Origin: Candidatus Altimarinota bacterium
GTDB taxonomy: Bacteria > Patescibacteriota > Gracilibacteria > UBA4473
Assembly: GCA_023143095.1 (NCBI GenBank)
Contig: JAGLIF010000003.1
Span: forward strand, 1 to 64,000
Direction of reading: 5' to 3'
Length of the DNA: 64,000 bases
The notes beneath the pieces are model-generated. The model ran no database searches. It had not been told where the DNA came from and worked only from the letters and a program-made list of their open reading frames with translations. The position numbers and the translations under genes were made by a program. Every line of letters starts with the position of its first letter. Position 1 is the first letter of the stretch. Positions 1 to 64,000 of the stretch are shown in pieces.

Positions 1-110
1 GGATCTACGATATTTTGCATTCATTGTTCCTATGAAAAAAAGACTGTTTTTTTTATTCAAAACTGGTTTCTTCCTTTTCTCTTTTCGTTTTTGTCAGTGT
101 TTCCTATAAT
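1..110. repeat. Right part of a TIR-bounded short repeat element (MITE-like), cut by window start
   Basis: This stretch resembles the right half of the complete element at 13249-13522. Both share the GGATCTAC-ATATTTTG stretch, the AAAAAAAGACTGTTTTT stretch, a C/T-rich tract and a terminal TTTTGTCAGTGTTTCC. The left part lies outside the window. The right terminal repeat ends just before the murC -10 box, so the element forms the upstream region of murC. Confidence 0.7.
105..110 (+). promoter_or_regulatory. TATAAT -10 box of murC, leaderless start
   Basis: A perfect TATAAT lies 6 nt before the GTG start of murC. The usual 6-8 nt from -10 to transcription start would place +1 at the start codon itself. 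No Shine-Dalgarno sequence could fit. Similar spacing occurs at 1460, 4319, 39102 (minus) and 61409. Confidence 0.6.
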
Positions 111-116
111 CAGTTT

Positions 117-1412
117 GTGGACATTCACTTTATCGGCATTGGAGGCATTGGTATTTCTGCCCTCGCACAATTTTGTAAAAATCGCGGTGACACGATTTCT
201 GGTTCAGAATCACAACAAACTGGTACTTTTGAGTTATTACAAAACCAAGGTATCGAAATAAAAATACCACAACAAGCCAAAAACATCCCACTCAATTGTG
301 ATTTAGTAATTTATACTGAAGCTATTGGAGAAGATAATCCTGAACGAGTGGAAGCTTTGAAACGAAACCTGCCTATCAAAACTTATTTTGAATTTTTAGG
401 AGAAATTTCCAAAGATTTTCACACCATTGCCGTTACAGGAACACATGGAAAAACCACTACTACAGGACTCATAGCTGCTGGATTTAAAACAGCTCACTTT
501 GATGCCACAATCTTTGTCGGATCAAAACTTCAAGAACTCGGTAACGCCAATTTCCATGCAGGGAGTAATGATTTTTTACTCTTGGAAGCGTGTGAATACC
601 GAGCAAACTTTCGATTCTTATATCCAGAGATTGTGATTTTGACAAATGCCGAACTAGACCATGTTGATTTTTATAAAAACGAAGAACATTACATCGAAAC
701 TTTCACTGAGTTTTGTGCAAAAGCCAAAACAGTTATCTACCATAAAGATGACAAAAATGCCCAGATTATTTTGAAAAATTTTACAGGACAAAAAATAGCA
801 GTTGATTCCAATGATCCTAGTTTTAAAACTTCAAAGAAGAAACTTCATTTGTCTGGTGAACACAATCGAGAAAATGCGATACTTGCCTTATCTTGCGCTC
901 AATTGCTTTTCGAAAAAGAAGATGCACAAATGAACCAATTCAAAAAAGGACTAGAAAAATTCTCTGGAGCATGGAGACGACAAGAGTTCTTGGGAGAAAA
1001 AGAAATCAACAACAAAAAAATACAAGTTTTTGATGATTACGGACATCATCCCACAGAAATCATCGCAACCCTGCAGGGTCTAAGAGAAAAATTCCCAAAC
1101 AAAAAAATCGGACTTATTTTTGAACCACATCAATACTCTCGAACCAGAAAGTTTTTTGATGAATTTTTAACAGCACTTGCCCACGCAGACTTTATAGGAA
1201 TCTTTCCAATCTATGCTGCCAGAGATACTCAGGCAGACAAACAATCTGTCTGCATCGACAACTTTTGTGAAAAAAATCCTGCTATTCAAAAAATAGAAAC
1301 TCAAAAAGACGCACAACTTTTCACACAAAAATTAAACGAAAACGATATACTTCTTTTTATGGGAGCGGGAGTAATTGATGTTTTTGCACACGAATTTTTA
1401 AGGAAGAGTTGA
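117..1412 (+). CDS. murC: UDP-N-acetylmuramate--L-alanine ligase (MurC)
   Basis: Cytoplasmic ATP-dependent ligase that adds the first amino acid, L-Ala, to UDP-MurNAc in peptidoglycan synthesis. The N-terminal UDP-binding loop is GIGGIGISALA (residues 7-17). The ATP P-loop is TGTHGKTTTTG (107-117), and DDYGHHPTEI (around 310) is the C-terminal Mur-ligase motif. At 431 aa it is slightly short for MurC (usually 450-490). The start of the protein fits MurC better than Mpl. Translation starts at GTG, 6 nt after a TATAAT box. The last residues LRKS and the TGA stop lie within a copy of the interspersed terminal repeat (1398-1423). Coding strand is A/C-rich, unlike the plus-strand genes at 4-21 kb. 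Confidence 0.92.
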   Translation: MDIHFIGIGGIGISALAQFCKNRGDTISGSESQQTGTFELLQNQGIEIKIPQQAKNIPLNCDLVIYTEAIGEDNPERVEALKRNLPIKTYFEFLGEISKDFHTIAVTGTHGKTTTTGLIAAGFKTAHFDATIFVGSKLQELGNANFHAGSNDFLLLEACEYRANFRFLYPEIVILTNAELDHVDFYKNEEHYIETFTEFCAKAKTVIYHKDDKNAQIILKNFTGQKIAVDSNDPSFKTSKKKLHLSGEHNRENAILALSCAQLLFEKEDAQMNQFKKGLEKFSGAWRRQEFLGEKEINNKKIQVFDDYGHHPTEIIATLQGLREKFPNKKIGLIFEPHQYSRTRKFFDEFLTALAHADFIGIFPIYAARDTQADKQSVCIDNFCEKNPAIQKIETQKDAQLFTQKLNENDILLFMGAGVIDVFAHEFLRKS

Positions 1413-1423
1413 TAAATAAACTC
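1398..1423 (+). repeat. Solo terminal repeat overlapping murC stop
   Basis: The sequence begins TTAAGGAAGAGTTGAT and ends AAATAAACTC, a variant of the 26-bp TIR consensus found at both ends of the element at 13249-13522. The murC stop TGA (1410-1412) is inside it. Confidence 0.7.
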
Positions 1424-1479
1424 ATATTTTTCCATCCTCATTCTAAATTTTAAATCTGCTATAATTAATGCGAAAAAAA

Positions 1480-1719
1480 ATGAACACTTCACGAAAGATT
1501 TCGATGTTTTCGGGGAAAAAGTTAGTACAATTAGCAAAGGAAAAGGACGGGAAAGGACTCAGAAAAGTGCTAAAACAAATCAAGGAGCAACCACAAAAAC
1601 CTCCGAAATCAGAGGAAGAAAGGTCGGACGAACACCTAAAAGAGCTTGGGGTAACGACAACCCCAGTAGACAACTCAGAGTGGATGGCGGCATTCTCAAA
1701 AAAGAAAAAAGTCGATTAA
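1480..1719 (+). CDS. Small basic hypothetical protein
   Basis: A short Lys-rich, soluble protein of 79 aa with no family I recognise. An in-frame ATG exists at 1468, but TATAAT at 1460-1465 would put the transcription start after it, so ATG 1480 (MNTSRK) is preferred as a leaderless or nearly leaderless start. The middle is charged (KEQPQKPPKSEEERSDEH) and probably disordered; the C-terminus is FSKKKKVD. It sits alone between murC and a decayed methyltransferase gene. The promoter and plausible amino-acid composition favour a real gene, but there is no homology support. Confidence 0.5.
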   Translation: MNTSRKISMFSGKKLVQLAKEKDGKGLRKVLKQIKEQPQKPPKSEEERSDEHLKELGVTTTPVDNSEWMAAFSKKKKVD

Positions 1720-1777
1720 AAAACAGAACTCTTTATATCTACAAAAGTTTATTAAATTAAGTAAATAAAATAATAAT

Positions 1778-2251
1778 ATGATAAAGAATAAAAAAATGAC
1801 AATATGGGGTGTGGGACCTCAATTTGCATTCATATCTTGTATTTATACAATTATTATTTTTATTTTGAATCATATTTGGTTTTCGAATTTTCTTATTCCT
1901 TTATCGCATAATTTATCTTTAATTTTTGGAATAATTCTTATTGTTCTAGGTCTACCTATCTTTTTAATTCCCGCATTTACAATTAATAAATATGTTAAAG
2001 AAGGTAAATTAGTCACAAAAGGAATCTATGGATATTTTAGGCATCCCATATATGTTTCGTAGATTATATTTTTTGTTCCAGGTATCGTTTTAATTAAAGG
2101 TTCACTATTGGAATTAACTATCCCTTTTTTTATGTATTTTATTTTTAAAATTTTAATAAAAAACGAAGAAGATTATTTAGAAAATAAATTTGGAAAAAAA
2201 TATTTACAATATAAAAAAAGAGTAGGAACAATTTTTCCAAAATTGTTCTAA
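1778..2251 (+). pseudogene. Isoprenylcysteine carboxyl methyltransferase-family protein, interrupted by in-frame TAG
   Basis: The first 94 codons encode a membrane protein with hydrophobic helices (for example FISCIYTIIIFIL) leading to the family motif GYFRHPIYVS. A TAG stop follows at 2060-2062. The same frame continues for 62 more codons to a TAA at 2251, without any shift. That continuation has the expected C-terminal family pattern: a hydrophobic helix, then KNEEDYLENKFGKKYLQYKK, ending near FP. Together the parts give a full ICMT/PEMT-like methyltransferase of about 157 aa. The simplest reading is a recent nonsense mutation; amber readthrough or a sequencing error are alternatives. Confidence 0.75.
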
Positions 2252-2280
2252 AATAAAAAATTGTCCTTGAATTTTTGTTC

Positions 2281-2395
2281 TTAAGCAAAATATCGTAGAT
2301 CCCGTTTCAAGAACGGGAAGACATTTTTTTATACAGGAAGACAAATCTCATGGATTCCTGCCTACGCAGGAATGAGGAGAGTGGGCAAGCATGAG
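2281..2395. repeat. Inverted fragment of the interspersed repeat, with two hairpin modules
   Basis: It contains GATCCCGTTTCAAGAACGGG (hairpin) and GATTCCTGCCTACGCAGGAA (hairpin), which appear in opposite orientation inside the element at 13249-13522. No clear terminal repeat remains at either end. It lies downstream of lepA and the methyltransferase pseudogene, between convergent transcription units, where the hairpins could act in termination. Confidence 0.65.
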
Positions 2396-2411
2396 GAAAA
2401 GCGGAAACTTT

Positions 2412-4229
2412 TTACTTCTTCATCATCGCAAAGAAAGCTTCTTGAGGAATAGTCACACTCCCAAATTGTTTAAGGCGTTTTTTTCCTTTTTTTTGTTTTT
2501 TTAACAACTTTTTCTTTCGTGAAACATCTCCTCCATACAGTTTTGCAGTTACATCTTTTCGTAGTGCGGAGATAGTTTCTCGTGCGATAATTCGGCTGCC
2601 AATGGACGCCTGAATGGCGATGGCAAATTGGGCTTTAGGGATAATTTCCTTTAGTCTTTTACACCAATTGGTTCCAATGTGATGAGCGTCATCTTTGTGT
2701 ACAATCTGGCTTAGCGCATCAACTGGGTCTCCTGCTACAAGAATATCCATTTTTTGTAAATCGCCTGGACGAAGTCCTATATTTTCATAACTCATGGAAG
2801 CGTATCCTGAGGAGATAGATTTTAGATCATCATAAAAGTCCGTTACAATGGAAGCCAGTGGGATTTCAAAGATGAGTTCTACTCGATTTTCAGTGGTGTA
2901 CTGAAGATTTTTGTGAAGACCTCGTCGATCATTACATAGTTTCATTATCCCTCCCACTTGATCGGAAGGACACAATATGTGAATTTTCATCCAAGGTTCT
3001 CGTATTTCCTCATACAGACCAGCATCAGGAAGCTGTGAAGGATTTGCAATAGTAATAATTTCTCCATTATTTTTTACAATTTCATAGGAAACAGAGGGCG
3101 CTGTAATGAGAATATCAAGATCAAATTCTCGTTCGAGTCGTTCTTGTATAATATCAAGATGAAGAAGTCCCAAAAATCCTACTCGAAAACCGTGTCCCAA
3201 AGCGCCAGAGTGTTCAGGTTCGTATTGCAAAGACGCATCGTTGAGACTTAGTTTCTCCAATGCTTTTCTCAACAAAGGGAAATCGTCTCCATCAATTGGA
3301 AAAATACCAGCATAAACAAAAGGCGTTACCTCTGTGTATCCAGGAAGAGGGGTCGGTGTTTCTGTTTTTTGGTTTTTTGATCTTTTCCAGATAGTTTCTC
3401 CAACTCTTGCATCGATTACATTTTTTAATCCTGTAACAATATACCCCACTTCTCCAGTTTTAAGACTTTGTGTTGGGGAATAGTTTGGATTGAGAAATCC
3501 TACTTCCAGAGCTTCTATTTCTCTACCTGTACGAATGAGTTTGAGTTTGTCGCCTTTATGGATTTCACCAGAAAAAACACGAACGCTGCTCACTACTCCT
3601 CGATAATTATCAAAGGTGGAATCAAAGACGAGTGCCTTTGTTTCATCTGAATCTTTTACTATATCAGCATATTTTTTAAAAATTTCGTTATTTTCTGGTT
3701 CAGGGATTTTTTCGATGATTTTGTCTAACAATTCTTCCACATTAGTTCCGTCTTTAGCTGAAACTGTCAGGATATCTTCAGCTTGAAATCCTAAAACATT
3801 TTCGAGTTCTTCAGCTCTTTTTTCTGGTTCAGAAGCTGGAAGATCAATTTTATTCAGCACAGGAATGATTTCGAGACCATGTTCCATCGCCAAGAAAACA
3901 TTTGCCAATGTTTGTGCTTCAATTCCTTGTGTAGCGTCTACTACCAATATTGCTCCATCACAAGCAGCTAAACTTCGAGACACTTCGTATGAAAAATCAA
4001 CATGACCAGGTGTATCAATCAGATTGAACTGATACCCTTTCCAAGACATTCTCACTGGTTGAAGTTTGATTGTAATTCCTCGTTCTTGTTCAAGTTCCAT
4101 CGTATCGAGCATTTGAGTGTTTTTCATATTTCGTGTATCGATAGTGCCAGTTATTTCCAAAAAACGATCGGCAAGAGTCGATTTTCCGTGATCAATATGG
4201 GCAATAATGCAAAAATTTCTAATTTTCAT
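2412..4229 (-). CDS. lepA: Elongation factor 4 (LepA), ribosome back-translocase GTPase
   Basis: Full-length LepA of 605 aa. The GTPase P-loop region is AHIDHGKSTLADR (10-22), followed by switch II DTPGHVDFSYEV and the guanine-specificity motif NKIDLP. Next come EF-G-like domains II, III and V, and the LepA-specific basic C-terminal domain (VSRKKKLLKKQKKGKKRLKQ). LepA acts on stalled or mistranslocated ribosomes. The coding strand is A-rich, as expected for a lagging-strand gene here. It is transcribed alone and divergently from the first pilin cassette. Confidence 0.96.
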   Translation of the reverse strand: MKIRNFCIIAHIDHGKSTLADRFLEITGTIDTRNMKNTQMLDTMELEQERGITIKLQPVRMSWKGYQFNLIDTPGHVDFSYEVSRSLAACDGAILVVDATQGIEAQTLANVFLAMEHGLEIIPVLNKIDLPASEPEKRAEELENVLGFQAEDILTVSAKDGTNVEELLDKIIEKIPEPENNEIFKKYADIVKDSDETKALVFDSTFDNYRGVVSSVRVFSGEIHKGDKLKLIRTGREIEALEVGFLNPNYSPTQSLKTGEVGYIVTGLKNVIDARVGETIWKRSKNQKTETPTPLPGYTEVTPFVYAGIFPIDGDDFPLLRKALEKLSLNDASLQYEPEHSGALGHGFRVGFLGLLHLDIIQERLEREFDLDILITAPSVSYEIVKNNGEIITIANPSQLPDAGLYEEIREPWMKIHILCPSDQVGGIMKLCNDRRGLHKNLQYTTENRVELIFEIPLASIVTDFYDDLKSISSGYASMSYENIGLRPGDLQKMDILVAGDPVDALSQIVHKDDAHHIGTNWCKRLKEIIPKAQFAIAIQASIGSRIIARETISALRKDVTAKLYGGDVSRKKKLLKKQKKGKKRLKQFGSVTIPQEAFFAMMKK

Positions 4230-4318
4230 TGTAGGAATAAATAGTCTTTTTTTTAATCTTTTAGCTTTTTTTCAAATTTTTTCAAAGGTTTATGGGTTTT
4301 ATTCTTCAAATTTTTCTC

Positions 4319-4324
4319 TATAAT
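4319..4324 (+). promoter_or_regulatory. TATAAT -10 box of the first minor-pilin cassette
   Basis: A perfect TATAAT lies 5 nt before the ATG at 4330 (a second ATG is at 4333). This again predicts a leaderless mRNA for the first gene of a four-gene plus-strand cassette. A TTG start in the same frame at 4324 overlaps the box and is therefore unlikely. Confidence 0.6.
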
Positions 4325-4329
4325 TGAAA

Positions 4330-4953
4330 ATGATGCACAAGATGTCTGGTTTTACGATTTTAGAATTCCTAGTAACTATAGGGCTTATGGCTATCATGGC
4401 AACTATCTCTGCACCCAATATTTCAAGGATGTTAGCAAGATCGAAGTTTGATGGAGAGGTGCAAAAATTTCTGAGTACTATTGCTGATGTAAGAGCAAAT
4501 GCACTTTCCAACAAGAAATGTACAAAATCAGATGGATCAAAGGCATCTTCAGTCTCTTGGGCTGTACGAATAAATAAGACAGCAGCTCCTTTTTCTTATA
4601 GTTTGCATTGTTTTTTGCAGAAGGATTATTTCGATGTACTTAATCCCTTAAAACTCGATAGTGTTAATGTTGTAGTGGGAGATGCAGTTTTTTTCTCTGA
4701 AGAAGTCGTAAAAGATTTTAATCTTTTTTATGATACACCATTACCAATTGTGAGCGGGAATGATGTACTTCTTAATTATTGGTCTGGAATGCCTCAAGTA
4801 ACAATTGTAAATGATCATACTGGAACGCCAGAAAGAAAAGAAGATGTTAGAATTGTTGCGGAAGGGTCTTTTGGAGATATTAAAACAATTTGTGTAAATC
4901 GTATTGCAGGATTTCCTACTTTTAATAAAGATGGAAATGTATGCATAGAATAA
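4330..4953 (+). CDS. Type IV pilin-like minor pseudopilin (GspH/FimT-like)
   Basis: The N-terminus carries a class III prepilin signal, SGFTILEFLVTIGLMAIMA. Gly precedes the mature Phe, Glu is at +5, and a hydrophobic helix follows. A GspH-like segment comes next (RSKFDGEVQKFLSTIADVRA). The C-terminal globular part has three or more Cys. It is expected to be cleaved and methylated by a prepilin peptidase, which is not in this window, and then incorporated at the pilus tip. It is first in a cassette of four pilin-like genes (4330-7540) parallel to the cassette at 42138-44710. ATG 4330 is chosen from the promoter position. Confidence 0.8.
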   Translation: MMHKMSGFTILEFLVTIGLMAIMATISAPNISRMLARSKFDGEVQKFLSTIADVRANALSNKKCTKSDGSKASSVSWAVRINKTAAPFSYSLHCFLQKDYFDVLNPLKLDSVNVVVGDAVFFSEEVVKDFNLFYDTPLPIVSGNDVLLNYWSGMPQVTIVNDHTGTPERKEDVRIVAEGSFGDIKTICVNRIAGFPTFNKDGNVCIE

Positions 4954-4977
4954 TTTATTTAAAATTTATTGTAAAAA

Positions 4978-5649
4978 ATGAAAAAATTTTTTAAACAGTT
5001 TCGGTTTTATTTGTTTAAGCGTTCAGGAATAAGTTTGGTAATTTCCTTTGGAATGATTTTTATTTTGTTTGTAGTTGGAATGGTTGGTTACAAAGCATTG
5101 AATAAAGCTATGGATGCAACAACTAGTATGCAAAATAGAAAAAATGAAATGCCAGATGAGTCTGGAGATTTGGAATTAAATTTTGCTTTTAAAAATGCAG
5201 TGCAATTGTTTTCGTTAGAAATTTCTCAGGCGAGACGAAATGCAAATTTAAATAAAAAATGTAATAGAAGAAATCCATCAATTACTTGGCAGTTTTTTAT
5301 GGAAGGATTTGAGAACAATCATCATACTTTGAAATGTTTTTACAATGATGAGGATTTCTTGGGGGAAGTACAATTTTTGGAACAGGAACTTCCTAGTGAA
5401 GAAGTCATGATTGAAGGTATTTTTGTGAAAAATGGAGTTTTGTTAGATCCAGATGATGATTTGTTGATCACTTTTTATTCTGAGTCACCGAAAACAAAAA
5501 TAGAGTATTTTGATGGAAAGCTTCATGAAGTAGATAATGTTCGCATTGTTTTTAAACAAACTCGTGGACTGGCGAAGAAAATGGCAATTTGTCTCACTAA
5601 CGGAGAAAGTATTCAGACTATTAATTTAGATGGTGATACTTGTGAATAA
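4978..5649 (+). CDS. Minor pilin-like membrane protein
   Basis: This 223-aa protein has a basic N-terminus (FRFYLFKRSG) followed by one hydrophobic helix, ISLVISFGMIFILFVVGMVG, then a soluble domain. The arrangement matches a pilin, but the mature N-terminus reads GISLVISFG and lacks the usual Glu5, as in GspK-type tip pseudopilins and some PilX-like proteins. It ends with a Cys-containing tail (INLDGDTCE) like that of the preceding gene (FNKDGNVCIE), suggesting the two globular domains are related. It is the second gene of the cassette, with 24 nt spacing. Confidence 0.65.
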   Translation: MKKFFKQFRFYLFKRSGISLVISFGMIFILFVVGMVGYKALNKAMDATTSMQNRKNEMPDESGDLELNFAFKNAVQLFSLEISQARRNANLNKKCNRRNPSITWQFFMEGFENNHHTLKCFYNDEDFLGEVQFLEQELPSEEVMIEGIFVKNGVLLDPDDDLLITFYSESPKTKIEYFDGKLHEVDNVRIVFKQTRGLAKKMAICLTNGESIQTINLDGDTCE

Positions 5650-5654
5650 TAAAT

Positions 5655-6392
5655 ATGAAATTCAATAAAAGTTTGAAATCAAGTAAGTGTTCTGGAGAAA
5701 CCATTCTGGAGGTATTGGTGGCTATTGTAATTTTAGGAAGTGTACTCACAGCAACTTTTTCCATTTTAGACAGAGCTCTTAAAACAAATGTAAATATAAA
5801 AAGTCGAGTAATTGCGCTCAATATTGCTAGAGAAGGACTTGAGGGTGTGCGAAACATTCGAGATACTAATTGGCTAAAATATTCAGGAAATAGACGAGAA
5901 AAATGGTTATGTTTGGATAGTATTGATAATTTACCAAGTTCATTGGATGTTTGCGATGGAGCCTCTACAGTTACTATTGAAGATGGTTATTATACAGTTG
6001 ATTTTTTGGACACTTACAAGCGATACTTTTTGGTAGAGGAGGGACCGAGTGATCCAAGTGGAAAAATGGATTTATCAACAACACAAACGGATCAGGCAGA
6101 GTTAAAGTTATACCAAACTCCAGAAAAACGCTATACGCATGCAGAGGAGGATGGAACTGGAACAGATTATGATGCTACATCGTTCTCTCGTCAGATTCAT
6201 ATTGAGATACAAAATCCATATGAAGATGAATCTAGTTTGCCCAGTTTTTGCGATAATGATACAGATGAACCGGATTGTACAACACATAGAGTCAAGGTGA
6301 CTTCGTTTGTGCAGTGGAAAGACGGTGCGGTAGTTTCCTCAGTTACTTTGGAAACTTTCTTGTATGATTTTTATGAGAGGGATGATTATTAG
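5655..6392 (+). CDS. Prepilin-like minor pilin (PilV/GspI-like)
   Basis: The prepilin signal is SGETILEVLVAIVILGSVL, with Gly-Glu at the expected cleavage site and Glu at +5. The segment after the helix, IALNIAREGLEGVRNIRDTN, is characteristic of PilV/GspI-like proteins and recurs in the second cassette protein at 42648. A globular domain with four Cys follows. Length is 245 aa. The start ATG is 5 nt after the previous stop, so the genes are probably co-transcribed. Confidence 0.8.
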   Translation: MKFNKSLKSSKCSGETILEVLVAIVILGSVLTATFSILDRALKTNVNIKSRVIALNIAREGLEGVRNIRDTNWLKYSGNRREKWLCLDSIDNLPSSLDVCDGASTVTIEDGYYTVDFLDTYKRYFLVEEGPSDPSGKMDLSTTQTDQAELKLYQTPEKRYTHAEEDGTGTDYDATSFSRQIHIEIQNPYEDESSLPSFCDNDTDEPDCTTHRVKVTSFVQWKDGAVVSSVTLETFLYDFYERDDY

Positions 6393-6400
6393 TCAATTTA

Positions 6401-7540
6401 ATGAAAAGAATATTGAAAAAAACAAAAATGATAAAACGAGAGATAACTTTCTTTTTGTTCAAAAAATTTTGCCGAGTAGGCAAGTTGTTATTCTTGAATA
6501 AAAATAAGGGATTTTCAATTGTGGAAGCATTGATTGCTATGGGGATTGCGTCAATTGTAATTTCTTCTTCTTTAGGAGTTGTAGGAAATATTTATTTTAG
6601 TCAAAAAAAGGTGCAATTTACGCAGAATTTTTATGCAGAAGCACGGTTTATGATGGAGAGAATTGCACAAATTGCTCAGAATAATACGATAGATTACGAT
6701 AGGTCATTTGAGGTATATGGACCAGATTCTATAGAATGTGCTGATTTTAGTTCAGAGCAGATTCCTGAAGAATATGTGCCATCTCACGACTATGAGAATA
6801 TAGCAGCAAATCGATCTCTTTTTACTTATCCAATTATTTTTTATTGGGATACGAATGAGGATGATATTCAGGATCGAAATTTGGGAGGAATGACTCTAGA
6901 TGGATCCGTAGAAGATCCTTGTGCAGAAGCATGGAATAGTTCAATGACTATCGATGAATTATACCTTATCAATGGTGACCGAACAATTCGAACTGCAATA
7001 AAAAGAAAAGTAACACTTCCTGTGGCTAATTTAGAGGTTGATAATCGTATTGAATTGGAAACTCAACTCGGAGCAGATATCGATGGAGATGATATAGCTG
7101 ATATTTGGGGACCAGTAGATAACAATGATAATGGAACTTTTGAAATTGATGGTATAGAGCAAGATATCGAAGTGTCTTTTAATGATGTTACTGGTTTGTG
7201 TGAATTGACTTACTGGGATACAACTATTGTTTCTGAGGTTTCTTTGTCTGTTTTAGGAGATACCTCTTCCAAAGAGTTTTGTAATAAAGCACATCTTTTT
7301 ACTCCGATTTCACCAAGAGCCATGAATGTTAGAAATCTTTCTTTTCAACCTTCTCCAAACAGAGATCCTTTTTTGAATTTTCGAGTCAAGAGTGCACAGA
7401 TTCATCCACATGTATTTATTTCTACATCTATCAAACTTTTCCAACCTTTGGATTATGGATTTGATGATGATGATAGTATACCAAAAATTTCCTTTCAAAC
7501 ATCGGTAAGTTCAAGAGTTTTTGGAAATAATCGGAAATGA
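6401..7540 (+). CDS. Prepilin-like protein (PilW/GspJ-like) with Asp-rich loops
   Basis: A cytoplasmic leader of about 38 residues precedes the prepilin signal NKGFSIVEALIAMGIASIVI. The FYAEARFMMERIAQIAQ segment after the helix is typical of PilW/GspJ. The 379-aa protein is longer than usual. It contains Asp/Asn-rich stretches (DTNEDDIQDRN and GADIDGDDIADIWGPVDNND) resembling the calcium-binding loops of dockerin, EF-hand or thrombospondin-3 type repeats. That suggests a Ca-stabilised extracellular domain (inference). It is the last gene of the first pilin cassette. Confidence 0.78.
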   Translation: MKRILKKTKMIKREITFFLFKKFCRVGKLLFLNKNKGFSIVEALIAMGIASIVISSSLGVVGNIYFSQKKVQFTQNFYAEARFMMERIAQIAQNNTIDYDRSFEVYGPDSIECADFSSEQIPEEYVPSHDYENIAANRSLFTYPIIFYWDTNEDDIQDRNLGGMTLDGSVEDPCAEAWNSSMTIDELYLINGDRTIRTAIKRKVTLPVANLEVDNRIELETQLGADIDGDDIADIWGPVDNNDNGTFEIDGIEQDIEVSFNDVTGLCELTYWDTTIVSEVSLSVLGDTSSKEFCNKAHLFTPISPRAMNVRNLSFQPSPNRDPFLNFRVKSAQIHPHVFISTSIKLFQPLDYGFDDDDSIPKISFQTSVSSRVFGNNRK

Positions 7541-7554
7541 TTTTTCTTAATTAA

Positions 7555-9024
7555 ATGTTAACTATGGAAAAAATTATTGTTAGGATGCCTCCGTCTCCAA
7601 CGGGGTTTCTACATTTAGGGACAGCGCGTACAGCACTTTTTAATTATCTTTTTGCAAAAAGAAATGGTGGTGAAATCATTTTTCGTTGGGAAGATACTGA
7701 TCGGGAACGATCAAAAGTGGAATTCGAAACCGAAATCTTGGATGGACTGAAATGGCTTGGAATGGATTTTGAAAGAGAATCAAGTCATTTTTTTCGTCAA
7801 ACTGAAAATACTCCAAAACATCAAGCTGCACTGAAAAAATTATGGAAAGAGGAAAAAATATTTCCTTGTTTTCTGACATCCAAAGAAATAAATATTTTGC
7901 GAGAAGAAGCACAAAAAAAGAAAATAAATTTTGTTTTTTGGTCACCATTTAGGAATTACGATAAAGAGAGTCTACAAAAAATGATGGATGAGAATATGCC
8001 TTTTGTTTGGCGATTGAGAGTACCACAAGAAAGGGTTATTGTTTTTCAAGATTTGGTGAGAGGAAAGATTTCCGTCAATACTAAGACTATTGGTGATTTT
8101 GTTGTGGCAAGAAATGATGGTAGCGTGTTGTATTTGCTAGCAAATGTTTTAGATGATGTTGATGGAGCGATTACACATATTATTCGAGGAGAAGATGGAT
8201 TGCCTAATACTCCTAAACAAGTATTGCTCTTTGAAGCATTAGGAAAACTACTTCCACAGTATGCACATATTCCACTTGTACTTGATTCACAAAATCGGAA
8301 ACTTTCAAAACGAAATGTGGAACCAGGTATTTGTGTACTTGTGCGAGATTTTCAAGAAGCTGGATTTTTACCAGAAGGAGTAATCAACGGATTAGCCTTT
8401 TTGGGGTGGAATCCAAAAACGACGGAAGAAATTTTTTCATTGTCAGAATTAGAAAAAATTTTTGATTTAAAAAATGTAAACTCAGCCGCTGCACGGTATG
8501 ATTTTGGAAAAATGGAATGGTTTAATGCACAGTGGATGCGAAAAATTGAAACGGAAAAATTAAAAGTTGATTTTCTTTTTTGGAATAATCAGTTCGGTGC
8601 GATTAAAAATAAAAAATATGAATCAATTGAACCAAGAAAGTTTTTAAAAGCTCTGGATTTAGTGCGAGAAAAAGCAAAGACTCTCAAGGAACTGGAAAGT
8701 GAATTGGAATATCTTCTTTTTCCTGTCGAAGCAAAACCTTCCTTGTTGGAAAATGAAAAAATGAATATCAATCAGGCGTTAGTGACGAAGGTATTATTTG
8801 AAATTGAGGATATGTTAAAATCACTTTCTCAAGAGGAATTTACGCGAGAGATTTTACGAGAAAAAGCCATTGAACGAATTACTGCTTTGAAGTTAAAAAA
8901 TGGACAGTTTCTTTGGCCGTTTCGAGTCGCGTTATCAGGTAGGCAAAAGTCGGCAAGTCCGTTTGAAATAGCTGAGATTTTAGGCAAAAAAGAAACCCTT
9001 GAACGAATCAAGAGGCAGGAATGA
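7555..9024 (+). CDS. gltX: Glutamyl-tRNA synthetase
   Basis: Class I aminoacyl-tRNA synthetase of 489 aa. The N-terminus RMPPSPTGFLHLGTARTALF carries the HIGH-equivalent HLGT (20-23). The KMSKS-equivalent is KLSKRN (about residue 250). The Glu-specific signature RWEDTDRERS follows the first motif, and the C-terminal half is the helical anticodon-binding domain. No amidotransferase genes lie nearby, so whether it also charges tRNA-Gln cannot be judged. ATG 7555 and ATG 7564 are both possible; no ribosome-binding site decides between them. Confidence 0.95.
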   Translation: MLTMEKIIVRMPPSPTGFLHLGTARTALFNYLFAKRNGGEIIFRWEDTDRERSKVEFETEILDGLKWLGMDFERESSHFFRQTENTPKHQAALKKLWKEEKIFPCFLTSKEINILREEAQKKKINFVFWSPFRNYDKESLQKMMDENMPFVWRLRVPQERVIVFQDLVRGKISVNTKTIGDFVVARNDGSVLYLLANVLDDVDGAITHIIRGEDGLPNTPKQVLLFEALGKLLPQYAHIPLVLDSQNRKLSKRNVEPGICVLVRDFQEAGFLPEGVINGLAFLGWNPKTTEEIFSLSELEKIFDLKNVNSAAARYDFGKMEWFNAQWMRKIETEKLKVDFLFWNNQFGAIKNKKYESIEPRKFLKALDLVREKAKTLKELESELEYLLFPVEAKPSLLENEKMNINQALVTKVLFEIEDMLKSLSQEEFTREILREKAIERITALKLKNGQFLWPFRVALSGRQKSASPFEIAEILGKKETLERIKRQE

Positions 9025-9054
9025 GGGTAGTAATGCAAGGATAAGGAGGAAGGA

Positions 9055-10413
9055 CTATATTTTTTTTTGTTTTACATTGAAGATACGAATACCTTGTCTG
9101 GCAAGACGAGGATAGTCTTTTATGTTAGGAATATACTCTGGGGAAGTGATTGTTTCCGTGTTTTCAAGAATAGATTGTTGTTCTTTTTCGAATTTTTTTT
9201 TCAGGTTTTGTGGCAAGTTTTGTAGTACTATTGCATTTTCTAAATCAGTATCCCAACTCCGTTTATTCATATTGCTACCAGTAAGAATCACTATTTTTTT
9301 ATCATCTATTTCGAGTCGTTTTGTATGAGTTGAATTTTTACCATTTTTCCAGAGTGAAATTTTTAGTAGACCGTCTTTTATTTCTTTAGAAAAACTTTTA
9401 GCAAAATCTTTTAACTGTTGTTCATAAAAAAAAGGGAGAGTTCGACCAAGTAATTGCATAGAAGCTGATTTGAATTTAAATTTATTAAGATCTTTAAATC
9501 CATTGTTTGTCGTTTCTTTCCATTGTTCGGGAGGTAACCACCAGTCATTTGCTTTTTTGTCTCCTACAACAATTTGTTCTTTACAACCTATATTAAGTGT
9601 CTCTCTAATTTTTTCTTTTAAAGGTTCTGGAAGATTAAAATATGGAGTATAGAATGTTATTTTTTCTTTAGCGACTTTTAACGCATTGAGCATGGCTTCA
9701 TTAACTTCACTTTTAGAATTTTTTCCGATTAATGGAGTTACAAGAACAGAATCTTCGTTTCTTTCAGTTTTTTCTGGAGAGGAAAATCCTTCAAGCGAAT
9801 CCAGGATTTTGCCAGCATTAGCTCTAAAATCAACTTGCATTTGTTCGACAAAGGAATTGGCTAGTTTCGGTGTATTTTCAAATAATACATAAGTGTCTAA
9901 TCGTAATTCATCTCCAACATGACAGTATTTGTTGCTTATGGATGCACCGCTGTAAAGGAGAGTATCATCAAAAACCATTCCCTTAGGATGAAAAACTCCT
10001 TTTCCTTCGGTTTTGGCGATTTGAACAGTTGTAACACTTAGTTGTTTTTCTTCGGGGATATCTTTTTTTAGTGCTTCAATTACTGGTAAAATACCATTAT
10101 CTTTTGGATGATCTGATCGACCTCTTTGTGCTCGATGATGATCGATAAAAAGCTGTATATCTATTTCAGAATTTTCTTCTTTTTTTTGAAACAATTTTTC
10201 AAGTATTTCATTTCCTGCTTCATCATTTTCGATATACAGGAGGGAGAGATAAATTCGCTTTTTGGTTTTTTTAATGAGTTCTAATATTTTTTGATGATAT
10301 TCCTTTGGACTGTTTAATACATCAATATCCTCTGCTTTTACTTCAAATCCAGGAAGAGAATCAAAATATGCTTGAGCATCTGCTTGTTTTGAATTGCTTA
10401 AGGTCTTACTCAT
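9055..10413 (-). CDS. pssA: CDP-diacylglycerol--serine O-phosphatidyltransferase, PLD type (PssA)
   Basis: A phospholipase D-superfamily enzyme with two HKD motifs: FHPKGMVFDD (H142, K144) and THTKRLEIDD (H363, K365). Each is followed by the family hallmarks LYSGASISNKYCHVGDELR and GSNMNKRSWDTDLENAIVL. These, and the length of 452 aa, match the enterobacterial-type PssA (about 451 aa) better than cardiolipin synthase. It should make phosphatidylserine from CDP-diacylglycerol and serine at the membrane surface. It has no signal peptide or membrane helix. Phospholipid synthesis genes are patchy in CPR bacteria, so transfer from a proteobacterium is plausible (inference). Confidence 0.85.
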   Translation of the reverse strand: MSKTLSNSKQADAQAYFDSLPGFEVKAEDIDVLNSPKEYHQKILELIKKTKKRIYLSLLYIENDEAGNEILEKLFQKKEENSEIDIQLFIDHHRAQRGRSDHPKDNGILPVIEALKKDIPEEKQLSVTTVQIAKTEGKGVFHPKGMVFDDTLLYSGASISNKYCHVGDELRLDTYVLFENTPKLANSFVEQMQVDFRANAGKILDSLEGFSSPEKTERNEDSVLVTPLIGKNSKSEVNEAMLNALKVAKEKITFYTPYFNLPEPLKEKIRETLNIGCKEQIVVGDKKANDWWLPPEQWKETTNNGFKDLNKFKFKSASMQLLGRTLPFFYEQQLKDFAKSFSKEIKDGLLKISLWKNGKNSTHTKRLEIDDKKIVILTGSNMNKRSWDTDLENAIVLQNLPQNLKKKFEKEQQSILENTETITSPEYIPNIKDYPRLARQGIRIFNVKQKKI

Positions 10414-10470
10414 TTATAAAAACTACTTTCAAGTATTCTTATAAAACATTAAGATAGAAAAAGCAAGTTA

Positions 10471-10498
10471 AAGTCCGGACTCCGTAGAGTCCGGACTT
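10471..10498. terminator. Perfect 12-bp AGTCCGGACT-type hairpin
   Basis: The arms AAGTCCGGACTC and GAGTCCGGACTT enclose a CGTA loop. The hairpin sits between the VirD4-like gene (ending at 10523) and pssA, both on the minus strand. No long U-run follows on either strand. The same palindrome recurs at 20890-20921 with a T-run, and partly at 32748 and 36412. Confidence 0.5.
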
Positions 10499-10506
10499 GG
10501 CGAAGG

Positions 10507-10526
10507 CTTTATCAGTGTTTTCTTAA
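10507..10526 (-). repeat. Solo terminal repeat overlapping stop of the VirD4-like gene
   Basis: On the minus strand it reads TTAAGAAAACACTGATAAAG. The TAA stop of the gene ending at 10523 is positions 2-4 of the repeat. Confidence 0.65.
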
Positions 10527-13024
10527 GATTTTTTTTTCAGTTTATCGTTTGGTTTCTTTTTATTTGTGGAATCATTTTTCTTTGTTTTTTCTAATCGTTT
10601 ATCATTATCTGTTTTTGTCCAACGCATGATTTTATCTTCTACTTCCTTTTTTGGTTTGGTGTATCGTTGACGAGAAAAATTGACGATTTTTTGTATTCGA
10701 ATCTCTGGATCGTCTTTTTCTTCATGATTTGGCGATGGTAATGTATCAGCTGAGAAAACAGGAGTCGTCATACCATCAACCATAATTCGATTATATGCTT
10801 TATATTTTGGCAGACTAGCAAGATGAATAGGCTGAATGCGTTCTTCATCAAATTGTTCAGAGAGAATTTTAGCATCATCAATACCGACTTGAAAAGAAAG
10901 TAAACTTCCAACATTGCCAAATACTGCTGCAGCAACTTCATCACTCATTTGAGCAAGATATTGGTTTGCCATAGTAAGACTGAGTTTATATTTTCGAGCT
11001 TCAGACAAAATCGTAGCGAAAGAATCTGTAGCAAAGTTTTGAAATTCATCAACGAATAGTGAAAAATCTCGTCTGTCTTTTTCTGGAATATCAGCTCGAC
11101 TCATCGCATCGATTTGAAATTTAGTAATCATCATGGATCCAAGCATGGTGGAATTGTCTTCTCCAATTTTCCCTTTTGAAAGATTCACGATCACTATTTT
11201 TCCCGTATCCATTGCAAATCGCAGATCAAGTGTTGATTTTGGTTGTCCAACAATATTTCGAATTATAGGAGTTGAAAGAAATTGTCCCACTTTATTTTGA
11301 ATCGGTCCTACTGCTTCTGCAAGCTTTGCAGGAGAAAGAGCAGAAAACTCTGTTTTCCAAAAACTTAAAACCATCGGATCTTTCACAAAATGCAGTATTT
11401 TTTGACGATAAATTGGATCCACTAGCATGCGGGTAATGCCAAGCATAGTAGTGTCAGGTGCTTCAACTAGTGCAAGTACTGTATTTCTCAAAAAGTGTTC
11501 TAGTCTTGGTCCCCAAGAATCTTCATTTAATTTTTTAATGACTCCGATAAGTCCCGATGCAATGAGACTTCGTTGTTCAGGATTTTTTCCTTCCAACATA
11601 TTAAAAGCAAGAGGGAATTCTCGATCAGAAGGATCAAAAATAATTACATCATTGGTTCTTTTTTTTGGAATAAATCGAAGTACTGCTTCTGCCAAATCGC
11701 CATGCGGATCAATAACGCAAACGCCTTTCCCAGCCTCTAGATCAGAGCGAATCATGTTTTCGAGTAAGGTTGATTTTCCCATTCCAGTTTTTCCAATGAC
11801 ATAGACATGTCGTCGACGGTCAATTTCTCTGATTCCATATTTTTGGTTATGGTTTCGGAAATTTGTTTGTCCAATGAGAGTAACACCTTTTTCACCTTCT
11901 TGTGGAAGATTGGTAGGAGGTTCTAATTTCACAGAATCTACCCAAGAAATAGCAGGAGTGGTTACGGTTTCTGTAGGAAGATGAAATATTGTGGCAAGTT
12001 CTTCCTGACTTAATACAAAAGGTTTTTTTTGTGTTCTGTGAACGATGTTTTTGAAAATTTGTGAATTTGTTTCTCTTGAAAAAGAAGAAATTGAAAAATG
12101 ATTCATTTGTGGCAGAGAAAATTGTTGAAAAGTTCCTGCAATCTCTCGTATTTTAGCCTCTGCATGTAAATCATCGTTATCAGAATGGATATAAATAGCC
12201 CGAATATTAGTCGCAAAATTAAGTCGTGTGAGCTTATCATAACTGGCAGAAAAAATAGTTTCTCTATCATGTCGTCCAGAAGTTTGAGATTCTCGATCTA
12301 AATTTTGATCATCCTCATCATTTTCATTAAAATTTTGTGTAGCAGAAATCTTTTTAAGTCCTCCCCAACCAAAAAGAAAGAGCATAGTAATCCAAATTGG
12401 AGAGCGTATTATGCGAATGCGTTTTGAAGGAGAAAGCCGAGCCCATTGATAAAGAGTACGAACCCAGTTCCACTTCCAAGGTCCATATCCCGAAAATCTT
12501 CGCAAAGTTTTCTGAGCGATTTTGTTCCAACTAGGAGAAACTGGAGAAATAACAAACTGAATAATGGCAGAATCGTCCTTTTTGTGTAATTGAGAAAGCG
12601 CTGAAGATACTGGTCCAAGAGGGTCTTCGAGTATTTGGTTGAGCTTATCCTCAAACTGAGGGTATCGTTTAAAAGGGAATACATATGGTTCAGATGGTCT
12701 GAGTGTAGCTGTGAGAATCTTTTTATCTTTTACTAATTTTTTGGTGAAGTATTCTGGAACGGTTTCAATTTCTACTTCTTTGTATTGAGAATAAATTTGA
12801 GAAGAAATAAGCGTTCGAAGATGAGAGGGCGTAACAATGTAAAAATAAATATTTCCATCAAGTTTCACGATTTCAAAACTAATGGTTTCGTTTTCTATAC
12901 GTTTAGCACTTTTAGAAAGCAATCCATGAAGTGAAGCGAGAATCTGCTCAAAAGCAAGTGGTCCGCGTGTATTGAGCCGTGGAACACGGAGTCGTAAAAG
13001 TATTTTTTTGTGTGCTTTTTTCAT
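10523..13024 (-). CDS. VirD4/HerA-like conjugative-type ATPase
   Basis: An 833-aa protein. The first 380 or so residues are a poorly conserved domain with an internal hydrophobic stretch (SPIWITMLFLFGWGG), perhaps a membrane anchor. A type IV secretion/DNA-transport ATPase domain follows, with Walker A VIGKTGMGKSTLL (about 405) and Walker B LFVDEFQNFATDSF (about 655). The C-terminus is a charged Lys-rich tail. Proteins of this type are widespread in CPR genomes and annotated as type IV secretion DNA-binding or TraM-recognition proteins; the substrate is unknown. A paralogue lies at 18209-20464. No relaxase, VirB6 or VirB8 gene is nearby. Confidence 0.82.
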   Translation of the reverse strand: MKKAHKKILLRLRVPRLNTRGPLAFEQILASLHGLLSKSAKRIENETISFEIVKLDGNIYFYIVTPSHLRTLISSQIYSQYKEVEIETVPEYFTKKLVKDKKILTATLRPSEPYVFPFKRYPQFEDKLNQILEDPLGPVSSALSQLHKKDDSAIIQFVISPVSPSWNKIAQKTLRRFSGYGPWKWNWVRTLYQWARLSPSKRIRIIRSPIWITMLFLFGWGGLKKISATQNFNENDEDDQNLDRESQTSGRHDRETIFSASYDKLTRLNFATNIRAIYIHSDNDDLHAEAKIREIAGTFQQFSLPQMNHFSISSFSRETNSQIFKNIVHRTQKKPFVLSQEELATIFHLPTETVTTPAISWVDSVKLEPPTNLPQEGEKGVTLIGQTNFRNHNQKYGIREIDRRRHVYVIGKTGMGKSTLLENMIRSDLEAGKGVCVIDPHGDLAEAVLRFIPKKRTNDVIIFDPSDREFPLAFNMLEGKNPEQRSLIASGLIGVIKKLNEDSWGPRLEHFLRNTVLALVEAPDTTMLGITRMLVDPIYRQKILHFVKDPMVLSFWKTEFSALSPAKLAEAVGPIQNKVGQFLSTPIIRNIVGQPKSTLDLRFAMDTGKIVIVNLSKGKIGEDNSTMLGSMMITKFQIDAMSRADIPEKDRRDFSLFVDEFQNFATDSFATILSEARKYKLSLTMANQYLAQMSDEVAAAVFGNVGSLLSFQVGIDDAKILSEQFDEERIQPIHLASLPKYKAYNRIMVDGMTTPVFSADTLPSPNHEEKDDPEIRIQKIVNFSRQRYTKPKKEVEDKIMRWTKTDNDKRLEKTKKNDSTNKKKPNDKLKKKS

Positions 13025-13137
13025 TTCTCTTATTTCTTTGATAGTACCATAAATAGCAGAAAATAGAAAGAGACCTTATTTATTTTTTTGACTTTTTTCG
13101 TGAAAAACCTAACTTCTGTTAGCTATTTTTATATTAT

Positions 13138-13227
13138 GCACGAGTGGCGGAATTGGTAGACGCGCTAGCTTGAGGGGCTAGTGAGAAGTTTATTCTCGTG
13201 GAGGTTCAAGTCCTCTCTCGTGCACCA
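13138..13227 (+). tRNA. tRNA-Leu(GAG), CCA encoded
   Basis: The acceptor arms GCACGAG and CTCGTGC pair perfectly. The anticodon loop is TTGAGGG (anticodon GAG), between stems CTAGC and GCTAG. A long variable arm follows (TGAGAAGTTTATTCTCG), and the T arm is GAGGTTCAAGTCCTC. The CCA end is encoded at 13225-13227. Confidence 0.95.
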
Positions 13228-13248
13228 ATTTGTTGATATTATTTTCAG

Positions 13249-13522
13249 TTAAGGAAACGCTGATTTAATAAACTCATTGTCTTCTAGTTCAAACTCTTTT
13301 TCTCCTCCCTCATCCCTGCGAAAGCAGAGATCTATGCGATTTTATAAATATTGTCTTCCCGTTCTTGAAACGGGATCTACTATATTTTGTCTTTCTTGTT
13401 ACGAAAAAAAGACAGAGATCCTGAAACAAGTTCAAAACGACGATATATTCCGAAAGACTGTTTTTCTTATTCGAAACAGATCTCTTCTTTCTTCCTTTTT
13501 GTTTTTATCAGTGTTTCCTTAA
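13249..13522. mobile_element. Complete 274-bp MITE-like element with inverted terminal repeats
   Basis: The left end starts TTAAGGAAACGCTGATTT and the right end finishes TTTTTATCAGTGTTTCCTTA; the two are near-perfect inverted copies with TTAA at both borders. Inside are a CCCTGCGAAAGCAG-type hairpin, a CCCGTTCTTGAAACGGG hairpin and other segments found at 1-110, 2281-2395 and 58277-58502. It has no coding capacity. A TTAA target duplication is possible but cannot be separated from the ends themselves. It starts 21 nt after tRNA-Leu and its right end runs into the DUF2304-like gene. Confidence 0.75.
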
Positions 13523-13840
13523 AGATAGATGCCGTACAATTCGTGTGATTTCAATAGATCTTTTTTCGTTTTCACGCAAAAGATGAATTACTAGTAAACT
13601 TAAAACAAGTACTGATAAAAATAAAATACCAGTTACTCCAGATTTTAAACCAGTGACTTTTTCAATATAAATCACAAAAAAATCAGGAAAAAAAGATATA
13701 GAAGCAATGACTCCCCAAAAAAATATGTTTACTAAAACTTCTCTAAAAGTTCGTTGATTTCGACGAAAAAAAGAAATTGTTCGAGCAATCATAAGCAAGG
13801 AAAGAAGTGGCGTAAGAATTTGATAAATAGCAATCTCCAT
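13508..13840 (-). CDS. DUF2304-like small membrane protein
   Basis: A 110-aa protein with three predicted membrane helices: IYQILTPLLSLLMIA, FFWGVIASISFFPDFFV and GILFLSVLVLSLLVIHLL. Then comes a cytoplasmic tail with RENEKRSIEITRIVRHLSL. Size and pattern fit the DUF2304 family, which is often linked to envelope glycan genes; the function is unknown. The C-terminal LRKH and the TGA stop are encoded by the right terminal repeat of the element at 13249-13522, so the native end may have been replaced. It is divergent from murL, which starts 68 bp away. Confidence 0.7.
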   Translation of the reverse strand: MEIAIYQILTPLLSLLMIARTISFFRRNQRTFREVLVNIFFWGVIASISFFPDFFVIYIEKVTGLKSGVTGILFLSVLVLSLLVIHLLRENEKRSIEITRIVRHLSLRKH

Positions 13841-13908
13841 ATGATGTTTTTCTTTTACGGACTTTCCTCTACAATGATTATGCGAATTTATCTGAAAAAT
13901 AGCAATTT

Positions 13909-15234
13909 ATGTCAATCTACAAAACATTTGTCTTTGAAGATTATACTTTCTTGAAACAAGAGAAGAAATTAATTTTGAAATATTCTTTTGATTCAAATAT
14001 TTTTTTTGAAGAAACAATTGTTTTTGATTTTGATTTTATAGAGGATTTTTCAATGGAAGCACTGGATCGTGCGTTTTTTGGACTTTTTGTAATGGCAGGA
14101 ATATCTTATTTCAAAGCTGCTTTGCCATCACAAATAGTGTTTAAGAAAGGGGGGCTTTGTAAAAATCAGAAACAATTTTTTGAGAAAATTTATCTGCATG
14201 GACTTGGAGAATTTTTTTATCAAAACAAAATAAATCCGAAAGGAAAAATTAATTTTACAGATAGTGAAAAAAAGAAAAAAGGAGTAAAAATACCAAATCT
14301 GAAAGGTTGTTTGATTCCCATTGGAGGAGGAAAAGATTCTTTGACGACAGTGAATTTGTTGGCAAAATCGAGAGAAGTGTTTGATAGTTGGACTGTGAAT
14401 TCCGATGCAAAATTTGAGTTACAAATCCATAAAATTCAAGAATTATCAGGCGGATCTCATTTAAAAATTCGCCGTACAATTGCACCAAAATTGCTTGAAT
14501 TAAATAAACATGGAGCTTTAAATGGACATGTGCCTATTTCTTCAATTTTGGCTTTTTTATCAGTATGTACAGTGATATTAACTGGAAAACAAAATATTTT
14601 GTTTTCCAATGAACATTCAGCAAACGAAGCTACAATGAAATATTTGGGGATGGAAATAAATCATCAGTATTCTAAAACACTGGAATTTGAAAGAGATTTT
14701 CAGAACTTCGTACATCAATTTATTTCATCTGATATTTATTATTTTTCGTTTTTACGCCCTTTCACAGAACTTAAAATTGCAGAATTGTTTGTTCAATATG
14801 CATGGAAAGATTTTTCCAAACAGTTCTCTAGTTGCAACCGTAACTTCACTCTTTTTGAAAAGAAAGATTATTTCACTTGGTGTGGTAAGTGTCCCAAATG
14901 TGCGTTTGTTTTTACAATTCTTTCACCATTTGTTAAAAAGGAAGAGTTAATTAGTCTTTTTGGTGGTAATTTGTTTGCCGATAAAAACTTGGCTGAAACT
15001 TTTTATGAACTGCTCGGTCTGAGAGAAAAAAAACCCTTTGAATGTGTTGGCGAAATTATGGAGATGAGAAAAGCGATGGTACTTGTTCGTAAAAAATTTC
15101 AAGAGGTAGAAGTTTTCATTTCTGGTTTTTCATCAGCTGATTTTGCAAAGATAGAAGCTTTTGATTATAGTTTTAAGCATCCACATGCTATGCCGCAGCG
15201 ATTTGAAAATTTTGTTTATAATTTTAAAAAATAA
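13909..15234 (+). CDS. murL: UDP-MurNAc-L-Ala-L-Glu epimerase (MurL)
   Basis: MurL epimerises the terminal L-Glu of UDP-MurNAc-L-Ala-L-Glu to D-Glu, as described in Xanthomonas, where it works with MurD2 and replaces MurI. The evidence here is a P-loop-like motif PIGGGKDSLT (137-146), a Cys cluster TWCGKCPKCAFVF (about 323-335) and the C-terminal KPFECVGEIMEM block. The length is 441 aa. A MurD-type ligase begins 2 nt after its stop, as in the Xanthomonas pair. The family assignment rests on motif memory and this neighbourhood and should be confirmed by a profile search. Confidence 0.78.
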   Translation: MSIYKTFVFEDYTFLKQEKKLILKYSFDSNIFFEETIVFDFDFIEDFSMEALDRAFFGLFVMAGISYFKAALPSQIVFKKGGLCKNQKQFFEKIYLHGLGEFFYQNKINPKGKINFTDSEKKKKGVKIPNLKGCLIPIGGGKDSLTTVNLLAKSREVFDSWTVNSDAKFELQIHKIQELSGGSHLKIRRTIAPKLLELNKHGALNGHVPISSILAFLSVCTVILTGKQNILFSNEHSANEATMKYLGMEINHQYSKTLEFERDFQNFVHQFISSDIYYFSFLRPFTELKIAELFVQYAWKDFSKQFSSCNRNFTLFEKKDYFTWCGKCPKCAFVFTILSPFVKKEELISLFGGNLFADKNLAETFYELLGLREKKPFECVGEIMEMRKAMVLVRKKFQEVEVFISGFSSADFAKIEAFDYSFKHPHAMPQRFENFVYNFKK

Positions 15235-15236
15235 CA

Positions 15237-16514
15237 ATGCATTTTAATCAATTAAAGAAAGCGAAAAAGATTCTCATTTATGGATATGGGGCAGAAGGAA
15301 AATCTTCAGAAAAGTTTTTGCGACATTTTTTTCCAGAGGCTTCTCTACAAATTTTTGATGAACAGATTCCTACTTATACGGGAGAGTCTTTTAATCAAAA
15401 CTATGATCTTATTGTAGTAAGTCCAGGAGTTGCAAGATCTGAAAAAATTCCAGAAGAATTTTGGAATCGATGTACCTCAAACACAGAAATTTTCTTTCAT
15501 AATATTTCTCCCGATCAAAGGAAAAAAATTATTGGTATTTCTGGAACGAAAGGGAAATCTACGACTTCTGGGTTTTGTCTTGAGATGTTACATCATGCTG
15601 GAAAAACAGCTCGTGTCGCAGGGAATTTTGGAGTTCCGTTGTTGGAAGTTTATGAGGAGTTTATTTCTGGAAAAATAGAATATTTAGTCGTAGAGCTTTC
15701 TAGTTTTCAGTTGGAGCATTTGGATGTTTCTCCAGGAATTAGTATCTTTCTTAACCTTTTTCCCGATCATTTGGATCGTCATAGAACAATAGAAGTGTAT
15801 TTTAAAGCAAAGAAAAATCTTTGGGCACACCAAGAGAAAGAAGATTTTTTAATTCTTTGTGAATCAATGAGGCTTTTCTATTTTTCAGGAAAATTAGGAA
15901 CTATAAATTCACAAGTATCAGTAGCTTCATCTATTGAAAAAGATGTTTTTGCTGGAGATTCTGTTTTTCGTGCAACTCATTTTCGAGAAAATTTTGGAAC
16001 AATGATTCAACTTTCAGAAATATTGGATTTGCCAGAACGAAGTTTTTTACAAACAGTACATTCTTTTCAGGGGTTACCTCATCGGATGGAATTTTTTGTA
16101 CAAAAGCATGATATCAGATTTTATGATGATGCTATTGCTGTAAATCCAGATTCTGTTAGAGCAGCTGTAGATTTTTTTGGTGAAGAATTGGGAATGCTTA
16201 TATTGGGAGGGAAAAGCGGAGGTGGAAGTTTTCAGACTCTTTTTGAAAAAGTGAAACCATTGAGCAATACAAAAATAATTGTTCTTGAGTCAGAGGCGGG
16301 AAAAGAAATCTTATCTGAAATAAAAAAACAAAAATTTCCTGAAAACAGATTCTTTGTAGTTAAAAATTTGGAAGAAGCTGTACCGCTTATTTTTATGAAT
16401 ACTGTTAAGGATAAGGTTTGTCTTTTGAGTCCAGGAGCCAAGAGTTATGATCAATTCAAAAATTTTCAGGAAAAAGGAAATCACTTTAAAGCTTTGATTA
16501 AACAATATGAATAA
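15237..16514 (+). CDS. murD: MurD-type Mur ligase, probably L-glutamate-adding MurD2
   Basis: Adds glutamate to UDP-MurNAc-L-Ala in the cytoplasm. The protein has 425 aa, with N-terminal GYGAEGKSSEKFLR, P-loop GISGTKGKSTTSGF (100-113), the metal/ATP region VELSSFQLEHL, then NLFPDHLDRH, and a C-terminal Mur-ligase domain ending LSPGAKSYDQFKNFQEKG. Ordinary MurD uses D-Glu. The tight pairing with MurL suggests this is the MurD2 variant that accepts L-Glu, leaving inversion to MurL (inference). It is in an operon with murL (2 nt gap) and is followed 11 nt later by the Cys-rich gene. Confidence 0.85.
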   Translation: MHFNQLKKAKKILIYGYGAEGKSSEKFLRHFFPEASLQIFDEQIPTYTGESFNQNYDLIVVSPGVARSEKIPEEFWNRCTSNTEIFFHNISPDQRKKIIGISGTKGKSTTSGFCLEMLHHAGKTARVAGNFGVPLLEVYEEFISGKIEYLVVELSSFQLEHLDVSPGISIFLNLFPDHLDRHRTIEVYFKAKKNLWAHQEKEDFLILCESMRLFYFSGKLGTINSQVSVASSIEKDVFAGDSVFRATHFRENFGTMIQLSEILDLPERSFLQTVHSFQGLPHRMEFFVQKHDIRFYDDAIAVNPDSVRAAVDFFGEELGMLILGGKSGGGSFQTLFEKVKPLSNTKIIVLESEAGKEILSEIKKQKFPENRFFVVKNLEEAVPLIFMNTVKDKVCLLSPGAKSYDQFKNFQEKGNHFKALIKQYE

Positions 16515-16525
16515 TTAGGAAAATT

Positions 16526-18175
16526 ATGAAAAAAATTTGTAAGACAACAGGAAAGACCTTTGAGATTACAGAAGATGATTTGAAGTTTTATGAAAAGATG
16601 GGAGTTCCAACTCCAACATTGTGTCCAGAAGAACGACAACGAAGAAGACTTTCTTGGCGAAATGAGCGAAATCTTTATCACAGAGTTTGTGATATTACAG
16701 GAAAAAAGATAATTTCGATTTATTCGCCAGATAAATTGCTTCCTGTTTATGAAAAAAATTATTGGTGGTCAGACAAGTGGGATGGTCGAAAATATGGAAG
16801 AGATTTCGATTTTAGTCGACCATTTTTTGAGCAGTTTTTGGCATTGCAAAAGGTTATTCCTAGACCAAGTTTACATGTTGTTGGAAATGAAAATTGTGAT
16901 TTTGTGAATCAGTGTGGGTTTTCGAAAGATTGTTATCTTTCGTTTAATACAGATTATTCCGAGTCATGTTTTTTTTGTAGTAATACTTTTTATTCTAGCG
17001 ATTGTTTGGATTCTTTACATTGTGAAAAATGCGAACTTTGTTATGAATGCTTAGATTGTAAAAATTGCTATGCATCTAAATTTTTAAAGAATTGTAAAAA
17101 TTGTTCTGAATCATATTTTTTAAAAAATTGTATTGGGTGTTCGGATTGTTTTGGGTGTGTTAACTTGAGAAATAAGCAATATTATTTTTTGAATGAGAAA
17201 TGTACTAAGGAGAAATATTTTAAGAAATTATCAGATTTAAAGTTGGAAAAATATTCTTCATTGAAATCTCTGCGAAAAAATTTTTCAGAATTTATCAAAA
17301 AATATCCATGTAAGTTTGTAGAAATTTTAAATGTTGAAAATGTTTCTGGGGATTATTTAAACAATTGTAAAAATGCAAAACATTGTTTCGATTCTTTTGA
17401 TAGTGAGAATATTTCTTATTGTGCTGTTTTTAGTTGGGGAAAAGATTGTATGGATTTTGATGTAGGAGGATATGAATCAGAATTGTGTTATGAAACAGCT
17501 TCATCAGGAGGAAAACAATTTGACTGTGCATTCATGGCAAACTGTTGGACGGAAGCTACAAATCTTTTTTATAGCGAGTTGATGATACGCATTAAACATT
17601 GTTTTGGTTGTATTGGACTAAAAAGTGCTCAATATTGCATTCTAAATAAGCAATACAGCAAAGAAGAATATTTTCAATTACGAGACAAAATCATTGATCA
17701 TATGAAAAAAACAAAGGAATGGGGCGAATTTTTTCCTATTGAAATTTCTCCATTTGCTTATAATGAAACGATGGCACAAGAATATTTTCCGCTTACAAAA
17801 GAAGAGGCTTTAGCAAAAGGATATAAATGGAAAGAAAAAGAAGAAACAATAAAACATGATGGTCCAAAATATGAAATTCCAGACAACATTAAGGATGTTT
17901 CGGATGAAATTTTAGAAAAGGTTTTGATCTGTGAGAACACTGGAAAAAACTATCGAATTATCAAAGTAGAACTTGATTTTTACCGAAAAATGAATCTTCC
18001 AATTCCGAGGAATTGTCCAGAAGCTAGATATGTGGAAAGAAGAAATCTTCGTAATCCTCGAATCCTTTATGATCGAAAATGTGATAAGTGCGGACTTGAT
18101 ATTCAGACAACTTTTGCTCCTGAAAGACCAGAAAAAATATTTTGTGAGAAGTGTTATTTAGAAGTAGTTAATTAA
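16526..18175 (+). CDS. Cys-rich protein of a CPR-type family, function unknown
   Basis: A 549-aa protein with 39 Cys by hand count. Both ends carry related zinc-ribbon-like modules with C-x2-TGK, an FY-x-KM-x2-P-x-P segment, CPE-x-R, and LY-x-R-x-CD; these start at residue 5 and near residue 471. Between them lie Cys-rich repeats such as CEKCELCYECLDCKNCY and the twice-occurring pattern CFGC(V/I)xLxxxQY, followed by a KEKYF or KEEYF sequence. The spacing suggests a repetitive solenoid or metal-binding fold. Similar proteins are common in CPR genomes, often mislabelled CaiB/BaiF; no activity is known to me. There is no signal peptide. It sits between murD and the second VirD4-like ATPase. Confidence 0.7.
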   Translation: MKKICKTTGKTFEITEDDLKFYEKMGVPTPTLCPEERQRRRLSWRNERNLYHRVCDITGKKIISIYSPDKLLPVYEKNYWWSDKWDGRKYGRDFDFSRPFFEQFLALQKVIPRPSLHVVGNENCDFVNQCGFSKDCYLSFNTDYSESCFFCSNTFYSSDCLDSLHCEKCELCYECLDCKNCYASKFLKNCKNCSESYFLKNCIGCSDCFGCVNLRNKQYYFLNEKCTKEKYFKKLSDLKLEKYSSLKSLRKNFSEFIKKYPCKFVEILNVENVSGDYLNNCKNAKHCFDSFDSENISYCAVFSWGKDCMDFDVGGYESELCYETASSGGKQFDCAFMANCWTEATNLFYSELMIRIKHCFGCIGLKSAQYCILNKQYSKEEYFQLRDKIIDHMKKTKEWGEFFPIEISPFAYNETMAQEYFPLTKEEALAKGYKWKEKEETIKHDGPKYEIPDNIKDVSDEILEKVLICENTGKNYRIIKVELDFYRKMNLPIPRNCPEARYVERRNLRNPRILYDRKCDKCGLDIQTTFAPERPEKIFCEKCYLEVVN

Positions 18176-18208
18176 AAAAATATCTAACTATTTGTAAGTT
18201 GTGTTAGG

Positions 18209-20464
18209 ATGCGTTTATATATGAAAACTTATCTAGTTCAGATTGCTCAAAACAATGACAAAAATGCAGCAGCGTTTGAAGAAATTTTAGTAAATTTGCA
18301 TGAGACCCTTCGAGGAAAAAAAATCGCTTTTGAGATTGTGGTTTTTGGTCAAAATATTGGATTTTGTTTTTCGGGAGATGAAGCTGCTTGTGAAAATGTG
18401 GCAGGACAAATTTATGCACAGAACTCAAATTTTGAGATTATTGAAATTTCAGATTTCACAAAGAATATTACTAAAAAAACAAAGTTTATGTGGTCAGAGA
18501 TAGGTCTTGAACGAAATGATTTATTTCCGTTAAAAAATTATACTGAATTTGAAGGCGAATCGCTTTCTAGTCTTTTGAATGTTTTGTCAAAAACGAAACC
18601 AGGAGAAGGCGTTTGGATACAGCTTGTGATTCGTCCTGAAAAAGATTCAGGATTTCATCATTTCAAACTTGGTTGGCGAAGAAGATTTGATAAGATTAGC
18701 CAGCTTTTTAGAGTTAAATATTGGTTTAAGAAAGGAGCGGCAAACAAATTTGGAGAAAAAATTGCGGAAAAAATTGCTGGTAGAATTTATCGAACACAGA
18801 TTCGAGTAGCATCTTTTTCAGATCCTTCAGTATCCCAACAAAAAAATCCAGAACCCAAAATAAAAGCTATATTGGGGGCGTTGCAAAACTTTAATACTCT
18901 TGATCTCAATAAAGTAGCGATTGGAAAAATATCAAAAGATTTAAAAGGAGGACTGTCACGATTTCATTATCGAAAATTAAATGGTGGTTTTTTGTTTTCT
19001 ACAAGGGAATTGGCAACCATGTTTCATTTACCAAACGAAAAAGAAGTACCCAATCTTATACATGTGCTTTCTAAAAAAGGAGAACCACCCGCAGACTTAC
19101 CGACAAAAAAAACTGATTTAGATATTTCCTTCTTTGGGGATACAAATTTTCATGGACAAAAAATCCCCTTTGGAATTAAATATTCAGATCGGAGACGACA
19201 TTTGTATACAGTTGGAAAATCTGGTTCTGGAAAATCAAAGTTGTTAGAATTACTTATTTTAAACGACATCAAAAACGGAAAAGGGATTGGAGTTTTGGAT
19301 CCACATGGAGATTTGGTCGATAATGTTTTAAAGATGATTCCCAAGAATCGCTTGAAAGATGTCGTGATTTTTGATCCTTCAGATTTGGAGTTTCCGATTT
19401 GTTTTAATCCTTTGGCAGATGTTCCGCCAGAGTTGAAAATTCGAGTAACTATTGGATTTATTGAAATCTTTAAGAAACTTTTTGGAGCCAATTGGACCCC
19501 AAGATTGGAGCATGTTTTGCGATATACGACTTTAGCGCTTTTGGATACGCCAGGAACGACTATTTTATCCATTTTGAAGATGCTCACGGACAAGAATTAT
19601 AGGCAGTCTATCGTTCGAAATATTCAGGATAATGTAGTGAAAAACTTTTGGGTAAACGAGTTTGCTGGTTGGTCTGAAAAATTTGATAATGAAGCAATTA
19701 CGCCACTTTTGAATAAAGTTGGACAGTTTGTTTCGACCAATATGATTCGAAATATCGTTGGACAACCAGAGAATAAAATTGATTTTCGGGATATTTTAGA
19801 TAATAAAAAGATTTTGCTCATGAAAGTTTCTAAAGGAATTTTGGGAGAAGAAAATGCAGCGCTAATGGGAGCTATTGCCATTACAAAGATTTATCAGGCA
19901 GCGATGAGTAGAGCTGATACACCAGAAGAAGATCGAATTGATTTTTATTTCTATGTTGATGAGTTTCAAAATTTTGCAACAGATACTTTTGATGAGATTT
20001 TGTCAGAAGCACGAAAGTATCGATTAAATTTAACCATAGCTCACCAGTTTTTGGGACAACTTTCCGATAAAATTCGAACAACTGTTTTTGGAAATGTGGG
20101 ATCAATGATTTCTTTTCGAGTGGGAGGAGAAGATGCCAAAATTTTAGCTGCAGAATACAATCCGCGGTTTTCTGAACGGGATATTATTAATTTAGCAGTT
20201 CGAGATTTTTATTGTAAGATGTCGGTTGATGGAGAGCTACGAGAAGCTTTTTCAGGAAAAACTCTTGATATGAAGTTTCCTAAAGAGAGTATTGCCAGAG
20301 AATGTTTGGAGTTTTCACGCAAAACTTATGCGAAATCTAGAAAAGAAGTAGAAGAAATTTTACAAATCTGGGAAGAAGGAAAATTAGATAAAAAAAAGGA
20401 TGAAAAAAAGAGTAATAAGAATTCGAATTTTGAGGAAGTAGAATTTGAAGAGCCAATTATTTAG
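18209..20464 (+). CDS. VirD4/HerA-like conjugative-type ATPase (paralogue)
   Basis: A 751-aa paralogue of the protein at 10523-13024. It has an N-terminal domain of about 300 residues, Walker A TVGKSGSGKSKLLEL (about 333), the shared NGKGIGVLDPHGDLVDNV block, Walker B YFYVDEFQNFATDTF (about 580) and an acidic/Lys-rich tail. It probably hexamerises and moves DNA or protein across the membrane. ATG 18209 lies inside a TAGGAT -10-like box (18206-18211), so ATG 18221 (MKTYLVQIAQ) may be the real start. The FtsB-like gene overlaps or directly follows its 3' end. Confidence 0.82.
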   Translation: MRLYMKTYLVQIAQNNDKNAAAFEEILVNLHETLRGKKIAFEIVVFGQNIGFCFSGDEAACENVAGQIYAQNSNFEIIEISDFTKNITKKTKFMWSEIGLERNDLFPLKNYTEFEGESLSSLLNVLSKTKPGEGVWIQLVIRPEKDSGFHHFKLGWRRRFDKISQLFRVKYWFKKGAANKFGEKIAEKIAGRIYRTQIRVASFSDPSVSQQKNPEPKIKAILGALQNFNTLDLNKVAIGKISKDLKGGLSRFHYRKLNGGFLFSTRELATMFHLPNEKEVPNLIHVLSKKGEPPADLPTKKTDLDISFFGDTNFHGQKIPFGIKYSDRRRHLYTVGKSGSGKSKLLELLILNDIKNGKGIGVLDPHGDLVDNVLKMIPKNRLKDVVIFDPSDLEFPICFNPLADVPPELKIRVTIGFIEIFKKLFGANWTPRLEHVLRYTTLALLDTPGTTILSILKMLTDKNYRQSIVRNIQDNVVKNFWVNEFAGWSEKFDNEAITPLLNKVGQFVSTNMIRNIVGQPENKIDFRDILDNKKILLMKVSKGILGEENAALMGAIAITKIYQAAMSRADTPEEDRIDFYFYVDEFQNFATDTFDEILSEARKYRLNLTIAHQFLGQLSDKIRTTVFGNVGSMISFRVGGEDAKILAAEYNPRFSERDIINLAVRDFYCKMSVDGELREAFSGKTLDMKFPKESIARECLEFSRKTYAKSRKEVEEILQIWEEGKLDKKKDEKKSNKNSNFEEVEFEEPII

Positions 20465-20483
20465 TCCTAAGCATCTCAATTTA

Positions 20484-20891
20484 ATGCGTAATAAAAACGA
20501 AGTTTATTCTTCCAAAAATGTTATTTCCCTTGTGGTAGTTTTTTGTGTGTTGTTTTGGCTTTTATATTCAATTGGAAGTTTTTTGCATGAATCGAAAAAA
20601 ATTGATGATGAAATTGAAATGATTCGGGAAACAAATGTGTCTTTACAACATGAAATTAAAGAAAAAAATAAGGAGATAGCGTATCTCAAAACACCACAAA
20701 GAGTAGAAAAAGAAGCTAAAATACAAATGGGAAAAAAGAGAGAAGGTGAAAATGTTTTGGTTTTCGTAGAAGAAAGATTACCAATGCTTCCAACGGAAAG
20801 AAAGCAGGCTCAAGCAAAAAAGATATTAACTGTGGAAAATTGGAAAAAATGGCGGTGGATATTTTTAGGGGAAAATGTACAGATTTTTTAA
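20484..20891 (+). CDS. FtsB/DivIC-like septum protein
   Basis: A short bitopic protein with a basic N-terminus (MRNKNEVYSSKN), one membrane helix (VISLVVVFCVLFWLLYSIGS), a coiled coil rich in E/K/I/L (ESKKIDDEIEMIRETNVSL) and the typical family sequence after it: YLKTPQRVEKEAKIQMGKKR, then GENVLVFVEE. FtsB/DivIC proteins bridge FtsL and FtsQ in the divisome. An upstream in-frame ATG at 20445 would overlap the preceding gene by 20 nt and is less likely. A strong hairpin terminator follows immediately. Confidence 0.78.
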   Translation: MRNKNEVYSSKNVISLVVVFCVLFWLLYSIGSFLHESKKIDDEIEMIRETNVSLQHEIKEKNKEIAYLKTPQRVEKEAKIQMGKKREGENVLVFVEERLPMLPTERKQAQAKKILTVENWKKWRWIFLGENVQIF

Positions 20892-20927
20892 GTCCGGACT
20901 CGGAGAGCATTGAGTCCGGACTTTTTT
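20890..20927 (+). terminator. Rho-independent terminator of the FtsB-like gene
   Basis: The arms AGTCCGGACTC (20891-20901) and GAGTCCGGACT (20911-20921) are followed by a T-run. The stop codon of the upstream gene overlaps the 5' arm. The AGTCCGGACT core is shared with hairpins elsewhere in the window. Confidence 0.85.
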
Positions 20928-21058
20928 ATCTATAGTTCGAACTGTGAATGATTGTTTGACGAAGAGTTGAAAAAATTTACAATCATCAAGCGTTGTTTTA
21001 AAAACAAAGCTTCCCGCAAAACAGAAACGAAATAGATGTTTTGAAGGAAAGAAAAATC

Positions 21059-21135
21059 GACTGGGTAGCTCAGCTGGTTAGAGCGTCGGATTCATAACCC
21101 GGAGGTCGGCGGTTCAAGTCCGCTTCCAGTCACCA
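21059..21135 (+). tRNA. tRNA-CAT (elongator Met or Ile2), CCA encoded
   Basis: The acceptor arms GACTGGG and TTCCAGTC pair. The D arm is GCTCAGCTGGTTAGAGC, the anticodon loop TTCATAA (CAT), the T arm GGCGGTTCAAGTCCGC, and CCA is encoded. The 1-72 pair is G-C and the anticodon stem lacks the three G-C pairs of the initiator, so it is not tRNA-fMet (that one is at 55875). Whether C34 is a lysidine site cannot be decided here. Its 3' end is the left border of a genomic island. Confidence 0.93.
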
Positions 21136-21168
21136 AATTTAAAATCCCGTTATGGGATTTTTTATATT
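21120..21168. repeat. Left direct repeat (attL-like) of the tRNA-CAT island
   Basis: This 49-nt stretch contains the last 16 nt of the tRNA plus its terminator hairpin and is identical to 26050-26098. Similarity continues with mismatches for about 75 nt more on both copies, through the shared GAACTTAGGAGACTCTCC. Confidence 0.85.
21142..21163 (+). terminator. Terminator of tRNA-CAT
   Basis: AAATCCC and GGGATTT arms enclose a GTTAT loop, followed by a T-run. It is duplicated exactly at 26072-26093 as part of the island's right repeat. Confidence 0.8.
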
Positions 21169-21444
21169 GTTCTCATTGAGAAGAATTTGAACTTAGGAGA
21201 CTCTCCACCCTCATTCCTGAGAAGACATGGATCAATTTTTTAATACACTAAAATTGTATGGTTACCATAAAATTCATGCTCCCTATGTGGAGCTATTCTT
21301 TAAAATTTACTATTCCAGAAACACATTCCTTCCTCTCTGCTTCTAATTCGTTGGTAGAGTGAATTTCTATTTCCAACATTTGTTCTACACAAAAATCCGT
21401 AATCTTCAGTAAAAACAATTTTCGTTTAGTAATGTGAAAAATAA
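21169..21444. other. Non-coding island left end
   Basis: I see no gene here. The first part continues the divergent extension of the direct repeat, including a degenerate CCCTCATTCCTGAGAAG hairpin module of the interspersed repeat type. The remainder is AT-rich without a supported reading frame. Confidence 0.5.
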
Positions 21445-21741
21445 TTAATTTTGAGATTCTCTGAACTGTTTTAATCTTTCAAGAGTATCACTTCTCCTGC
21501 TTTTATAGACTGATTTATTTCACTCTAAACATTGTAATTGTTTTTCTTTTAATTGATTGAAACATTGTAGATATTCATCGGTATGTTTGATGAAAACTTC
21601 TTTGCAATATTTAGCTTCGTTTTCATAGGCAATCTGACAGAAAGCAATGTTCTGTTATCTTAAATATAAAACGAGTGCTCCAATCCCAAGCAAGAGAAAA
21701 ACTACTACAATCGTAATTTCGGAAATGACGGATTTTTTCAT
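21445..21741 (-). pseudogene. Decayed small membrane/secreted protein gene
   Basis: From ATG at 21741 (minus) the frame encodes MKKSVISEIT then a clear membrane helix, IVVVFLLLGIGALVLYL, and reaches TAA at codon 29. The same frame continues with coding-like sequence (EAKYCKEVFIKHTDEYLQCF) to a TGA at codon 74, then to a final TAA at codon 99. The hydrophobic start plus charged Cys-containing tail in a single frame suggests a bitopic protein that lost function through two nonsense mutations. The intact 28-codon N-terminus alone could still be a micro-protein. Confidence 0.45.
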
Positions 21742-22008
21742 CAAAAAAGTGGCAACTTTCGTTGCACTTTACTCGACAATCCCTAAGGACAACCGTTAAG
21801 ATAAAAAATCGCCCCATCTTTATGGTTGCCTTCAAAAGACACAAAATAATGCCTAAGGAAAAATGGTAACGAGTAAAGTACTCTCGAATAATAAGAGATT
21901 GAACTTTTTTATAAAGATACAAACCTCGAACAGACAAGACTCTGAAAGCTATCTTGTAATAATTATGAAAGTGTGGGAGATTGTTTATACTTTACCCAAA
22001 AAATATTC

Positions 22009-23556
22009 ATGTCCAAAAAATCTAAAAGTAATGAGAGTGGTCTTGATGACCATAAACAACACAAAAAAGAATTGAAACCGCCCTTCTTGTCTCATGATTT
22101 CAATATGAAAACATCATCATGGTTTGATGAAAGACTTCCTGAAATGCTTTGGACAGTATTGGTTATTGGAAATATAGAAAGAGATAAAGCATTAAAATTT
22201 TTTAGGTATGTTGGAAAGTTTGTAGAAAAAAACAAAGAGTGTTCTACCGTTACCATTACGGGTATTTCCAACTTCTCAGACACAAAAAGAAAAGAGTTTA
22301 TAAAGTATATAACTGAATTTTCGAAAGAAATAACTAACATTCTCAGTAATCTATTACTATTTCCCAAATTGCCAAATTTTAATGAATGGAAAATACATCT
22401 AGTTAAGCCCGAATCTGAAGATGGTTGGCACAAAGTAGCAAAAAGTGTTGATAAAACCTTTTGGCACCAATCGGAAGAGGCAACTGATTGTCGTTGGATA
22501 AGCATTTTATGTGAAATTTTGGGAGAAAAAATTAAATTTTCAAAAGATATAAAAGGAATTGAAAAAACAATGCGTGGGATATTTGAATACCCGGACTATG
22601 GAGATATGAGACATGTACGCCCATCGATTAGGTCAATGGAAATGAGTTTAACAATTCAAAAAAATGGCAAATCAGTATGGGCAAAATATTTTTGGAAGTA
22701 CTGTTTTAAAAATACCGATTGTGTCCCAGAAGAGGTTATAAACAAAAAAATACAAAAACGACAGAAAAAATTATTCGAAGAAATGCACGAAACAAGAAAA
22801 CACAACTTTGATGAAACTGTTGAATTAAGAAATAAACTTATTAACCATTTTTTTAAGACATCAGAAGTTTCTGCCATAGACTCCCGTCACGAAGGAGCTT
22901 TTGGAATAACTTTGTATGCACTATCTTTATATATTGAAATAATTTTCTATAAAACAGCTCTATCAATTACGGGAAGGTTGGGGCTAAGAGCTCTTGTTGA
23001 AACATATATAACTTTTACCTATCTGCTGAACAAAGAAAAATCAGAATCTAAAATTTGGGATGATTATCGTAGTTATGGAACTGGACAAATAAAATTAATT
23101 TATCTTAAATTACAAGAAATGAAAGAAGTTCCTAATTGCACTAACTTGGATGAAATGAACTTTCTTGCAAACGAAGATAAATGGGTTGAGTTTGTTCCTA
23201 TAAACTTAGGTCATTGGGATTCTGCCAATCTAAGAAAAATGAGTGAGTCCGTCGGACTAAAGGATATTTATGATAAATTTTATAACTATACCTCTGGTTT
23301 TATGCATGGCAATTGGGGAGCGGTAAGGGAGTCTGTGTATCAAACATGTGTAAACCCGCTACATCGTCGTCATAGGATACCAACTCACGACTTGCCCCTC
23401 ATGCCGAGTACAACAGACGATGCAAGAGAAATCATGAATAGTATTTTTGATTGTTTGGAAAAAGCATACCCTAAATTCAAAAAGAGATTCACAAGTCCAA
23501 AAAAGGGAAAGATACCTTTTCCCGTTCGCAAAAACATTCTTTCTCTTGAAAAGTAG
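22009..23556 (+). CDS. Island protein of unknown function, DUF5677-like C-terminal half
   Basis: A 515-aa protein. The first 260 residues have no family I recognise and contain several Trp/His-rich stretches (DGWHKVAKSVDKTFWHQSEE). The C-terminal half is helical. GRLGLRALVETYITFTYLLN, then WDDYRSYGTGQ, and later YNYTSGFMHGNWGAVRES resemble DUF5677/HEPN-like helical proteins found in phage-defence and abortive-infection loci (tentative). A GTG at 21973 is in frame, but ATG 22009 (MSKKSKSNES) is the more natural start. It is the first gene of the island cassette, 136 bp before the next. Confidence 0.6.
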   Translation: MSKKSKSNESGLDDHKQHKKELKPPFLSHDFNMKTSSWFDERLPEMLWTVLVIGNIERDKALKFFRYVGKFVEKNKECSTVTITGISNFSDTKRKEFIKYITEFSKEITNILSNLLLFPKLPNFNEWKIHLVKPESEDGWHKVAKSVDKTFWHQSEEATDCRWISILCEILGEKIKFSKDIKGIEKTMRGIFEYPDYGDMRHVRPSIRSMEMSLTIQKNGKSVWAKYFWKYCFKNTDCVPEEVINKKIQKRQKKLFEEMHETRKHNFDETVELRNKLINHFFKTSEVSAIDSRHEGAFGITLYALSLYIEIIFYKTALSITGRLGLRALVETYITFTYLLNKEKSESKIWDDYRSYGTGQIKLIYLKLQEMKEVPNCTNLDEMNFLANEDKWVEFVPINLGHWDSANLRKMSESVGLKDIYDKFYNYTSGFMHGNWGAVRESVYQTCVNPLHRRHRIPTHDLPLMPSTTDDAREIMNSIFDCLEKAYPKFKKRFTSPKKGKIPFPVRKNILSLEK

Positions 23557-23692
23557 GATGAAATGACAAAGAAGGAGCAAGATGAATATGTTAAGAAGTA
23601 TGTTCTAAAGAAGAAGTAATAAACAAAATAGATAGTATTGTGAACTGCCTTGTATTAAATTGTAAATTGGGTTAACTCCTTTATACTTAGTG

Positions 23693-24310
23693 ATGTCTAA
23701 CTTTGGAAAAATGATATTAGAATTTGTACCCATAAAAGAAGGATTGTGGGATATGTTTAATAATTTTCTTAGAAAAAAAGTGAAAGAAAAAACTATGGTG
23801 TTACAAGGAATCACGAATAAAACCCAAATTCATGAAGGAAGGGGTTATTCTTTTGATGTTTCAGGAGTAAAGCAAGACATGAAAATGAAAGTAGCTTCTG
23901 GAAGTTTTCAAATAAAAAAAGAAGAACAATCAAACCTATCTCTTGCAGAGATAACAAAAAGAATTGAAGGAGTTGCCGAAGAGATGGCGGGACAAATGGA
24001 AAGAGGTCTTATAGAAGTGCTTAACAATACCACAGGAATCACTTCCGAAGCAAATGCCAAACCTTTAAACCATGAAACTCTTTTAGAACACATGGAAAAA
24101 ATAGATATTGGTTTTTATGATGATAACCCTATGAAACCGCATGAATTATCACTGATTACAGCTCCTGGAATGGAAAAGGAGTTACAGCGACAATGGGATA
24201 ACATGTCTGAGGAAGCACAAGGCAAAATCGAACAAAGGCGAAAAATAATTTATGCTAAAAAATATGAAGAATACTCTACTCGAGAACAGCGTAGAAAATT
24301 GGTTGATTAA
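23693..24310 (+). CDS. Island protein of unknown function, overlaps nuclease-like gene
   Basis: A 205-aa soluble protein, not recognised. The N-terminus is basic, the middle is an amphipathic Glu/Lys-rich helix region (LAEITKRIEGVAEEMAGQME) and the C-terminus is highly charged (EQRRKIIYAKKYEEYSTREQ). Its last 59 nt overlap the start of the next gene in another frame, so translation of the two is probably coupled and the products may work together, for example as regulator or partner of the nuclease-like protein. GTG 23690 directly precedes ATG 23693. Confidence 0.6.
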   Translation: MSNFGKMILEFVPIKEGLWDMFNNFLRKKVKEKTMVLQGITNKTQIHEGRGYSFDVSGVKQDMKMKVASGSFQIKKEEQSNLSLAEITKRIEGVAEEMAGQMERGLIEVLNNTTGITSEANAKPLNHETLLEHMEKIDIGFYDDNPMKPHELSLITAPGMEKELQRQWDNMSEEAQGKIEQRRKIIYAKKYEEYSTREQRRKLVD

Positions 24311-25880
24311 TTCTAATGAATTAGGATATCAATCTGCTTTTTGTCAGCTACTTATTGCTGACGGTTATGCTATCCACCAGGTAAGAACTCATCAGGGCTT
24401 TGAAGAAGGAAAGGATATTATCGCTACAGATAAAAATGGGGATGTACATGCTTTTCAGCTTAAAGGTGGTGATATAACCCTAACAGAGTGGCGAAAAAGC
24501 ATAATGGTTCAAATAGAGGAATTAATTTTTATTCCTGTAAAGCATGTCTCAATTCCTACGGGTTCAGTACATACTTCCTACTTGATAACAAATGGATTTT
24601 TTAATGACCATGTAAGTAAAAGCATAGAAGACTTCAATCAAAACAAATGGAAGAAGCATCCTTTATTAGCATGGGATATTGGAATTTTAAGACAAAAATT
24701 TCGAGAATTCGCTAAAGGGTTTCTTCCTGCTGACATAAGCGAAACTGCTCAGAAACTACTTTGGGATTTGTATTCTGATAGTGGAAGGGGGGATGTAAAT
24801 GCAACACATTTGAATACATTTTTCGAGGAAGTAATACCAATCAAACAAAGCAAAAACAAAAGCAATTTACGAAGGCAAATTGGAATATTGGTACTATATT
24901 CATCCTATATTAGTCAAAAATATAGAGAATGTGAAAACTGGGTTTCAATAGTTAAAATACTTACAATAACAAGCAGTTATATTTTGCTTTTAGTAGAGAA
25001 ATTTTCCTTAGAAGAAAAATATTGGAAAGCCTCTTTTGACTTATTGCAAAATGAAATTTCTGATTCGGGAGAAATGCTTTCTATTGAAATTCAGTCCGAT
25101 TCTTATCCTGATAAACTTTATCAAGATTTAACCGATGGAGAATTAGGGAAATTCAGACTGCATTCAGCAGTCGAAACAGTCTTAGCTATAAAAATTATGC
25201 AATTCATGAGACAAGAAAGCTCATGGAAGGATTTAGATTTTCTAAAATTAAAAGAAAAATTTAATCATTTTCTATACCCTCTAGGAGAGGGGCAGATATT
25301 CAGTTTTTTTCTTTGTTTTTGGTATGTTTTCTTAGAAACATCCAAATTGCATTTTGAATTATTATTGCAAGGAATGTTATTAATAATTAAAAGCAATGGT
25401 CGACTATCTCCTGAAGATTCAATCGGGATTCCAAATCCCTACTATGATGTAGAGCAATTATTAAAGAATAAGTATTTAAAATCTGAGGAAATTGAAGAAT
25501 CGTTCATAGGAAAATCTTACTTAATGGGAAGTTTTATAACCTTACTCGTTCTTCATAAACAAAGAACGATTTTAGAAGAATCGTGGCGAGATATTACATA
25601 TATCTCCCAAAATAAATTTGTTCCAAAAAATCTCTGGCAATATTTTCAATGGCGAAGTCCTGAAGGAAAACTAGTACAACAAATTCCGAAACAAACTGAG
25701 CAATCTTGGAAAGAATTACAAAAAGATATTTTTAAACCGAAAAAAGCAGATTTACCTAAAAGCATAAAGAAACGATTTGAATTTATTCCTATGTTTTTAT
25801 TGTTTTATCCACAAAGGATTTGTCCCGAAATAATTTTCTTATTAGAAGAGAAATTAAAACAATTAAAAAACCCCCAATAA
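24252..25880 (+). CDS. Large island protein with N-terminal PD-(D/E)XK-like nuclease motif
   Basis: A 542-aa protein. Residues 25-75 look like a restriction-endonuclease-type domain: the helix YQSAFCQLLIADGYAIHQV, then EEGKDIIATD (candidate metal ligand D55), then the strand HAFQLKGGD containing Q69-x-K71. The remaining 460 or so residues are helical and rich in aromatic residues (FSFFLCFWYVFLETSKLHFE) with no family I recognise. They might sense a trigger or bind nucleic acid. Its start overlaps the upstream gene by 59 nt. Defence function is inferred from nuclease motif, unknown partners and island location only. Confidence 0.65.
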   Translation: MLKNMKNTLLENSVENWLINSNELGYQSAFCQLLIADGYAIHQVRTHQGFEEGKDIIATDKNGDVHAFQLKGGDITLTEWRKSIMVQIEELIFIPVKHVSIPTGSVHTSYLITNGFFNDHVSKSIEDFNQNKWKKHPLLAWDIGILRQKFREFAKGFLPADISETAQKLLWDLYSDSGRGDVNATHLNTFFEEVIPIKQSKNKSNLRRQIGILVLYSSYISQKYRECENWVSIVKILTITSSYILLLVEKFSLEEKYWKASFDLLQNEISDSGEMLSIEIQSDSYPDKLYQDLTDGELGKFRLHSAVETVLAIKIMQFMRQESSWKDLDFLKLKEKFNHFLYPLGEGQIFSFFLCFWYVFLETSKLHFELLLQGMLLIIKSNGRLSPEDSIGIPNPYYDVEQLLKNKYLKSEEIEESFIGKSYLMGSFITLLVLHKQRTILEESWRDITYISQNKFVPKNLWQYFQWRSPEGKLVQQIPKQTEQSWKELQKDIFKPKKADLPKSIKKRFEFIPMFLLFYPQRICPEIIFLLEEKLKQLKNPQ

Positions 25881-26049
25881 CTTCTATCCCCGTGTCTTTC
25901 TTATCTACTATCCGTTCATGAGGATGCATGAACAATTCTCACACATCGTTCTAAAAAACTTATTTCATTGATGTGTTGATGCCATTATTCATTCGTGAAT
26001 AGCCATGTGTGTATAGTTCAGCCTCAAACTTGAATAATATGTATCTATC

Positions 26050-26098
26050 CCGCTTCCAGTCACCAAATTTAAAATCCCGTTATGGGATTTTTTATATT
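26050..26098. repeat. Right direct repeat (attR-like) of the tRNA-CAT island
   Basis: An exact 49-nt copy of 21120-21168: tRNA 3' end, CCA and terminator. There is no tRNA body upstream, so it is not a tRNA gene. Confidence 0.85.
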
Positions 26099-26177
26099 AT
26101 TTTCATTGGAAAAAATTTGAACTTAGGAGACTCTCCGCCCTCATCCCTGCGAAGGCAGGGATCAATTTTATTTCTGA

Positions 26178-26217
26178 TTATGTACTTATTATAATCATGA
26201 TTATAATAAGTACATAA
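26178..26217. repeat. Perfect 40-bp palindrome, dif-like candidate Xer site
   Basis: The two 20-nt arms (26178-26197 and 26198-26217) are exact reverse complements. Within it, ACTTATTATAA, a six-base centre TCATGA and TTATAATAAGT match the 11-6-11 layout of bacterial dif sites, where the inner arm ends read ATAA and TTAT. The site lies where coding-strand composition flips. A related copy is at 58508-58547 (34 of 40 positions identical). Confidence 0.5.
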
Positions 26218-26372
26218 AACCATAATTATGGTGGATTTAAAAGCTAGAATTAAATAGTAAATATCCTAAATTCCGTTTCAAGAACTGGAAGATATTACAA
26301 CAAAAATCTAAATGAAACCAAAATGAAGATTCCCTATGGTATATTCTTTTAAAGAAAACATACTTTTTTTCG

Positions 26373-27902
26373 ATGCTTTCAAAACTTAAAACTTTGAGTC
26401 TTTTAGGCTTAAATGCTGAAATCGTAGAAATAGAAGTTGATCTGCATAATGCAAGTTTGCCAAAATTTCAAATTGTAGGTTTGCCAGATGCCGCTATCCA
26501 AGAATCTAAAGAACGCGTGCGTTCCGCAATCAAAAACTCTGGATACAAGTTTCCAACTGGAAAAATCGCTATCAATCTTGCTCCTGCTGATCTACGCAAA
26601 CATGGTCCAAGATTTGATCTCCCAATTGCTCTTGGCATCTTGCACGCCATGCAACAAATTACTATTCCAGATGATATTTCTAAAAAAATTTTTGTAGGTG
26701 AACTTGGTTTTTCTGGCGAATTGCGTGAAATCTATGGCATCCTTCCTACTACATCAGAAGCAAAAAGATTTGGCTTTAAAGAAATTTTCGTACCTCAACA
26801 AAATTCAGAAGAAGCATCTCTTATTCCTGATGTGTCTGTTTTTAGTGTCAAAAATTTGTGCCAAATCATTGATCACTTAAGTGATCTTGAACCAATTTCT
26901 CCAATGCCAACAAAAAAACTTGAACCACAAAATCAGGAAGAAAATTCGGAATTTGATATGAAATTTATTCGCGGCAACGAACACGGCAAACGCGCTCTGG
27001 AAATCGCCGCTGCAGGAGGTCACAACATCCTCATGAGTGGTCCCCCTGGATCGGGAAAAACCATGCTCGCCAAAAGTTTTGCTACCATTCTCCCATTACT
27101 AACTGTCGATGAAATTTTAAGTATCACCAAAATCCATTCTATTGCTGGATTTACGAATGAAAAAAATCCTATTTTACTCCAACGCCCATTCAGAACAGTA
27201 CATCATACCGCAAGTGGTGTTTCTATTGTTGGTGGAGGAAATCCCCCGAAACCAGGTGAGATTTCGCTCTCTCATCGTGGCATACTATTTCTTGATGAAT
27301 TTGCAGAATTTCCTCAAAAAACACTTGAGGTTCTTCGCCAACCTCTAGAAGACGGGAAAATTACCATCTCTCGCGCAGCAGGAACACTGACTTTCCCAGC
27401 AAAATTTACACTTGTATCAGCCATGAATCCTTGCCCCTGCGGATACCTTTCTGATCCAGATCGTGATTGTGTTTGTTCTCCTTTTCAAGTGCAACGCTAT
27501 CGCAATAAGATTTCTGGTCCACTTCTTGATCGCATCGACCTACATATCGAAGTCCCTCGTGTGGACTTTGAAAAACTAACTCAAAATGAAGAAGGCGAAA
27601 CCTCAAAAGAAATTCGTATGCGCGTACAAGCTGCTCGAGATATACAAATTGAAAGATTCAAAGGTACAAAAATTGCTTCCAATGCAGAAATGAGCTCTTC
27701 TTCTGTAAAAAAACACTGCTTATTTGATAATGATGGAAAAAAACTTCTCAAATCAGCTGTTGCTCAAATGAGTTTGAGCGGTCGTGCTTTTTATCGAATT
27801 TTAAAACTTGCCCGAACAATAGCCGATCTGGACAAATCAAAAAACTTAGAAATAACACATCTCGCCGAAGCTATTCAATACCGTGAACGAAAAGAGGACT
27901 AA
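26373..27902 (+). CDS. comM: ComM/YifB-family Mg-chelatase-like AAA+ ATPase
   Basis: A 509-aa protein with the N-terminal ChlI-like domain (GLPDAAIQESKERVRSAIKN), Walker A GPPGSGKTMLAKSF (about 222-235), Walker B ILFLDEFAEF, the sensor segment VSAMNPCPCGY and a C-terminal helical lid. ComM is a hexameric helicase promoting branch migration when single-stranded DNA taken up by transformation is integrated. The type IV pilus genes in this window would fit a competence role (inference). Its last 32 nt overlap the 3' end of the fumarase gene on the other strand. Confidence 0.93.
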   Translation: MLSKLKTLSLLGLNAEIVEIEVDLHNASLPKFQIVGLPDAAIQESKERVRSAIKNSGYKFPTGKIAINLAPADLRKHGPRFDLPIALGILHAMQQITIPDDISKKIFVGELGFSGELREIYGILPTTSEAKRFGFKEIFVPQQNSEEASLIPDVSVFSVKNLCQIIDHLSDLEPISPMPTKKLEPQNQEENSEFDMKFIRGNEHGKRALEIAAAGGHNILMSGPPGSGKTMLAKSFATILPLLTVDEILSITKIHSIAGFTNEKNPILLQRPFRTVHHTASGVSIVGGGNPPKPGEISLSHRGILFLDEFAEFPQKTLEVLRQPLEDGKITISRAAGTLTFPAKFTLVSAMNPCPCGYLSDPDRDCVCSPFQVQRYRNKISGPLLDRIDLHIEVPRVDFEKLTQNEEGETSKEIRMRVQAARDIQIERFKGTKIASNAEMSSSSVKKHCLFDNDGKKLLKSAVAQMSLSGRAFYRILKLARTIADLDKSKNLEITHLAEAIQYRERKED

Positions 27903-29481
27903 AAAAATCATCTGCCAACTCTTGGTAAAAATCATTCCCTTTCGCATCCACAATCATCTGTACTGGCATTCTTTCCACTTCGTACAAACGCACAGCCTCC
28001 ATACCCAAATCTTCAAAATCAATTACTTTTTGTGATTTTACAAAGTTTCGAAGCAAGCTTGCAGGACCACCTTGAATTGCTACAAACATCATCCCATATT
28101 TTTTACAGTTTCTAGCAAACATTTTAGACCGTGTACCTTTCGCAATCGACAATGGCAAAACACTTTGTTGTCCTAAAAATTCAGAAAATTCGTCCATCCT
28201 TGACGCTGTTGTTGGTCCAAAACTTCCAATAATTTCTCCTTTTGGAGTATCCGATGGTCCTACATAAAAAACCGATAAATATTGTCTCAAATAATCAGGA
28301 ATAACTCCTTTTTTCTCAAAATTCTGAAGCCATCTTGCGTGTGCTTTATCCCGCGCTCCAAGTATTTTTCCAGAAACAAAAAATTCTTCTCCTGATTTTA
28401 TTTGTCGCAAAACCTTTAGAACGATTTCCAAATCATCGTCCAGATTAATCTCTTTTTGTTTTTTCTTTACTGCTAAAAGTTTTTGTTTTTCTAAAAATTG
28501 CTCTGGATTTTTACAAAGTTCTTCCAAAAACACACCATCTTCATTGATTTTAAACCTCTGAATCCGATGTGCCGAGCACGAAACACCCATACCAATAAAA
28601 AAATGAGCTGCGTGCCTAGGCGCCCTAAAAATTCTTAATCCATCTGGCATAAGAAAAAACTTCCCCTCTCCTTGCGCCCCCATATTAGAAATTTTAAGTC
28701 GTTTCAAAATAGCCTCTTCCATAGCTTTGTCTCGAACAACTTCCAAATCTGGATTTTTCGCCCAAACATAGTTTTCAACCGTCGCCAATGTTAAAAATTG
28801 TGAATTCTGCAAATGAGAAAGTCCCCCTAAAACAATTTTTAAATGATAAGGAGGACACGCCGAATGTCCCATTTCTGCAATTTTTTTACATAAATAATCG
28901 ACTAAATTATCTCTATCTTGATAGAGAGATGGTTTTTCAGAAAAATTCCAAAGTTTTGAACCGCTACCACCACCTTTGTTCGAAAAAATACCAGCAATCT
29001 CTCCATCAATCAAATGATCAAAAAAATGCACCTCACAAGGAGAATTATCACCAGAATTTTTTTCTAAAACATCCTCTTTTGGCACAAAAACTGAATTTCG
29101 AAACGGATTTTTTTGTCTCGCTTCACTCGCTCCTGTTTGAATCTCCCTAAAAATATCCGAAGAAACAATTGTCTGATCTCCTCGAAAAATGTACGCAGTA
29201 TCAGTACCACAATCCTGACAATATGGCACTCTTTTGTTTTTAGCTTCAACTGCTGCTCGAATATTTCGTTCCATCTTTTCTTTTTCTGAATCAGAACTTT
29301 CAGATGAATCCAAAATCGTTTTCCAATTCTCTAAATGTTTTATTGAAAAAAAATATCGCATTTCTTCGAATGCTATCGCTGAAAGTTTTTCAAAGTTTTT
29401 TGGAAGAACCTCCAAAATCTTTTTCGTTTCAAGAAAATGAACTTTAACCGCATCCTTCCCAAGAATTTTTTTATACAACAT
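27871..29481 (-). CDS. Class I (iron-sulfur) fumarate hydratase
   Basis: A 536-aa fused alpha-beta type enzyme like E. coli FumA (548 aa). The cluster-binding Cys candidates lie in VPYCQDCGTD, MGHSACPPYHLK and GMGVSCSAHRIQ. The beta domain contains GEIIGSFGPTTASRMD and GTRSKMFARNCKKYG. It interconverts fumarate and malate and has an oxygen-sensitive [4Fe-4S] centre. No other TCA-cycle gene is visible, so it may serve fumarate recycling or a fermentative branch. TTG 29505 is possible, but ATG 29481 (MLYKKILGKD) is preferred. The gene overlaps the end of comM by 32 nt and diverges from pth. Confidence 0.9.
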   Translation of the reverse strand: MLYKKILGKDAVKVHFLETKKILEVLPKNFEKLSAIAFEEMRYFFSIKHLENWKTILDSSESSDSEKEKMERNIRAAVEAKNKRVPYCQDCGTDTAYIFRGDQTIVSSDIFREIQTGASEARQKNPFRNSVFVPKEDVLEKNSGDNSPCEVHFFDHLIDGEIAGIFSNKGGGSGSKLWNFSEKPSLYQDRDNLVDYLCKKIAEMGHSACPPYHLKIVLGGLSHLQNSQFLTLATVENYVWAKNPDLEVVRDKAMEEAILKRLKISNMGAQGEGKFFLMPDGLRIFRAPRHAAHFFIGMGVSCSAHRIQRFKINEDGVFLEELCKNPEQFLEKQKLLAVKKKQKEINLDDDLEIVLKVLRQIKSGEEFFVSGKILGARDKAHARWLQNFEKKGVIPDYLRQYLSVFYVGPSDTPKGEIIGSFGPTTASRMDEFSEFLGQQSVLPLSIAKGTRSKMFARNCKKYGMMFVAIQGGPASLLRNFVKSQKVIDFEDLGMEAVRLYEVERMPVQMIVDAKGNDFYQELADDFFSPLFVHGIE

Positions 29482-29553
29482 GTAAAACTTTTTAATTTTT
29501 CTCAATGTTTCCTTTATTAGACTTTTAACCTTTTTAGCCTTAAAATCAAATTA

Positions 29554-30084
29554 ATGATACTAACAACAGGTCTCGGTAATTTTCCAGAAAAATATAAAAA
29601 AACAAGACATAATTTTGGATTTTTAGCAGTAGAACACTTAGCTAATAAATTCAAATTTTCCGAATTTAAATTTGAAAAAAAGTTCTTTGGAGAAATCTCC
29701 ACTGGTCAAATCAACAATGAAAAAGTTATTTTACTCAAACCAAAAACATTTATGAATTTGAGTGGTAAAGCTGTTTTAGCTGTAAAAAATTTTTATAAAA
29801 TTTCCACATCCAATACTTGGATATTCTCAGACGATCTTGATCTGGATTTTGGTCAAACTCGGTTCAGAGAAAAAGGTTCCTCTGGCGGACAACGAGGAAT
29901 TGCAAATATTATCAATGTTTTGGGAGTTTCTGATTTTCCGCGTGTAAAATTTGGAATTTTAAATGACAAAAAAAACCTTATGCCAACAGAAAATTTTGTA
30001 CTTTCCAAATTTTCAGAAGAAGAATGGAAAAAAATTCCTCAAATTTGTGAAAAAGGAATTAACAAATTCTTAGAAAAAATCTGA
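29554..30084 (+). CDS. pth: Peptidyl-tRNA hydrolase
   Basis: A 176-aa enzyme that recycles tRNA from aborted peptidyl-tRNA. Family motifs are GLGNFPEKYKKTRHNFGF (catalytic His in TRHNFGF), KPKTFMNLSGKAV, DDLDLDFGQTRFREKGSSGG and a lysine/serine C-terminal helix. It is slightly shorter than the usual 190 or so residues. A TAAAAT box lies about 7 nt before the ATG, again suggesting a very short leader. Confidence 0.95.
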   Translation: MILTTGLGNFPEKYKKTRHNFGFLAVEHLANKFKFSEFKFEKKFFGEISTGQINNEKVILLKPKTFMNLSGKAVLAVKNFYKISTSNTWIFSDDLDLDFGQTRFREKGSSGGQRGIANIINVLGVSDFPRVKFGILNDKKNLMPTENFVLSKFSEEEWKKIPQICEKGINKFLEKI

Positions 30085-30183
30085 AAATTTCTAAATAATC
30101 TTCTTTCTACAAAATCAATTATCTGGAAAAAGAATTTTTTTTAGTTAAAGTTTCTTTATAGGACTTTCTTAATTTCCTTTTAT

Positions 30184-30753
30184 ATGCTTACTAGCTACTC
30201 CGAAAGTTACAAAACTTGGGTTTTCTCCAAAAATGCAAATGATTCGAGTTTACCTATTGCTAGACTTTTAGATTTTGTCATTAACCCGGAAACAGGTATT
30301 TTCGAAGCTCTTTGGGTACAATCTGCAAAGGGAACCAATCTTCTTTGCCCAAAAGATATTATTTCTTGGAATGAAGAATCCATCCTTATTGCCGATGAAA
30401 ATGAAATATTGGAAACCAAAGAACTCCCTCGATTAAAAAAAACACTTAAAAAAGAAGTTCCTCTATTAAATACCAAAGTTTTTACCATAAAGACCAATAC
30501 ATATTTAGGAATTATTACTGATTTTGCTTTTGATACAATCTCTCCTCGTGTTTTGAGCATAACCGTAAAATCTGGATTTTGGATTTTCGGAAGTAAAAAA
30601 ATAATTGTCAGAACTCGTATAAAAAAAATCACAAAAACTGGAATCTTTGTTTCTGAAAATCTCGTAAAAATAGAAAACAAAAAAAAAGAACTTCTTCCTA
30701 AAAGTATCAAAAAAAATGTTCCTGAAATGGATATGCAAGAACGAAAAGAATAG
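30184..30753 (+). CDS. PRC-barrel domain protein
   Basis: A 189-aa soluble protein with two PRC-barrel-like halves. The first has IARLLDFVINPETGIFEALW, then LLCPKDIISW. The second has VFTIKTNTYLGIITDFAFD, then RVLSITVKS and KIIVRTRIKKIT. PRC barrels occur in RNA-processing (RimM) and photosynthetic proteins and as stand-alone adaptors; the specific role is unknown. The C-terminal tail is Lys-rich. The upstream region carries a degenerate copy of the interspersed terminal repeat, similar to the fbp upstream region. Confidence 0.75.
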   Translation: MLTSYSESYKTWVFSKNANDSSLPIARLLDFVINPETGIFEALWVQSAKGTNLLCPKDIISWNEESILIADENEILETKELPRLKKTLKKEVPLLNTKVFTIKTNTYLGIITDFAFDTISPRVLSITVKSGFWIFGSKKIIVRTRIKKITKTGIFVSENLVKIENKKKELLPKSIKKNVPEMDMQERKE

Positions 30754-30820
30754 ATTTAAATCAAAATTAGAAAAAACAAAAAATGTATTATTCTTTAAAA
30801 AAGAATTGTTTTTTGTTAAA

Positions 30821-30844
30821 GTTTATTTATCAGTGATTCTTTAA
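30821..30844 (-). repeat. Solo terminal repeat upstream of fbp
   Basis: On the plus strand it reads GTTTATTTATCAGTGATTC followed by TTTAA, the right-end orientation of the repeat family. It lies 45 bp before the fbp start. A related degenerate copy occurs before the PRC-barrel gene (about 30143-30171). Confidence 0.65.
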
Positions 30845-30889
30845 CTATAAACAAGAAAAATATTAACCTATTTTTAATTCAAAAAACGA

Positions 30890-31816
30890 ATGCAATCATT
30901 TAATCATTTCCTTCGTGAAAAAGGCGTTTCCAATGAAGTTCGTTCTCTGCTTTACCACATCGCTCGTTCGGTTAAGTATATTAATTTCTCTATTCGAGCT
31001 GGAAACACAGGTAAATGTGAAAGTCAGAACCTTTTTGGAGAAAATCAATTAAAACTCGATGTTTCAGCAGATAAAACTATTGCTGATGAATTGGAAAAAT
31101 CAGAATTAGTTACAGTTATTGCCAGTGAAGAAAAAGATAAACCAGAAAAATTCAAATCATCTCGAGGAAATTTTTTCGTAGCATATGATCCTTTGGATGG
31201 AAGCTCTCTGGTAGATGCCAATCTAGCAATTGGTTCTATTTTTGGAATTTGGGAAAACGCTGATAATATTCTAGGAAAAAAAGTAGGAGAAAACCTAATC
31301 GCTTCTTGCTATGCCGTTTACGGACCAAGAATCACACTTACCATTGCTATTAAAGACAAAGGTGCTCATGAATTTGAACTTAACGATGTTGGTGAATTTA
31401 TCCTTTCTCGAGAAAAGGTAGAAATTGAAAACCAATCAAAATATTTTGCACCAGGAAATCTTCGAGCCTGTTTAAACAATCCAAACTACAAAAAATGGGT
31501 TGATTTTGCGATTGAGAACAAAAAAACACTTCGTTACTCAGGAGGTATGGTTCCAGACCTGCATCATATTCTTAGCAAGGGTCAGGGAATTTTTTGTTAT
31601 CCTCGAGACAAAAAACATGTCGAAGGGAAATTAAGACTTTTGTTTGAATGTGCACCTTTTACATTTATATTTCAAGAAGCTAACGGCATTGGACTTAATC
31701 AAGAAGGAAAGAATATCCTTGATACTGTCGTTGAGGATTTTCACCAAACAACACCTATCTTCATAGGATCAAAAGAGGAAATCCAAACCGTTGTAAAATT
31801 CTTAAGGAAACACTGA
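30890..31816 (+). CDS. fbp: Fructose-1,6-bisphosphatase, class I
   Basis: A 308-aa gluconeogenic enzyme hydrolysing fructose-1,6-bisphosphate. The metal/phosphate motif is AYDPLDGSSLVDANLAIGS (about 98-116). The active-site region YSGGMVPDLHHIL and the substrate region EGKLRLLFECAPFTFIFQEA follow. It implies a working gluconeogenic or pentose-supplying route. The final residues LRKH and the TGA stop are provided by a copy of the interspersed terminal repeat (31802-31816); a second repeat lies upstream, so the gene is bracketed by them. Confidence 0.94.
   Translation: MQSFNHFLREKGVSNEVRSLLYHIARSVKYINFSIRAGNTGKCESQNLFGENQLKLDVSADKTIADELEKSELVTVIASEEKDKPEKFKSSRGNFFVAYDPLDGSSLVDANLAIGSIFGIWENADNILGKKVGENLIASCYAVYGPRITLTIAIKDKGAHEFELNDVGEFILSREKVEIENQSKYFAPGNLRACLNNPNYKKWVDFAIENKKTLRYSGGMVPDLHHILSKGQGIFCYPRDKKHVEGKLRLLFECAPFTFIFQEANGIGLNQEGKNILDTVVEDFHQTTPIFIGSKEEIQTVVKFLRKH
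31802..31816 (+). repeat. Solo terminal repeat supplying the fbp stop codon
   Basis: It reads TTAAGGAAACACTGA, a perfect match to the first 15 bases of the repeat consensus. In the fbp frame it encodes LRKH and the stop. Confidence 0.7.
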
Positions 31817-31826
31817 AAAAACAAAA

Positions 31827-32747
31827 ATGCTTTTCACCAAAGCAGTCAAACGATATAAAAAACACCTGAAGAATGTCAAAAATTCTTCGGTGCACACTCT
31901 TGAGAACTACGGGAGATCCCTCCATATTTTTGGAGAGATGCTAGGAGAAAATGCCCAAATAAAAGACATCACTCTTGAAAAAGTGGAAGATTTTCAAGAT
32001 ATTCTTTTTGAGAAAAAAAACAGAAAAGGACAAGAACTATCCGCCAAAACAAAAAATGCCTACCTTATCCCTATTAGAAGCTTCTTGAAATTCTGTATCA
32101 AACGAGAATTGAGCAAATTAATCCTCAATCCAGAGAAAATTGAAATATTAAAAACCAATCCAAGTGATGTTTCTGGATTAAGTATAGAAGAACTAGAACT
32201 TCTCAGACATTTTTCAGAAAAAAATAATATTTTAGCTGCTCGAAACCGCGCTATTGTAGAAATTATTTTTTCCACAGGTCTCCGTGTTTCAGAATTAACC
32301 AACCTCAATCGAGAAAATGTAAACCTCCATACCAGAGAATTTTCAGTTATTGGGAAAGGTAATAAAATCCGAAGTGTCTTTTTAACCAAAAATTGTGTTG
32401 AGGTCTTAAAAAAATATCTAAATCTTCGAACAGATAATTTTCGACCGCTATTTATTGGGAGCAGAAAGCAAAAAAACGAATTTGAAAATTCTGGAGAATC
32501 CCGACGACTCTCCCGAACAATGGTGGAAATCATGATTTCAGATCGAGGAAAAAAGTGCGGCATCACAAAACCAGTCACCCCACACAAACTCCGTCATACA
32601 TTTGCTACAACACTACTCCGAAATGGCGCTGATATTCGTTCTGTTCAAGAAATGCTGGGACATGCTAACATAGCAACCACACAAATCTATACTCATATCG
32701 CAAATGCAGATTTGAAAAAAACCCATGAAAAGTTTTTGGAAAATTAA
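31827..32747 (+). CDS. Tyrosine recombinase, XerC/XerD-like
   Basis: A 306-aa protein with an N-terminal SAM-like DNA-binding domain (ENYGRSLHIFGEMLGE) and a C-terminal catalytic domain. Catalytic residues visible are Arg in STGLRVSELTNLN, His and Arg in TPHKLRHTFATTLL, His in EMLGHANIATTQ and the nucleophile Tyr in IYTHI. Length and pattern match chromosome-dimer resolvases rather than phage integrases. It starts 10 nt after fbp. Possible targets in this window are the dif-like palindromes at 26178 and 58508. Confidence 0.9.
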   Translation: MLFTKAVKRYKKHLKNVKNSSVHTLENYGRSLHIFGEMLGENAQIKDITLEKVEDFQDILFEKKNRKGQELSAKTKNAYLIPIRSFLKFCIKRELSKLILNPEKIEILKTNPSDVSGLSIEELELLRHFSEKNNILAARNRAIVEIIFSTGLRVSELTNLNRENVNLHTREFSVIGKGNKIRSVFLTKNCVEVLKKYLNLRTDNFRPLFIGSRKQKNEFENSGESRRLSRTMVEIMISDRGKKCGITKPVTPHKLRHTFATTLLRNGADIRSVQEMLGHANIATTQIYTHIANADLKKTHEKFLEN

Positions 32748-32767
32748 AAGTCCGGACTTGGCTGAAA

Positions 32768-33730
32768 TTAAAGTGGGAACCCCTCTGCCATCTTTTCTAG
32801 ATACACCCAATCTTCATCAATTTTTCGTTTCAATTCATCCAAAAGCGGTTTGTTTTCTTCTTTTAATAAATGCTTTGTTCGTCCTTGCATCCCCAAAAAG
32901 TTTTCCAGTTTTCCCTCTTTATTTCTAGGTTTAACATTGATTTTCCATTTACCATGATCCACTTCATACAAAGGCCAAAAACAGGAATCAATCGCTAATT
33001 GAGAAAGTTCAATTCCTTTTTGAGGATCATACTTCCAATTAGTCGGACAAACAGAAAAACAATTGATAAAAGCAGGACCATCCACCTCAAAAGCTCGATA
33101 AACTTTTCGCATTAAATCTGTATAATTTGCTGGATTTGCTTGTGCTATATAAGGAATATTATGAGCAGCCATAATCCGTGTTAAATCTTTTCGATGTTGC
33201 GGTTTTCCTTTTATTTTTGAACCAACAGGAGTCGTCTGAGATCCAAACGCAAACGGTGTCGAACCAGATCGCTGAAACCCCGTATTCATGTACCCTTCAT
33301 TATCAAAACAAATATAAACAAAATTATGCCCCCTTTCCATCGCCCCAGAAATCCATTGAAACCCAATATCATAACTCGCTCCATCTCCACCAATCGCCAA
33401 AAATTTAATCTTTTTCTGTTCCTTCGTGAGTTTCCCTTTTCTATTTAAAACTTTATGTGCCGCTTCTACACCAGAAATAACCGATGATGCATTTTCAAAA
33501 ACAGAATGAATCCACGGTGTACGAAAACTCGTGTAGGGATACGCCCCAAAACAAATTTCTGAACATCCAGTAGCATTCGCAGTCACAATTGGAGCTTCAA
33601 TCGAAGTAAGTGCTTGCTTCAAAATCATGCCTATCCCACATCCAGGACAAAGTCTATGCCCAGAAGCAAGTCTTTGAGGATTTTGAGAAATTACTTTTAA
33701 GTTTGGATTAAACGGTTTTGTCTCAGTCAT
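32768..33730 (-). CDS. porB: 2-oxoacid:ferredoxin oxidoreductase, beta (TPP) subunit
   Basis: A 320-aa TPP-binding subunit. [4Fe-4S] ligands are expected in RLCPGCGIG, TGCSEICFG and NCFSVCPTNW. The TPP/Mg motif is GGDGASYDIGFQW and later ICFDNEGYMNTG. With alpha and gamma/delta partners it oxidises pyruvate or another 2-oxoacid to acyl-CoA and reduces ferredoxin. No partner subunit gene is adjacent; the neighbours are xer and an amidohydrolase-like gene. ATG 33730 (MTETKPF) is preferred over the upstream ATA/TTG-type starts. Presence suggests an anaerobic fermenter. Confidence 0.88.
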   Translation of the reverse strand: MTETKPFNPNLKVISQNPQRLASGHRLCPGCGIGMILKQALTSIEAPIVTANATGCSEICFGAYPYTSFRTPWIHSVFENASSVISGVEAAHKVLNRKGKLTKEQKKIKFLAIGGDGASYDIGFQWISGAMERGHNFVYICFDNEGYMNTGFQRSGSTPFAFGSQTTPVGSKIKGKPQHRKDLTRIMAAHNIPYIAQANPANYTDLMRKVYRAFEVDGPAFINCFSVCPTNWKYDPQKGIELSQLAIDSCFWPLYEVDHGKWKINVKPRNKEGKLENFLGMQGRTKHLLKEENKPLLDELKRKIDEDWVYLEKMAEGFPL

Positions 33731-33799
33731 GAATAACACAAAAAAATCTATCAAATCAATTATAGAGATTCACAAAAAAAAACAAAAGTCATTTATCCT

Positions 33800-34741
33800 C
33801 TATTCACTCGCTGAAATAATCTGATCTCCCATTTCACGAATCGTCTCCATAAGAGCATTTCGCACAGATTTTACCTTCCATCGAAGCGGTCGTTGGTTTG
33901 TCTCATTCATATACAGCGCTCGATCAAATTCCAACTGAATTGTATAAATCTTTTTTCCTTTCAAAATCTTTTTGAGTCGTTCATTTTTATTCTCATTTCC
34001 AAAAAAACGCGTCACATGTCCCCCCTTAAAAAGATAATTAATTTTAACTTCTCGTTTATCAAATCCCAATTTTTCAGCCAATGTTTCCTGAAAAATCTCC
34101 ATTAAATAATCTGGTGCTGTCCCAAAACAATTTTCGTTTATTTGTTCATCTGGAGCATTAGAAATAATCACTTTTGGTATTCTCAAATGTTTTTCTCGAA
34201 TTTTATCTTTTGATTTTGTAGCCCCCAAAATCAAATTACCCGTATCGTGTACATCTATTAAGATAATAGGACGACCTTCATTTTTTGGATTTTTTGCGGC
34301 CTGTTCAATTGCCACAAAGACTTCTTCATAAAAAGGATAATAAGACAATTTTAAAATTTTACGAAGCCAAAAACTATGAAACCAAGACTCCGTAAGTCGT
34401 CTTTCAAACTTTTCTGAAAAAATACGATAACCGCTAAAATCTCTAAAACGAATCAAATCTTTTGCATTTTTCTCTCGATTCGGATCCCCAACTAGCCGTC
34501 CATACCGAGGAATAATTTTCTGTTCTACAGGTATATGATCTAACAAATATTTCGTTCCATAATCTGAGAAATTTAATAGTAATCTTGGTGCTGTTTGATA
34601 ATAAGCAGAAAGTTTCGGAAAAACTGAAAGCGGAATTTTAAAGCTACCATGTGCAGCAGTAATAATAAAGTTACTTGGAAAGTGCTTTTTCCCCCATAAA
34701 AACTCCTTTACTCCCAGAAAAATATTTCTTTTTAGTTTCAT
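33800..34741 (-). CDS. N-formylglutamate amidohydrolase-family protein
   Basis: A 313-aa protein of the FGase/HutG-like family, related to zinc carboxypeptidases. Visible motifs are FIITAAHGSFKIPLS, GDPNREKNAKDLIRF, ILIDVHDTGNLILG, GGHVTRFFGN and TIQLEFDRALYMNE. Substrate is uncertain because no histidine-degradation genes are present; a role in cell-wall or peptide turnover is possible. ATG 34741 is chosen because a TATAAT (34754-34759, minus) lies 12 nt upstream, making the longer frame start impossible on that transcript. Confidence 0.78.
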   Translation of the reverse strand: MKLKRNIFLGVKEFLWGKKHFPSNFIITAAHGSFKIPLSVFPKLSAYYQTAPRLLLNFSDYGTKYLLDHIPVEQKIIPRYGRLVGDPNREKNAKDLIRFRDFSGYRIFSEKFERRLTESWFHSFWLRKILKLSYYPFYEEVFVAIEQAAKNPKNEGRPIILIDVHDTGNLILGATKSKDKIREKHLRIPKVIISNAPDEQINENCFGTAPDYLMEIFQETLAEKLGFDKREVKINYLFKGGHVTRFFGNENKNERLKKILKGKKIYTIQLEFDRALYMNETNQRPLRWKVKSVRNALMETIREMGDQIISASE

Positions 34742-34783
34742 TTCTACAAGGCTATTATAACACAAAAAAAGTATTCTTTAAAC

Positions 34784-34809
34784 TTAAAGAAACACTAATA
34801 AATAAACTC
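34784..34809 (+). repeat. Solo terminal repeat upstream of the amidohydrolase-like gene
   Basis: Plus strand TTAAAGAAACACTAAT followed by AAATAAACTC. It is read in right-end orientation by the minus-strand gene starting at 34741. Confidence 0.65.
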
Positions 34810-34892
34810 TCCTTTCTCCACACCAAATCTAGACTCCACAGAGTCGAACATTTTAACAAGAAAAAACCGCTTATCTAAGCAGTTAAATCTAC

Positions 34893-34968
34893 TGGAGCCA
34901 CCTATCGGGATCGAACCGATGACCTACGGGTTACAAATCCGTTGCTCTACCAGCTGAGCTAAGGTGGC
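34893..34968 (-). tRNA. tRNA-Thr(TGT), CCA encoded
   Basis: On the minus strand the acceptor GCCACCT pairs with AGGTGGC. The anticodon loop is TTTGTAA (TGT), the D arm GCTCAGCTGGTAGAGC and the T arm ATCGGTTCGATCCCGAT, with encoded CCA (34893-34895). Confidence 0.94.
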
Positions 34969-35102
34969 GAAAGGGAACGAAGAAATTCTAAAAATTTTTC
35001 AAAAGAAGGCAAATTTTTATTTTTTTGTTGTAAGTTTATTTATCAATATTTCCTTTCGTGTTTCCTTGAGTTTTTTTCAAATAAAACGAAAATAGCTTTC
35101 GC

Positions 35103-36365
35103 ATGAAAACACATCAAAAAACACTCAAAAACGGTCTTCGAATTCAAGCTCTTGAGTTACCAGGAACAAATGTCGTCACTACTCTTGTTTTAGTAGGCGC
35201 TGGATCAAGATATGAAGAAGAATCCATTTCTGGAATTTCTCATTTCACCGAACACATGTTCTTTAAAGGTGCAAAAAAATACAAAAAACCAAAAGATGTA
35301 AGTCAAGTAGTCGATTCTTTCGGTGGAGAATTCAATGCCTTTACAGGTAAAGAATATGCTGGATACTTCATTAAATCTGGAAAAGAAAATCTGGAAAAAA
35401 GTTTAGATGTTCTTTCTGATATGCTTCTTTTTTCCAAATTTGATTCAAAAGAAATTGAAAAAGAACGAGGCGTTATCTTAGAAGAAATGGCCATGTATTT
35501 AGACGCTCCCATGTACCAAATTTCTTGGGACTTCGAACGCCTTGTTTTTGGAAATCAACCTTTAGGAAGAGATCAAATCGGATCTAAAAAACTTATAAAA
35601 ACAATCAAACAACAACAATTTTTAGATTACAAAAATTCACTCTATGTACCAGAAAACATAGTTATTTGCCTTTCTGGAGCAGTTACAAAAAAAACCATCA
35701 ATCTAGTCGAGAAATTCTTTCAAATGCCAACACAAAAGCAGAGTAGAACACCTTATAAATTTGATACAACACTCTCTACACAAAAATATAAACTCCGAAC
35801 TAAAAAAACAGAACAATATCATGTCTCTTTTGGTGTAAAAACAGATGCGGAAATGGATAAATCTTTTCCAACTCTAAAAATACTCTCAACAATTTTGGGT
35901 GGGAATATGAGTTCTCGGATGTTTCAACATGTCCGAGAAAAAAAAGGTCTTTGCTACTCTATTCGAACACAAGTGGATGAATTTTCCGATACGGGACTTC
36001 TCACAACTCGAGCTGGTGTAAAATTAAAAGACAACTTGCAAGCTGTAAAAGCTATTCGCTCTGAATATGACAAAATCGTAAAAAATGGCATTACTCTCGA
36101 AGAGCTGGAAAATGCCAAAAATTACCTATGCGGAAAAATAGATCTTCAAACTGAAGATACTGAAGCCGTCGCTCATGAATATGCAAAAAATGAACTGCTT
36201 TATAAAATTCATAGAAGTTTTGATAACTGGAAGGATCTTATCCAAAAAGTAAAAAAAGAAGAAGTAGACCTCTTAGCACAAAAGCTACTCCAACCAAAAA
36301 ATTTTCGTTTTGCTGGAATTGGTCCAGCCATTGATGAAGAAGCATTACTCAAACTAATTTCTTAG
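35103..36365 (+). CDS. M16 family zinc peptidase
   Basis: A 420-aa protein like mitochondrial-processing-peptidase beta-type bacterial enzymes. The inverted zinc motif is SHFTEHMFF (H47, E50, H51), with the third ligand Glu expected in VILEEMAMY about 77 residues on. The second half contains the VREKKGLCYSIRT substrate-binding signature. There is no signal peptide, so it is probably cytoplasmic. It stands alone, bracketed by two copies of the interspersed terminal repeat; the TAG stop lies in the downstream copy (36362-36387). Confidence 0.92.
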   Translation: MKTHQKTLKNGLRIQALELPGTNVVTTLVLVGAGSRYEEESISGISHFTEHMFFKGAKKYKKPKDVSQVVDSFGGEFNAFTGKEYAGYFIKSGKENLEKSLDVLSDMLLFSKFDSKEIEKERGVILEEMAMYLDAPMYQISWDFERLVFGNQPLGRDQIGSKKLIKTIKQQQFLDYKNSLYVPENIVICLSGAVTKKTINLVEKFFQMPTQKQSRTPYKFDTTLSTQKYKLRTKKTEQYHVSFGVKTDAEMDKSFPTLKILSTILGGNMSSRMFQHVREKKGLCYSIRTQVDEFSDTGLLTTRAGVKLKDNLQAVKAIRSEYDKIVKNGITLEELENAKNYLCGKIDLQTEDTEAVAHEYAKNELLYKIHRSFDNWKDLIQKVKKEEVDLLAQKLLQPKNFRFAGIGPAIDEEALLKLIS

Positions 36366-36387
36366 GGAAACACTGATAAATAAACTC
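36362..36387 (+). repeat. Solo terminal repeat overlapping the M16 peptidase stop
   Basis: TTAGGGAAACACTGAT followed by AAATAAACTC. The peptidase stop TAG is positions 2-4. It sits between convergent genes. Confidence 0.7.
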
Positions 36388-36421
36388 GTCTCCTCGCCAA
36401 GTCGCCAAGTCCGAACTTTTA

Positions 36422-37336
36422 CTAATTTCGCACAAAATATTCCCTTATTTGATCAAAACTCTCAGGAATATATGCCCATTTTTCCATAAATTTTTGATGA
36501 AACACATCGTGAAACTGCGACTGAAAAATACGAATAATCTTTAACTTTTTGGTATTTACCTCAATATTTTTAATATCTGCAAAAACTTTTCCATGAACAG
36601 TATATTCAAGAATTTTGGGAAAAATGCTTTGTTGTTTCAACACACTGTGCACAACTTTTCCTACAAACCTATGATCGGAATGATCGTCTTGAGTTGAAGA
36701 AGGAACAATGACTTCCTCTATTTCATAACGAGAAAGAAGATCTTTCAAATTTTTTTCTAAATTACCCTTTGTATATTTTTCAAAAGGAAAATAGCTTGAT
36801 CTAGAAGTTTTTCGTTGTTTCGTAAAAGAAGATTGCACCACTTGTTTTTCTTCCAATTCTGCCAAATGACCATCTGGAAATCCAAGAAAAAATAAATCTG
36901 ATTCTTTGAGTCCTAAAAAAACAGCCGCTTTTTTTGATTCTTCTTTTCGTATTCTTCCATAATTTTGAGCGAGCGAAGCAATATCTGAATCATAAGCATC
37001 TCCATCCGTAACAAATATGATTTTGACCGACTTTCCCTCTTTCACTTTTTCTTCAATCCTAAGACTGCAACAAAGCACCTCGTCATCAGGATGCGGTGCA
37101 AATATAACCGTAACAGGCTTTTTCTTTTTAAAAGATAAAATTCTTTCGTGCTGTTTTCTTTGGAAATATTTATGAAAAGAGTCTCGACTTCGTTTCTTTG
37201 ATAACAACCTTCTCGAAACAACATCCTTTCTCTGTCTTTGATCGGAAATGAAATACTGACTCTCCAAAGACGGACTCATCAATTGCTGATCCAAAACATT
37301 TTTCCAAAAAAGGGCCGATACAACTAGATGCTCCAT
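36422..37336 (-). CDS. PIG-L/LmbE family deacetylase
   Basis: A 304-aa protein. After about 70 basic residues the catalytic zinc motif VIFAPHPDDEVLCC appears (78-91), then IIFVTDGDAYDSD, and a later DDHSDHRFVG supplying the third ligand. Family members remove acetyl from GlcNAc-type sugars (GlcNAc-PI, bacillithiol and mycothiol precursors, antibiotic sugars). The substrate here is unknown. The Arg/Lys-rich N-terminal extension is unusual and could bind membrane or nucleic acid. Confidence 0.85.
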   Translation of the reverse strand: MEHLVVSALFWKNVLDQQLMSPSLESQYFISDQRQRKDVVSRRLLSKKRSRDSFHKYFQRKQHERILSFKKKKPVTVIFAPHPDDEVLCCSLRIEEKVKEGKSVKIIFVTDGDAYDSDIASLAQNYGRIRKEESKKAAVFLGLKESDLFFLGFPDGHLAELEEKQVVQSSFTKQRKTSRSSYFPFEKYTKGNLEKNLKDLLSRYEIEEVIVPSSTQDDHSDHRFVGKVVHSVLKQQSIFPKILEYTVHGKVFADIKNIEVNTKKLKIIRIFQSQFHDVFHQKFMEKWAYIPESFDQIREYFVRN

Positions 37337-37383
37337 TTAGAAAAATAATAATGATAATTGAAAAATCAACAAGACAAATATGT

Positions 37384-37421
37384 CTTAAGGAAACACAAGT
37401 TTATTTATCAGTGTGTCTTTA
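37384..37421. repeat. Two head-to-head terminal repeats, almost no interior
   Basis: TTAAGGAAACACAAG runs directly into TTTATTTATCAGTGTG and then TCTTTA. It looks like the element of 13249-13522 with its interior deleted. The pilB stop TAA (minus, 37419-37421) is inside the right repeat. Confidence 0.65.
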
Positions 37422-39095
37422 TTCCACCACCCGATATACTTCCGAAAGCGAAATTTTTCCTAAAAGAACTTTTCGTATCCCATCTTCAAAAAGACTCAAT
37501 TGGTTTGTGTTTTCCAATAAATAATTATTTATTTCGAACTCTGTTTCTCCATCTGAAATTTTTTCCCGAAGAACATTATCCAAAATCAAAACTTCACACA
37601 AAACAGTTCGACCAACATAACCCGTATGAGAACAAGCCTCACATCCAGTTGGTTCTAATACTTCAATATCTTTCTCCATCTGTTTCACAAAATTTCCTGA
37701 AGCATCTTTCGCTTTTGGAATAATCTCTGGATAAAGTTTTTTCAACCGATCCAAAGCAACTTTTATTTTAGAATTTTCGTCTAACCCAATTCTTACTTTT
37801 TTGGCACAACTTGAACAAACCTTTCGCACCAATCTTTGTGCAAAAACCGCATTGATCGATCCAGAAATATTATAACTTTCCAGTCCCAAGTTTCTCAAAC
37901 GAGTAATAGCTCCAATCGCTGAATTGGTATGCAAAGAAGAAAAAACAAGATGTCCAGTCAATGCCGCTTCTGAAGCAAGTTTTGCCGTAGAAAATTCTCG
38001 AATCTCTCCAATCAAAATCGTATCTGGATCGTGTCGCAAAAGAGCTTTAAGTCCAGTTGAAAAATTATATTCTTGCTTCTCATCTACTTGAGATTGTGTG
38101 ATATTTTGAAGATGGTATTCAATAGGATCTTCAAGCGTTACTATTTTTTTTGCTTCATCATTAATTTCCGACAACATTGAATAAAGCGTTGTCGTTTTCC
38201 CTGATCCTGTAGGACCAGTTACCAAAATCATTCCATTTTTTTGATGAATAACAGATTGAATTTTTTCTTGTATTTTGTCATCAAACCCTAATTCTGAGAA
38301 TTTTTTAATCCCTTTTCGCGAATCCAATACACGCATCACAATGGACTCTAGATATTCTGTTGGCAAAGAAGAAATACGCATATCAATCCGACGATCATTT
38401 GCTATAAAACTCAAATGTCCATCTTGCGGAAGATCATAAATATTCGACTTCATCCCAGACTCATATTTAATACGAGACACGAGATTCTTAGCTTGTTCCA
38501 AACCAATCTCACAAATATCGTGAAGAATGCCATCTACACGAAACCGAAGCACCATATTTTTTTCGTTAGGTTGCAAATGAATATCAGATACTTTATTTCG
38601 AATAGCAAAAATCTGGATTTCATTAAGTGCTTTTTCCGTTGGAAAAGTTTTTATTCGTTCCTCTAATTCCGCAAATTGAATAAATTGCGATTCAAATGTT
38701 TCATGTTCCTTTTCATCAAAATCACTTCTTATTTCAACAATCTTCTGATTTAAAAACTTAGACCCAAAGACATCAAAAGCCTTTTGAAGACTATGTTTTG
38801 AACAAATAAATAATTCTACTTCAAAATCTTTTTCCTCCATATATTCAACAAATTCCTTAGTATTCTTAAAACTAGAATCAAACACTGCAATCTTTAATTT
38901 TTTTGCGTTCCTAAAAAAAGGAACTGCTTTTGCTTTTTCACAAAAATCTTTTTCCACCAATTTTAACACATCTGGATTAATCGGAAATTTTGCTATATTA
39001 ATATAATCCAATCCCAACTTCTGAGCCTTTTTTTGAGCTTCCCGTTCCTCAAACTCAAGATTTACAGCATTATCTGGATTCAAATTTTGTACCAT
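37419..39095 (-). CDS. pilB: Type IV pilus assembly ATPase PilB (GspE family)
   Basis: A 558-aa cytoplasmic extension ATPase. It has an N-terminal domain with YINIAKFPINPDVLKLVE, Walker A VTGPTGSGKTTTLYSML (about 292-308), the Asp box TLEDPIEYHL, Walker B DPDTILIGEIR, and a tetracysteine zinc element (CSSCAKK, later GCEACSHTGY). ATG 39095 lies 6 nt after a perfect TATAAT (39102-39107, minus), so the mRNA is probably leaderless and the upstream in-frame start is excluded. The pilus core genes follow on the plus strand from 39858. No pilT retraction ATPase is seen. Confidence 0.93.
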   Translation of the reverse strand: MVQNLNPDNAVNLEFEEREAQKKAQKLGLDYINIAKFPINPDVLKLVEKDFCEKAKAVPFFRNAKKLKIAVFDSSFKNTKEFVEYMEEKDFEVELFICSKHSLQKAFDVFGSKFLNQKIVEIRSDFDEKEHETFESQFIQFAELEERIKTFPTEKALNEIQIFAIRNKVSDIHLQPNEKNMVLRFRVDGILHDICEIGLEQAKNLVSRIKYESGMKSNIYDLPQDGHLSFIANDRRIDMRISSLPTEYLESIVMRVLDSRKGIKKFSELGFDDKIQEKIQSVIHQKNGMILVTGPTGSGKTTTLYSMLSEINDEAKKIVTLEDPIEYHLQNITQSQVDEKQEYNFSTGLKALLRHDPDTILIGEIREFSTAKLASEAALTGHLVFSSLHTNSAIGAITRLRNLGLESYNISGSINAVFAQRLVRKVCSSCAKKVRIGLDENSKIKVALDRLKKLYPEIIPKAKDASGNFVKQMEKDIEVLEPTGCEACSHTGYVGRTVLCEVLILDNVLREKISDGETEFEINNYLLENTNQLSLFEDGIRKVLLGKISLSEVYRVVE

Positions 39096-39126
39096 CTCCC
39101 AATTATAGCACATTTATGGTAAAGAA

Positions 39127-39810
39127 TCAATTACCCAACACCTCTTTCCCTAACTTCGTTTCCAAGATTTTTTCTGCCCGTTTTTTCAAAAATTCTTTTG
39201 ACTCTTCTTGCCAGCAAATTTTAATCTCCCTCTTCGTCGAATCAATCTTTGGAATTGGAAAAAAATCTTTCAGTGTTACCACTTTCATTTGTGTTCCTGC
39301 AATTTGTTGCAAAATTTGTTGCGTCTTTTTTTCTCCAAAAATAGCTTCTGGAAAAAAAATCGTATCACAACCTGCATTCTTAGCATTGCGAATAAATTTC
39401 CTTGTCAATCGTCTAAATTCTACGCTGTCTGCTAACCCCTCGTTTGCAAAATCACGCAACAATTGTGTATCAAAAAGAGTTATATTAGGCTTTTTTTCTG
39501 CTCGACGAGTGTCTTTTGGATTGTAATCATTTAAATATTTTGTTTGATCACTTTCTACTATTTGTTTTTGAAAAAAAGTTTTAGCTTCAAGATTCTTTCG
39601 ATCGAGAAAAACACCAATGCGTCCAAATCGTGTTATTTCTGATAAGATTTCCTTTATACCTCTTTCCCTAAAATCAGATTCTTTTATAGACTCTTTTTCT
39701 TTTGATATTTTTTTAAAAAAGAATTTAATTTTTGCTTTTGGATATTGCTTTAAAATTGTCCGTCCCAAAACAAAAATCCCAAAGTCCGCGCCCGAAATGA
39801 GAACTTGCAT
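39127..39810 (-). CDS. Degenerate glutamate racemase (MurI)-like protein
   Basis: A 227-aa protein whose layout recalls MurI. The N-terminus VLISGADFGIFVLGRTILKQ parallels the FDSGVGGLTVL start. A second-domain block runs DTQLLRDFANEGLADSVEFR and later AGCDTIFFPEAIFGEKKTQQ, where MurI has its DTLVLGCTHYP motif. Neither catalytic Cys (ACNT and GCTHYP contexts) is present. It may be an inactive homologue with another role, or a different Asp/Glu racemase-superfamily enzyme. It would fit an organism that makes D-Glu with MurL. The gene lies between pilB and the divergent pilN-like gene. Confidence 0.5.
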   Translation of the reverse strand: MQVLISGADFGIFVLGRTILKQYPKAKIKFFFKKISKEKESIKESDFRERGIKEILSEITRFGRIGVFLDRKNLEAKTFFQKQIVESDQTKYLNDYNPKDTRRAEKKPNITLFDTQLLRDFANEGLADSVEFRRLTRKFIRNAKNAGCDTIFFPEAIFGEKKTQQILQQIAGTQMKVVTLKDFFPIPKIDSTKREIKICWQEESKEFLKKRAEKILETKLGKEVLGN

Positions 39811-39823
39811 TTATCCAATAAAA

Positions 39824-39833
39824 AGTATATAAT
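39824..39833. promoter_or_regulatory. Overlapping divergent -10 boxes
   Basis: TATAAT at 39828-39833 faces the pilN-like gene (ATG 39858). TATACT on the minus strand (39824-39829) faces the MurI-like gene (ATG 39810). The boxes share two bases, so the two polymerases cannot bind at once. Confidence 0.5.
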
Positions 39834-39857
39834 TGCGGGAAGAATATAAACACAAAA

Positions 39858-40364
39858 ATGACTTCATCACAAACAAATAACAAAAAAATTACAACTTCGA
39901 CCATTCTAACCCTTCTTTTTTTCACTGGAACGGTCGTTCTTTCTGGCTCATTAGTCTGGCAAAAATATTCCTTAGCTGAAACACGAACACAGCTCAATGA
40001 ATCTATTAAAGTGAAAGAAGCACTCATTACTGACTATTCAAAAAAAGATTTGATTGGAGAAAAACATCTTTCTCAAGAAATTTTAAAAAAGGCCGAGTCA
40101 TACCGAGTAATTTGGTCACAAAAGCTTAAAGATGTCCGAACTCTAGAAAATAAAAATATCAATTTCCTCTCTATATCATTGGAAAAAGGTGCTAAGGTTT
40201 CCATTTCAGCTACCGCCAACAGCAAGGAAGCGATTTCTAAATTAATCGAAACGATAAAATCTGATCCTCTTTTTACAAATCCCTTTGTTTCTGGTTTTTC
40301 AGAATCAGAAATTGAAAATCAAAAAAACTATAAATTCTTAATTACTTTTTCCTATCTTAAATAA
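39858..40364 (+). CDS. PilN-like pilus alignment protein
   Basis: A 168-aa bitopic protein with a short cytoplasmic N-terminus (TSSQTNNKKITTS), one membrane helix (TILTLLFFTGTVVLSGSLVW), a coiled coil and a small alpha/beta domain (NFLSISLEKGAKVSISATAN) typical of PilN/PilO folds. It stands first in a pilN-pilO-pilC-minor-pilin operon. PilN normally binds PilM, whose gene is not in this window. Identification rests on topology and gene order more than on sequence motifs. Confidence 0.65.
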   Translation: MTSSQTNNKKITTSTILTLLFFTGTVVLSGSLVWQKYSLAETRTQLNESIKVKEALITDYSKKDLIGEKHLSQEILKKAESYRVIWSQKLKDVRTLENKNINFLSISLEKGAKVSISATANSKEAISKLIETIKSDPLFTNPFVSGFSESEIENQKNYKFLITFSYLK

Positions 40365-40873
40365 TGAACTCTTGGAAAATATGGCTTTCGTTTTCAATTC
40401 TTCCTATTTTCGTCTTTTGGATTTCGCCTGCCTGGAAAGAAGTAAAAATTGAAAAAAAAGGAGTAGAAACTCTTGAAATACTTCGAGATGAAAAAATTAA
40501 AGAACTTCAAACCCTATCAGAAAAAAAAGAAACACTTCTTGATAACGATAATCAAGAAATCCTCAAAAAGATTCCATTAACATTAGAACAAGAAAACCTT
40601 ATCCGAGATCTTACTAAGATTTCAAAAGAAACTGGATTTTACTTTACTTCTCTTTCTTTTGGAAAGGGAAGAAATGCTGATGTTAATGCCCCTCAAATAA
40701 ATCTTAACTTTTCTGTAGAAGGTCGATTGGATAAAGTTCAACCATTCCTTTCTCGCATTGAAAATAATGAACGATTTTTAGGAATGAACGATCTTGATCT
40801 TAATATTAAAGATAAAAATGGTTTAAAAATCGCTAGTTTTTCAGTTTCTCTCTACGCTTTCGCTCAAGAATAA
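40364..40873 (+). CDS. PilO-like pilus alignment protein
   Basis: A 169-aa bitopic protein. The membrane helix (WLSFSILPIFVFWISPAW) is followed by a long coiled coil (EILRDEKIKELQTLSEKKET) and a ferredoxin-like domain with DVNAPQINLNFSVEGRLDKV, the typical PilO pattern. Its start overlaps the stop of the PilN-like gene by one base. PilN and PilO form the inner-membrane link between the cytoplasmic motor and the rest of the machine. Confidence 0.68.
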   Translation: MNSWKIWLSFSILPIFVFWISPAWKEVKIEKKGVETLEILRDEKIKELQTLSEKKETLLDNDNQEILKKIPLTLEQENLIRDLTKISKETGFYFTSLSFGKGRNADVNAPQINLNFSVEGRLDKVQPFLSRIENNERFLGMNDLDLNIKDKNGLKIASFSVSLYAFAQE

Positions 40874-40875
40874 AT

Positions 40876-42126
40876 ATGTCTTCAACACATTCTCACTCTC
40901 CCATTGATAACAATCCAAATACTGATTTGGAAACAATTTTAAAAACTCCAATAACACCTGCCAAAAAAAGTTTAAACTTATTGAAAAACCCAAAAAAAAG
41001 AGAGATTATTTACGGCGTAACAGACCGACAAAACGATCCATTCCTTGTAAAAGTAAATGATTTTTTAATAGATCATGGTCGCGTAACACTAAAAGAAAAA
41101 TCTCTTTTCTTTAATTCACTTCGTTTACTCGTCAATTCTGGTGTTCCTTTCACCAAGTCTCTTCGAATGCTGGCAAAAAGAACTACAAATATCAAACTTT
41201 TCCGAGTCATAAACACAATGGTGTATGATATGGAAAAAAACGGACAATCTTTTTCTGGTGCCATGATCAAGCACCCATCAATTTTTTCTTCTTCTGAAAC
41301 AAAAATGATTTATTCAGGAGAAATTTCTGGAAAAATTGAAAAAACACTCAACTCAATTGCTACGCAATTACAAAAAAGTATTGAATTTGAAATGCAAATA
41401 AAAAGCGCTTTACTTTATCCTGCAACCGTTTTTACAGCCATCATTATTGCTGGAATTATTGTAGTCATGTTTATTATTCCACAATTCGTTTCTCTTTTTG
41501 CTGAATTTGGAGGAGACCTCCCTCTTTCTACAAAAACACTTCTTTGGATATCTGATTTTATGATCCAATTTTGGTGGATTCTTCTCTGTTTTTTAATCGG
41601 AAGCGTTTTTGCCTTCTCTTCTTGGAAAAAAACTGAAGAAGGGAGAAAAGAATGGGACCGTTTTATTCTAAATTTACCTTTTGTAAAATCCCTTATCAAT
41701 AACCTTCAAGTCGTTCGTATTGCTTCAAACTTTTCAACACTTATGCATTCTGGTATTCCAGTAAATAAATCACTTCGTGTTTTAGGCGAAATCATGCCAA
41801 ATACTATTATTGCACAAGCCATCTTTTCTGCTGAAATAAATGTACGAAAAGGACTTACCTTAAGTGAATCTTTCCGACAAGAATCAACCATTGATCCTGT
41901 ACTCTCCGAAATCCTAGAGATAGGAGAACAATCTGGAAATATTGCCGAAGTTCTAAATAAAATCGCAACACAATATGAATTAGAAGTGGATTCTCAGCTC
42001 AAAAACCTTTCGACCATCTTGGAACCTCTAATTATTTTAATCGTTGGAGGTGCTGTTATTTTCATGGCACTCGCCATTTTAGGACCTATTTTTCAACTTC
42101 AAGAACTTTTTAGTACTGGACTTTAA
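40876..42126 (+). CDS. pilC: Type IV pilus inner-membrane platform protein PilC (GspF family)
   Basis: A 416-aa protein with two GspF domains: SLFFNSLRLLVNSGVPFTKS and ASNFSTLMHSGIPVNKSLRV. Three membrane stretches are visible: VFTAIIIAGIIVVMFIIPQF, FWWILLCFLIGSVFAF and the C-terminal IILIVGGAVIFMALAILGPI. It couples PilB ATP hydrolysis to pilin insertion. The 70-residue N-terminal cytoplasmic lead is longer than the minimal family. It starts 2 nt after the PilO-like gene. Confidence 0.9.
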   Translation: MSSTHSHSPIDNNPNTDLETILKTPITPAKKSLNLLKNPKKREIIYGVTDRQNDPFLVKVNDFLIDHGRVTLKEKSLFFNSLRLLVNSGVPFTKSLRMLAKRTTNIKLFRVINTMVYDMEKNGQSFSGAMIKHPSIFSSSETKMIYSGEISGKIEKTLNSIATQLQKSIEFEMQIKSALLYPATVFTAIIIAGIIVVMFIIPQFVSLFAEFGGDLPLSTKTLLWISDFMIQFWWILLCFLIGSVFAFSSWKKTEEGRKEWDRFILNLPFVKSLINNLQVVRIASNFSTLMHSGIPVNKSLRVLGEIMPNTIIAQAIFSAEINVRKGLTLSESFRQESTIDPVLSEILEIGEQSGNIAEVLNKIATQYELEVDSQLKNLSTILEPLIILIVGGAVIFMALAILGPIFQLQELFSTGL

Positions 42127-42137
42127 TTTTCTAAAAA

Positions 42138-42635
42138 ATGAAAAATTTCATCAAAAAAGAAAAACAAAAAAATAAAGGATTTTCACTAATTGAACTATTA
42201 ATAGTCATCGTACTCATTGGTATTTTTTCCAGTATGATAGGTCCTGGTTGGATAGATTTTTACCGAAAAAAGAATCTCAACTATTCTGTTCAGATTGTAA
42301 AAACAACTCTTGCCGAAGGATTTTCTTCTGCACGATCTCAACCAAAAACTTTTGGTATTGAAGTATATAAAAATACTAATGAAATAAAATTTTTCGAATG
42401 TACTAACTACGCCTGTTCTTCAAAAATCTACGCTGATTCAGAAAAATTTTCGGGCATTGTTACTATTACTTCAGACGATCTCGAAATTCGATTTAAACCG
42501 CCTCATGGAGAAATGACCTTTTTTGATAAAAATGGTCAATTATCTGAAAGTATCAAGTCAATTACAATTGATCTTGAAAACAAATACAAAAAAACAATCA
42601 CACTCTATAAAAACTCAGGTCTTATCGAAGATTAA
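42138..42635 (+). CDS. Minor pilin, GspH/FimT-like
   Basis: A 165-aa prepilin with signal NKGFSLIELLIVIVLIGIF (Gly before mature Phe, Glu at +5). A GspH-like segment follows (YSVQIVKTTLAEGFSSARSQ), and the globular domain has a Cys pair (ECTNYACS). It opens the second four-gene pilin cassette, right after pilC with an 11-nt gap. It corresponds in position and type to the protein at 4330. Confidence 0.84.
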   Translation: MKNFIKKEKQKNKGFSLIELLIVIVLIGIFSSMIGPGWIDFYRKKNLNYSVQIVKTTLAEGFSSARSQPKTFGIEVYKNTNEIKFFECTNYACSSKIYADSEKFSGIVTITSDDLEIRFKPPHGEMTFFDKNGQLSESIKSITIDLENKYKKTITLYKNSGLIED

Positions 42636-42647
42636 AAAAATTTCTCA

Positions 42648-43250
42648 ATGAAACTAAAAGAGACTATCCGTTTACTACTTAAAAACCGACAAAAAAATTC
42701 TGCCGCAATCGCTGGATTTACGCTTATCGAAACAATGGTAACAATTGTTATTTTAGCCTTCTCTCTTTCTGGAACAATTTATTTGATGATGACTATTTTA
42801 AATTCCACCGAAACAAATCAAAAGCGTATTACCGCAACATATTTAGCCCAAGAATGTACAGAACTGGTTCGAAACATGCGGGATTCTGCGTGGAAACAAA
42901 ATATGCCATGGAATTGTGCTTTCCCAGATGGTACACAAACCTATCGAATTCATCCTGATATAAATGCTATTCCAGGTTCTTTTCTTACTATGTGCAAAAC
43001 CAAACTAGGTGCACAGATTGAAACTGATAATTTTTCTCCCGATTTTTTCACACTTTATAAGACTGATGGGCGTTTTTCCCATAACTCTACATTACCAAAT
43101 AGTGAACCAACTATATTTCAACGAAAAATCGTTATTTCTAATGTTGATAATGAAAAAATGACCATTACCTGTAATGTATCTTGGCGAAAAAATCATTCTA
43201 CCGAAAAAATCGAAATCTCTGAAATATTAACAAACTGGCAAAAAAGATAA
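42648..43250 (+). CDS. Minor pilin, PilV/GspI-like
   Basis: A 200-aa prepilin. After a basic leader comes IAGFTLIETMVTIVILAFSL with Gly and Glu at the prepilin positions. Then comes the PilV-type ATYLAQECTELVRNMRDSAW, closely matching the segment of the protein at 5655. Four or more Cys in the globular part may form disulfides outside the cell. It is in operon with its neighbours. Confidence 0.83.
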   Translation: MKLKETIRLLLKNRQKNSAAIAGFTLIETMVTIVILAFSLSGTIYLMMTILNSTETNQKRITATYLAQECTELVRNMRDSAWKQNMPWNCAFPDGTQTYRIHPDINAIPGSFLTMCKTKLGAQIETDNFSPDFFTLYKTDGRFSHNSTLPNSEPTIFQRKIVISNVDNEKMTITCNVSWRKNHSTEKIEISEILTNWQKR

Positions 43251-43262
43251 TTGTATTTCCTT

Positions 43263-43838
43263 ATGCAAAAACTTATTAAAAAATTCTTTCAAAAAAAAGC
43301 TTCCTCTCAACGGAAGAATGGATTTACGCTTGTGGAAGTCTTGGTTTCTATTGTAATTTCTGGCATGGTTTTGGTTTCAGTTATGGGAAGTTACTGGATT
43401 TTAATGAAGACAAATCAAGCCGCCGAACTTTCTCGAAACCTACAAAAAGAAACTAGTTTTACACTAATCCGAATGACAGACAAAATCCGAAGTCTTTCTA
43501 TTGATTACGAAGCTTATGAAAATAATTCTGGAAAACTCTGCGAAAACCAAAATCTTCAAACAGAACAGATCATGCTTTGTATAAAAGACAATCAAATATT
43601 TGAACATAAAGATGGAATGCTCTTTATGAATGACCAACCGCTTTTTTCTTCTTCTTTCGAAGTAGAAACCGTTTATTTCTCAGTTTCTCCATCTCAAGAC
43701 CCTTTTAAAAACTTAGCGAAAAAAGAGTTTCAACTTCAACCAAAAGTGACAATCTTTTTGAAAGTAAAAGCAAAACTAAACCCTAAAATAAAATTTGAAA
43801 TTCAAACAACAATTTCTTCACGAAAATACACTCCATAA
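43263..43838 (+). CDS. Minor pilin, PilW/GspJ-like
   Basis: A 191-aa prepilin with signal KNGFTLVEVLVSIVISGMVL, then a GspJ-like helix (LQKETSFTLIRMTDKIRSLS) and a beta-rich C-terminus. An in-frame TTG at 43251 directly follows the previous stop, but ATG 43263 (MQKLIKKFF) is the natural start. The last base of its stop is the first base of the next gene's ATG. Confidence 0.82.
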   Translation: MQKLIKKFFQKKASSQRKNGFTLVEVLVSIVISGMVLVSVMGSYWILMKTNQAAELSRNLQKETSFTLIRMTDKIRSLSIDYEAYENNSGKLCENQNLQTEQIMLCIKDNQIFEHKDGMLFMNDQPLFSSSFEVETVYFSVSPSQDPFKNLAKKEFQLQPKVTIFLKVKAKLNPKIKFEIQTTISSRKYTP

Positions 43839-44710
43839 TGAAAACACTGATAAAAAATTTATTCTTAAAAACAAAAAAAGCACCAAAAAAGGAGCTCTCT
43901 TTCAAAAAGAATGGATCCGTACTACTCGTCACAATCCTTTTGGGAGGCATGATTCTAACCATTGGAACTGGAGCTGCTAAAATTTTAATAAAAGAAATTC
44001 AGTTTTCTTCTGACCTTCTCTTCGCAGAAAAATCTTATTTTGCCGCAGAGTCTGGAGTAGAAATAGCTCTCTTTGAACTAAAAAACGAACCGATTCGACA
44101 CCTTGTAAATCAAGAAATAGACTTGGGAAATGGAACTCTTACAAACCTAAGCATTAAAAATCGTGTTGATTCCTCTGAAAATTTCATCATAACGCTTCTA
44201 AAAAATGAAAGTACCAAATTCAGACTTTCTCGACAAAAAACTGATTCTGATAATTTACTTGCTCCTATCATCAATAAAGAGAAAGTTGAAAATTTCAAAA
44301 TTACCAATTCAGCTAACAAAACTTTTCACTGGAAAGTCCTTTGTAAGGATGAAGTAGATAATGCAACAGTTGTAATACAAGGTGATACCTCAAGCGAATT
44401 GAATCCTTCTACTTCCAATGGTATTTTTGAAGACGCAAACGGAGATTTTTATGAAAACACTAATCTAGCTTGGTTTTTACAAGAATCCAATTATAAAAAT
44501 TGTTTCCTTTCTGTAGAAAATTTAGAAAGAGAAGACACTATTTATCTTTCTTTTCAGGGAGTAGGTGAAGCAATGACTTCCAACAAAGCAACCATCTCAG
44601 CTATTGGTCTCTCTGGAGGACGAGAAATACATATTGCTTTTGATTATGCACAAAAAAATCTTGGAACCCTTTTTGATTTTGTATTTTTCCATTCAAACGA
44701 CGGATTATAG
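43838..44710 (+). CDS. PilX/GspK-like minor pilin
   Basis: A 290-aa protein. A Lys-rich leader precedes NGSVLLVTILLGGMILTIGT, a pilin helix with Ser and no Glu5. The sequence KSYFAAESGVEIALFELKNE is the PilX-family signature. The large extracellular domain contains DANGDFYENTNL. GspK-type proteins cap the pilus tip. It is the last gene of the cassette, followed by a bidirectional terminator. Confidence 0.8.
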   Translation: MKTLIKNLFLKTKKAPKKELSFKKNGSVLLVTILLGGMILTIGTGAAKILIKEIQFSSDLLFAEKSYFAAESGVEIALFELKNEPIRHLVNQEIDLGNGTLTNLSIKNRVDSSENFIITLLKNESTKFRLSRQKTDSDNLLAPIINKEKVENFKITNSANKTFHWKVLCKDEVDNATVVIQGDTSSELNPSTSNGIFEDANGDFYENTNLAWFLQESNYKNCFLSVENLEREDTIYLSFQGVGEAMTSNKATISAIGLSGGREIHIAFDYAQKNLGTLFDFVFFHSNDGL

Positions 44711-44744
44711 TCTCCCCAAGTTCGAACTCTAAGAGTTCAAAATA

Positions 44745-44780
44745 AAAAAAAGCCCATTTTTTCAAATGAGCCTTTTTTTT
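44745..44780. terminator. Bidirectional terminator between convergent genes
   Basis: An A-run, then GCCCATTT, a short loop, AAATGAGC and a T-run. It can terminate the pilin operon on the plus strand and the secreted-protein gene on the minus strand. A smaller GAACTCTAAGAGTTC hairpin precedes it at about 44723. Confidence 0.85.
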
Positions 44781-44796
44781 AATCGAGAATAAAATA

Positions 44797-45231
44797 TTAT
44801 CTATTTCCTCGACCAAACCCTTTCTTTTGACCTTTTCCACTTCCATCTTGTAATCCTTGACCACGACTATCACTTCTTCCTAAACCTCGCCCTTGTCCAT
44901 TTCCATTTCTCAAACCTAAACCAAGTTCTGTTCTAATAGCTTTTGCTTCATCAAACTTCCCTTCTTTAGCTAACCTGTGAGCTTCTGCAAATAGAGAGAA
45001 ATTATCTGCATTAACAACTTGAATCACACGACCTCTTCCTTCCATTTGCTCTATCCAAGCATTATAATCGTTGTTTTCAAACGCAGATTCTATGATTGCA
45101 TGCCTTTCTGGCGAATAGTTAGGTCCTTTTACGGAAATATCACCGCGATAAGCAAATGCCGATGATGTAGTAGCAATCGCTACAATTGCAAGAGCGAAAG
45201 TTCCGCTCAAAAGTTTTGTTGAATTTTTCAT
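44797..45231 (-). CDS. Secreted protein with Gly/Arg/Gln-rich tail
   Basis: A 144-aa protein with a clear signal peptide: MKNSTKLLSG, then TFALAIVAIATTSSAFA with a likely cut after AFA. A short helical domain follows (NYSPERHAIIESAFENNDYN, WIEQMEGRGR). The last 40 or so residues are low complexity, rich in G, R, Q, K and S (GLRNGNGQGRGLGRSDSRGQ), highly basic and probably disordered. It may bind anionic surface polymers or nucleic acid. Family not recognised. A 220-bp AT-rich spacer lies between it and the superoxide reductase gene on the other strand. Confidence 0.78.
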   Translation of the reverse strand: MKNSTKLLSGTFALAIVAIATTSSAFAYRGDISVKGPNYSPERHAIIESAFENNDYNAWIEQMEGRGRVIQVVNADNFSLFAEAHRLAKEGKFDEAKAIRTELGLGLRNGNGQGRGLGRSDSRGQGLQDGSGKGQKKGFGRGNR

Positions 45232-45451
45232 AATTTTAAAAATTAAATTGTAAAAAGTGGATTGTCGACCTCCAACTAGTAATACTCCAAACTAAAATTT
45301 TTCTTTCAAAAAAGTTAATATTTTTTATTTCTTCAACAATAAAAATCTTCCATCATAATCTTTTCATTTTTTTAAAAAGCAAAACCATAAAAAAACTTTA
45401 CGAATAAAAAAACAACAAGTATAAGTTTCTTGTATGCTTACTTAGAAAACC

Positions 45452-45829
45452 ATGACAAAACTAAATCAAATTTATAAATGTGATATCTGTGGAAATATCG
45501 TGGAAGTCATTCATTCTGCAGAAGGACAACTTGTGTGTTGCGGACAATCTATGCAACTTTTAGAAGAAAATAAACAAGACGCAGCACTCGAAAAACATGT
45601 ACCAATAATCGAACAAACCAATGGTCTAGTTCGAATTAAAGTTGGCGAAGTACCACACCCAATGGAAGAAGTTCATTATATTGAATGGATTGAACTAGTT
45701 ACTGAAGAAAAGGTATATCGAAAATATCTCAACCCAGAAGACTCTCCCGAAGCAATATTTAATTTAAACGCTGAAAATATAACAGCTCGAGCCTACTGCA
45801 ATCTGCATGAATTATGGAGTTCAAAGTAA
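45452..45829 (+). CDS. dfx: Superoxide reductase (desulfoferrodoxin)
   Basis: A 125-aa two-domain enzyme that reduces superoxide to peroxide without making oxygen. The desulforedoxin Fe site is YKCDICG and LVCCGQ (C10, C13, C29, C30). The catalytic Fe site is EKHVP (H49), EVPHPMEEVHYIEW (H69, H75) and AYCNLHELW (C116, H119), numbering as in sulfate-reducer enzymes. This indicates an anaerobe that meets oxygen transiently, in line with the fumarase and 2-oxoacid oxidoreductase genes. Confidence 0.95.
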   Translation: MTKLNQIYKCDICGNIVEVIHSAEGQLVCCGQSMQLLEENKQDAALEKHVPIIEQTNGLVRIKVGEVPHPMEEVHYIEWIELVTEEKVYRKYLNPEDSPEAIFNLNAENITARAYCNLHELWSSK

Positions 45830-45837
45830 AAAAATTC

Positions 45838-47139
45838 CTAACTAAAAACAATTTCTCCAGATTCAAACTCAACTTTAGTTCGAGTTTCTTTTAGTTTTCG
45901 AAATATATATTCACGATCATACAAAATCCCTTCTGTAATTAGTTTAGCTGGTACATCACAAAGAACTTCATCTCCAAATTTAACTCGATATTGACCATCT
46001 GCCCTTACTTTTCCAACTACAGAAACCCCAGCATTCATCGCCACTTTTCCAAGTTCCCAATCTTTTTCAAAATGATCAATGAGTTTTTGAGTAATGCTAG
46101 GATGGCAAGCAAAGCAAAATCTCTCTTGCGTCTCTGAACAAGCAATTACATGAGGAGGAAAATCTCCATCAATATGCAAATTTTCCAATTGAATATCAGC
46201 ACCAAACCCACCTCCTTCGCAAATCTCAACAGTCGCACAAAGCACTCCTCCTGCACCCAAATCTTTACATGCTATAAGATGAAATTCTCCAGATTTTTTT
46301 AATTTTTCTAATAAATCTAAGATAGAAGCTACTAAATGTCGTTCCAAAAATGGATTTGGTTGTTGAACAGCTGCTTTTTTAGAATCCATATCATCATCGT
46401 CCTCAAAACTTCCACTCGCAAAAGATGCTCCTCCGAACCCAGAGTTATCTGTAGGCTTTCCAACAATCAAAAGGTCCCATTGCTCCTCTGCTGCTTTTGG
46501 CGGAGCGTAAGAATGAATTAAATCGGATTCGCGAAGCACTCCTAACGCCGACACATTTACCAAACAATTTTCGTTAAACCCTTCATCAAAAAAATAGTCT
46601 CCTCCCAAATTTGGAACCCCCAACGGATTCCCATAGCCTGAAATTCCTCGCACAACCCCGTTCGCAATATTTTTCTGCTCATTTTTACTAGGATTTCCTA
46701 ACCGCAAATGATCAAGCACCCCAACTGGTCGAGCCCCCATACACAAAATATCTCGCACAATCCCACCAATTCCAGTTGCCGCTCCCTCATAAGGAACAAC
46801 TTGAGAAGGATGATTGTGAGATTCTTGCCCCAAAGCAATACAATATTTTTCACCTTTATATTTAAAAACTTCCACAATCCCTGCATCTTCCACTGGTCCC
46901 AAAACTACATTTTCCCCTTTTGTAGGCAGCGTTTTAAGAAATTTACGCGAACTTTTATACGAACAATGTTCCGAAAGCTGAATCCCAAAAATAACCGCTT
47001 CGGTTAAAGTCATAGGACGCCCAAGCTGTTTTTGTAAATTCCGTACTTCTTCTAATTTCAGTGAAATTTTATGTTTATCTAACAGTGCTTGTCCTTCGGA
47101 AGCAAAAAAATCTAGTGTCATTTTGAAACTCATAATCAT
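45838..47139 (-). CDS. purL: Half-length phosphoribosylformylglycinamidine synthase (PurL N-terminal half)
   Basis: It has the PurL N-terminal features: GIQLSEHCSYKSSRKFL, then GQESHNHPSQVVPYEGAATG and GGIVRDILCMGARPVGVLDH, one complete AIRS-type ATP-binding module (NLGGDYFFDEGF, then KDLGAGGVLCATVEICEGGG). It ends at about 433 aa, where normal small PurL (about 730 aa) has a second AIRS module. Downstream there is only the convergent dfx gene, so the second half is not nearby. It may be truncated or work as a homodimer like PurM. Start is uncertain: ATG 47139, ATG 47121 or a GTG 47157 right after TATAAT (47162-47167). Confidence 0.8.
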   Translation of the reverse strand: MIMSFKMTLDFFASEGQALLDKHKISLKLEEVRNLQKQLGRPMTLTEAVIFGIQLSEHCSYKSSRKFLKTLPTKGENVVLGPVEDAGIVEVFKYKGEKYCIALGQESHNHPSQVVPYEGAATGIGGIVRDILCMGARPVGVLDHLRLGNPSKNEQKNIANGVVRGISGYGNPLGVPNLGGDYFFDEGFNENCLVNVSALGVLRESDLIHSYAPPKAAEEQWDLLIVGKPTDNSGFGGASFASGSFEDDDDMDSKKAAVQQPNPFLERHLVASILDLLEKLKKSGEFHLIACKDLGAGGVLCATVEICEGGGFGADIQLENLHIDGDFPPHVIACSETQERFCFACHPSITQKLIDHFEKDWELGKVAMNAGVSVVGKVRADGQYRVKFGDEVLCDVPAKLITEGILYDREYIFRKLKETRTKVEFESGEIVFS

Positions 47140-47234
47140 TAATGATAATTTTATCACAACGATTATAGCCAAAGCGTAAAAGCTTTAAAGTCTAAACCTT
47201 AAAAATCTCAAAAAGAACTTATAATCAAGGCTTA

Positions 47235-48443
47235 CTAAATTTGTAACGAATCTTGTGCATTCTCCAACTCATCCGAATCAATTGCCACCTTAGGAGATGT
47301 CAGCTTTACTATTTCTTTTTCTTGTTCTCCCAATTTTTGAGAAATCTTTTTTAACTCTGATTCTTTAAGTTTAAAGTTCCGCATACTTCGTTTCCGAACA
47401 GAAACCTCTTCTTGAAAATCTTTTGGCAATGCTTCTTTGGTATTCATCAAATCAACAGATTCCCTTGCCAACAAAATATTTGCTGCATTCTGAAAAGAAA
47501 TATGTCGATCATAATTCGCTATCAAATTCACAATATTTTCTCTATCTTGCGGATCAAATTCCTGAATTTTATCGTATTCTGTAATACGCTTAAAATTTGA
47601 GATAATCGATTCTATTGCCGAAATAGGAATAACATAAAATGAAAAACCTTCTTCGAAAAAACTAAGTTTTCGACATTGAGAAATTTCATCATCCGGCATA
47701 ACAAAAAACATAGTCGAATAAATAGCTTCATTCCCCTTACACTTTTTAGCAGTCTTTTTAATTTGATCATTCAAATAATTTTGAGGATCTTTCGATTTTT
47801 TAGCATCAAAAATAATATATTGTCCCAAAAAACTCACTAAAAAATCAGGTTTGAGTGTTCCATCAAATCCATCAGGAAGATTTTGATTATCAAAAGTTTG
47901 AAACCCAATTTCTGGTTTCTCACTAACCTCTCTCAATTTTGCTAATACCAAAACTTCATGATCATTCCAGATTCTATTTTGTTCCTCCAATATTTTTGCC
48001 TGACGAACCTCGTCTTTTCTTCGAACACGAATTCTTTCTTCTTCCAACGCGTTACGCGCTTCTTCTAATCTTTTTTCAGAACGCTCCTTTTTTTCCTCAA
48101 GTTGTTCAGCGCGTGCTTCGAATTCAGAAATTTTCTTTTGCGCTCCTCTAAGTCGATCCAAATATTGTTTTTCATTCGCCTCCAATTCCACAATGCGTTG
48201 TTCTTTCACCTTCTGTCCACCAACCGATTCATCAAATTGCTTTTTTATTTGTTGCAATCGACCAATTTCTTGATCTTGTTGTTCCATTTGTGCCTTATAT
48301 TTCGCATTCTCTTCTAATAAAAAGTGTTTCTCCTCTTCCATTTTTTGAAGTCTTTCGGAAGAGGAATCCGTCCTTTTTCCAAAAGTTTGCCATAAAAGCA
48401 ATCCCAAAACAACCACCCCAAGAACGAGAAAAAGTATTTCCAT
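47235..48443 (-). CDS. rmuC: RmuC-family protein
   Basis: A 402-aa protein with an N-terminal membrane anchor (ILFLVLGVVVLGLLLWQTF), a long coiled coil (residues 25-165), then a PD-(D/E)XK-like nuclease core with LKPDFLVSFLGQYIIFDAKK, and a second coiled coil at the C-terminus. RmuC proteins limit inversion recombination at short repeats, presumably as membrane-tethered nucleases. The many short inverted repeats in this genome make that role notable. It stands alone between purL and the ribosomal operon. Confidence 0.87.
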   Translation of the reverse strand: MEILFLVLGVVVLGLLLWQTFGKRTDSSSERLQKMEEEKHFLLEENAKYKAQMEQQDQEIGRLQQIKKQFDESVGGQKVKEQRIVELEANEKQYLDRLRGAQKKISEFEARAEQLEEKKERSEKRLEEARNALEEERIRVRRKDEVRQAKILEEQNRIWNDHEVLVLAKLREVSEKPEIGFQTFDNQNLPDGFDGTLKPDFLVSFLGQYIIFDAKKSKDPQNYLNDQIKKTAKKCKGNEAIYSTMFFVMPDDEISQCRKLSFFEEGFSFYVIPISAIESIISNFKRITEYDKIQEFDPQDRENIVNLIANYDRHISFQNAANILLARESVDLMNTKEALPKDFQEEVSVRKRSMRNFKLKESELKKISQKLGEQEKEIVKLTSPKVAIDSDELENAQDSLQI

Positions 48444-48533
48444 GTTTTCCTTAATATAAGTTTAAGAAAAGTTCAAAAGTTTAAAAGCAGAAAAGTAAAT
48501 ATAAAATTCAAACTAAAAAGAACCAATCTAAAC

Positions 48534-48932
48534 TTATCGTTTTGACCATTGTGGTGATTTCCTAGCTCTGCGAAGACCTGGTTTCTTTCTTTCTTTCACA
48601 CGAGAATCTCGTGTTAAAAGATCTTCTTTTTTCATTTGTTCTTTTGATGTAACATCTTTTTTTACAAAAGCCCGAGAGATTCCCAATCGAATCGCTTCGG
48701 ATTGAGCCATTTTCCCACCTCCTTTAGTAATAACCTTCAAATCAATTTCACTCTTCATTCCCAAAAGCACTAGTGGTTGAAGTATGTTTCTAACCATGTG
48801 TTCATGATCAGCCCATTCACGAAGCCCTACTCCATTAATAGTAATATTTCCACTTCCTTGAGGAAACAATCGCACTGTCGCTATTGCATTTTTCCTCTTT
48901 CCGTTCGCATAAAAGTAAGCCCCTTTTGCCAT
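48534..48932 (-). CDS. rpsI: 30S ribosomal protein S9
   Basis: A 132-aa protein with YANGKRKNAIATVRLFPQG at the start and the conserved C-terminal tail LRRARKSPQWSKR that reaches the P-site tRNA. The usual final ends in SKR, as here. Last gene of the infA-rpsI operon on the minus strand; 25 nt after rplM. Confidence 0.96.
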   Translation of the reverse strand: MAKGAYFYANGKRKNAIATVRLFPQGSGNITINGVGLREWADHEHMVRNILQPLVLLGMKSEIDLKVITKGGGKMAQSEAIRLGISRAFVKKDVTSKEQMKKEDLLTRDSRVKERKKPGLRRARKSPQWSKR

Positions 48933-48957
48933 GTTATTAATTTAAGTTTAAGATTAT

Positions 48958-49392
48958 TTAAAGTTCTAATTTTTCAGGTTTTTGCGCTTCATATGGATTT
49001 TCAGATCCTACAACTAATCGCAATCGACGCATTTGATGTTTTCTTAACTTATTCTTCGGAAGCATTCCCGAAATCGCTTCCTCCAAAATTCTAGTTGGAT
49101 TTTTTTCTCTAACAACCTCAAGAGATTCTGTTTTCAAGTGACCTAAGTAACCAGAATGTCGATAATATTTTTTACCAATTTCTTTGTTTCCAGAAACTCT
49201 TACCTTCTCAACATTTAGAACCACCATGTAAGCTCCACCATCTTCGTGCGGAGTATAATCAGGTCTGTCCTTTCCTCTCAAAATATTAGCAATCTTGGTA
49301 GAAATCTGTCCTAAAGTTTTATCTTTAGCATCCATAACAAACCATTTCCGGTCCTCATTTATAACGTTTTGTCGTAAAGTCGTCTTTTTCAT
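48958..49392 (-). CDS. rplM: 50S ribosomal protein L13
   Basis: A 144-aa protein with WFVMDAKDKTLGQISTKIAN, then YTPHEDGGAYMVVLNVEKVR and KKYYRHSGYLGHLKTESLEV, all L13 hallmarks. It is an early assembly protein of the large subunit. It precedes rpsI as in most bacteria; here the pair is joined to the alpha operon. Confidence 0.96.
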   Translation of the reverse strand: MKKTTLRQNVINEDRKWFVMDAKDKTLGQISTKIANILRGKDRPDYTPHEDGGAYMVVLNVEKVRVSGNKEIGKKYYRHSGYLGHLKTESLEVVREKNPTRILEEAISGMLPKNKLRKHQMRRLRLVVGSENPYEAQKPEKLEL

Positions 49393-49405
49393 TATTTAGT
49401 AAATG

Positions 49406-49759
49406 TTATTCTGAAATAAGTTCTACTTGCATCATAAGTGCATTATCACCAGCTCGATGTCCTACTTTTGTAATTCTAGTAAATCCAGAATTTTTATTCG
49501 TTTTTTGTGTATATTCGAGTGCTTTCTTTGAAGATGCCTCTGTATAGATAATTTTCTTTAAGTCTCGAATCGCATTCATAGATTCTTTTCCTCTAACTCT
49601 TGTAATCAATTTTTCTACCTCTGAAACAAGCGCTCTCGCCTTTGCATCAGTTGTTTTTACTTTCCCTGACAAAAACAGTGCTGTTATCAAACTTCGAATC
49701 AGCGCCTTTCTTTGATCCACTGGTCGATTTAATGTTGCTTTCGTATTTCTATGTCTCAT
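49406..49759 (-). CDS. rplQ: 50S ribosomal protein L17
   Basis: A 117-aa protein starting MRHRNTKATLNRPVDQRKAL, with ITALFLSGKVKTTDAKARAL and the C-terminal GFTRITKVGHRAGDNALM typical of L17. It follows rpoA by 9 nt, the standard bacterial order. Confidence 0.96.
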   Translation of the reverse strand: MRHRNTKATLNRPVDQRKALIRSLITALFLSGKVKTTDAKARALVSEVEKLITRVRGKESMNAIRDLKKIIYTEASSKKALEYTQKTNKNSGFTRITKVGHRAGDNALMMQVELISE

Positions 49760-49768
49760 CGTTTAGTT

Positions 49769-50773
49769 TTATTCAGAATTATTATTAACACTTAAATTCG
49801 TTACATATCCTCTCTCTCTCAAAACTTCTTCTAACTCTGTTTTTGCTTTTTGTCCAAAACCTCGTAGTTGTGTCAATTGACTCATTGGTGTTTTAAGAAG
49901 CTCTTCTACAGAAGTAATCCCTCCATTTACTAACGCATTAAGAGTTCGTTGTGAGAATCCAAGTATATCAATTGGCGTAAAAGCCTCTTCCGTTGCTGCT
50001 GAAGCTGCTTGTTTTTCTGCTTCCTCTTTTTCTCGAATAGCAGAAAAACTCGTTGTAAAATCTTCATCAGTATAAGCATCTTCAACATTGAAAAGCTGAA
50101 AGTAATTTTCCAACATTCCTGTTGCTAACTTAATAGCACTTTCTGCTTCTAAACTTCCATCTGTTTCTACTTCTAACTTCAATTGATCTAAATTTGTTTG
50201 ATCTCCAACACGAGCAGGCGTTACCTCATACTTCACTCTTTTTACAGGAGAAAAATTCGCATCAATCAAAATATATTCTGGATCCGCTTCTGCTATATGT
50301 TCTTCGTTAGAAACAACTCTATATCCAACCCCTTTTTCTATTCGAAGAAATAATTTCTTTTTTGTATCTACTCCATCACAAGTGGTAATAATTTGAGAAG
50401 AATCTAAAATTTCAATATCACTTGAAACTTTTAAATCTTTCGCCGTAATAACACCTGATTTTACTAAAGAAACCTCTACTACTTCCGCTTCTTTTGAGTG
50501 CTTCTTTAATCGCAAATCTCTTAAATTCAAAATAATATCAAGCATCGAATCTTTCATTCCTGGAACAGCCGAATACTCATGCGCAACTCCATCCATTTTC
50601 ACAGCCGTAATAGCTGTTCCTGGAAGACTAGACAACAAAACTCGTCGAAGAGCATTCCCCAATGTCATCCCATAACCAGAAGGAAGTGGATTTACCGTCA
50701 AAATCGCCAAATTCTTATTTTCATTATCAATTTTCAATTTGGGAACCCCGATGGTTTCGTGCAAGATATGCAT
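49769..50773 (-). CDS. rpoA: RNA polymerase alpha subunit
   Basis: A 334-aa protein. The N-terminal dimerisation domain has GYGMTLGNALRRVLLSSLPG, then GVAHEYSAVPGMKDSMLDII. A linker with EEAEKQAASAATEE leads to the C-terminal domain (LGFSQRTLNALVNGGITSVE, RGFGQKAKTELEEVL), which contacts UP elements and activators. Full length, normal order between rpsD and rplQ. Minus coding strand is G/T-rich. Confidence 0.97.
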   Translation of the reverse strand: MHILHETIGVPKLKIDNENKNLAILTVNPLPSGYGMTLGNALRRVLLSSLPGTAITAVKMDGVAHEYSAVPGMKDSMLDIILNLRDLRLKKHSKEAEVVEVSLVKSGVITAKDLKVSSDIEILDSSQIITTCDGVDTKKKLFLRIEKGVGYRVVSNEEHIAEADPEYILIDANFSPVKRVKYEVTPARVGDQTNLDQLKLEVETDGSLEAESAIKLATGMLENYFQLFNVEDAYTDEDFTTSFSAIREKEEAEKQAASAATEEAFTPIDILGFSQRTLNALVNGGITSVEELLKTPMSQLTQLRGFGQKAKTELEEVLRERGYVTNLSVNNNSE

Positions 50774-50797
50774 TTTTTTTTGGTTTAAAAATTTAAA

Positions 50798-51412
50798 TTA
50801 CCGAGAATAAAACTCCACAATTGAACGAGTTTCTATGAGTTGTTCAAAATGTTTTTGCTCAGGAATCTTTAGCACCTCAATAGACATTTTCCCAAGATCA
50901 ACCTTAAGCCAATCTGGAACCAATGTTCCATCAAGTTCTTCTTTATTTTGAGCAAACACTTTTGATTTCTTACTTTTTTCTCGAACTTCCAAGACATCAC
51001 CCTCTTTCGCTTCAATAGAAGGAATCGTCACTCTCTGCCCATTTAGCATCAACAATCCATGAGATACAAATTGTCGCGACTGCATCCGAGTCATCGCCAA
51101 TCCTGCTCGAAAAACAATATTATCAAGCCTTCGTTCCAAAATCTCCAAAAGCTTATCTCCTGTAACAACCTTCGAAATTGTTGCTTTGTCAAAACACCTT
51201 CGAAATTGTTTTTCCGATAAACCAAACATTCTCTTAAGCTTTTGTTTTTCTCTCAATTGCTTTGCATATTCCGTCATTTTCCCTAGGCGTTTTCCTCCAT
51301 GCATTCCTGGAATATTTGGGTTTCGTGCTAGAATTTTTTGATACTTAGGAGAACCAAACAGATTTACTCCTTCTCTTCTACATTGTCGCGCTTTAGGTTG
51401 TGTATTTCTCAT
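50798..51412 (-). CDS. rpsD: 30S ribosomal protein S4
   Basis: A 204-aa protein with QCRREGVNLFGSPKYQKILA, then GKMTEYAKQLREKQKLKRMF and the S4 RNA-binding domain (ILERRLDNIVFRAGLAMTRM, RQFVSHGLLMLNGQRVTIPS). The N-terminal zinc-binding Cys set of some S4 proteins is absent (C-minus form). Primary 16S-binding protein. Confidence 0.96.
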   Translation of the reverse strand: MRNTQPKARQCRREGVNLFGSPKYQKILARNPNIPGMHGGKRLGKMTEYAKQLREKQKLKRMFGLSEKQFRRCFDKATISKVVTGDKLLEILERRLDNIVFRAGLAMTRMQSRQFVSHGLLMLNGQRVTIPSIEAKEGDVLEVREKSKKSKVFAQNKEELDGTLVPDWLKVDLGKMSIEVLKIPEQKHFEQLIETRSIVEFYSR

Positions 51413-51438
51413 ATATTAACTTAATAACAATATTAATT

Positions 51439-51816
51439 TTAAACTCTTCGTTGTCGAGGAGAACGACATCCTCCATGAGGAACTCGTGTCACATCAGAAA
51501 TAGAAATAATATCCAATCCTCGATTCATAAGACCTCGAATTGATTGATCTCTTCCTGGTCCCATTCCTTTTACAAAAACTTCTACAGAATCAATACCAAA
51601 TGCTTGTGCTTTTTCTGCTACTACTTCCGCAGAAATCTGTCCTGCGTATGGTGTTGATTGTCGTGCCCCTTTGAAACCATTCGCTCCTGGAGAACTCCAT
51701 GCCAATACCTGTGAAGTTGGATCAGTTAAAGTTATAATCGTATTATTATAATTCGCTCGGATATAAACTTTTCCTGTTTCAAATGTCTTTCGAACTCGCT
51801 TTTTAGGACTTGCCAT
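51439..51816 (-). CDS. rpsK: 30S ribosomal protein S11
   Basis: A 125-aa protein with VYIRANYNNTIITLTDPTSQ, GANGFKGARQSTPYAGQISA and the C-terminal DVTRVPHGGCRSPRQRRV, all conserved in S11. Sits between rpsM and rpsD. No Shine-Dalgarno precedes its ATG; the leader is A/T-only. Confidence 0.96.
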   Translation of the reverse strand: MASPKKRVRKTFETGKVYIRANYNNTIITLTDPTSQVLAWSSPGANGFKGARQSTPYAGQISAEVVAEKAQAFGIDSVEVFVKGMGPGRDQSIRGLMNRGLDIISISDVTRVPHGGCRSPRQRRV

Positions 51817-51843
51817 TCAATATTTTAGAAATAATTATTTAAT

Positions 51844-52221
51844 TTATCTTGTTATCTTCTTTTTATTTGCAACTGTTCCTCTCTTTCCTCTCTTCGTTCG
51901 AGAATTCGTCTTCGTTCGTTGTCCTCGTACTGGCAACTTCCTTCTATGTCGAAATCCTCTATAAGACCCTACATCTTGCAGTCTTTTTATATCTTGTGAA
52001 ATTTCCCGACGCAAATCAGATTCTAAATTATATTCAAAATCTGTAAGCACTTTCCTCAAGAGCTCTTCTTGATCTGTTGTTAAGTCCTTAATCCGAATAC
52101 TCTCATCAATCTTAGCCTTCTCACAAATTGCTTTTGATCTAGCTGGCCCCACTCCATAGACATAAGTCAACGAAATGATGATTCTTTTTTCTGCGGGGAT
52201 ATTGGTTCCTGCTATACGCAT
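51844..52221 (-). CDS. rpsM: 30S ribosomal protein S13
   Basis: A 125-aa protein starting MRIAGTNIPAEKRIIISLTY, with GVGPARSKAICEKAKID and the C-terminal GSYRGFRHRRKLPVRGQRTK that touches P-site tRNA and bridges the subunits. Normal length and order. Confidence 0.96.
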   Translation of the reverse strand: MRIAGTNIPAEKRIIISLTYVYGVGPARSKAICEKAKIDESIRIKDLTTDQEELLRKVLTDFEYNLESDLRREISQDIKRLQDVGSYRGFRHRRKLPVRGQRTKTNSRTKRGKRGTVANKKKITR

Positions 52222-52246
52222 ATATATATTTCAATAAAGAATTAAA

Positions 52247-52360
52247 CTATCCTTGCCTTTGTTTATGCTTTTTTATTTTGCAAATTACTCTCACCACTCG
52301 TTTTCGTCTTACAACTTGGCAATTTTCACAAATTTTTTTAACTGATGCTCTTACTTTCAT
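52247..52360 (-). CDS. rpmJ: 50S ribosomal protein L36
   Basis: A 37-residue protein on the minus strand starting [20 protein letters not shown]. It has the zinc ligands C11, C14, C27 and H32 (ICENCQ, then [13 protein letters not shown]). It lies between infA (stop 1 nt upstream of its ATG) and rpsM, the expected place. Zinc-binding (C-plus) form. Confidence 0.95.
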
Positions 52361-52361
52361 A

Positions 52362-52592
52362 TTATTTGAGTCGATAAGTGATTCTCCCAATTTCTAAATT
52401 ATAAGGAGTAAGGGTAAGTTTTACTTTGTCGCCTGGAACTATCTTAATATAGTGCATTCTGATCTTTCCAGACATTTTGGCACGCACCTCATGACCTTCG
52501 AAACCTTCGGTCAAGACTGAAACGAGAAACTCCCCTCCAGGCAGGTTCTCCTTTACTACGCCTTCCACCTCAATACTTTCATCTTTAGCCAT
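52362..52592 (-). CDS. infA: Translation initiation factor IF-1
   Basis: A 76-aa OB-fold protein: [20 protein letters not shown], then [20 protein letters not shown] and the end [12 protein letters not shown] 52592 (MAKDE) is the conserved start; an in-frame start at 52607 is an artefact of the leader. First gene of the nine-gene ribosomal operon, with a canonical promoter 28 nt upstream. Confidence 0.96.
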
Positions 52593-52619
52593 AGGGTAAA
52601 ACACCAAAAAAGCCGCCGG

Positions 52620-52647
52620 ATTCTAACAGCAAAGTCTTTGTTGTCAA
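52620..52647 (-). promoter_or_regulatory. Sigma-70-type promoter of the infA-rpsI operon
   Basis: On the minus strand TTGACA (52642-52647) and TAGAAT (52620-52625) are separated by 16 bp. Predicted transcription start is near 52613, giving a leader of about 20 nt. This is the clearest two-box promoter in the window. Confidence 0.75.
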
Positions 52648-52680
52648 ACTTTTTTTTGTCTTCAATAAAAAACTATGTTT

Positions 52681-53379
52681 TTACTCTTCAGTACAAAACG
52701 AAAATCCAAAAATTGCAAAAGCTAATGCAGCTCCTAAAAGAAGATTTACAAAATTAAACACCAATAATAGACTATTAGTAATAATTGCCTCCCCATCACC
52801 TATAGCAAGAGCCGTTCCAATCAAAACCAAAACAGGAATTAAATAAAACGCAACACCAATTCCCACAAATCGTTCCATACGAGAAAATCGCAAAAAACAA
52901 TAGAGACTCGTAAACCCAAGAACAAACGCTCCCACTAAATTCAACGGATTTCCTAAGTCAATATAATTCATAAATTCCTGAGAAGAAATACTAACTTCTG
53001 GAAAAATCCTATTGAGAAGAACTATCAATACAAGCGAGAAAAATATTTGTAAAAGAAGTGCTCCAAAAAACCCTTCTATCGACGCTAAAAAAAGTCTTTT
53101 GTTTTTCATGAAGACTCCAACTACTAGATAATTGAAGTATACGAAGAAAGGTGCTAGAGAAATCCCAACAAGAAAAATTGTCAGATTCCCTTGTAAAATT
53201 CCAATTGTAGCAATCAAGCTCGAAAAAACAGACATCAAACGATGTTGTTGAAAAAATTTAAGACTATTTTCCAATCGCTCTACACTTGTCACTACCTTCT
53301 GTTTTGTCACAATTTCTTGAAAAATATTATTAATTCCCTCTTCAGCTATTTTTGATTCTAATTTTCGATTCCAAAACAT
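52681..53379 (-). CDS. DUF389-like integral membrane protein
   Basis: A 232-aa protein with about six membrane helices. The segment MSVFSSLIATIGILQGNLTI, then FLVGISLAPFFVYFNYLVVG, has the layout of the DUF389 (TIGR00341) core, though without its usual GAMLISPLMGP wording. The N-terminal 55 residues are soluble and may be a coiled coil. Function unknown. It stands alone between the ribosomal operon and the helicase gene, which diverges from it. Confidence 0.6.
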   Translation of the reverse strand: MFWNRKLESKIAEEGINNIFQEIVTKQKVVTSVERLENSLKFFQQHRLMSVFSSLIATIGILQGNLTIFLVGISLAPFFVYFNYLVVGVFMKNKRLFLASIEGFFGALLLQIFFSLVLIVLLNRIFPEVSISSQEFMNYIDLGNPLNLVGAFVLGFTSLYCFLRFSRMERFVGIGVAFYLIPVLVLIGTALAIGDGEAIITNSLLLVFNFVNLLLGAALAFAIFGFSFCTEE

Positions 53380-53520
53380 TTTTTATTTTTTTAAGATTTA
53401 AGACAAAAAATAATCCTATTATTTTACCAGAAAAAAACTCTTTCTGCAAGGGAAAAGAAAAAAAACAAAAAAATCGACTTACTCCAACCAAATCTCTAGA
53501 CTCCAGCAACCAAAAACAAT

Positions 53521-55845
53521 ATGGAAAACTCTGATAAAAAACCGATTCTCGCCAACCTTAATGCAAAACAACTTAAAGCCGTAAAAGTCCTTTCTGGACC
53601 ACTTCTGGTACTTGCTGGAGCGGGGAGTGGGAAAACACGAGTTCTCACTCATCGAATTGCCAACTTGATGGCAAATAATATTCCTGGCGGAGACATTCTG
53701 GCTGTAACTTTTACCAATAAAGCAGCAAAAGAAATGGAAAGTCGAATTCATAAAATTCTGGGACAAGATTTTCCTCATTCAGCTGTTAGCCATTTTTCAC
53801 TTCAAGGCTTTTCTCCTAAAAATCCAACAGTCGGCACTTTTCATGCCATTTGTGTTCGTATTTTAAGAACAGATATTGAAAGTTTGGAAACGGGACTCAC
53901 CAAAAACTTCGTTATTTTTGATACCGACGATACCCAAAAGCTAATTAAGTTACTGATGAAAGAACAAGGCATTGATGAAAAAGAATTTAAATTTCGAGCT
54001 ATTCTTTCTCATATTTCTACAGCCAAAAACCAACTTCTTACCCCTCAAGTCTATGGGAAAGAAGCTGAACCAAATCGTTTTACGCAAGTAGTAAAGACAC
54101 TTTTTCCACTCTATCAAAAACACTTAATCTCACATAACGCCTTGGACTTTGATGATCTTTTACAAAAAACAGTACAGATTTTTGAAAAAAGTCCTGAAAT
54201 TTTGGAAAAATATCGAAAACGATGGAACCATGTACTCATTGATGAATACCAAGATACCAATTTTGCCCAGTACCGCCTCATTCGACTCCTCTCTGACAAA
54301 CACCAAAATTTATGTGTAGTGGGAGACGATCATCAGTCTATTTATTCGTTTCGAGGAGCTGATTTCCGAAATATCTTGGATTTTGAAAAAGATTTTCCCA
54401 ACGCAAAAACCGTAAAACTAGAACAAAATTACCGATCTACCGCAAATATCTTGGCAAATGCTAATACCCTAATTGGTTACAATGAATCTGGACGAAAAAA
54501 AAATCTCTGGACACACAATGAAGAAGGACAAAAATTAATCATCACAGAGGTTTTTGATGAAAAAGACGAAGGACGATTTATTGCCGACAAAATCAATGAG
54601 ATTCAATACGAAACCAACGAGAATCTAAAAAACATAGCAATTCTATATCGAATGAACGCCCAATCCCGAGCATTGGAAGAATCACTCATGCGAAACCGAA
54701 TCCCTTATCAAATTATCGGAGGAGTTCGATTTTTTGACCGAAAAGAAATTAAAGATATTTTGGCATACCTGCGACTTATTTTTAATCCTCAAGACGACAT
54801 TGGGTTTTTGCGGATTATTAATGTACCAACACGAAAAATTGGTGCAGCAACCATCGAAATATTGAGGAAATACGCCAAACATTACACAATGTCTCTTTTT
54901 GAGATTTTACAAACAATAGATGAAATCCCTGAACTCAATGAGACTAAAAAAACTGTGTTGAAAAATTTTCAAAAAATTATTCTCGATCTTCAAAAACTAG
55001 TTCAAACTGAACCGATTTCAATTCTCCTTGATCGATTAATTGATCGTATTGAGTTCTACAAATTTTTAGATGACGGAAGTAATGAAGGTGAAGCACGAAT
55101 CCAAAATGTAAAAGAACTTTTCTCTGTTGCAGGCAGATACGACAGTGCCGAAAATCCCATCGCCGCTTTTCTAGAAGGTGTAGCATTAGTTTCTGACCTA
55201 GACCGAATGGAAAACACTGATTCCGTCACTCTGATGACCATCCATGCAGCAAAAGGGTTGGAATTTCCAATTGTGTTTTTACCAGGCTGGGAAGAAAATA
55301 TTTTCCCATCTTCCAATGCTCAACATTCTCTAGAGTCCTTGGAAGAAGAACGCCGACTCGGTTATGTAGCAATCACTCGAGCAGAAAAAAGATGTCTCAT
55401 TTCTCATGCTAGACAACGAATGCTCTTTGGAAAAAGAGATTACTCCGCACCATCAAAATTCCTCTCAGAACTCGATAAAGAATGTTGTGAAAAATCTACG
55501 ACCAATCATGATATGGCTTCTGCCTTTAGTCGTGGCAAAACTTTTTCCGCTAAAAAATATCTCGCCACTGGTTCTGGAGCAGTTTCCACTCCCAAAAAAA
55601 CATCTGCCGCCAGCGGATCGGCTTTTGCCACATTCCCCAAAACCCCTAAAACTAAAAAAGAAGCACTTTTTGGAATCGTTCAAAACGAAACCGAGTTCGC
55701 AATTGGCGAAAAAATCATTCACAGAGAAATTGGCAACGGAACGATCATTCAAATCTCAGGAGATATTTTAACAGTAGCCTTTCCTGGACTAGGTGTGAAA
55801 AAAATCGTTGCAAGTGTAGAACCTATTGAGAAGGTGGAAGAATAA
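53521..55845 (+). CDS. pcrA: UvrD/PcrA-type DNA helicase
   Basis: A 774-aa superfamily 1A 3'-5' helicase. Motifs in order: the Q motif LNAKQLKAV, Walker A LAGAGSGKTRVLTHRI (about 34-49), Ia TFTNKAAKEM, II LIDEYQDTNFAQYRLI, III VGDDHQSIYSFRGAD, IV QNYRSTANIL, V VTLMTIHAAKGLEFPIVFLP and VI EERRLGYVAITRAEK. The C-terminal tail carries the Tudor-like RNA polymerase-binding segment (GEKIIHREIGNGTIIQISGD). Involved in nucleotide-excision repair and clearing replication conflicts. Confidence 0.96.
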   Translation: MENSDKKPILANLNAKQLKAVKVLSGPLLVLAGAGSGKTRVLTHRIANLMANNIPGGDILAVTFTNKAAKEMESRIHKILGQDFPHSAVSHFSLQGFSPKNPTVGTFHAICVRILRTDIESLETGLTKNFVIFDTDDTQKLIKLLMKEQGIDEKEFKFRAILSHISTAKNQLLTPQVYGKEAEPNRFTQVVKTLFPLYQKHLISHNALDFDDLLQKTVQIFEKSPEILEKYRKRWNHVLIDEYQDTNFAQYRLIRLLSDKHQNLCVVGDDHQSIYSFRGADFRNILDFEKDFPNAKTVKLEQNYRSTANILANANTLIGYNESGRKKNLWTHNEEGQKLIITEVFDEKDEGRFIADKINEIQYETNENLKNIAILYRMNAQSRALEESLMRNRIPYQIIGGVRFFDRKEIKDILAYLRLIFNPQDDIGFLRIINVPTRKIGAATIEILRKYAKHYTMSLFEILQTIDEIPELNETKKTVLKNFQKIILDLQKLVQTEPISILLDRLIDRIEFYKFLDDGSNEGEARIQNVKELFSVAGRYDSAENPIAAFLEGVALVSDLDRMENTDSVTLMTIHAAKGLEFPIVFLPGWEENIFPSSNAQHSLESLEEERRLGYVAITRAEKRCLISHARQRMLFGKRDYSAPSKFLSELDKECCEKSTTNHDMASAFSRGKTFSAKKYLATGSGAVSTPKKTSAASGSAFATFPKTPKTKKEALFGIVQNETEFAIGEKIIHREIGNGTIIQISGDILTVAFPGLGVKKIVASVEPIEKVEE

Positions 55846-55874
55846 TCCGGGAATCAAGTCCCAGACTAAGTTAA

Positions 55875-55949
<75 letters not shown>

Positions 55950-55960
55950 GAGTCGTCGGA

Positions 55961-56235
55961 GAATGCTTCGCTTACTTCGTTTCCCGCTTCGCGGAAAATC
56001 TTCGTTGCTTCGCTTCTCCTCCTCTTCCCTTCAAAACCGTCGCTTCGCTTTGGATTTTGTGGGAACCCTGTTTTTAAGACAAATGCTTCGCTTCCTTCGT
56101 TTTCTGCTTCTCAGAAAATCTTCGTTGCTTCGCTTCTCCTCCTCTTCCCTTCAAAACCGTCGCTTCGCTTTGGATTTTGTGGGAACCCTGTTTTTAAGAC
56201 AAATGCTTCGCTTACTTCGTTTTCTGCTTCTCCTC
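55961..56235. repeat. Tandem repeat, 120-bp period, 2.3 copies
   Basis: Copies begin at 55961, 56081 and 56201 (partial). Copies 1 and 2 differ at 6 of 120 positions by hand count, and the last 80 nt are identical. The unit is rich in GCTTCG/CGAAGC words. An open frame across it exists only because 120 is a multiple of 3. It fills the spacer between two minus-strand tRNA genes; nothing else is seen in this 356-bp gap. Confidence 0.9.
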
Positions 56236-56305
56236 TTCTTTCTCTTCCCGATTCACTTCATTTTCACCGTCCATAAGATACTTCTTCTTATCTTCCAAAG
56301 AAGAA

Positions 56306-56382
<77 letters not shown>

Positions 56383-56462
56383 GATCTTTGGACAAAATTA
56401 AACAGCCAAACGATTTTAGAAAAAAAATGCTTAGTGTCAAAATTTTTTACCACTCAAAGCGA

Positions 56463-56488
56463 TTAAGGAAACACCGATAAAAACTATT
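56463..56488 (+). repeat. Solo terminal repeat between VirB2-like operon and tRNA-Ile
   Basis: TTAAGGAAACACCGATAAAA followed by ACT. It lies downstream of the VirB2-like operon and upstream of the tRNA-Ile gene, both read on the minus strand. Confidence 0.6.
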
Positions 56489-56493
56489 TTCCC

Positions 56494-57225
56494 TTACGGA
56501 CACGAAATAGAATTAATATAATCATTAAGGGCTTTCTCTGTATTCAATCCATACAATCCATCAGAAACCACTGATAAAGCCGTTTGTATACTTGCTAATG
56601 AACAACTTGTTCCTTCTTCCATTTTTCCATTCATTTTCAATGAATCACAAATAGGTCCTTGAACTGAACCACTATTTAACGGACAAGGTCCCGATTTCCT
56701 CGTTTGACCTTTTGCTGAACCCGCTGGAGCTAATTTATAACAACTCTCTGTTGCCTCTGGTGGAAGACCGCAAATTGGATCTTCATTCGCTCCCACATAC
56801 GATTCCCCGCTATAAGTAAGAGAAATAACCGTTTTCGCGATAACATAGGAAAATATAACAAGTAAAAGTCCTGCCGCCGCCCAAGTAAATCCTTTTTTAG
56901 CTTTGGTAAGTTCATCCGATCCTCCTACTGCAAAAACAAGTTTTGCTGCATTCATAATCACAAAAAGAACAGCTACTCCACCGGCAACACCAGCTAATCC
57001 ATTGATGATATTTTGAATCACACTCGTTAAATCACTAACATCTCCTTTATTCGTTTCTCCTGCTCCTGGTAAATGCGCTGGTACTACAGGATTTTCCACC
57101 CCTTGTGATGTCTTCAATGCTTCTGTTAAAGAAAATCCCTCTGTTGCTGCTGCCTCGTCAACAAACACTTGTGCACTAAAACAAAAAGTTCCAAAAACGA
57201 AAACGAAAAATAATTTTTTCATCAT
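56494..57225 (-). CDS. VirB2/TrbC-like membrane protein with peptidoglycan-binding-like C-terminus
   Basis: A 243-aa protein with a signal peptide (KLFFVFVFGTFCFSAQVF) and two membrane helices in VirB2 style (GLAGVAGGVAVLFVIMNAAK, then FTWAAAGLLLVIFSYVIAK). A Cys-containing extracellular tail follows. The final stretch, SLASIQTALSVVSDGLYGLN then TEKALNDYIN, resembles the PG_binding_1 repeat (dG-x-G-x-x-T-x-x-A pattern). That would tether a pilin-like protein to the cell wall (inference). Its ATG overlaps the upstream stop by one base. It is the last of three related genes. Confidence 0.7.
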   Translation of the reverse strand: MMKKLFFVFVFGTFCFSAQVFVDEAAATEGFSLTEALKTSQGVENPVVPAHLPGAGETNKGDVSDLTSVIQNIINGLAGVAGGVAVLFVIMNAAKLVFAVGGSDELTKAKKGFTWAAAGLLLVIFSYVIAKTVISLTYSGESYVGANEDPICGLPPEATESCYKLAPAGSAKGQTRKSGPCPLNSGSVQGPICDSLKMNGKMEEGTSCSLASIQTALSVVSDGLYGLNTEKALNDYINSISCP

Positions 57226-57728
57226 TATAGTCTAACACGATTAATTGGCAGTTCTACTAATATTGTTGGTGCTGATATTGATGCTTCTGATGTTATTGAA
57301 GGTTGTTCTGTCCCTGGTACATCACCAATAATAAAATATACAGCTTTCATAAAAGAAAAACTCAAAACAATAAAAGCAATCCCCATAATCCCATATTGAA
57401 AAAACTCTTTCGATTCTTTCACTTGTTCTTCGTTATCTCCTGCGTAAATAAATCGAATTCCTGAATAGAAAAACATCACCATTACAATTGGTGCTACTAA
57501 TTTCATCAAAATAGTTGTTAAGTTGGGAATAAAATACAATAAAAGCCTGCTTTCTCCTGTATTAAGATCACCTTCATTTTTTCCCAAAATACCGACAACC
57601 TGATGTCCTTCATCTTCCCAACTAGGAAATAATTCCGTTGGATTAAATTCTTCTGCTGCACTAATTCTTGGCAAAAACATTGCTAATGTCAAAAAACAAA
57701 AAAGTAAGCCTAAAAAAAGTTTTTTCAT
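57225..57728 (-). CDS. VirB2/TrbC-like pilin-type membrane protein
   Basis: A 167-aa protein with a signal peptide (FLGLLFCFLTLAMFLPRISA), a soluble stretch, then two helices: LTTILMKLVAPIVMVMFFYS and FQYGIMGIAFIVLSFSFMKA, joined by GIRFIYAGDNEEQVKESKE. This helix-loop-helix with a short charged loop is the pattern of VirB2-type conjugative pilins. GTG 57731 precedes ATG 57728; the ATG is chosen. Middle gene of the set. Confidence 0.68.
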   Translation of the reverse strand: MKKLFLGLLFCFLTLAMFLPRISAAEEFNPTELFPSWEDEGHQVVGILGKNEGDLNTGESRLLLYFIPNLTTILMKLVAPIVMVMFFYSGIRFIYAGDNEEQVKESKEFFQYGIMGIAFIVLSFSFMKAVYFIIGDVPGTEQPSITSEASISAPTILVELPINRVRL

Positions 57729-57730
57729 CA

Positions 57731-58120
57731 CTAAAAAAAATCAATATTAATAATAAATTTAACAAATGTATATGAAAGTGCTGCTATCGCCACCCCCACA
57801 ATTGTCCACAAAATAATATCTTTTGCTTGTTTTGTCATTTCAGTATCTCCTGAACTCGTCAAATAGAAAAATCCCGCAATGATCAACATAATCGAAGATA
57901 CCATCAAGAGAAATATAAATGTCCCATTCGATATTCCTGGAATCAACTGATTTGTCACATAATATTTTGCATCTTTCCCACTCTCTGGTCCTGGAAGTAT
58001 ATTCCCACTCGTAACTGGTGGCAAACTAGCACCTTCTACCAAAAAATTATCCGTAGAAAACGGAAAAAAGAACAGAACTCCCCAAACGATAAAAACCAAT
58101 TTCATTAACATTTTTTTCAT
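57731..58120 (-). CDS. VirB2/TrbC-like pilin-type membrane protein
   Basis: A 129-aa protein with a signal peptide (KLVFIVWGVLFFFPFSTD), then two helices NGTFIFLLMVSSIMLIIAGF and ILWTIVGVAIAALSYTFVKF with the connecting loop YLTSSGDTEMTKQAKD. Same plan as the two genes that follow. In CPR genomes such genes may build a DNA-uptake or attachment device with the VirD4-like ATPases (speculative). ATG 58120 is preferred over the upstream TTG. First gene of the operon. Confidence 0.68.
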   Translation of the reverse strand: MKKMLMKLVFIVWGVLFFFPFSTDNFLVEGASLPPVTSGNILPGPESGKDAKYYVTNQLIPGISNGTFIFLLMVSSIMLIIAGFFYLTSSGDTEMTKQAKDIILWTIVGVAIAALSYTFVKFIINIDFF

Positions 58121-58144
58121 CACTTTTTCCAATTAAGTTCTTAT

Positions 58145-58170
58145 TTAAGAAAATACTGATAAATAAACTC
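58145..58170 (+). repeat. Solo terminal repeat upstream of the VirB2-like operon
   Basis: Plus strand TTAAGAAAATACTGAT then AAATAAACTC. It is in right-end orientation for the minus-strand operon starting at 58120. Confidence 0.65.
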
Positions 58171-58276
58171 TTTTCTATAAAATTGATTATTTTTTCACAG
58201 AATTTATTTTACAGACACTCCTTTAACATATACTTAAATTTAAGATAAAAATCAAATTCTTGTATCACTCTATGAT

Positions 58277-58502
58277 TTAAGGAAACATGGATTTAATAAA
58301 CTCGTATCTTTCCATCATAGTCATTCCTTCTTATCAAAGCGAAAATCTATCTCATGCTTGAAAAGATAAAGTATCTTTCCTCATTCCGTGCAATAAATGG
58401 GGAACAATTCTATGCAGATCCCCGCCTACGCGGGGATGAGGGTGGGGTTGGCGTGGATAAGAGTGGAAGAATGAGAGTAGGGTGAAAAATCAGTTTCTTT
58501 AA
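58277..58502. mobile_element. Second MITE-like element, 226 bp
   Basis: The left end TTAAGGAAACATGGATTTAA leads into AAACTCGTATC. The right end AAAAATCAGTTTCTTTAA is a degenerate inverted copy. Inside is a perfect GATCCCCGCCTACGCGGGGA hairpin. It has no coding capacity. With the solo repeat at 58145 and the palindrome at 58508 it fills the 499-bp spacer between the VirB2-like operon and the LCP gene; I see no gene there. Confidence 0.6.
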
Positions 58503-58507
58503 CAATT

Positions 58508-58547
58508 TTATGTAATGATTATAATCATTATTTAAATAAGTACATAG
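58508..58547. repeat. Second copy of the 40-bp dif-like palindrome
   Basis: Ungapped alignment with 26178-26217 gives 34 identical of 40 positions. This copy is an imperfect palindrome. The core AATGATTATAA, centre TCATTA and TTTAAATAAGT keeps the 11-6-11 layout. It immediately follows a MITE-like element, and the 26178 copy also follows a repeat hairpin module. Confidence 0.5.
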
Positions 58548-58619
58548 AATCAGCAAAAAAAACAAAAAAACTTTCCAAAACAATAGGAACTCACAGAAAA
58601 GACCGAAAAACAAAAACGC

Positions 58620-59966
58620 TTAATTTGTACCTAAAATAATTTGGAGATCTACCAACTTATCTTCATTAAACACTTCACTCTCCTGCAACGACGACATCTC
58701 TTTTATGTCTAAAAATTCTTTAAGAAAGTTTTTTGATCCTAATGCTTTTTCTTCCGCATAATCATAAAAAAAACTTCGAAAAATAGGTCTACTGCTTTCA
58801 TAGTTTCCAATATCAATAACATGAAACCCAAAACGACGCAGCCGAGTTGCCATTTTATTGGCATATCCTGAAATTTTTGAACCATTGAGTATTGAAAATT
58901 GCATATTTTCCAACAAAATTTCCGGCTGAACCAAAACCAATTCTATAAACTTTTGCGTATCACGAAGATTTTTTGGAAGCAACACAAATTGTCCTCCATA
59001 AAATTCTCGTGCAGGCGTATAAAGAAATCCTCCCTTTTGAGTAGGATCATCATTAAGAACTGCTGAAATAGAATTTTGATAATTAATACTGACCGCCAAT
59101 TTTGCCAACTCAACAATCTCCACAATTCCCAAATCCGTATTAATATTCTGCTTAAAGATATTGTAAAAAGTTCTAAGTTTATCAAAATCTGTCAATAAAT
59201 TTAAATCTGCCACCTTTTTCCGAATCGCGAGTAACAAATCCTGTTGTCTTTGTGCTCGATCATAATCTGAAGAAGTTTTTCGACTTCGTGCATACTGCAG
59301 AGCGGCTGCTCCATCCAAAGTTTGAAGTCCCTTTCTCACAATAAATGTCTTGTACCCATAATGTTCATCTGGATAAAATGGATCAACAATCTCTTTCGAA
59401 ACAAACATATCAATTCCACCAAGCTCATCTACAAAATCTTCAAAAACCTGAAAATTTATCACAGCTCCGTAATGAATCTTAACTCCTGTAAAGTCTGAAA
59501 GTGCTTTTTTCATAACCTCCAACCCCTTTCGATCATTCTTATATTTATACCTAGCTGCTGCATAAATTTCGTTAATTTTTCTATCGCCAATCCCAGACTC
59601 AATAAATAAATCCCGCGGCAAACTCAAAAAACTTGCCGAAGGATTCTTTGGATTTATAGAAAGAATCAAAATAGAATCTGACAAATTACCACCTTCCTCA
59701 TTTTTTCCAGCTACTCCCAACAACAATATATTCGTATGTCCAAATTCTCCTTTTTTTAAAGGACCAACACTTACCAATTGCCGCACCTTATCAGTAAAAA
59801 TACCGGCATTCAAAATCACAGCCCCTAACAAAAGAACTACTGAAATCGTAAAAAACAAAACATAAAAAAAAGCTTTTTTCGATCCAAAAGTGCGAACAAG
59901 TCTACGCCAAACCTTATTTTTAATTTTCGATTTGCCTTTACATATTTTTTTTACCTTAAATGTCAT
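58620..59966 (-). CDS. LytR-CpsA-Psr (LCP) family protein
   Basis: A 448-aa membrane-anchored phosphotransferase that attaches lipid-linked glycans to the cell wall in other bacteria. It has a basic N-terminus, one membrane helix (VLFFTISVVLLLGAVILNAG), then LCP motifs: TNILLLGVAG, LSDSILILSINP, SFLSLPRDLFIE (catalytic Arg region), GGIDMFVSKEIVDPFYP and LQYARSRKTSSDYDRAQRQQ. A LytR_C-like domain ends the protein. ATG 59966 is chosen over TTG 59969. With MurC and MurL/MurD it supports a wall of normal complexity. Confidence 0.9.
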   Translation of the reverse strand: MTFKVKKICKGKSKIKNKVWRRLVRTFGSKKAFFYVLFFTISVVLLLGAVILNAGIFTDKVRQLVSVGPLKKGEFGHTNILLLGVAGKNEEGGNLSDSILILSINPKNPSASFLSLPRDLFIESGIGDRKINEIYAAARYKYKNDRKGLEVMKKALSDFTGVKIHYGAVINFQVFEDFVDELGGIDMFVSKEIVDPFYPDEHYGYKTFIVRKGLQTLDGAAALQYARSRKTSSDYDRAQRQQDLLLAIRKKVADLNLLTDFDKLRTFYNIFKQNINTDLGIVEIVELAKLAVSINYQNSISAVLNDDPTQKGGFLYTPAREFYGGQFVLLPKNLRDTQKFIELVLVQPEILLENMQFSILNGSKISGYANKMATRLRRFGFHVIDIGNYESSRPIFRSFFYDYAEEKALGSKNFLKEFLDIKEMSSLQESEVFNEDKLVDLQIILGTN

Positions 59967-60023
59967 CAAAAAAAGTTTAAGAAAATTTAAAACGGGGTCA
60001 AAAAATCTTTTTTTTGTTTAAAC

Positions 60024-61163
60024 TTATTTTACTTTGAATTTCACTATCTTTTCCCACGGCAAATCCAAATCAAGTCGTCCAAAATGCCCGTATACTGCAA
60101 GTTGTGAATAAATAGGTCTCTTGAGATTTAAGTATTCAATAATTGTTTTTGGAGTCAATGAAAAATTATCTCGAACAATTTTTTCAAGTTCTTCTTGTGA
60201 ATAAGAAGATGTTCCAAAAGTTTCTACTAAAACCGAAACAGGCTCAGCTACCCCAATAGCATAAGAAAGTTGTACTTCTGCTTTTTCTGCCAACCCATTC
60301 GCCACGATATTTTTCGCAATATGTCGTGCCATATATGCTGCCGAACGATCTACTTTCGAAGGATCTTTCCCAGAAAAACATCCCCCTCCATGCCGTCCCA
60401 TTCCACCATATGTATCCACAATAATCTTTCTTCCAGTGAGCCCGCAATCTCCTTGCGGTCCCCCTATAACAAATTTTCCTGTAGGATTAATATGAAACAC
60501 TGTTTTCTCATGTAACCATTTCCCCAAAACCGGCTCAATTACTTTTTCTTTTATATCTTTTCGAATTTGTGTTTGAGTAATATCTGGCGCATGTTGTGTA
60601 GAGATCACTACCGCATCCACCCTTACTGGTTTCCCGTCTTCATACACCACAGAAACTTGAGCCTTCCCATCTGGACGAAGATATGAAATTCCTTTATTTC
60701 TTCTAACTTCTGCTAGTTTCTTCGTCAATCCATGAGCCAATGAAATTGGTAACGGCATAAGTTCCGGCGTTTCATTTACAGCAAAACCAAACATCATACC
60801 TTGATCTCCAGCACCTTGTTCTATATGCACTCCTTCCCCCTCATTTACACCCATCGCAATATCAGGCGACTGCTCATCAATAGCAACTAAAACCGCACAA
60901 GAATTTCCATCAAAATGCATATCTCCATGATCATACCCAATTTCACAAATTTTCTGACGAACCACTTTTTGAATATCAATGTAACAATTTGTGGTAATTT
61001 CTCCAGAAACAACCACTAGTCCAGTATTGACCAAAACTTCACAGCCCACTCTTGCATCAGGATCTTGTAATAATATTGCGTCTAAAACGCTATCTGAAAT
61101 CTGGTCAGCCACCTTATCTGGATGCCCTTCGGTTACCGATTCTGATGTAAAAATTGTTTGCAT
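60024..61163 (-). CDS. metK: S-adenosylmethionine synthetase
   Basis: A 379-aa enzyme making SAM from ATP and methionine. Motifs are [60 protein letters not shown] and [20 protein letters not shown]. Full length. Its leader carries a SAM-I type riboswitch followed by an intrinsic terminator, so high SAM should switch it off. Confidence 0.97.
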
Positions 61164-61176
61164 AGTTTGTTATTAT

Positions 61177-61200
61177 TTAAGAAGACTCTGATAAATAAAG
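61177..61200 (+). repeat. Solo terminal repeat in the metK leader
   Basis: Plus strand TTAAGAAGACTCTGATAAAT then AAAG. It lies between the riboswitch terminator and the metK start codon, so it would be transcribed as part of the metK leader. Confidence 0.6.
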
Positions 61201-61225
61201 TTATTTTTCATAGGCTCCATATATT

Positions 61226-61249
61226 AAAAAAAGAAGCTAAAATGCTTCT
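61226..61249 (-). terminator. Riboswitch-controlled terminator before metK
   Basis: On the minus strand AGAAGCATTTTAGCTTCT forms a stem-loop followed by a T-run. It lies between the SAM aptamer and metK, as expected for a transcription-terminating expression platform. Confidence 0.8.
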
Positions 61250-61265
61250 TCTACTGGTTTAAAAC

Positions 61266-61366
61266 CTTTTCATGTATTAATTTTGGTTGGAGCACCGTAT
61301 TCGTAAGAACCGGTTGCTGACGGATTACAGAGCCAAATCTCTCCCCGTCTCTCAATAAATGAAGCT
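61266..61366 (-). promoter_or_regulatory. SAM-I (S-box) riboswitch of metK
   Basis: Read on the minus strand, the leader contains the S-box core in order: GAGAG, GGGGAGAGAT, TGGCTCTGTAATCC, CAGCAACC, and GGTGCTCCAACC. The outer P1 stem is formed by CTTCATTTATT and AATACATGAAAAG. SAM binding should stabilise P1 and allow the downstream terminator (61226-61249) to form. Family and gene context agree. The aptamer lies antisense to the promoter region of the plus-strand gene at 61422. Confidence 0.82.
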
Positions 61367-61421
61367 CCTTAATCATAAAAATAATTATCCTTTTTACAAA
61401 TTTTTTCCTATCATAAATTTA

Positions 61422-61652
61422 ATGAATCTTTTTTATCTTCTCGGTATCGCAGGAGCTGTCTTTCTTTTAACAGGATTTATGGTGCGAAAAAACAAAAAAT
61501 ATGGAGTAGGCTCTACGCACTATCTCATTCTCAATCTCGTGGGATCCGTCCTTATGGTAATTTACGGTTGGGCAGGAGAAGTGTGGCCATTTGTTTTACT
61601 CAATAGTGTTTGGGCAGGAGACAGTATTTTTTCGTTGATAAAAAAAAGGTGA
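61422..61652 (+). CDS. Small membrane protein, CBU_0592-like
   Basis: A 76-aa protein with three helices: NLFYLLGIAGAVFLLTGFM, HYLILNLVGSVLMVIYGW and WPFVLLNSVWAGDSIFSLI. The N-out Gly-rich start and ending resemble small CBU_0592-type proteins; the role is unknown. ATG 61422 is preferred because TATCAT (61409-61414) lies 7 nt upstream; the longer in-frame start at 61359 would lie inside the antisense riboswitch region. Confidence 0.62.
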   Translation: MNLFYLLGIAGAVFLLTGFMVRKNKKYGVGSTHYLILNLVGSVLMVIYGWAGEVWPFVLLNSVWAGDSIFSLIKKR

Positions 61653-61778
61653 AAATGTCTTTCCTCATTCCTGCAAAGACAGGAATCCATTTTTAAAAAA
61701 TTTCAAATCATTTATAAATACTTGTTTTCCACCTTTTAATTTTTTATGTTACAATTCAAAGCAGTTTATTTAATTTTC

Positions 61779-63377
61779 ATGAATTTTTTACAAAAAACAT
61801 TGATTTTAATCTTGGTGTTCCCTTTTTTTCTTACTGGATGTTCAGAAAACATCGAAAATTCCCCGAAACCAAAAGTAACTGAAACATCTAAAGAAAACAA
61901 AAAACAAACAGATGAAAATATTCCAACAGAAAAAAAGGATTCGTCTTTAGAAAAAGTTGAAAAAAAAGAAGATCTTCTTTTTGATTTCTTCCCAAAAAAG
62001 ATTGATGAGTTCAATGGAACATGTGAAAAAAAGGATTTATTATTCACTTGCAAGTATGAAAAAGCTGATAAAACTGCATCTATTGAAATTATTGCATCGT
62101 TAGATGATAAATCTGCAAATCTTGATTCTTATCCTAATGACATAATTGTTACTTGGGAAAACTATTATCTAAAACAATTTAAGCGTACTTATGCCTGGAT
62201 ACCAAAAAAAGATTTTTCTGCTTTATTTTTTGAACCTGAGTTTGCAGATTCTGCATCGGATAATGCAATCGTTCTTCGTTATTTTTTAGAAAAATTTGGA
62301 TTCAATGCCGAAAAAATGGAGCCCTATAAAACAGAGAGAACACAACTTCCTTTGATTTATGATGATATGATGCTTCGTTTGGGATATGGAAGTTCAAAAC
62401 TTATCTCTGGATTCTATGGAAAAGGACATGATGAAAATACTTTTCAGTTCATCGGCATTGACTATCTTGTTTTGTTTGGAGCGAAGATCAACTTAATTGA
62501 ACGCTATATGCGTAAAGAATTATATGGAAAAGGTGTGTTTGCTCCTGCAAGTGTAGATGATTTTCAAATCGCTTGGTTAACAGATGAAAATAAAAACATG
62601 GTTACTTTAACCATCTCTAATAAAAAGTCTCTCGATAAAAACACTCAATTGGCAGATATAAAACTAAAAGACTTTATTTCAAAAAAAGACTTTAATTTTT
62701 TTCTAAATCTTTTTGATTATTCTGGATGTGATGTTGATCATCCTGGAAAGTGCAAATTCCAACCAGACAAAGTTAGTCCTGAAATGGAAAAAATGTTACA
62801 AACATTAGAAACCCTCGCAAAAAAACAGTCAGAAATACGAGCAATTAATAATAAACTATCCGGAAGAGTTTACTCTTTATTCTCTGAAATAAAAACGGCT
62901 TCAAGAACTTCTTATGACAATAAAAAATTTCTTTATGATGCTTCTGACAGTGAATTCATGAATTTAAAAACTCTTTTAGAGATTAACTATGAGGATGCTC
63001 CTCAGCCAGTAAATGATATTTGTTATGCAATTGCGATGTCTCAAGGAACCGACCCTTCTAGCGGAGATGATAATACCTTTATTATCGCATCTTGGCAGAA
63101 AGCTATTCCTCCTAAAGATCACAAAGAAGGACACATTACTGTTCAAGGAGAATATAATGAAAAAAGAACCCCTTTGAGCTTAAGTTCGTCAGATTTCCAT
63201 TGTAGCAATATTTCTGCAACTCCAAGAAAACTATTGTCCTTTTTGGGAGGGAAGGGCATTGGTCTTTACATAGATGAAAAAGGAATCCATGAAGCTTTTA
63301 ATGATTTTAGTCAAAAACCAAATAATCCTGAAATAACTGTTAAAAAAGGGATAAGACGAATAAAATCAAATAAATGA
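61779..63377 (+). CDS. Lipoprotein of unknown function
   Basis: A 532-aa protein. The lipoprotein signal MNFLQKTLILILVFPFFLTG ends at the lipobox Cys21 (LTGC). A Lys/Glu/Ser/Thr-rich linker of about 55 residues follows, then a large extracytoplasmic domain with no family I recognise. Acidic and aromatic stretches such as DNAIVLRYFLEKFGF and a Cys pair (SGCDVDHPGKCKF) are visible. An in-frame ATG at 61746 would place extra residues before the signal and is less likely. Its stop overlaps the start of the patatin gene (ATGA), so the two are co-translated. Confidence 0.72.
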   Translation: MNFLQKTLILILVFPFFLTGCSENIENSPKPKVTETSKENKKQTDENIPTEKKDSSLEKVEKKEDLLFDFFPKKIDEFNGTCEKKDLLFTCKYEKADKTASIEIIASLDDKSANLDSYPNDIIVTWENYYLKQFKRTYAWIPKKDFSALFFEPEFADSASDNAIVLRYFLEKFGFNAEKMEPYKTERTQLPLIYDDMMLRLGYGSSKLISGFYGKGHDENTFQFIGIDYLVLFGAKINLIERYMRKELYGKGVFAPASVDDFQIAWLTDENKNMVTLTISNKKSLDKNTQLADIKLKDFISKKDFNFFLNLFDYSGCDVDHPGKCKFQPDKVSPEMEKMLQTLETLAKKQSEIRAINNKLSGRVYSLFSEIKTASRTSYDNKKFLYDASDSEFMNLKTLLEINYEDAPQPVNDICYAIAMSQGTDPSSGDDNTFIIASWQKAIPPKDHKEGHITVQGEYNEKRTPLSLSSSDFHCSNISATPRKLLSFLGGKGIGLYIDEKGIHEAFNDFSQKPNNPEITVKKGIRRIKSNK

Positions 63378-64000
63378 AAAACTATCCAAATAAAAAAAAA
63401 ATTGGATTAGCTCTCGGAAGTGGAGCTGCCCGAGGCTGTGCTCATATAGGCGTTCTAAAGGCCTTATCTAATATGGGAATAGAACCCGATATTATCTGTG
63501 GTTCTTCAATGGGAACGATTGTTGCAGCTTCTTATGCAGCAGGAAATCTTGAAAAATTAGAAAAAAAATTTTGTTCTTTTACAAAAATGCAAATTGCAAA
63601 GTTTTTACAATTTGATATATCCTTAATAAATTTTGTTAAAAAAAAACAATTAAATACCTTTTTTACAAAATATGTTTGTGATAAAGATAAAAAAATAGAG
63701 GATTTACCAAAAAGTTTTGGAGCAGTTTCAACTCTCTTCAAGACAGGAGATGAAGTATTCTTTTCTGATGGATTAGTTTTTGATGCCATATTCGCCTCTA
63801 TTGCAATGCCAGGACTCTTTGCCCCCTTTAATTACAAAGGAAAATGGCTTATCGATGGAGGACTGGTAAATCCTATTCCTATTTCACTCTGTAAAAAATT
63901 AGGAGCGGATATTGTTATTGCTGTAAATTTAAATTCTGATATTGCAGGAAAACATTTAAATAAAAAGAAAAACTCAATGACTAACAACTATATTGCAAAA
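63374..64000 (+). CDS. Patatin-like phospholipase (RssA family), 3' truncated by window end
   Basis: The visible 209 residues hold the oxyanion loop GLALGSGAARGCAHIGVLKA, the nucleophile elbow CGSSMGTIVAASYAAG (Ser in GSSMG) and the catalytic Asp in LIDGGLVNPIPISLCKKLG. These are serine-aspartate dyad lipid acyl hydrolases. No signal peptide, so it is cytoplasmic or membrane-peripheral. The start overlaps the lipoprotein stop by 4 nt, implying a functional link to envelope lipids. Confidence 0.92.
   Translation, partial: MKNYPNKKKIGLALGSGAARGCAHIGVLKALSNMGIEPDIICGSSMGTIVAASYAAGNLEKLEKKFCSFTKMQIAKFLQFDISLINFVKKKQLNTFFTKYVCDKDKKIEDLPKSFGAVSTLFKTGDEVFFSDGLVFDAIFASIAMPGLFAPFNYKGKWLIDGGLVNPIPISLCKKLGADIVIAVNLNSDIAGKHLNKKKNSMTNNYIAK

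Follow-up and report, generated by a model that had tools for sequence, protein, structure and literature searches.

A candidate defence island at a tRNA-Met gene of a Gracilibacteria genome: an orphan DitA homologue beside an undescribed two-gene module with a predicted Mrr-like nuclease domain

Introduction

The described systems to which the present locus can be compared are Mrr, Aditi, and small two-gene modules such as Hachiman. Mrr proteins are type IV restriction enzymes; that of Escherichia coli has a winged-helix domain at its N-terminus and works on its own. Aditi consists of DitA and DitB, and on Clostridioides and Streptococcus plasmids the DitA gene is followed by the DitB gene with a short overlap. 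Aditi has been classed as uncharacterised (PMC12926258), and our literature search found no paper joining DUF5677, a domain present in the DitA homologue studied here, with defence.

We analyzed 64,000 nucleotides of a Candidatus Altimarinota genome (contig JAGLIF010000003.1, positions 1 to 64,000), hereafter the window. A first-pass annotation of the sequence had proposed that three genes at 22009-25880 form one defence-type operon inside a tRNA island, that no known family accounts for all three, and that the third begins with a PD-(D/E)XK-type nuclease motif. The three same-strand open reading frames are present as proposed (Table 1), and the undescribed part of the locus is a two-gene module, not a three-gene system.

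Results

An island between direct repeats at tRNA-Met

The source genome is of the Patescibacteria type and measures about 1.2 Mb. The 40 main open reading frames of the window use TAA, TAG and TGA as stops, which indicates the standard bacterial code.

Table 1. Features of the island and its borders (positions in the window).
Feature	Position	Strand	Source or remark
tRNA-Met (CAT), presumed integration site, still intact	21059..21135	+	ARAGORN, Rfam
Left 120-nt direct repeat, att-like: last 16 nt of tRNA-Met, terminator hairpin, flank	21120..21239	+	
Gene 1: DitA (Aditi) homologue with DUF5677 domain	22009..23556	+	PADLOC, Pfam
Gene 2: unnamed partner protein of about 205 aa	23693..24310	+	family found only next to gene 3 homologues
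Gene 3: predicted Mrr-like nuclease domain (about residues 1-150) and about 390 unrecognised residues	24264..25880	+	
Gene 2/gene 3 overlap, 47 nt	24264..24310	+	
Right 120-nt direct repeat, att-like, 5' of comM	26050..26169	+	

The placement in a tRNA island was borne out: a direct repeat, one copy of which overlaps the 3' end of the tRNA-Met gene, recurs 4930 nt downstream. The two copies are 92% identical, with a perfect match over the first 49 nt, and the genome contains no third near-full copy. Over its final 40 nt or so, the repeat resembles a short multi-copy element of this genome, so that it is informative mainly in its first 49 nt. Direct repeats starting in tRNA-Met are the trace expected from site-specific integration into a tRNA gene, and the best explanation of the stretch between them is an island of about 4.9 kb, integrated at tRNA-Met and containing two defence modules. 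Its G+C content (0.32) is close to that of the window (0.34), and none of the open reading frames between the two repeats encodes an integrase or a recombinase. In the relatives examined, no empty site was found and comM is not beside the corresponding tRNA-Met; the missing clean empty site is explained by rearrangement of both the comM neighbours and the tRNA-Met flanks.

The part of the island before DitA (21240-21972, about 730 nt) yielded neither a convincing gene nor a match in Rfam; it may contain remnants of integration machinery. A hairpin at 21278-21293 differs in sequence from a short hairpin-forming, REP-like element (like CCCTCATCCCTGCGAAGGCAGGGATC), which lies at 26143-26162 and recurs in partial form at dozens of places in the genome.

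Gene 1 is a DitA homologue without DitB

The open reading frame of gene 1 starts at GTG 21973 or ATG 22009. Its product matches the PADLOC DitA profile PDLC03826 (E 1.9e-82, 275.7 bits) over residues 21-501 of 527, nearly its whole length. The DUF5677-like character noticed in the first pass was confirmed by Pfam (PF18928, E 3.7e-14). Judged by these profiles, gene 1 encodes the DitA protein of Aditi, a defence system already described, so that the first-pass remark on the lack of a known family is wrong for gene 1.

The DitB profile PDLC03827 has no match in genes 2 and 3 (PADLOC), nor anywhere in the island or the whole source genome at E<=1. A reading of gene 2 or gene 3 as a diverged DitB was thus ruled out by PADLOC, hhalign and the whole-genome search. 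A tiny open reading frame (MTKKEQDEYVKKYVLKKK) lies at 23563-23620, between DitA and gene 2, and is possibly the remnant of a lost partner.

DitA is rare within the phylum. Two other Patescibacteria bear it, G062 and a Doudnabacteria genome, and a profile search found no DitB in either; weak DitA fragments in two further genomes (G131 and G139) were left out of the analysis. In G062 and the Doudnabacteria genome, the genes downstream of DitA are unrelated, and neither DitB nor genes 2 and 3 are present there. Their contigs terminate just upstream of DitA or inside it, which leaves room for a possible partner upstream. Within the island of the window, DitA probably stands as a module of its own, separate from genes 2-3.

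Genes 2 and 3 form an overlapping pair that recurs elsewhere

Gene 2 starts at GTG 23690 or ATG 23693. The longer open reading frame of gene 3 begins at ATG 24252 (542 aa), from which the 59-nt overlap given in the first pass was counted; the starts of the homologues favour ATG 24264 (538 aa), so that the likely overlap is 47 nt. The proposed coupling of the two genes gained support, as the same overlapping pair, gene 2 followed by gene 3, was found in four further loci: the genomes G443 and G757, which are Patescibacteria of a class other than that of the source, an element in genome G220, and a Rhodococcus qingshengii plasmid. The overlap measures 38 nt in the first three and 35 nt in Rhodococcus. 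Over all loci, five in number with the window included, gene 2 encodes about 200 aa and gene 3 about 480-540 aa.

A search with the gene 3 protein of the window retrieved the G443 homologue over its full length (E 3.8e-47, 30% identity); directly before it lies a gene 2 homologue of 201 aa with the same RKLVD end. The G757 and G220 members were recovered by profile search, the G220 pair measuring 203 and 481 aa. The Rhodococcus pair (195 and 511 aa) is annotated 'restriction endonuclease'. Identities of the gene 3 homologues to the window protein range from 15 to 31%, and the two most distant members resemble it mainly in the N-terminal domain. Gene 2 is more diverged than gene 3. For Rhodococcus and G220, the gene 2 links are weak in sequence, with E-values that refer to a set of five sequences, and the case for homology leans on position, length, overlap and a conserved C-terminal tail. 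Between G443 and G757, dN is 0.05 for gene 3 and 0.09 for gene 2, with dN/dS at most about 0.04 for both and synonymous sites saturated. Low dN at saturated synonymous sites indicates that both genes encode proteins under strong purifying selection.

The distribution of the pair is patchy: it occurs in 2 of the 79 genomes of the family of G443 and, in other genome samples, in 1 of 145 and in a few of 380, 295 and 269. DitA adjoins it in the window and in none of the four other loci. Genes 2 and 3 recur together, and all three genes were found together nowhere else; a single conserved operon of three genes is contradicted, since the pair recurs without DitA and the DitA relatives examined occur without the pair. 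Genes 2-3 are an independent, unnamed and undescribed two-gene module present in at least two phyla. No match to genes 2 and 3 that would point to an origin in phages or viruses appeared among phage records or viral contigs, and solved structures included no significant relative.

A partial gene 3 match in genome G440 (E 0.009, with a stop inside) was taken as chance. The G220 pair lies on a 6.8-kb contig (L086, contig 56, positions 1-6780) that is legible only with TGA read as glycine (code 25). The G220 genome is placed in the same class as the source genome, whose genes do use TGA stops, and this contig could be a contaminant or could stem from an element of a recoded host of the Gracilibacteria/SR1 type.

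The N-terminus of gene 3 resembles Mrr

The residues named in the first pass, D55 and Q69-x-K71, are exact in the 542-aa numbering and correspond to D51, Q65 and K67 in the 538-aa protein. Across the five gene 3 sequences, with identities down to 15-17%, the motifs E-x-G-K-D-x-x-A and F-Q-x-K do not vary. The Rhodococcus member passes the Pfam model Mrr_cat (PF04471; 22.8 bits, curated cutoff 21), the one convincing family model for gene 3, reached in this one homologue; the window protein has no match to it and the other members fall below the cutoff. A profile built from 12 Mrr proteins was compared by hhalign with the N-terminal profile of the gene 3 family, and the score of 22.2 was reached by none of 300 column shuffles (11.8 +/- 2.3, maximum 20.0), the reversed profile scoring 11.2. 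After realignment over 100 columns, the F..LL..GY motif, the catalytic D, QxK and the strand carrying (T/S)-x-x-F (ITxxxF) are in register with Mrr. The probability given by hhalign itself is just 7%, so that this match counts as support and not as proof.

Other approaches were less informative. The single sequence of E. coli Mrr did not match the gene 3 family profile. Single-sequence AlphaFold models of the window proteins were poor (pLDDT 41 and 44); the gene 3 model (pLDDT 41) has a helix-strand-strand-strand order compatible with a nuclease fold, and a Foldseek search with this poor model gave nothing significant, its top match, RnlA (E 0.04), being disregarded. Gene 2 and the remainder of gene 3, about 390 residues, matched no PADLOC, Pfam or NCBIfam family. 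Altogether, the invariant motif, the Mrr_cat match and the profile comparison support the assignment of the gene 3 N-terminus to a PD-(D/E)XK-type, Mrr-like nuclease domain, as first suggested.

Neighbours of the pair

The defence-type context proposed in the first pass is seen in the window, with DitA, and recognised defence or candidate-defence genes stand beside the pair in three of the four other loci (G443, Rhodococcus and G220), a small and unrandomised sample. In G443, a complete BstXI-type restriction-modification pair, methylase and endonuclease, directly adjoins genes 2-3 (L013, 5435-7500; Pfam RE_BstXI, E 2.6e-101), and a recombinase-like gene is also nearby. The Rhodococcus plasmid carries a HamB-like helicase and a DEDDh exonuclease next to the pair. 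The G220 element contains a trypsin-like protease resembling PDC-S45, a RES protein, a large serine recombinase and a gp3-like packaging protein. The neighbours in G757 are transposases and other accessory genes, with no recognised defence system.

Discussion

We consider it likely that the locus is a small integrated defence island composed of an orphan DitA and an undescribed two-gene module, namely an Mrr-type nuclease and its partner. The genomic context suggests a defence role for genes 2-3, and the anti-phage activity of the genes of the island is putative. In the mechanism that we consider most likely, overlapping translation would couple the synthesis of the gene 2 and gene 3 products and keep it in a fixed ratio, and partner and nuclease would form a complex held inactive before infection. 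The C-terminal region of gene 3, the small partner, or both might sense a signal of infection and restrain the nuclease. Once activated, the Mrr-type domain could cut phage DNA, as a form of restriction, or host DNA, as a form of abortive infection. The fuller proposal, in which the pair is a cross-phylum two-gene defence family made of an Mrr-type nuclease with a C-terminal sensor and a co-translated partner, and works here with the orphan DitA, is in our opinion unlikely as a whole.

The three genes could also be a single system, an Aditi variant in which genes 2 and 3 take the place of DitB and DitA works with a nuclease effector. That they share a strand and one island, with 134 nt between DitA and the pair, in a source genome devoid of DitB, would agree with such a variant. 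However, the trio occurs at no other locus, the pair does without an adjoining DitA in G443, G757, G220 and Rhodococcus, DitA of G062 and of the Doudnabacteria genome has neither genes 2 and 3 nor DitB downstream, and hhalign detected no similarity of genes 2 and 3 to DitB; we therefore regard a three-gene system as rather improbable.

The other alternatives concern the function of the pair itself. A small gene upstream of, and overlapping, a larger nuclease gene, carried by mobile elements and a plasmid, recalls a toxin-antitoxin pair whose nuclease toxin and small upstream antitoxin would mainly maintain the mobile element. But the nuclease toxins of known pairs are mostly short, whereas this one reaches an unusual size of 480-540 aa and includes a long additional region, and the defence-gene neighbours favour defence, though the two roles overlap; such a function thus appears unlikely. 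It is more doubtful still that gene 3 is inactive as a nuclease or that the pair serves the housekeeping of mobile elements (integration, packaging or mobilisation). The position of the G220 pair between the packaging protein and the serine recombinase would suit this explanation, as would a gene 3 without a confident fold, but the catalytic residues are invariant, one member reaches Mrr_cat, and the Rhodococcus and G443 pairs sit among restriction and helicase genes. The integrated island with two separate defence modules is the reading that we retain.

Should the pair prove active, it would represent a further defence system, one that PADLOC 2.0 lacks. The pair is common to Patescibacteria, a recoded mobile element and Actinomycetota, and at about 2.2 kb it is small enough for direct testing. 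Also, DitA without DitB raises the question of whether DitA can function by itself. Patescibacteria are often considered poor in classical defences, and a compact integrated defence island in one of them would thus be useful evidence.

Compared with known systems, gene 1 fits the DitA profile nearly end to end; in canonical Aditi loci DitB lies directly downstream of DitA, overlapping or adjoining it, whereas the window has none. With Mrr (PF04471), the gene 3 N-terminus shares the order and spacing of the motifs, D...QxK, and the downstream strand motif. Unlike in Mrr, its nuclease domain is N-terminal, is fused to about 390 unrecognised residues and comes with an obligate small overlapping partner. 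Finally, genes 2-3 match no PADLOC model and the pair is without helicase or ATPase, unlike Hachiman (HamA-HamB) and the PADLOC candidates (PDC), with which it nevertheless shares the format of a small two-gene module, a nuclease-like part and a location in defence islands.
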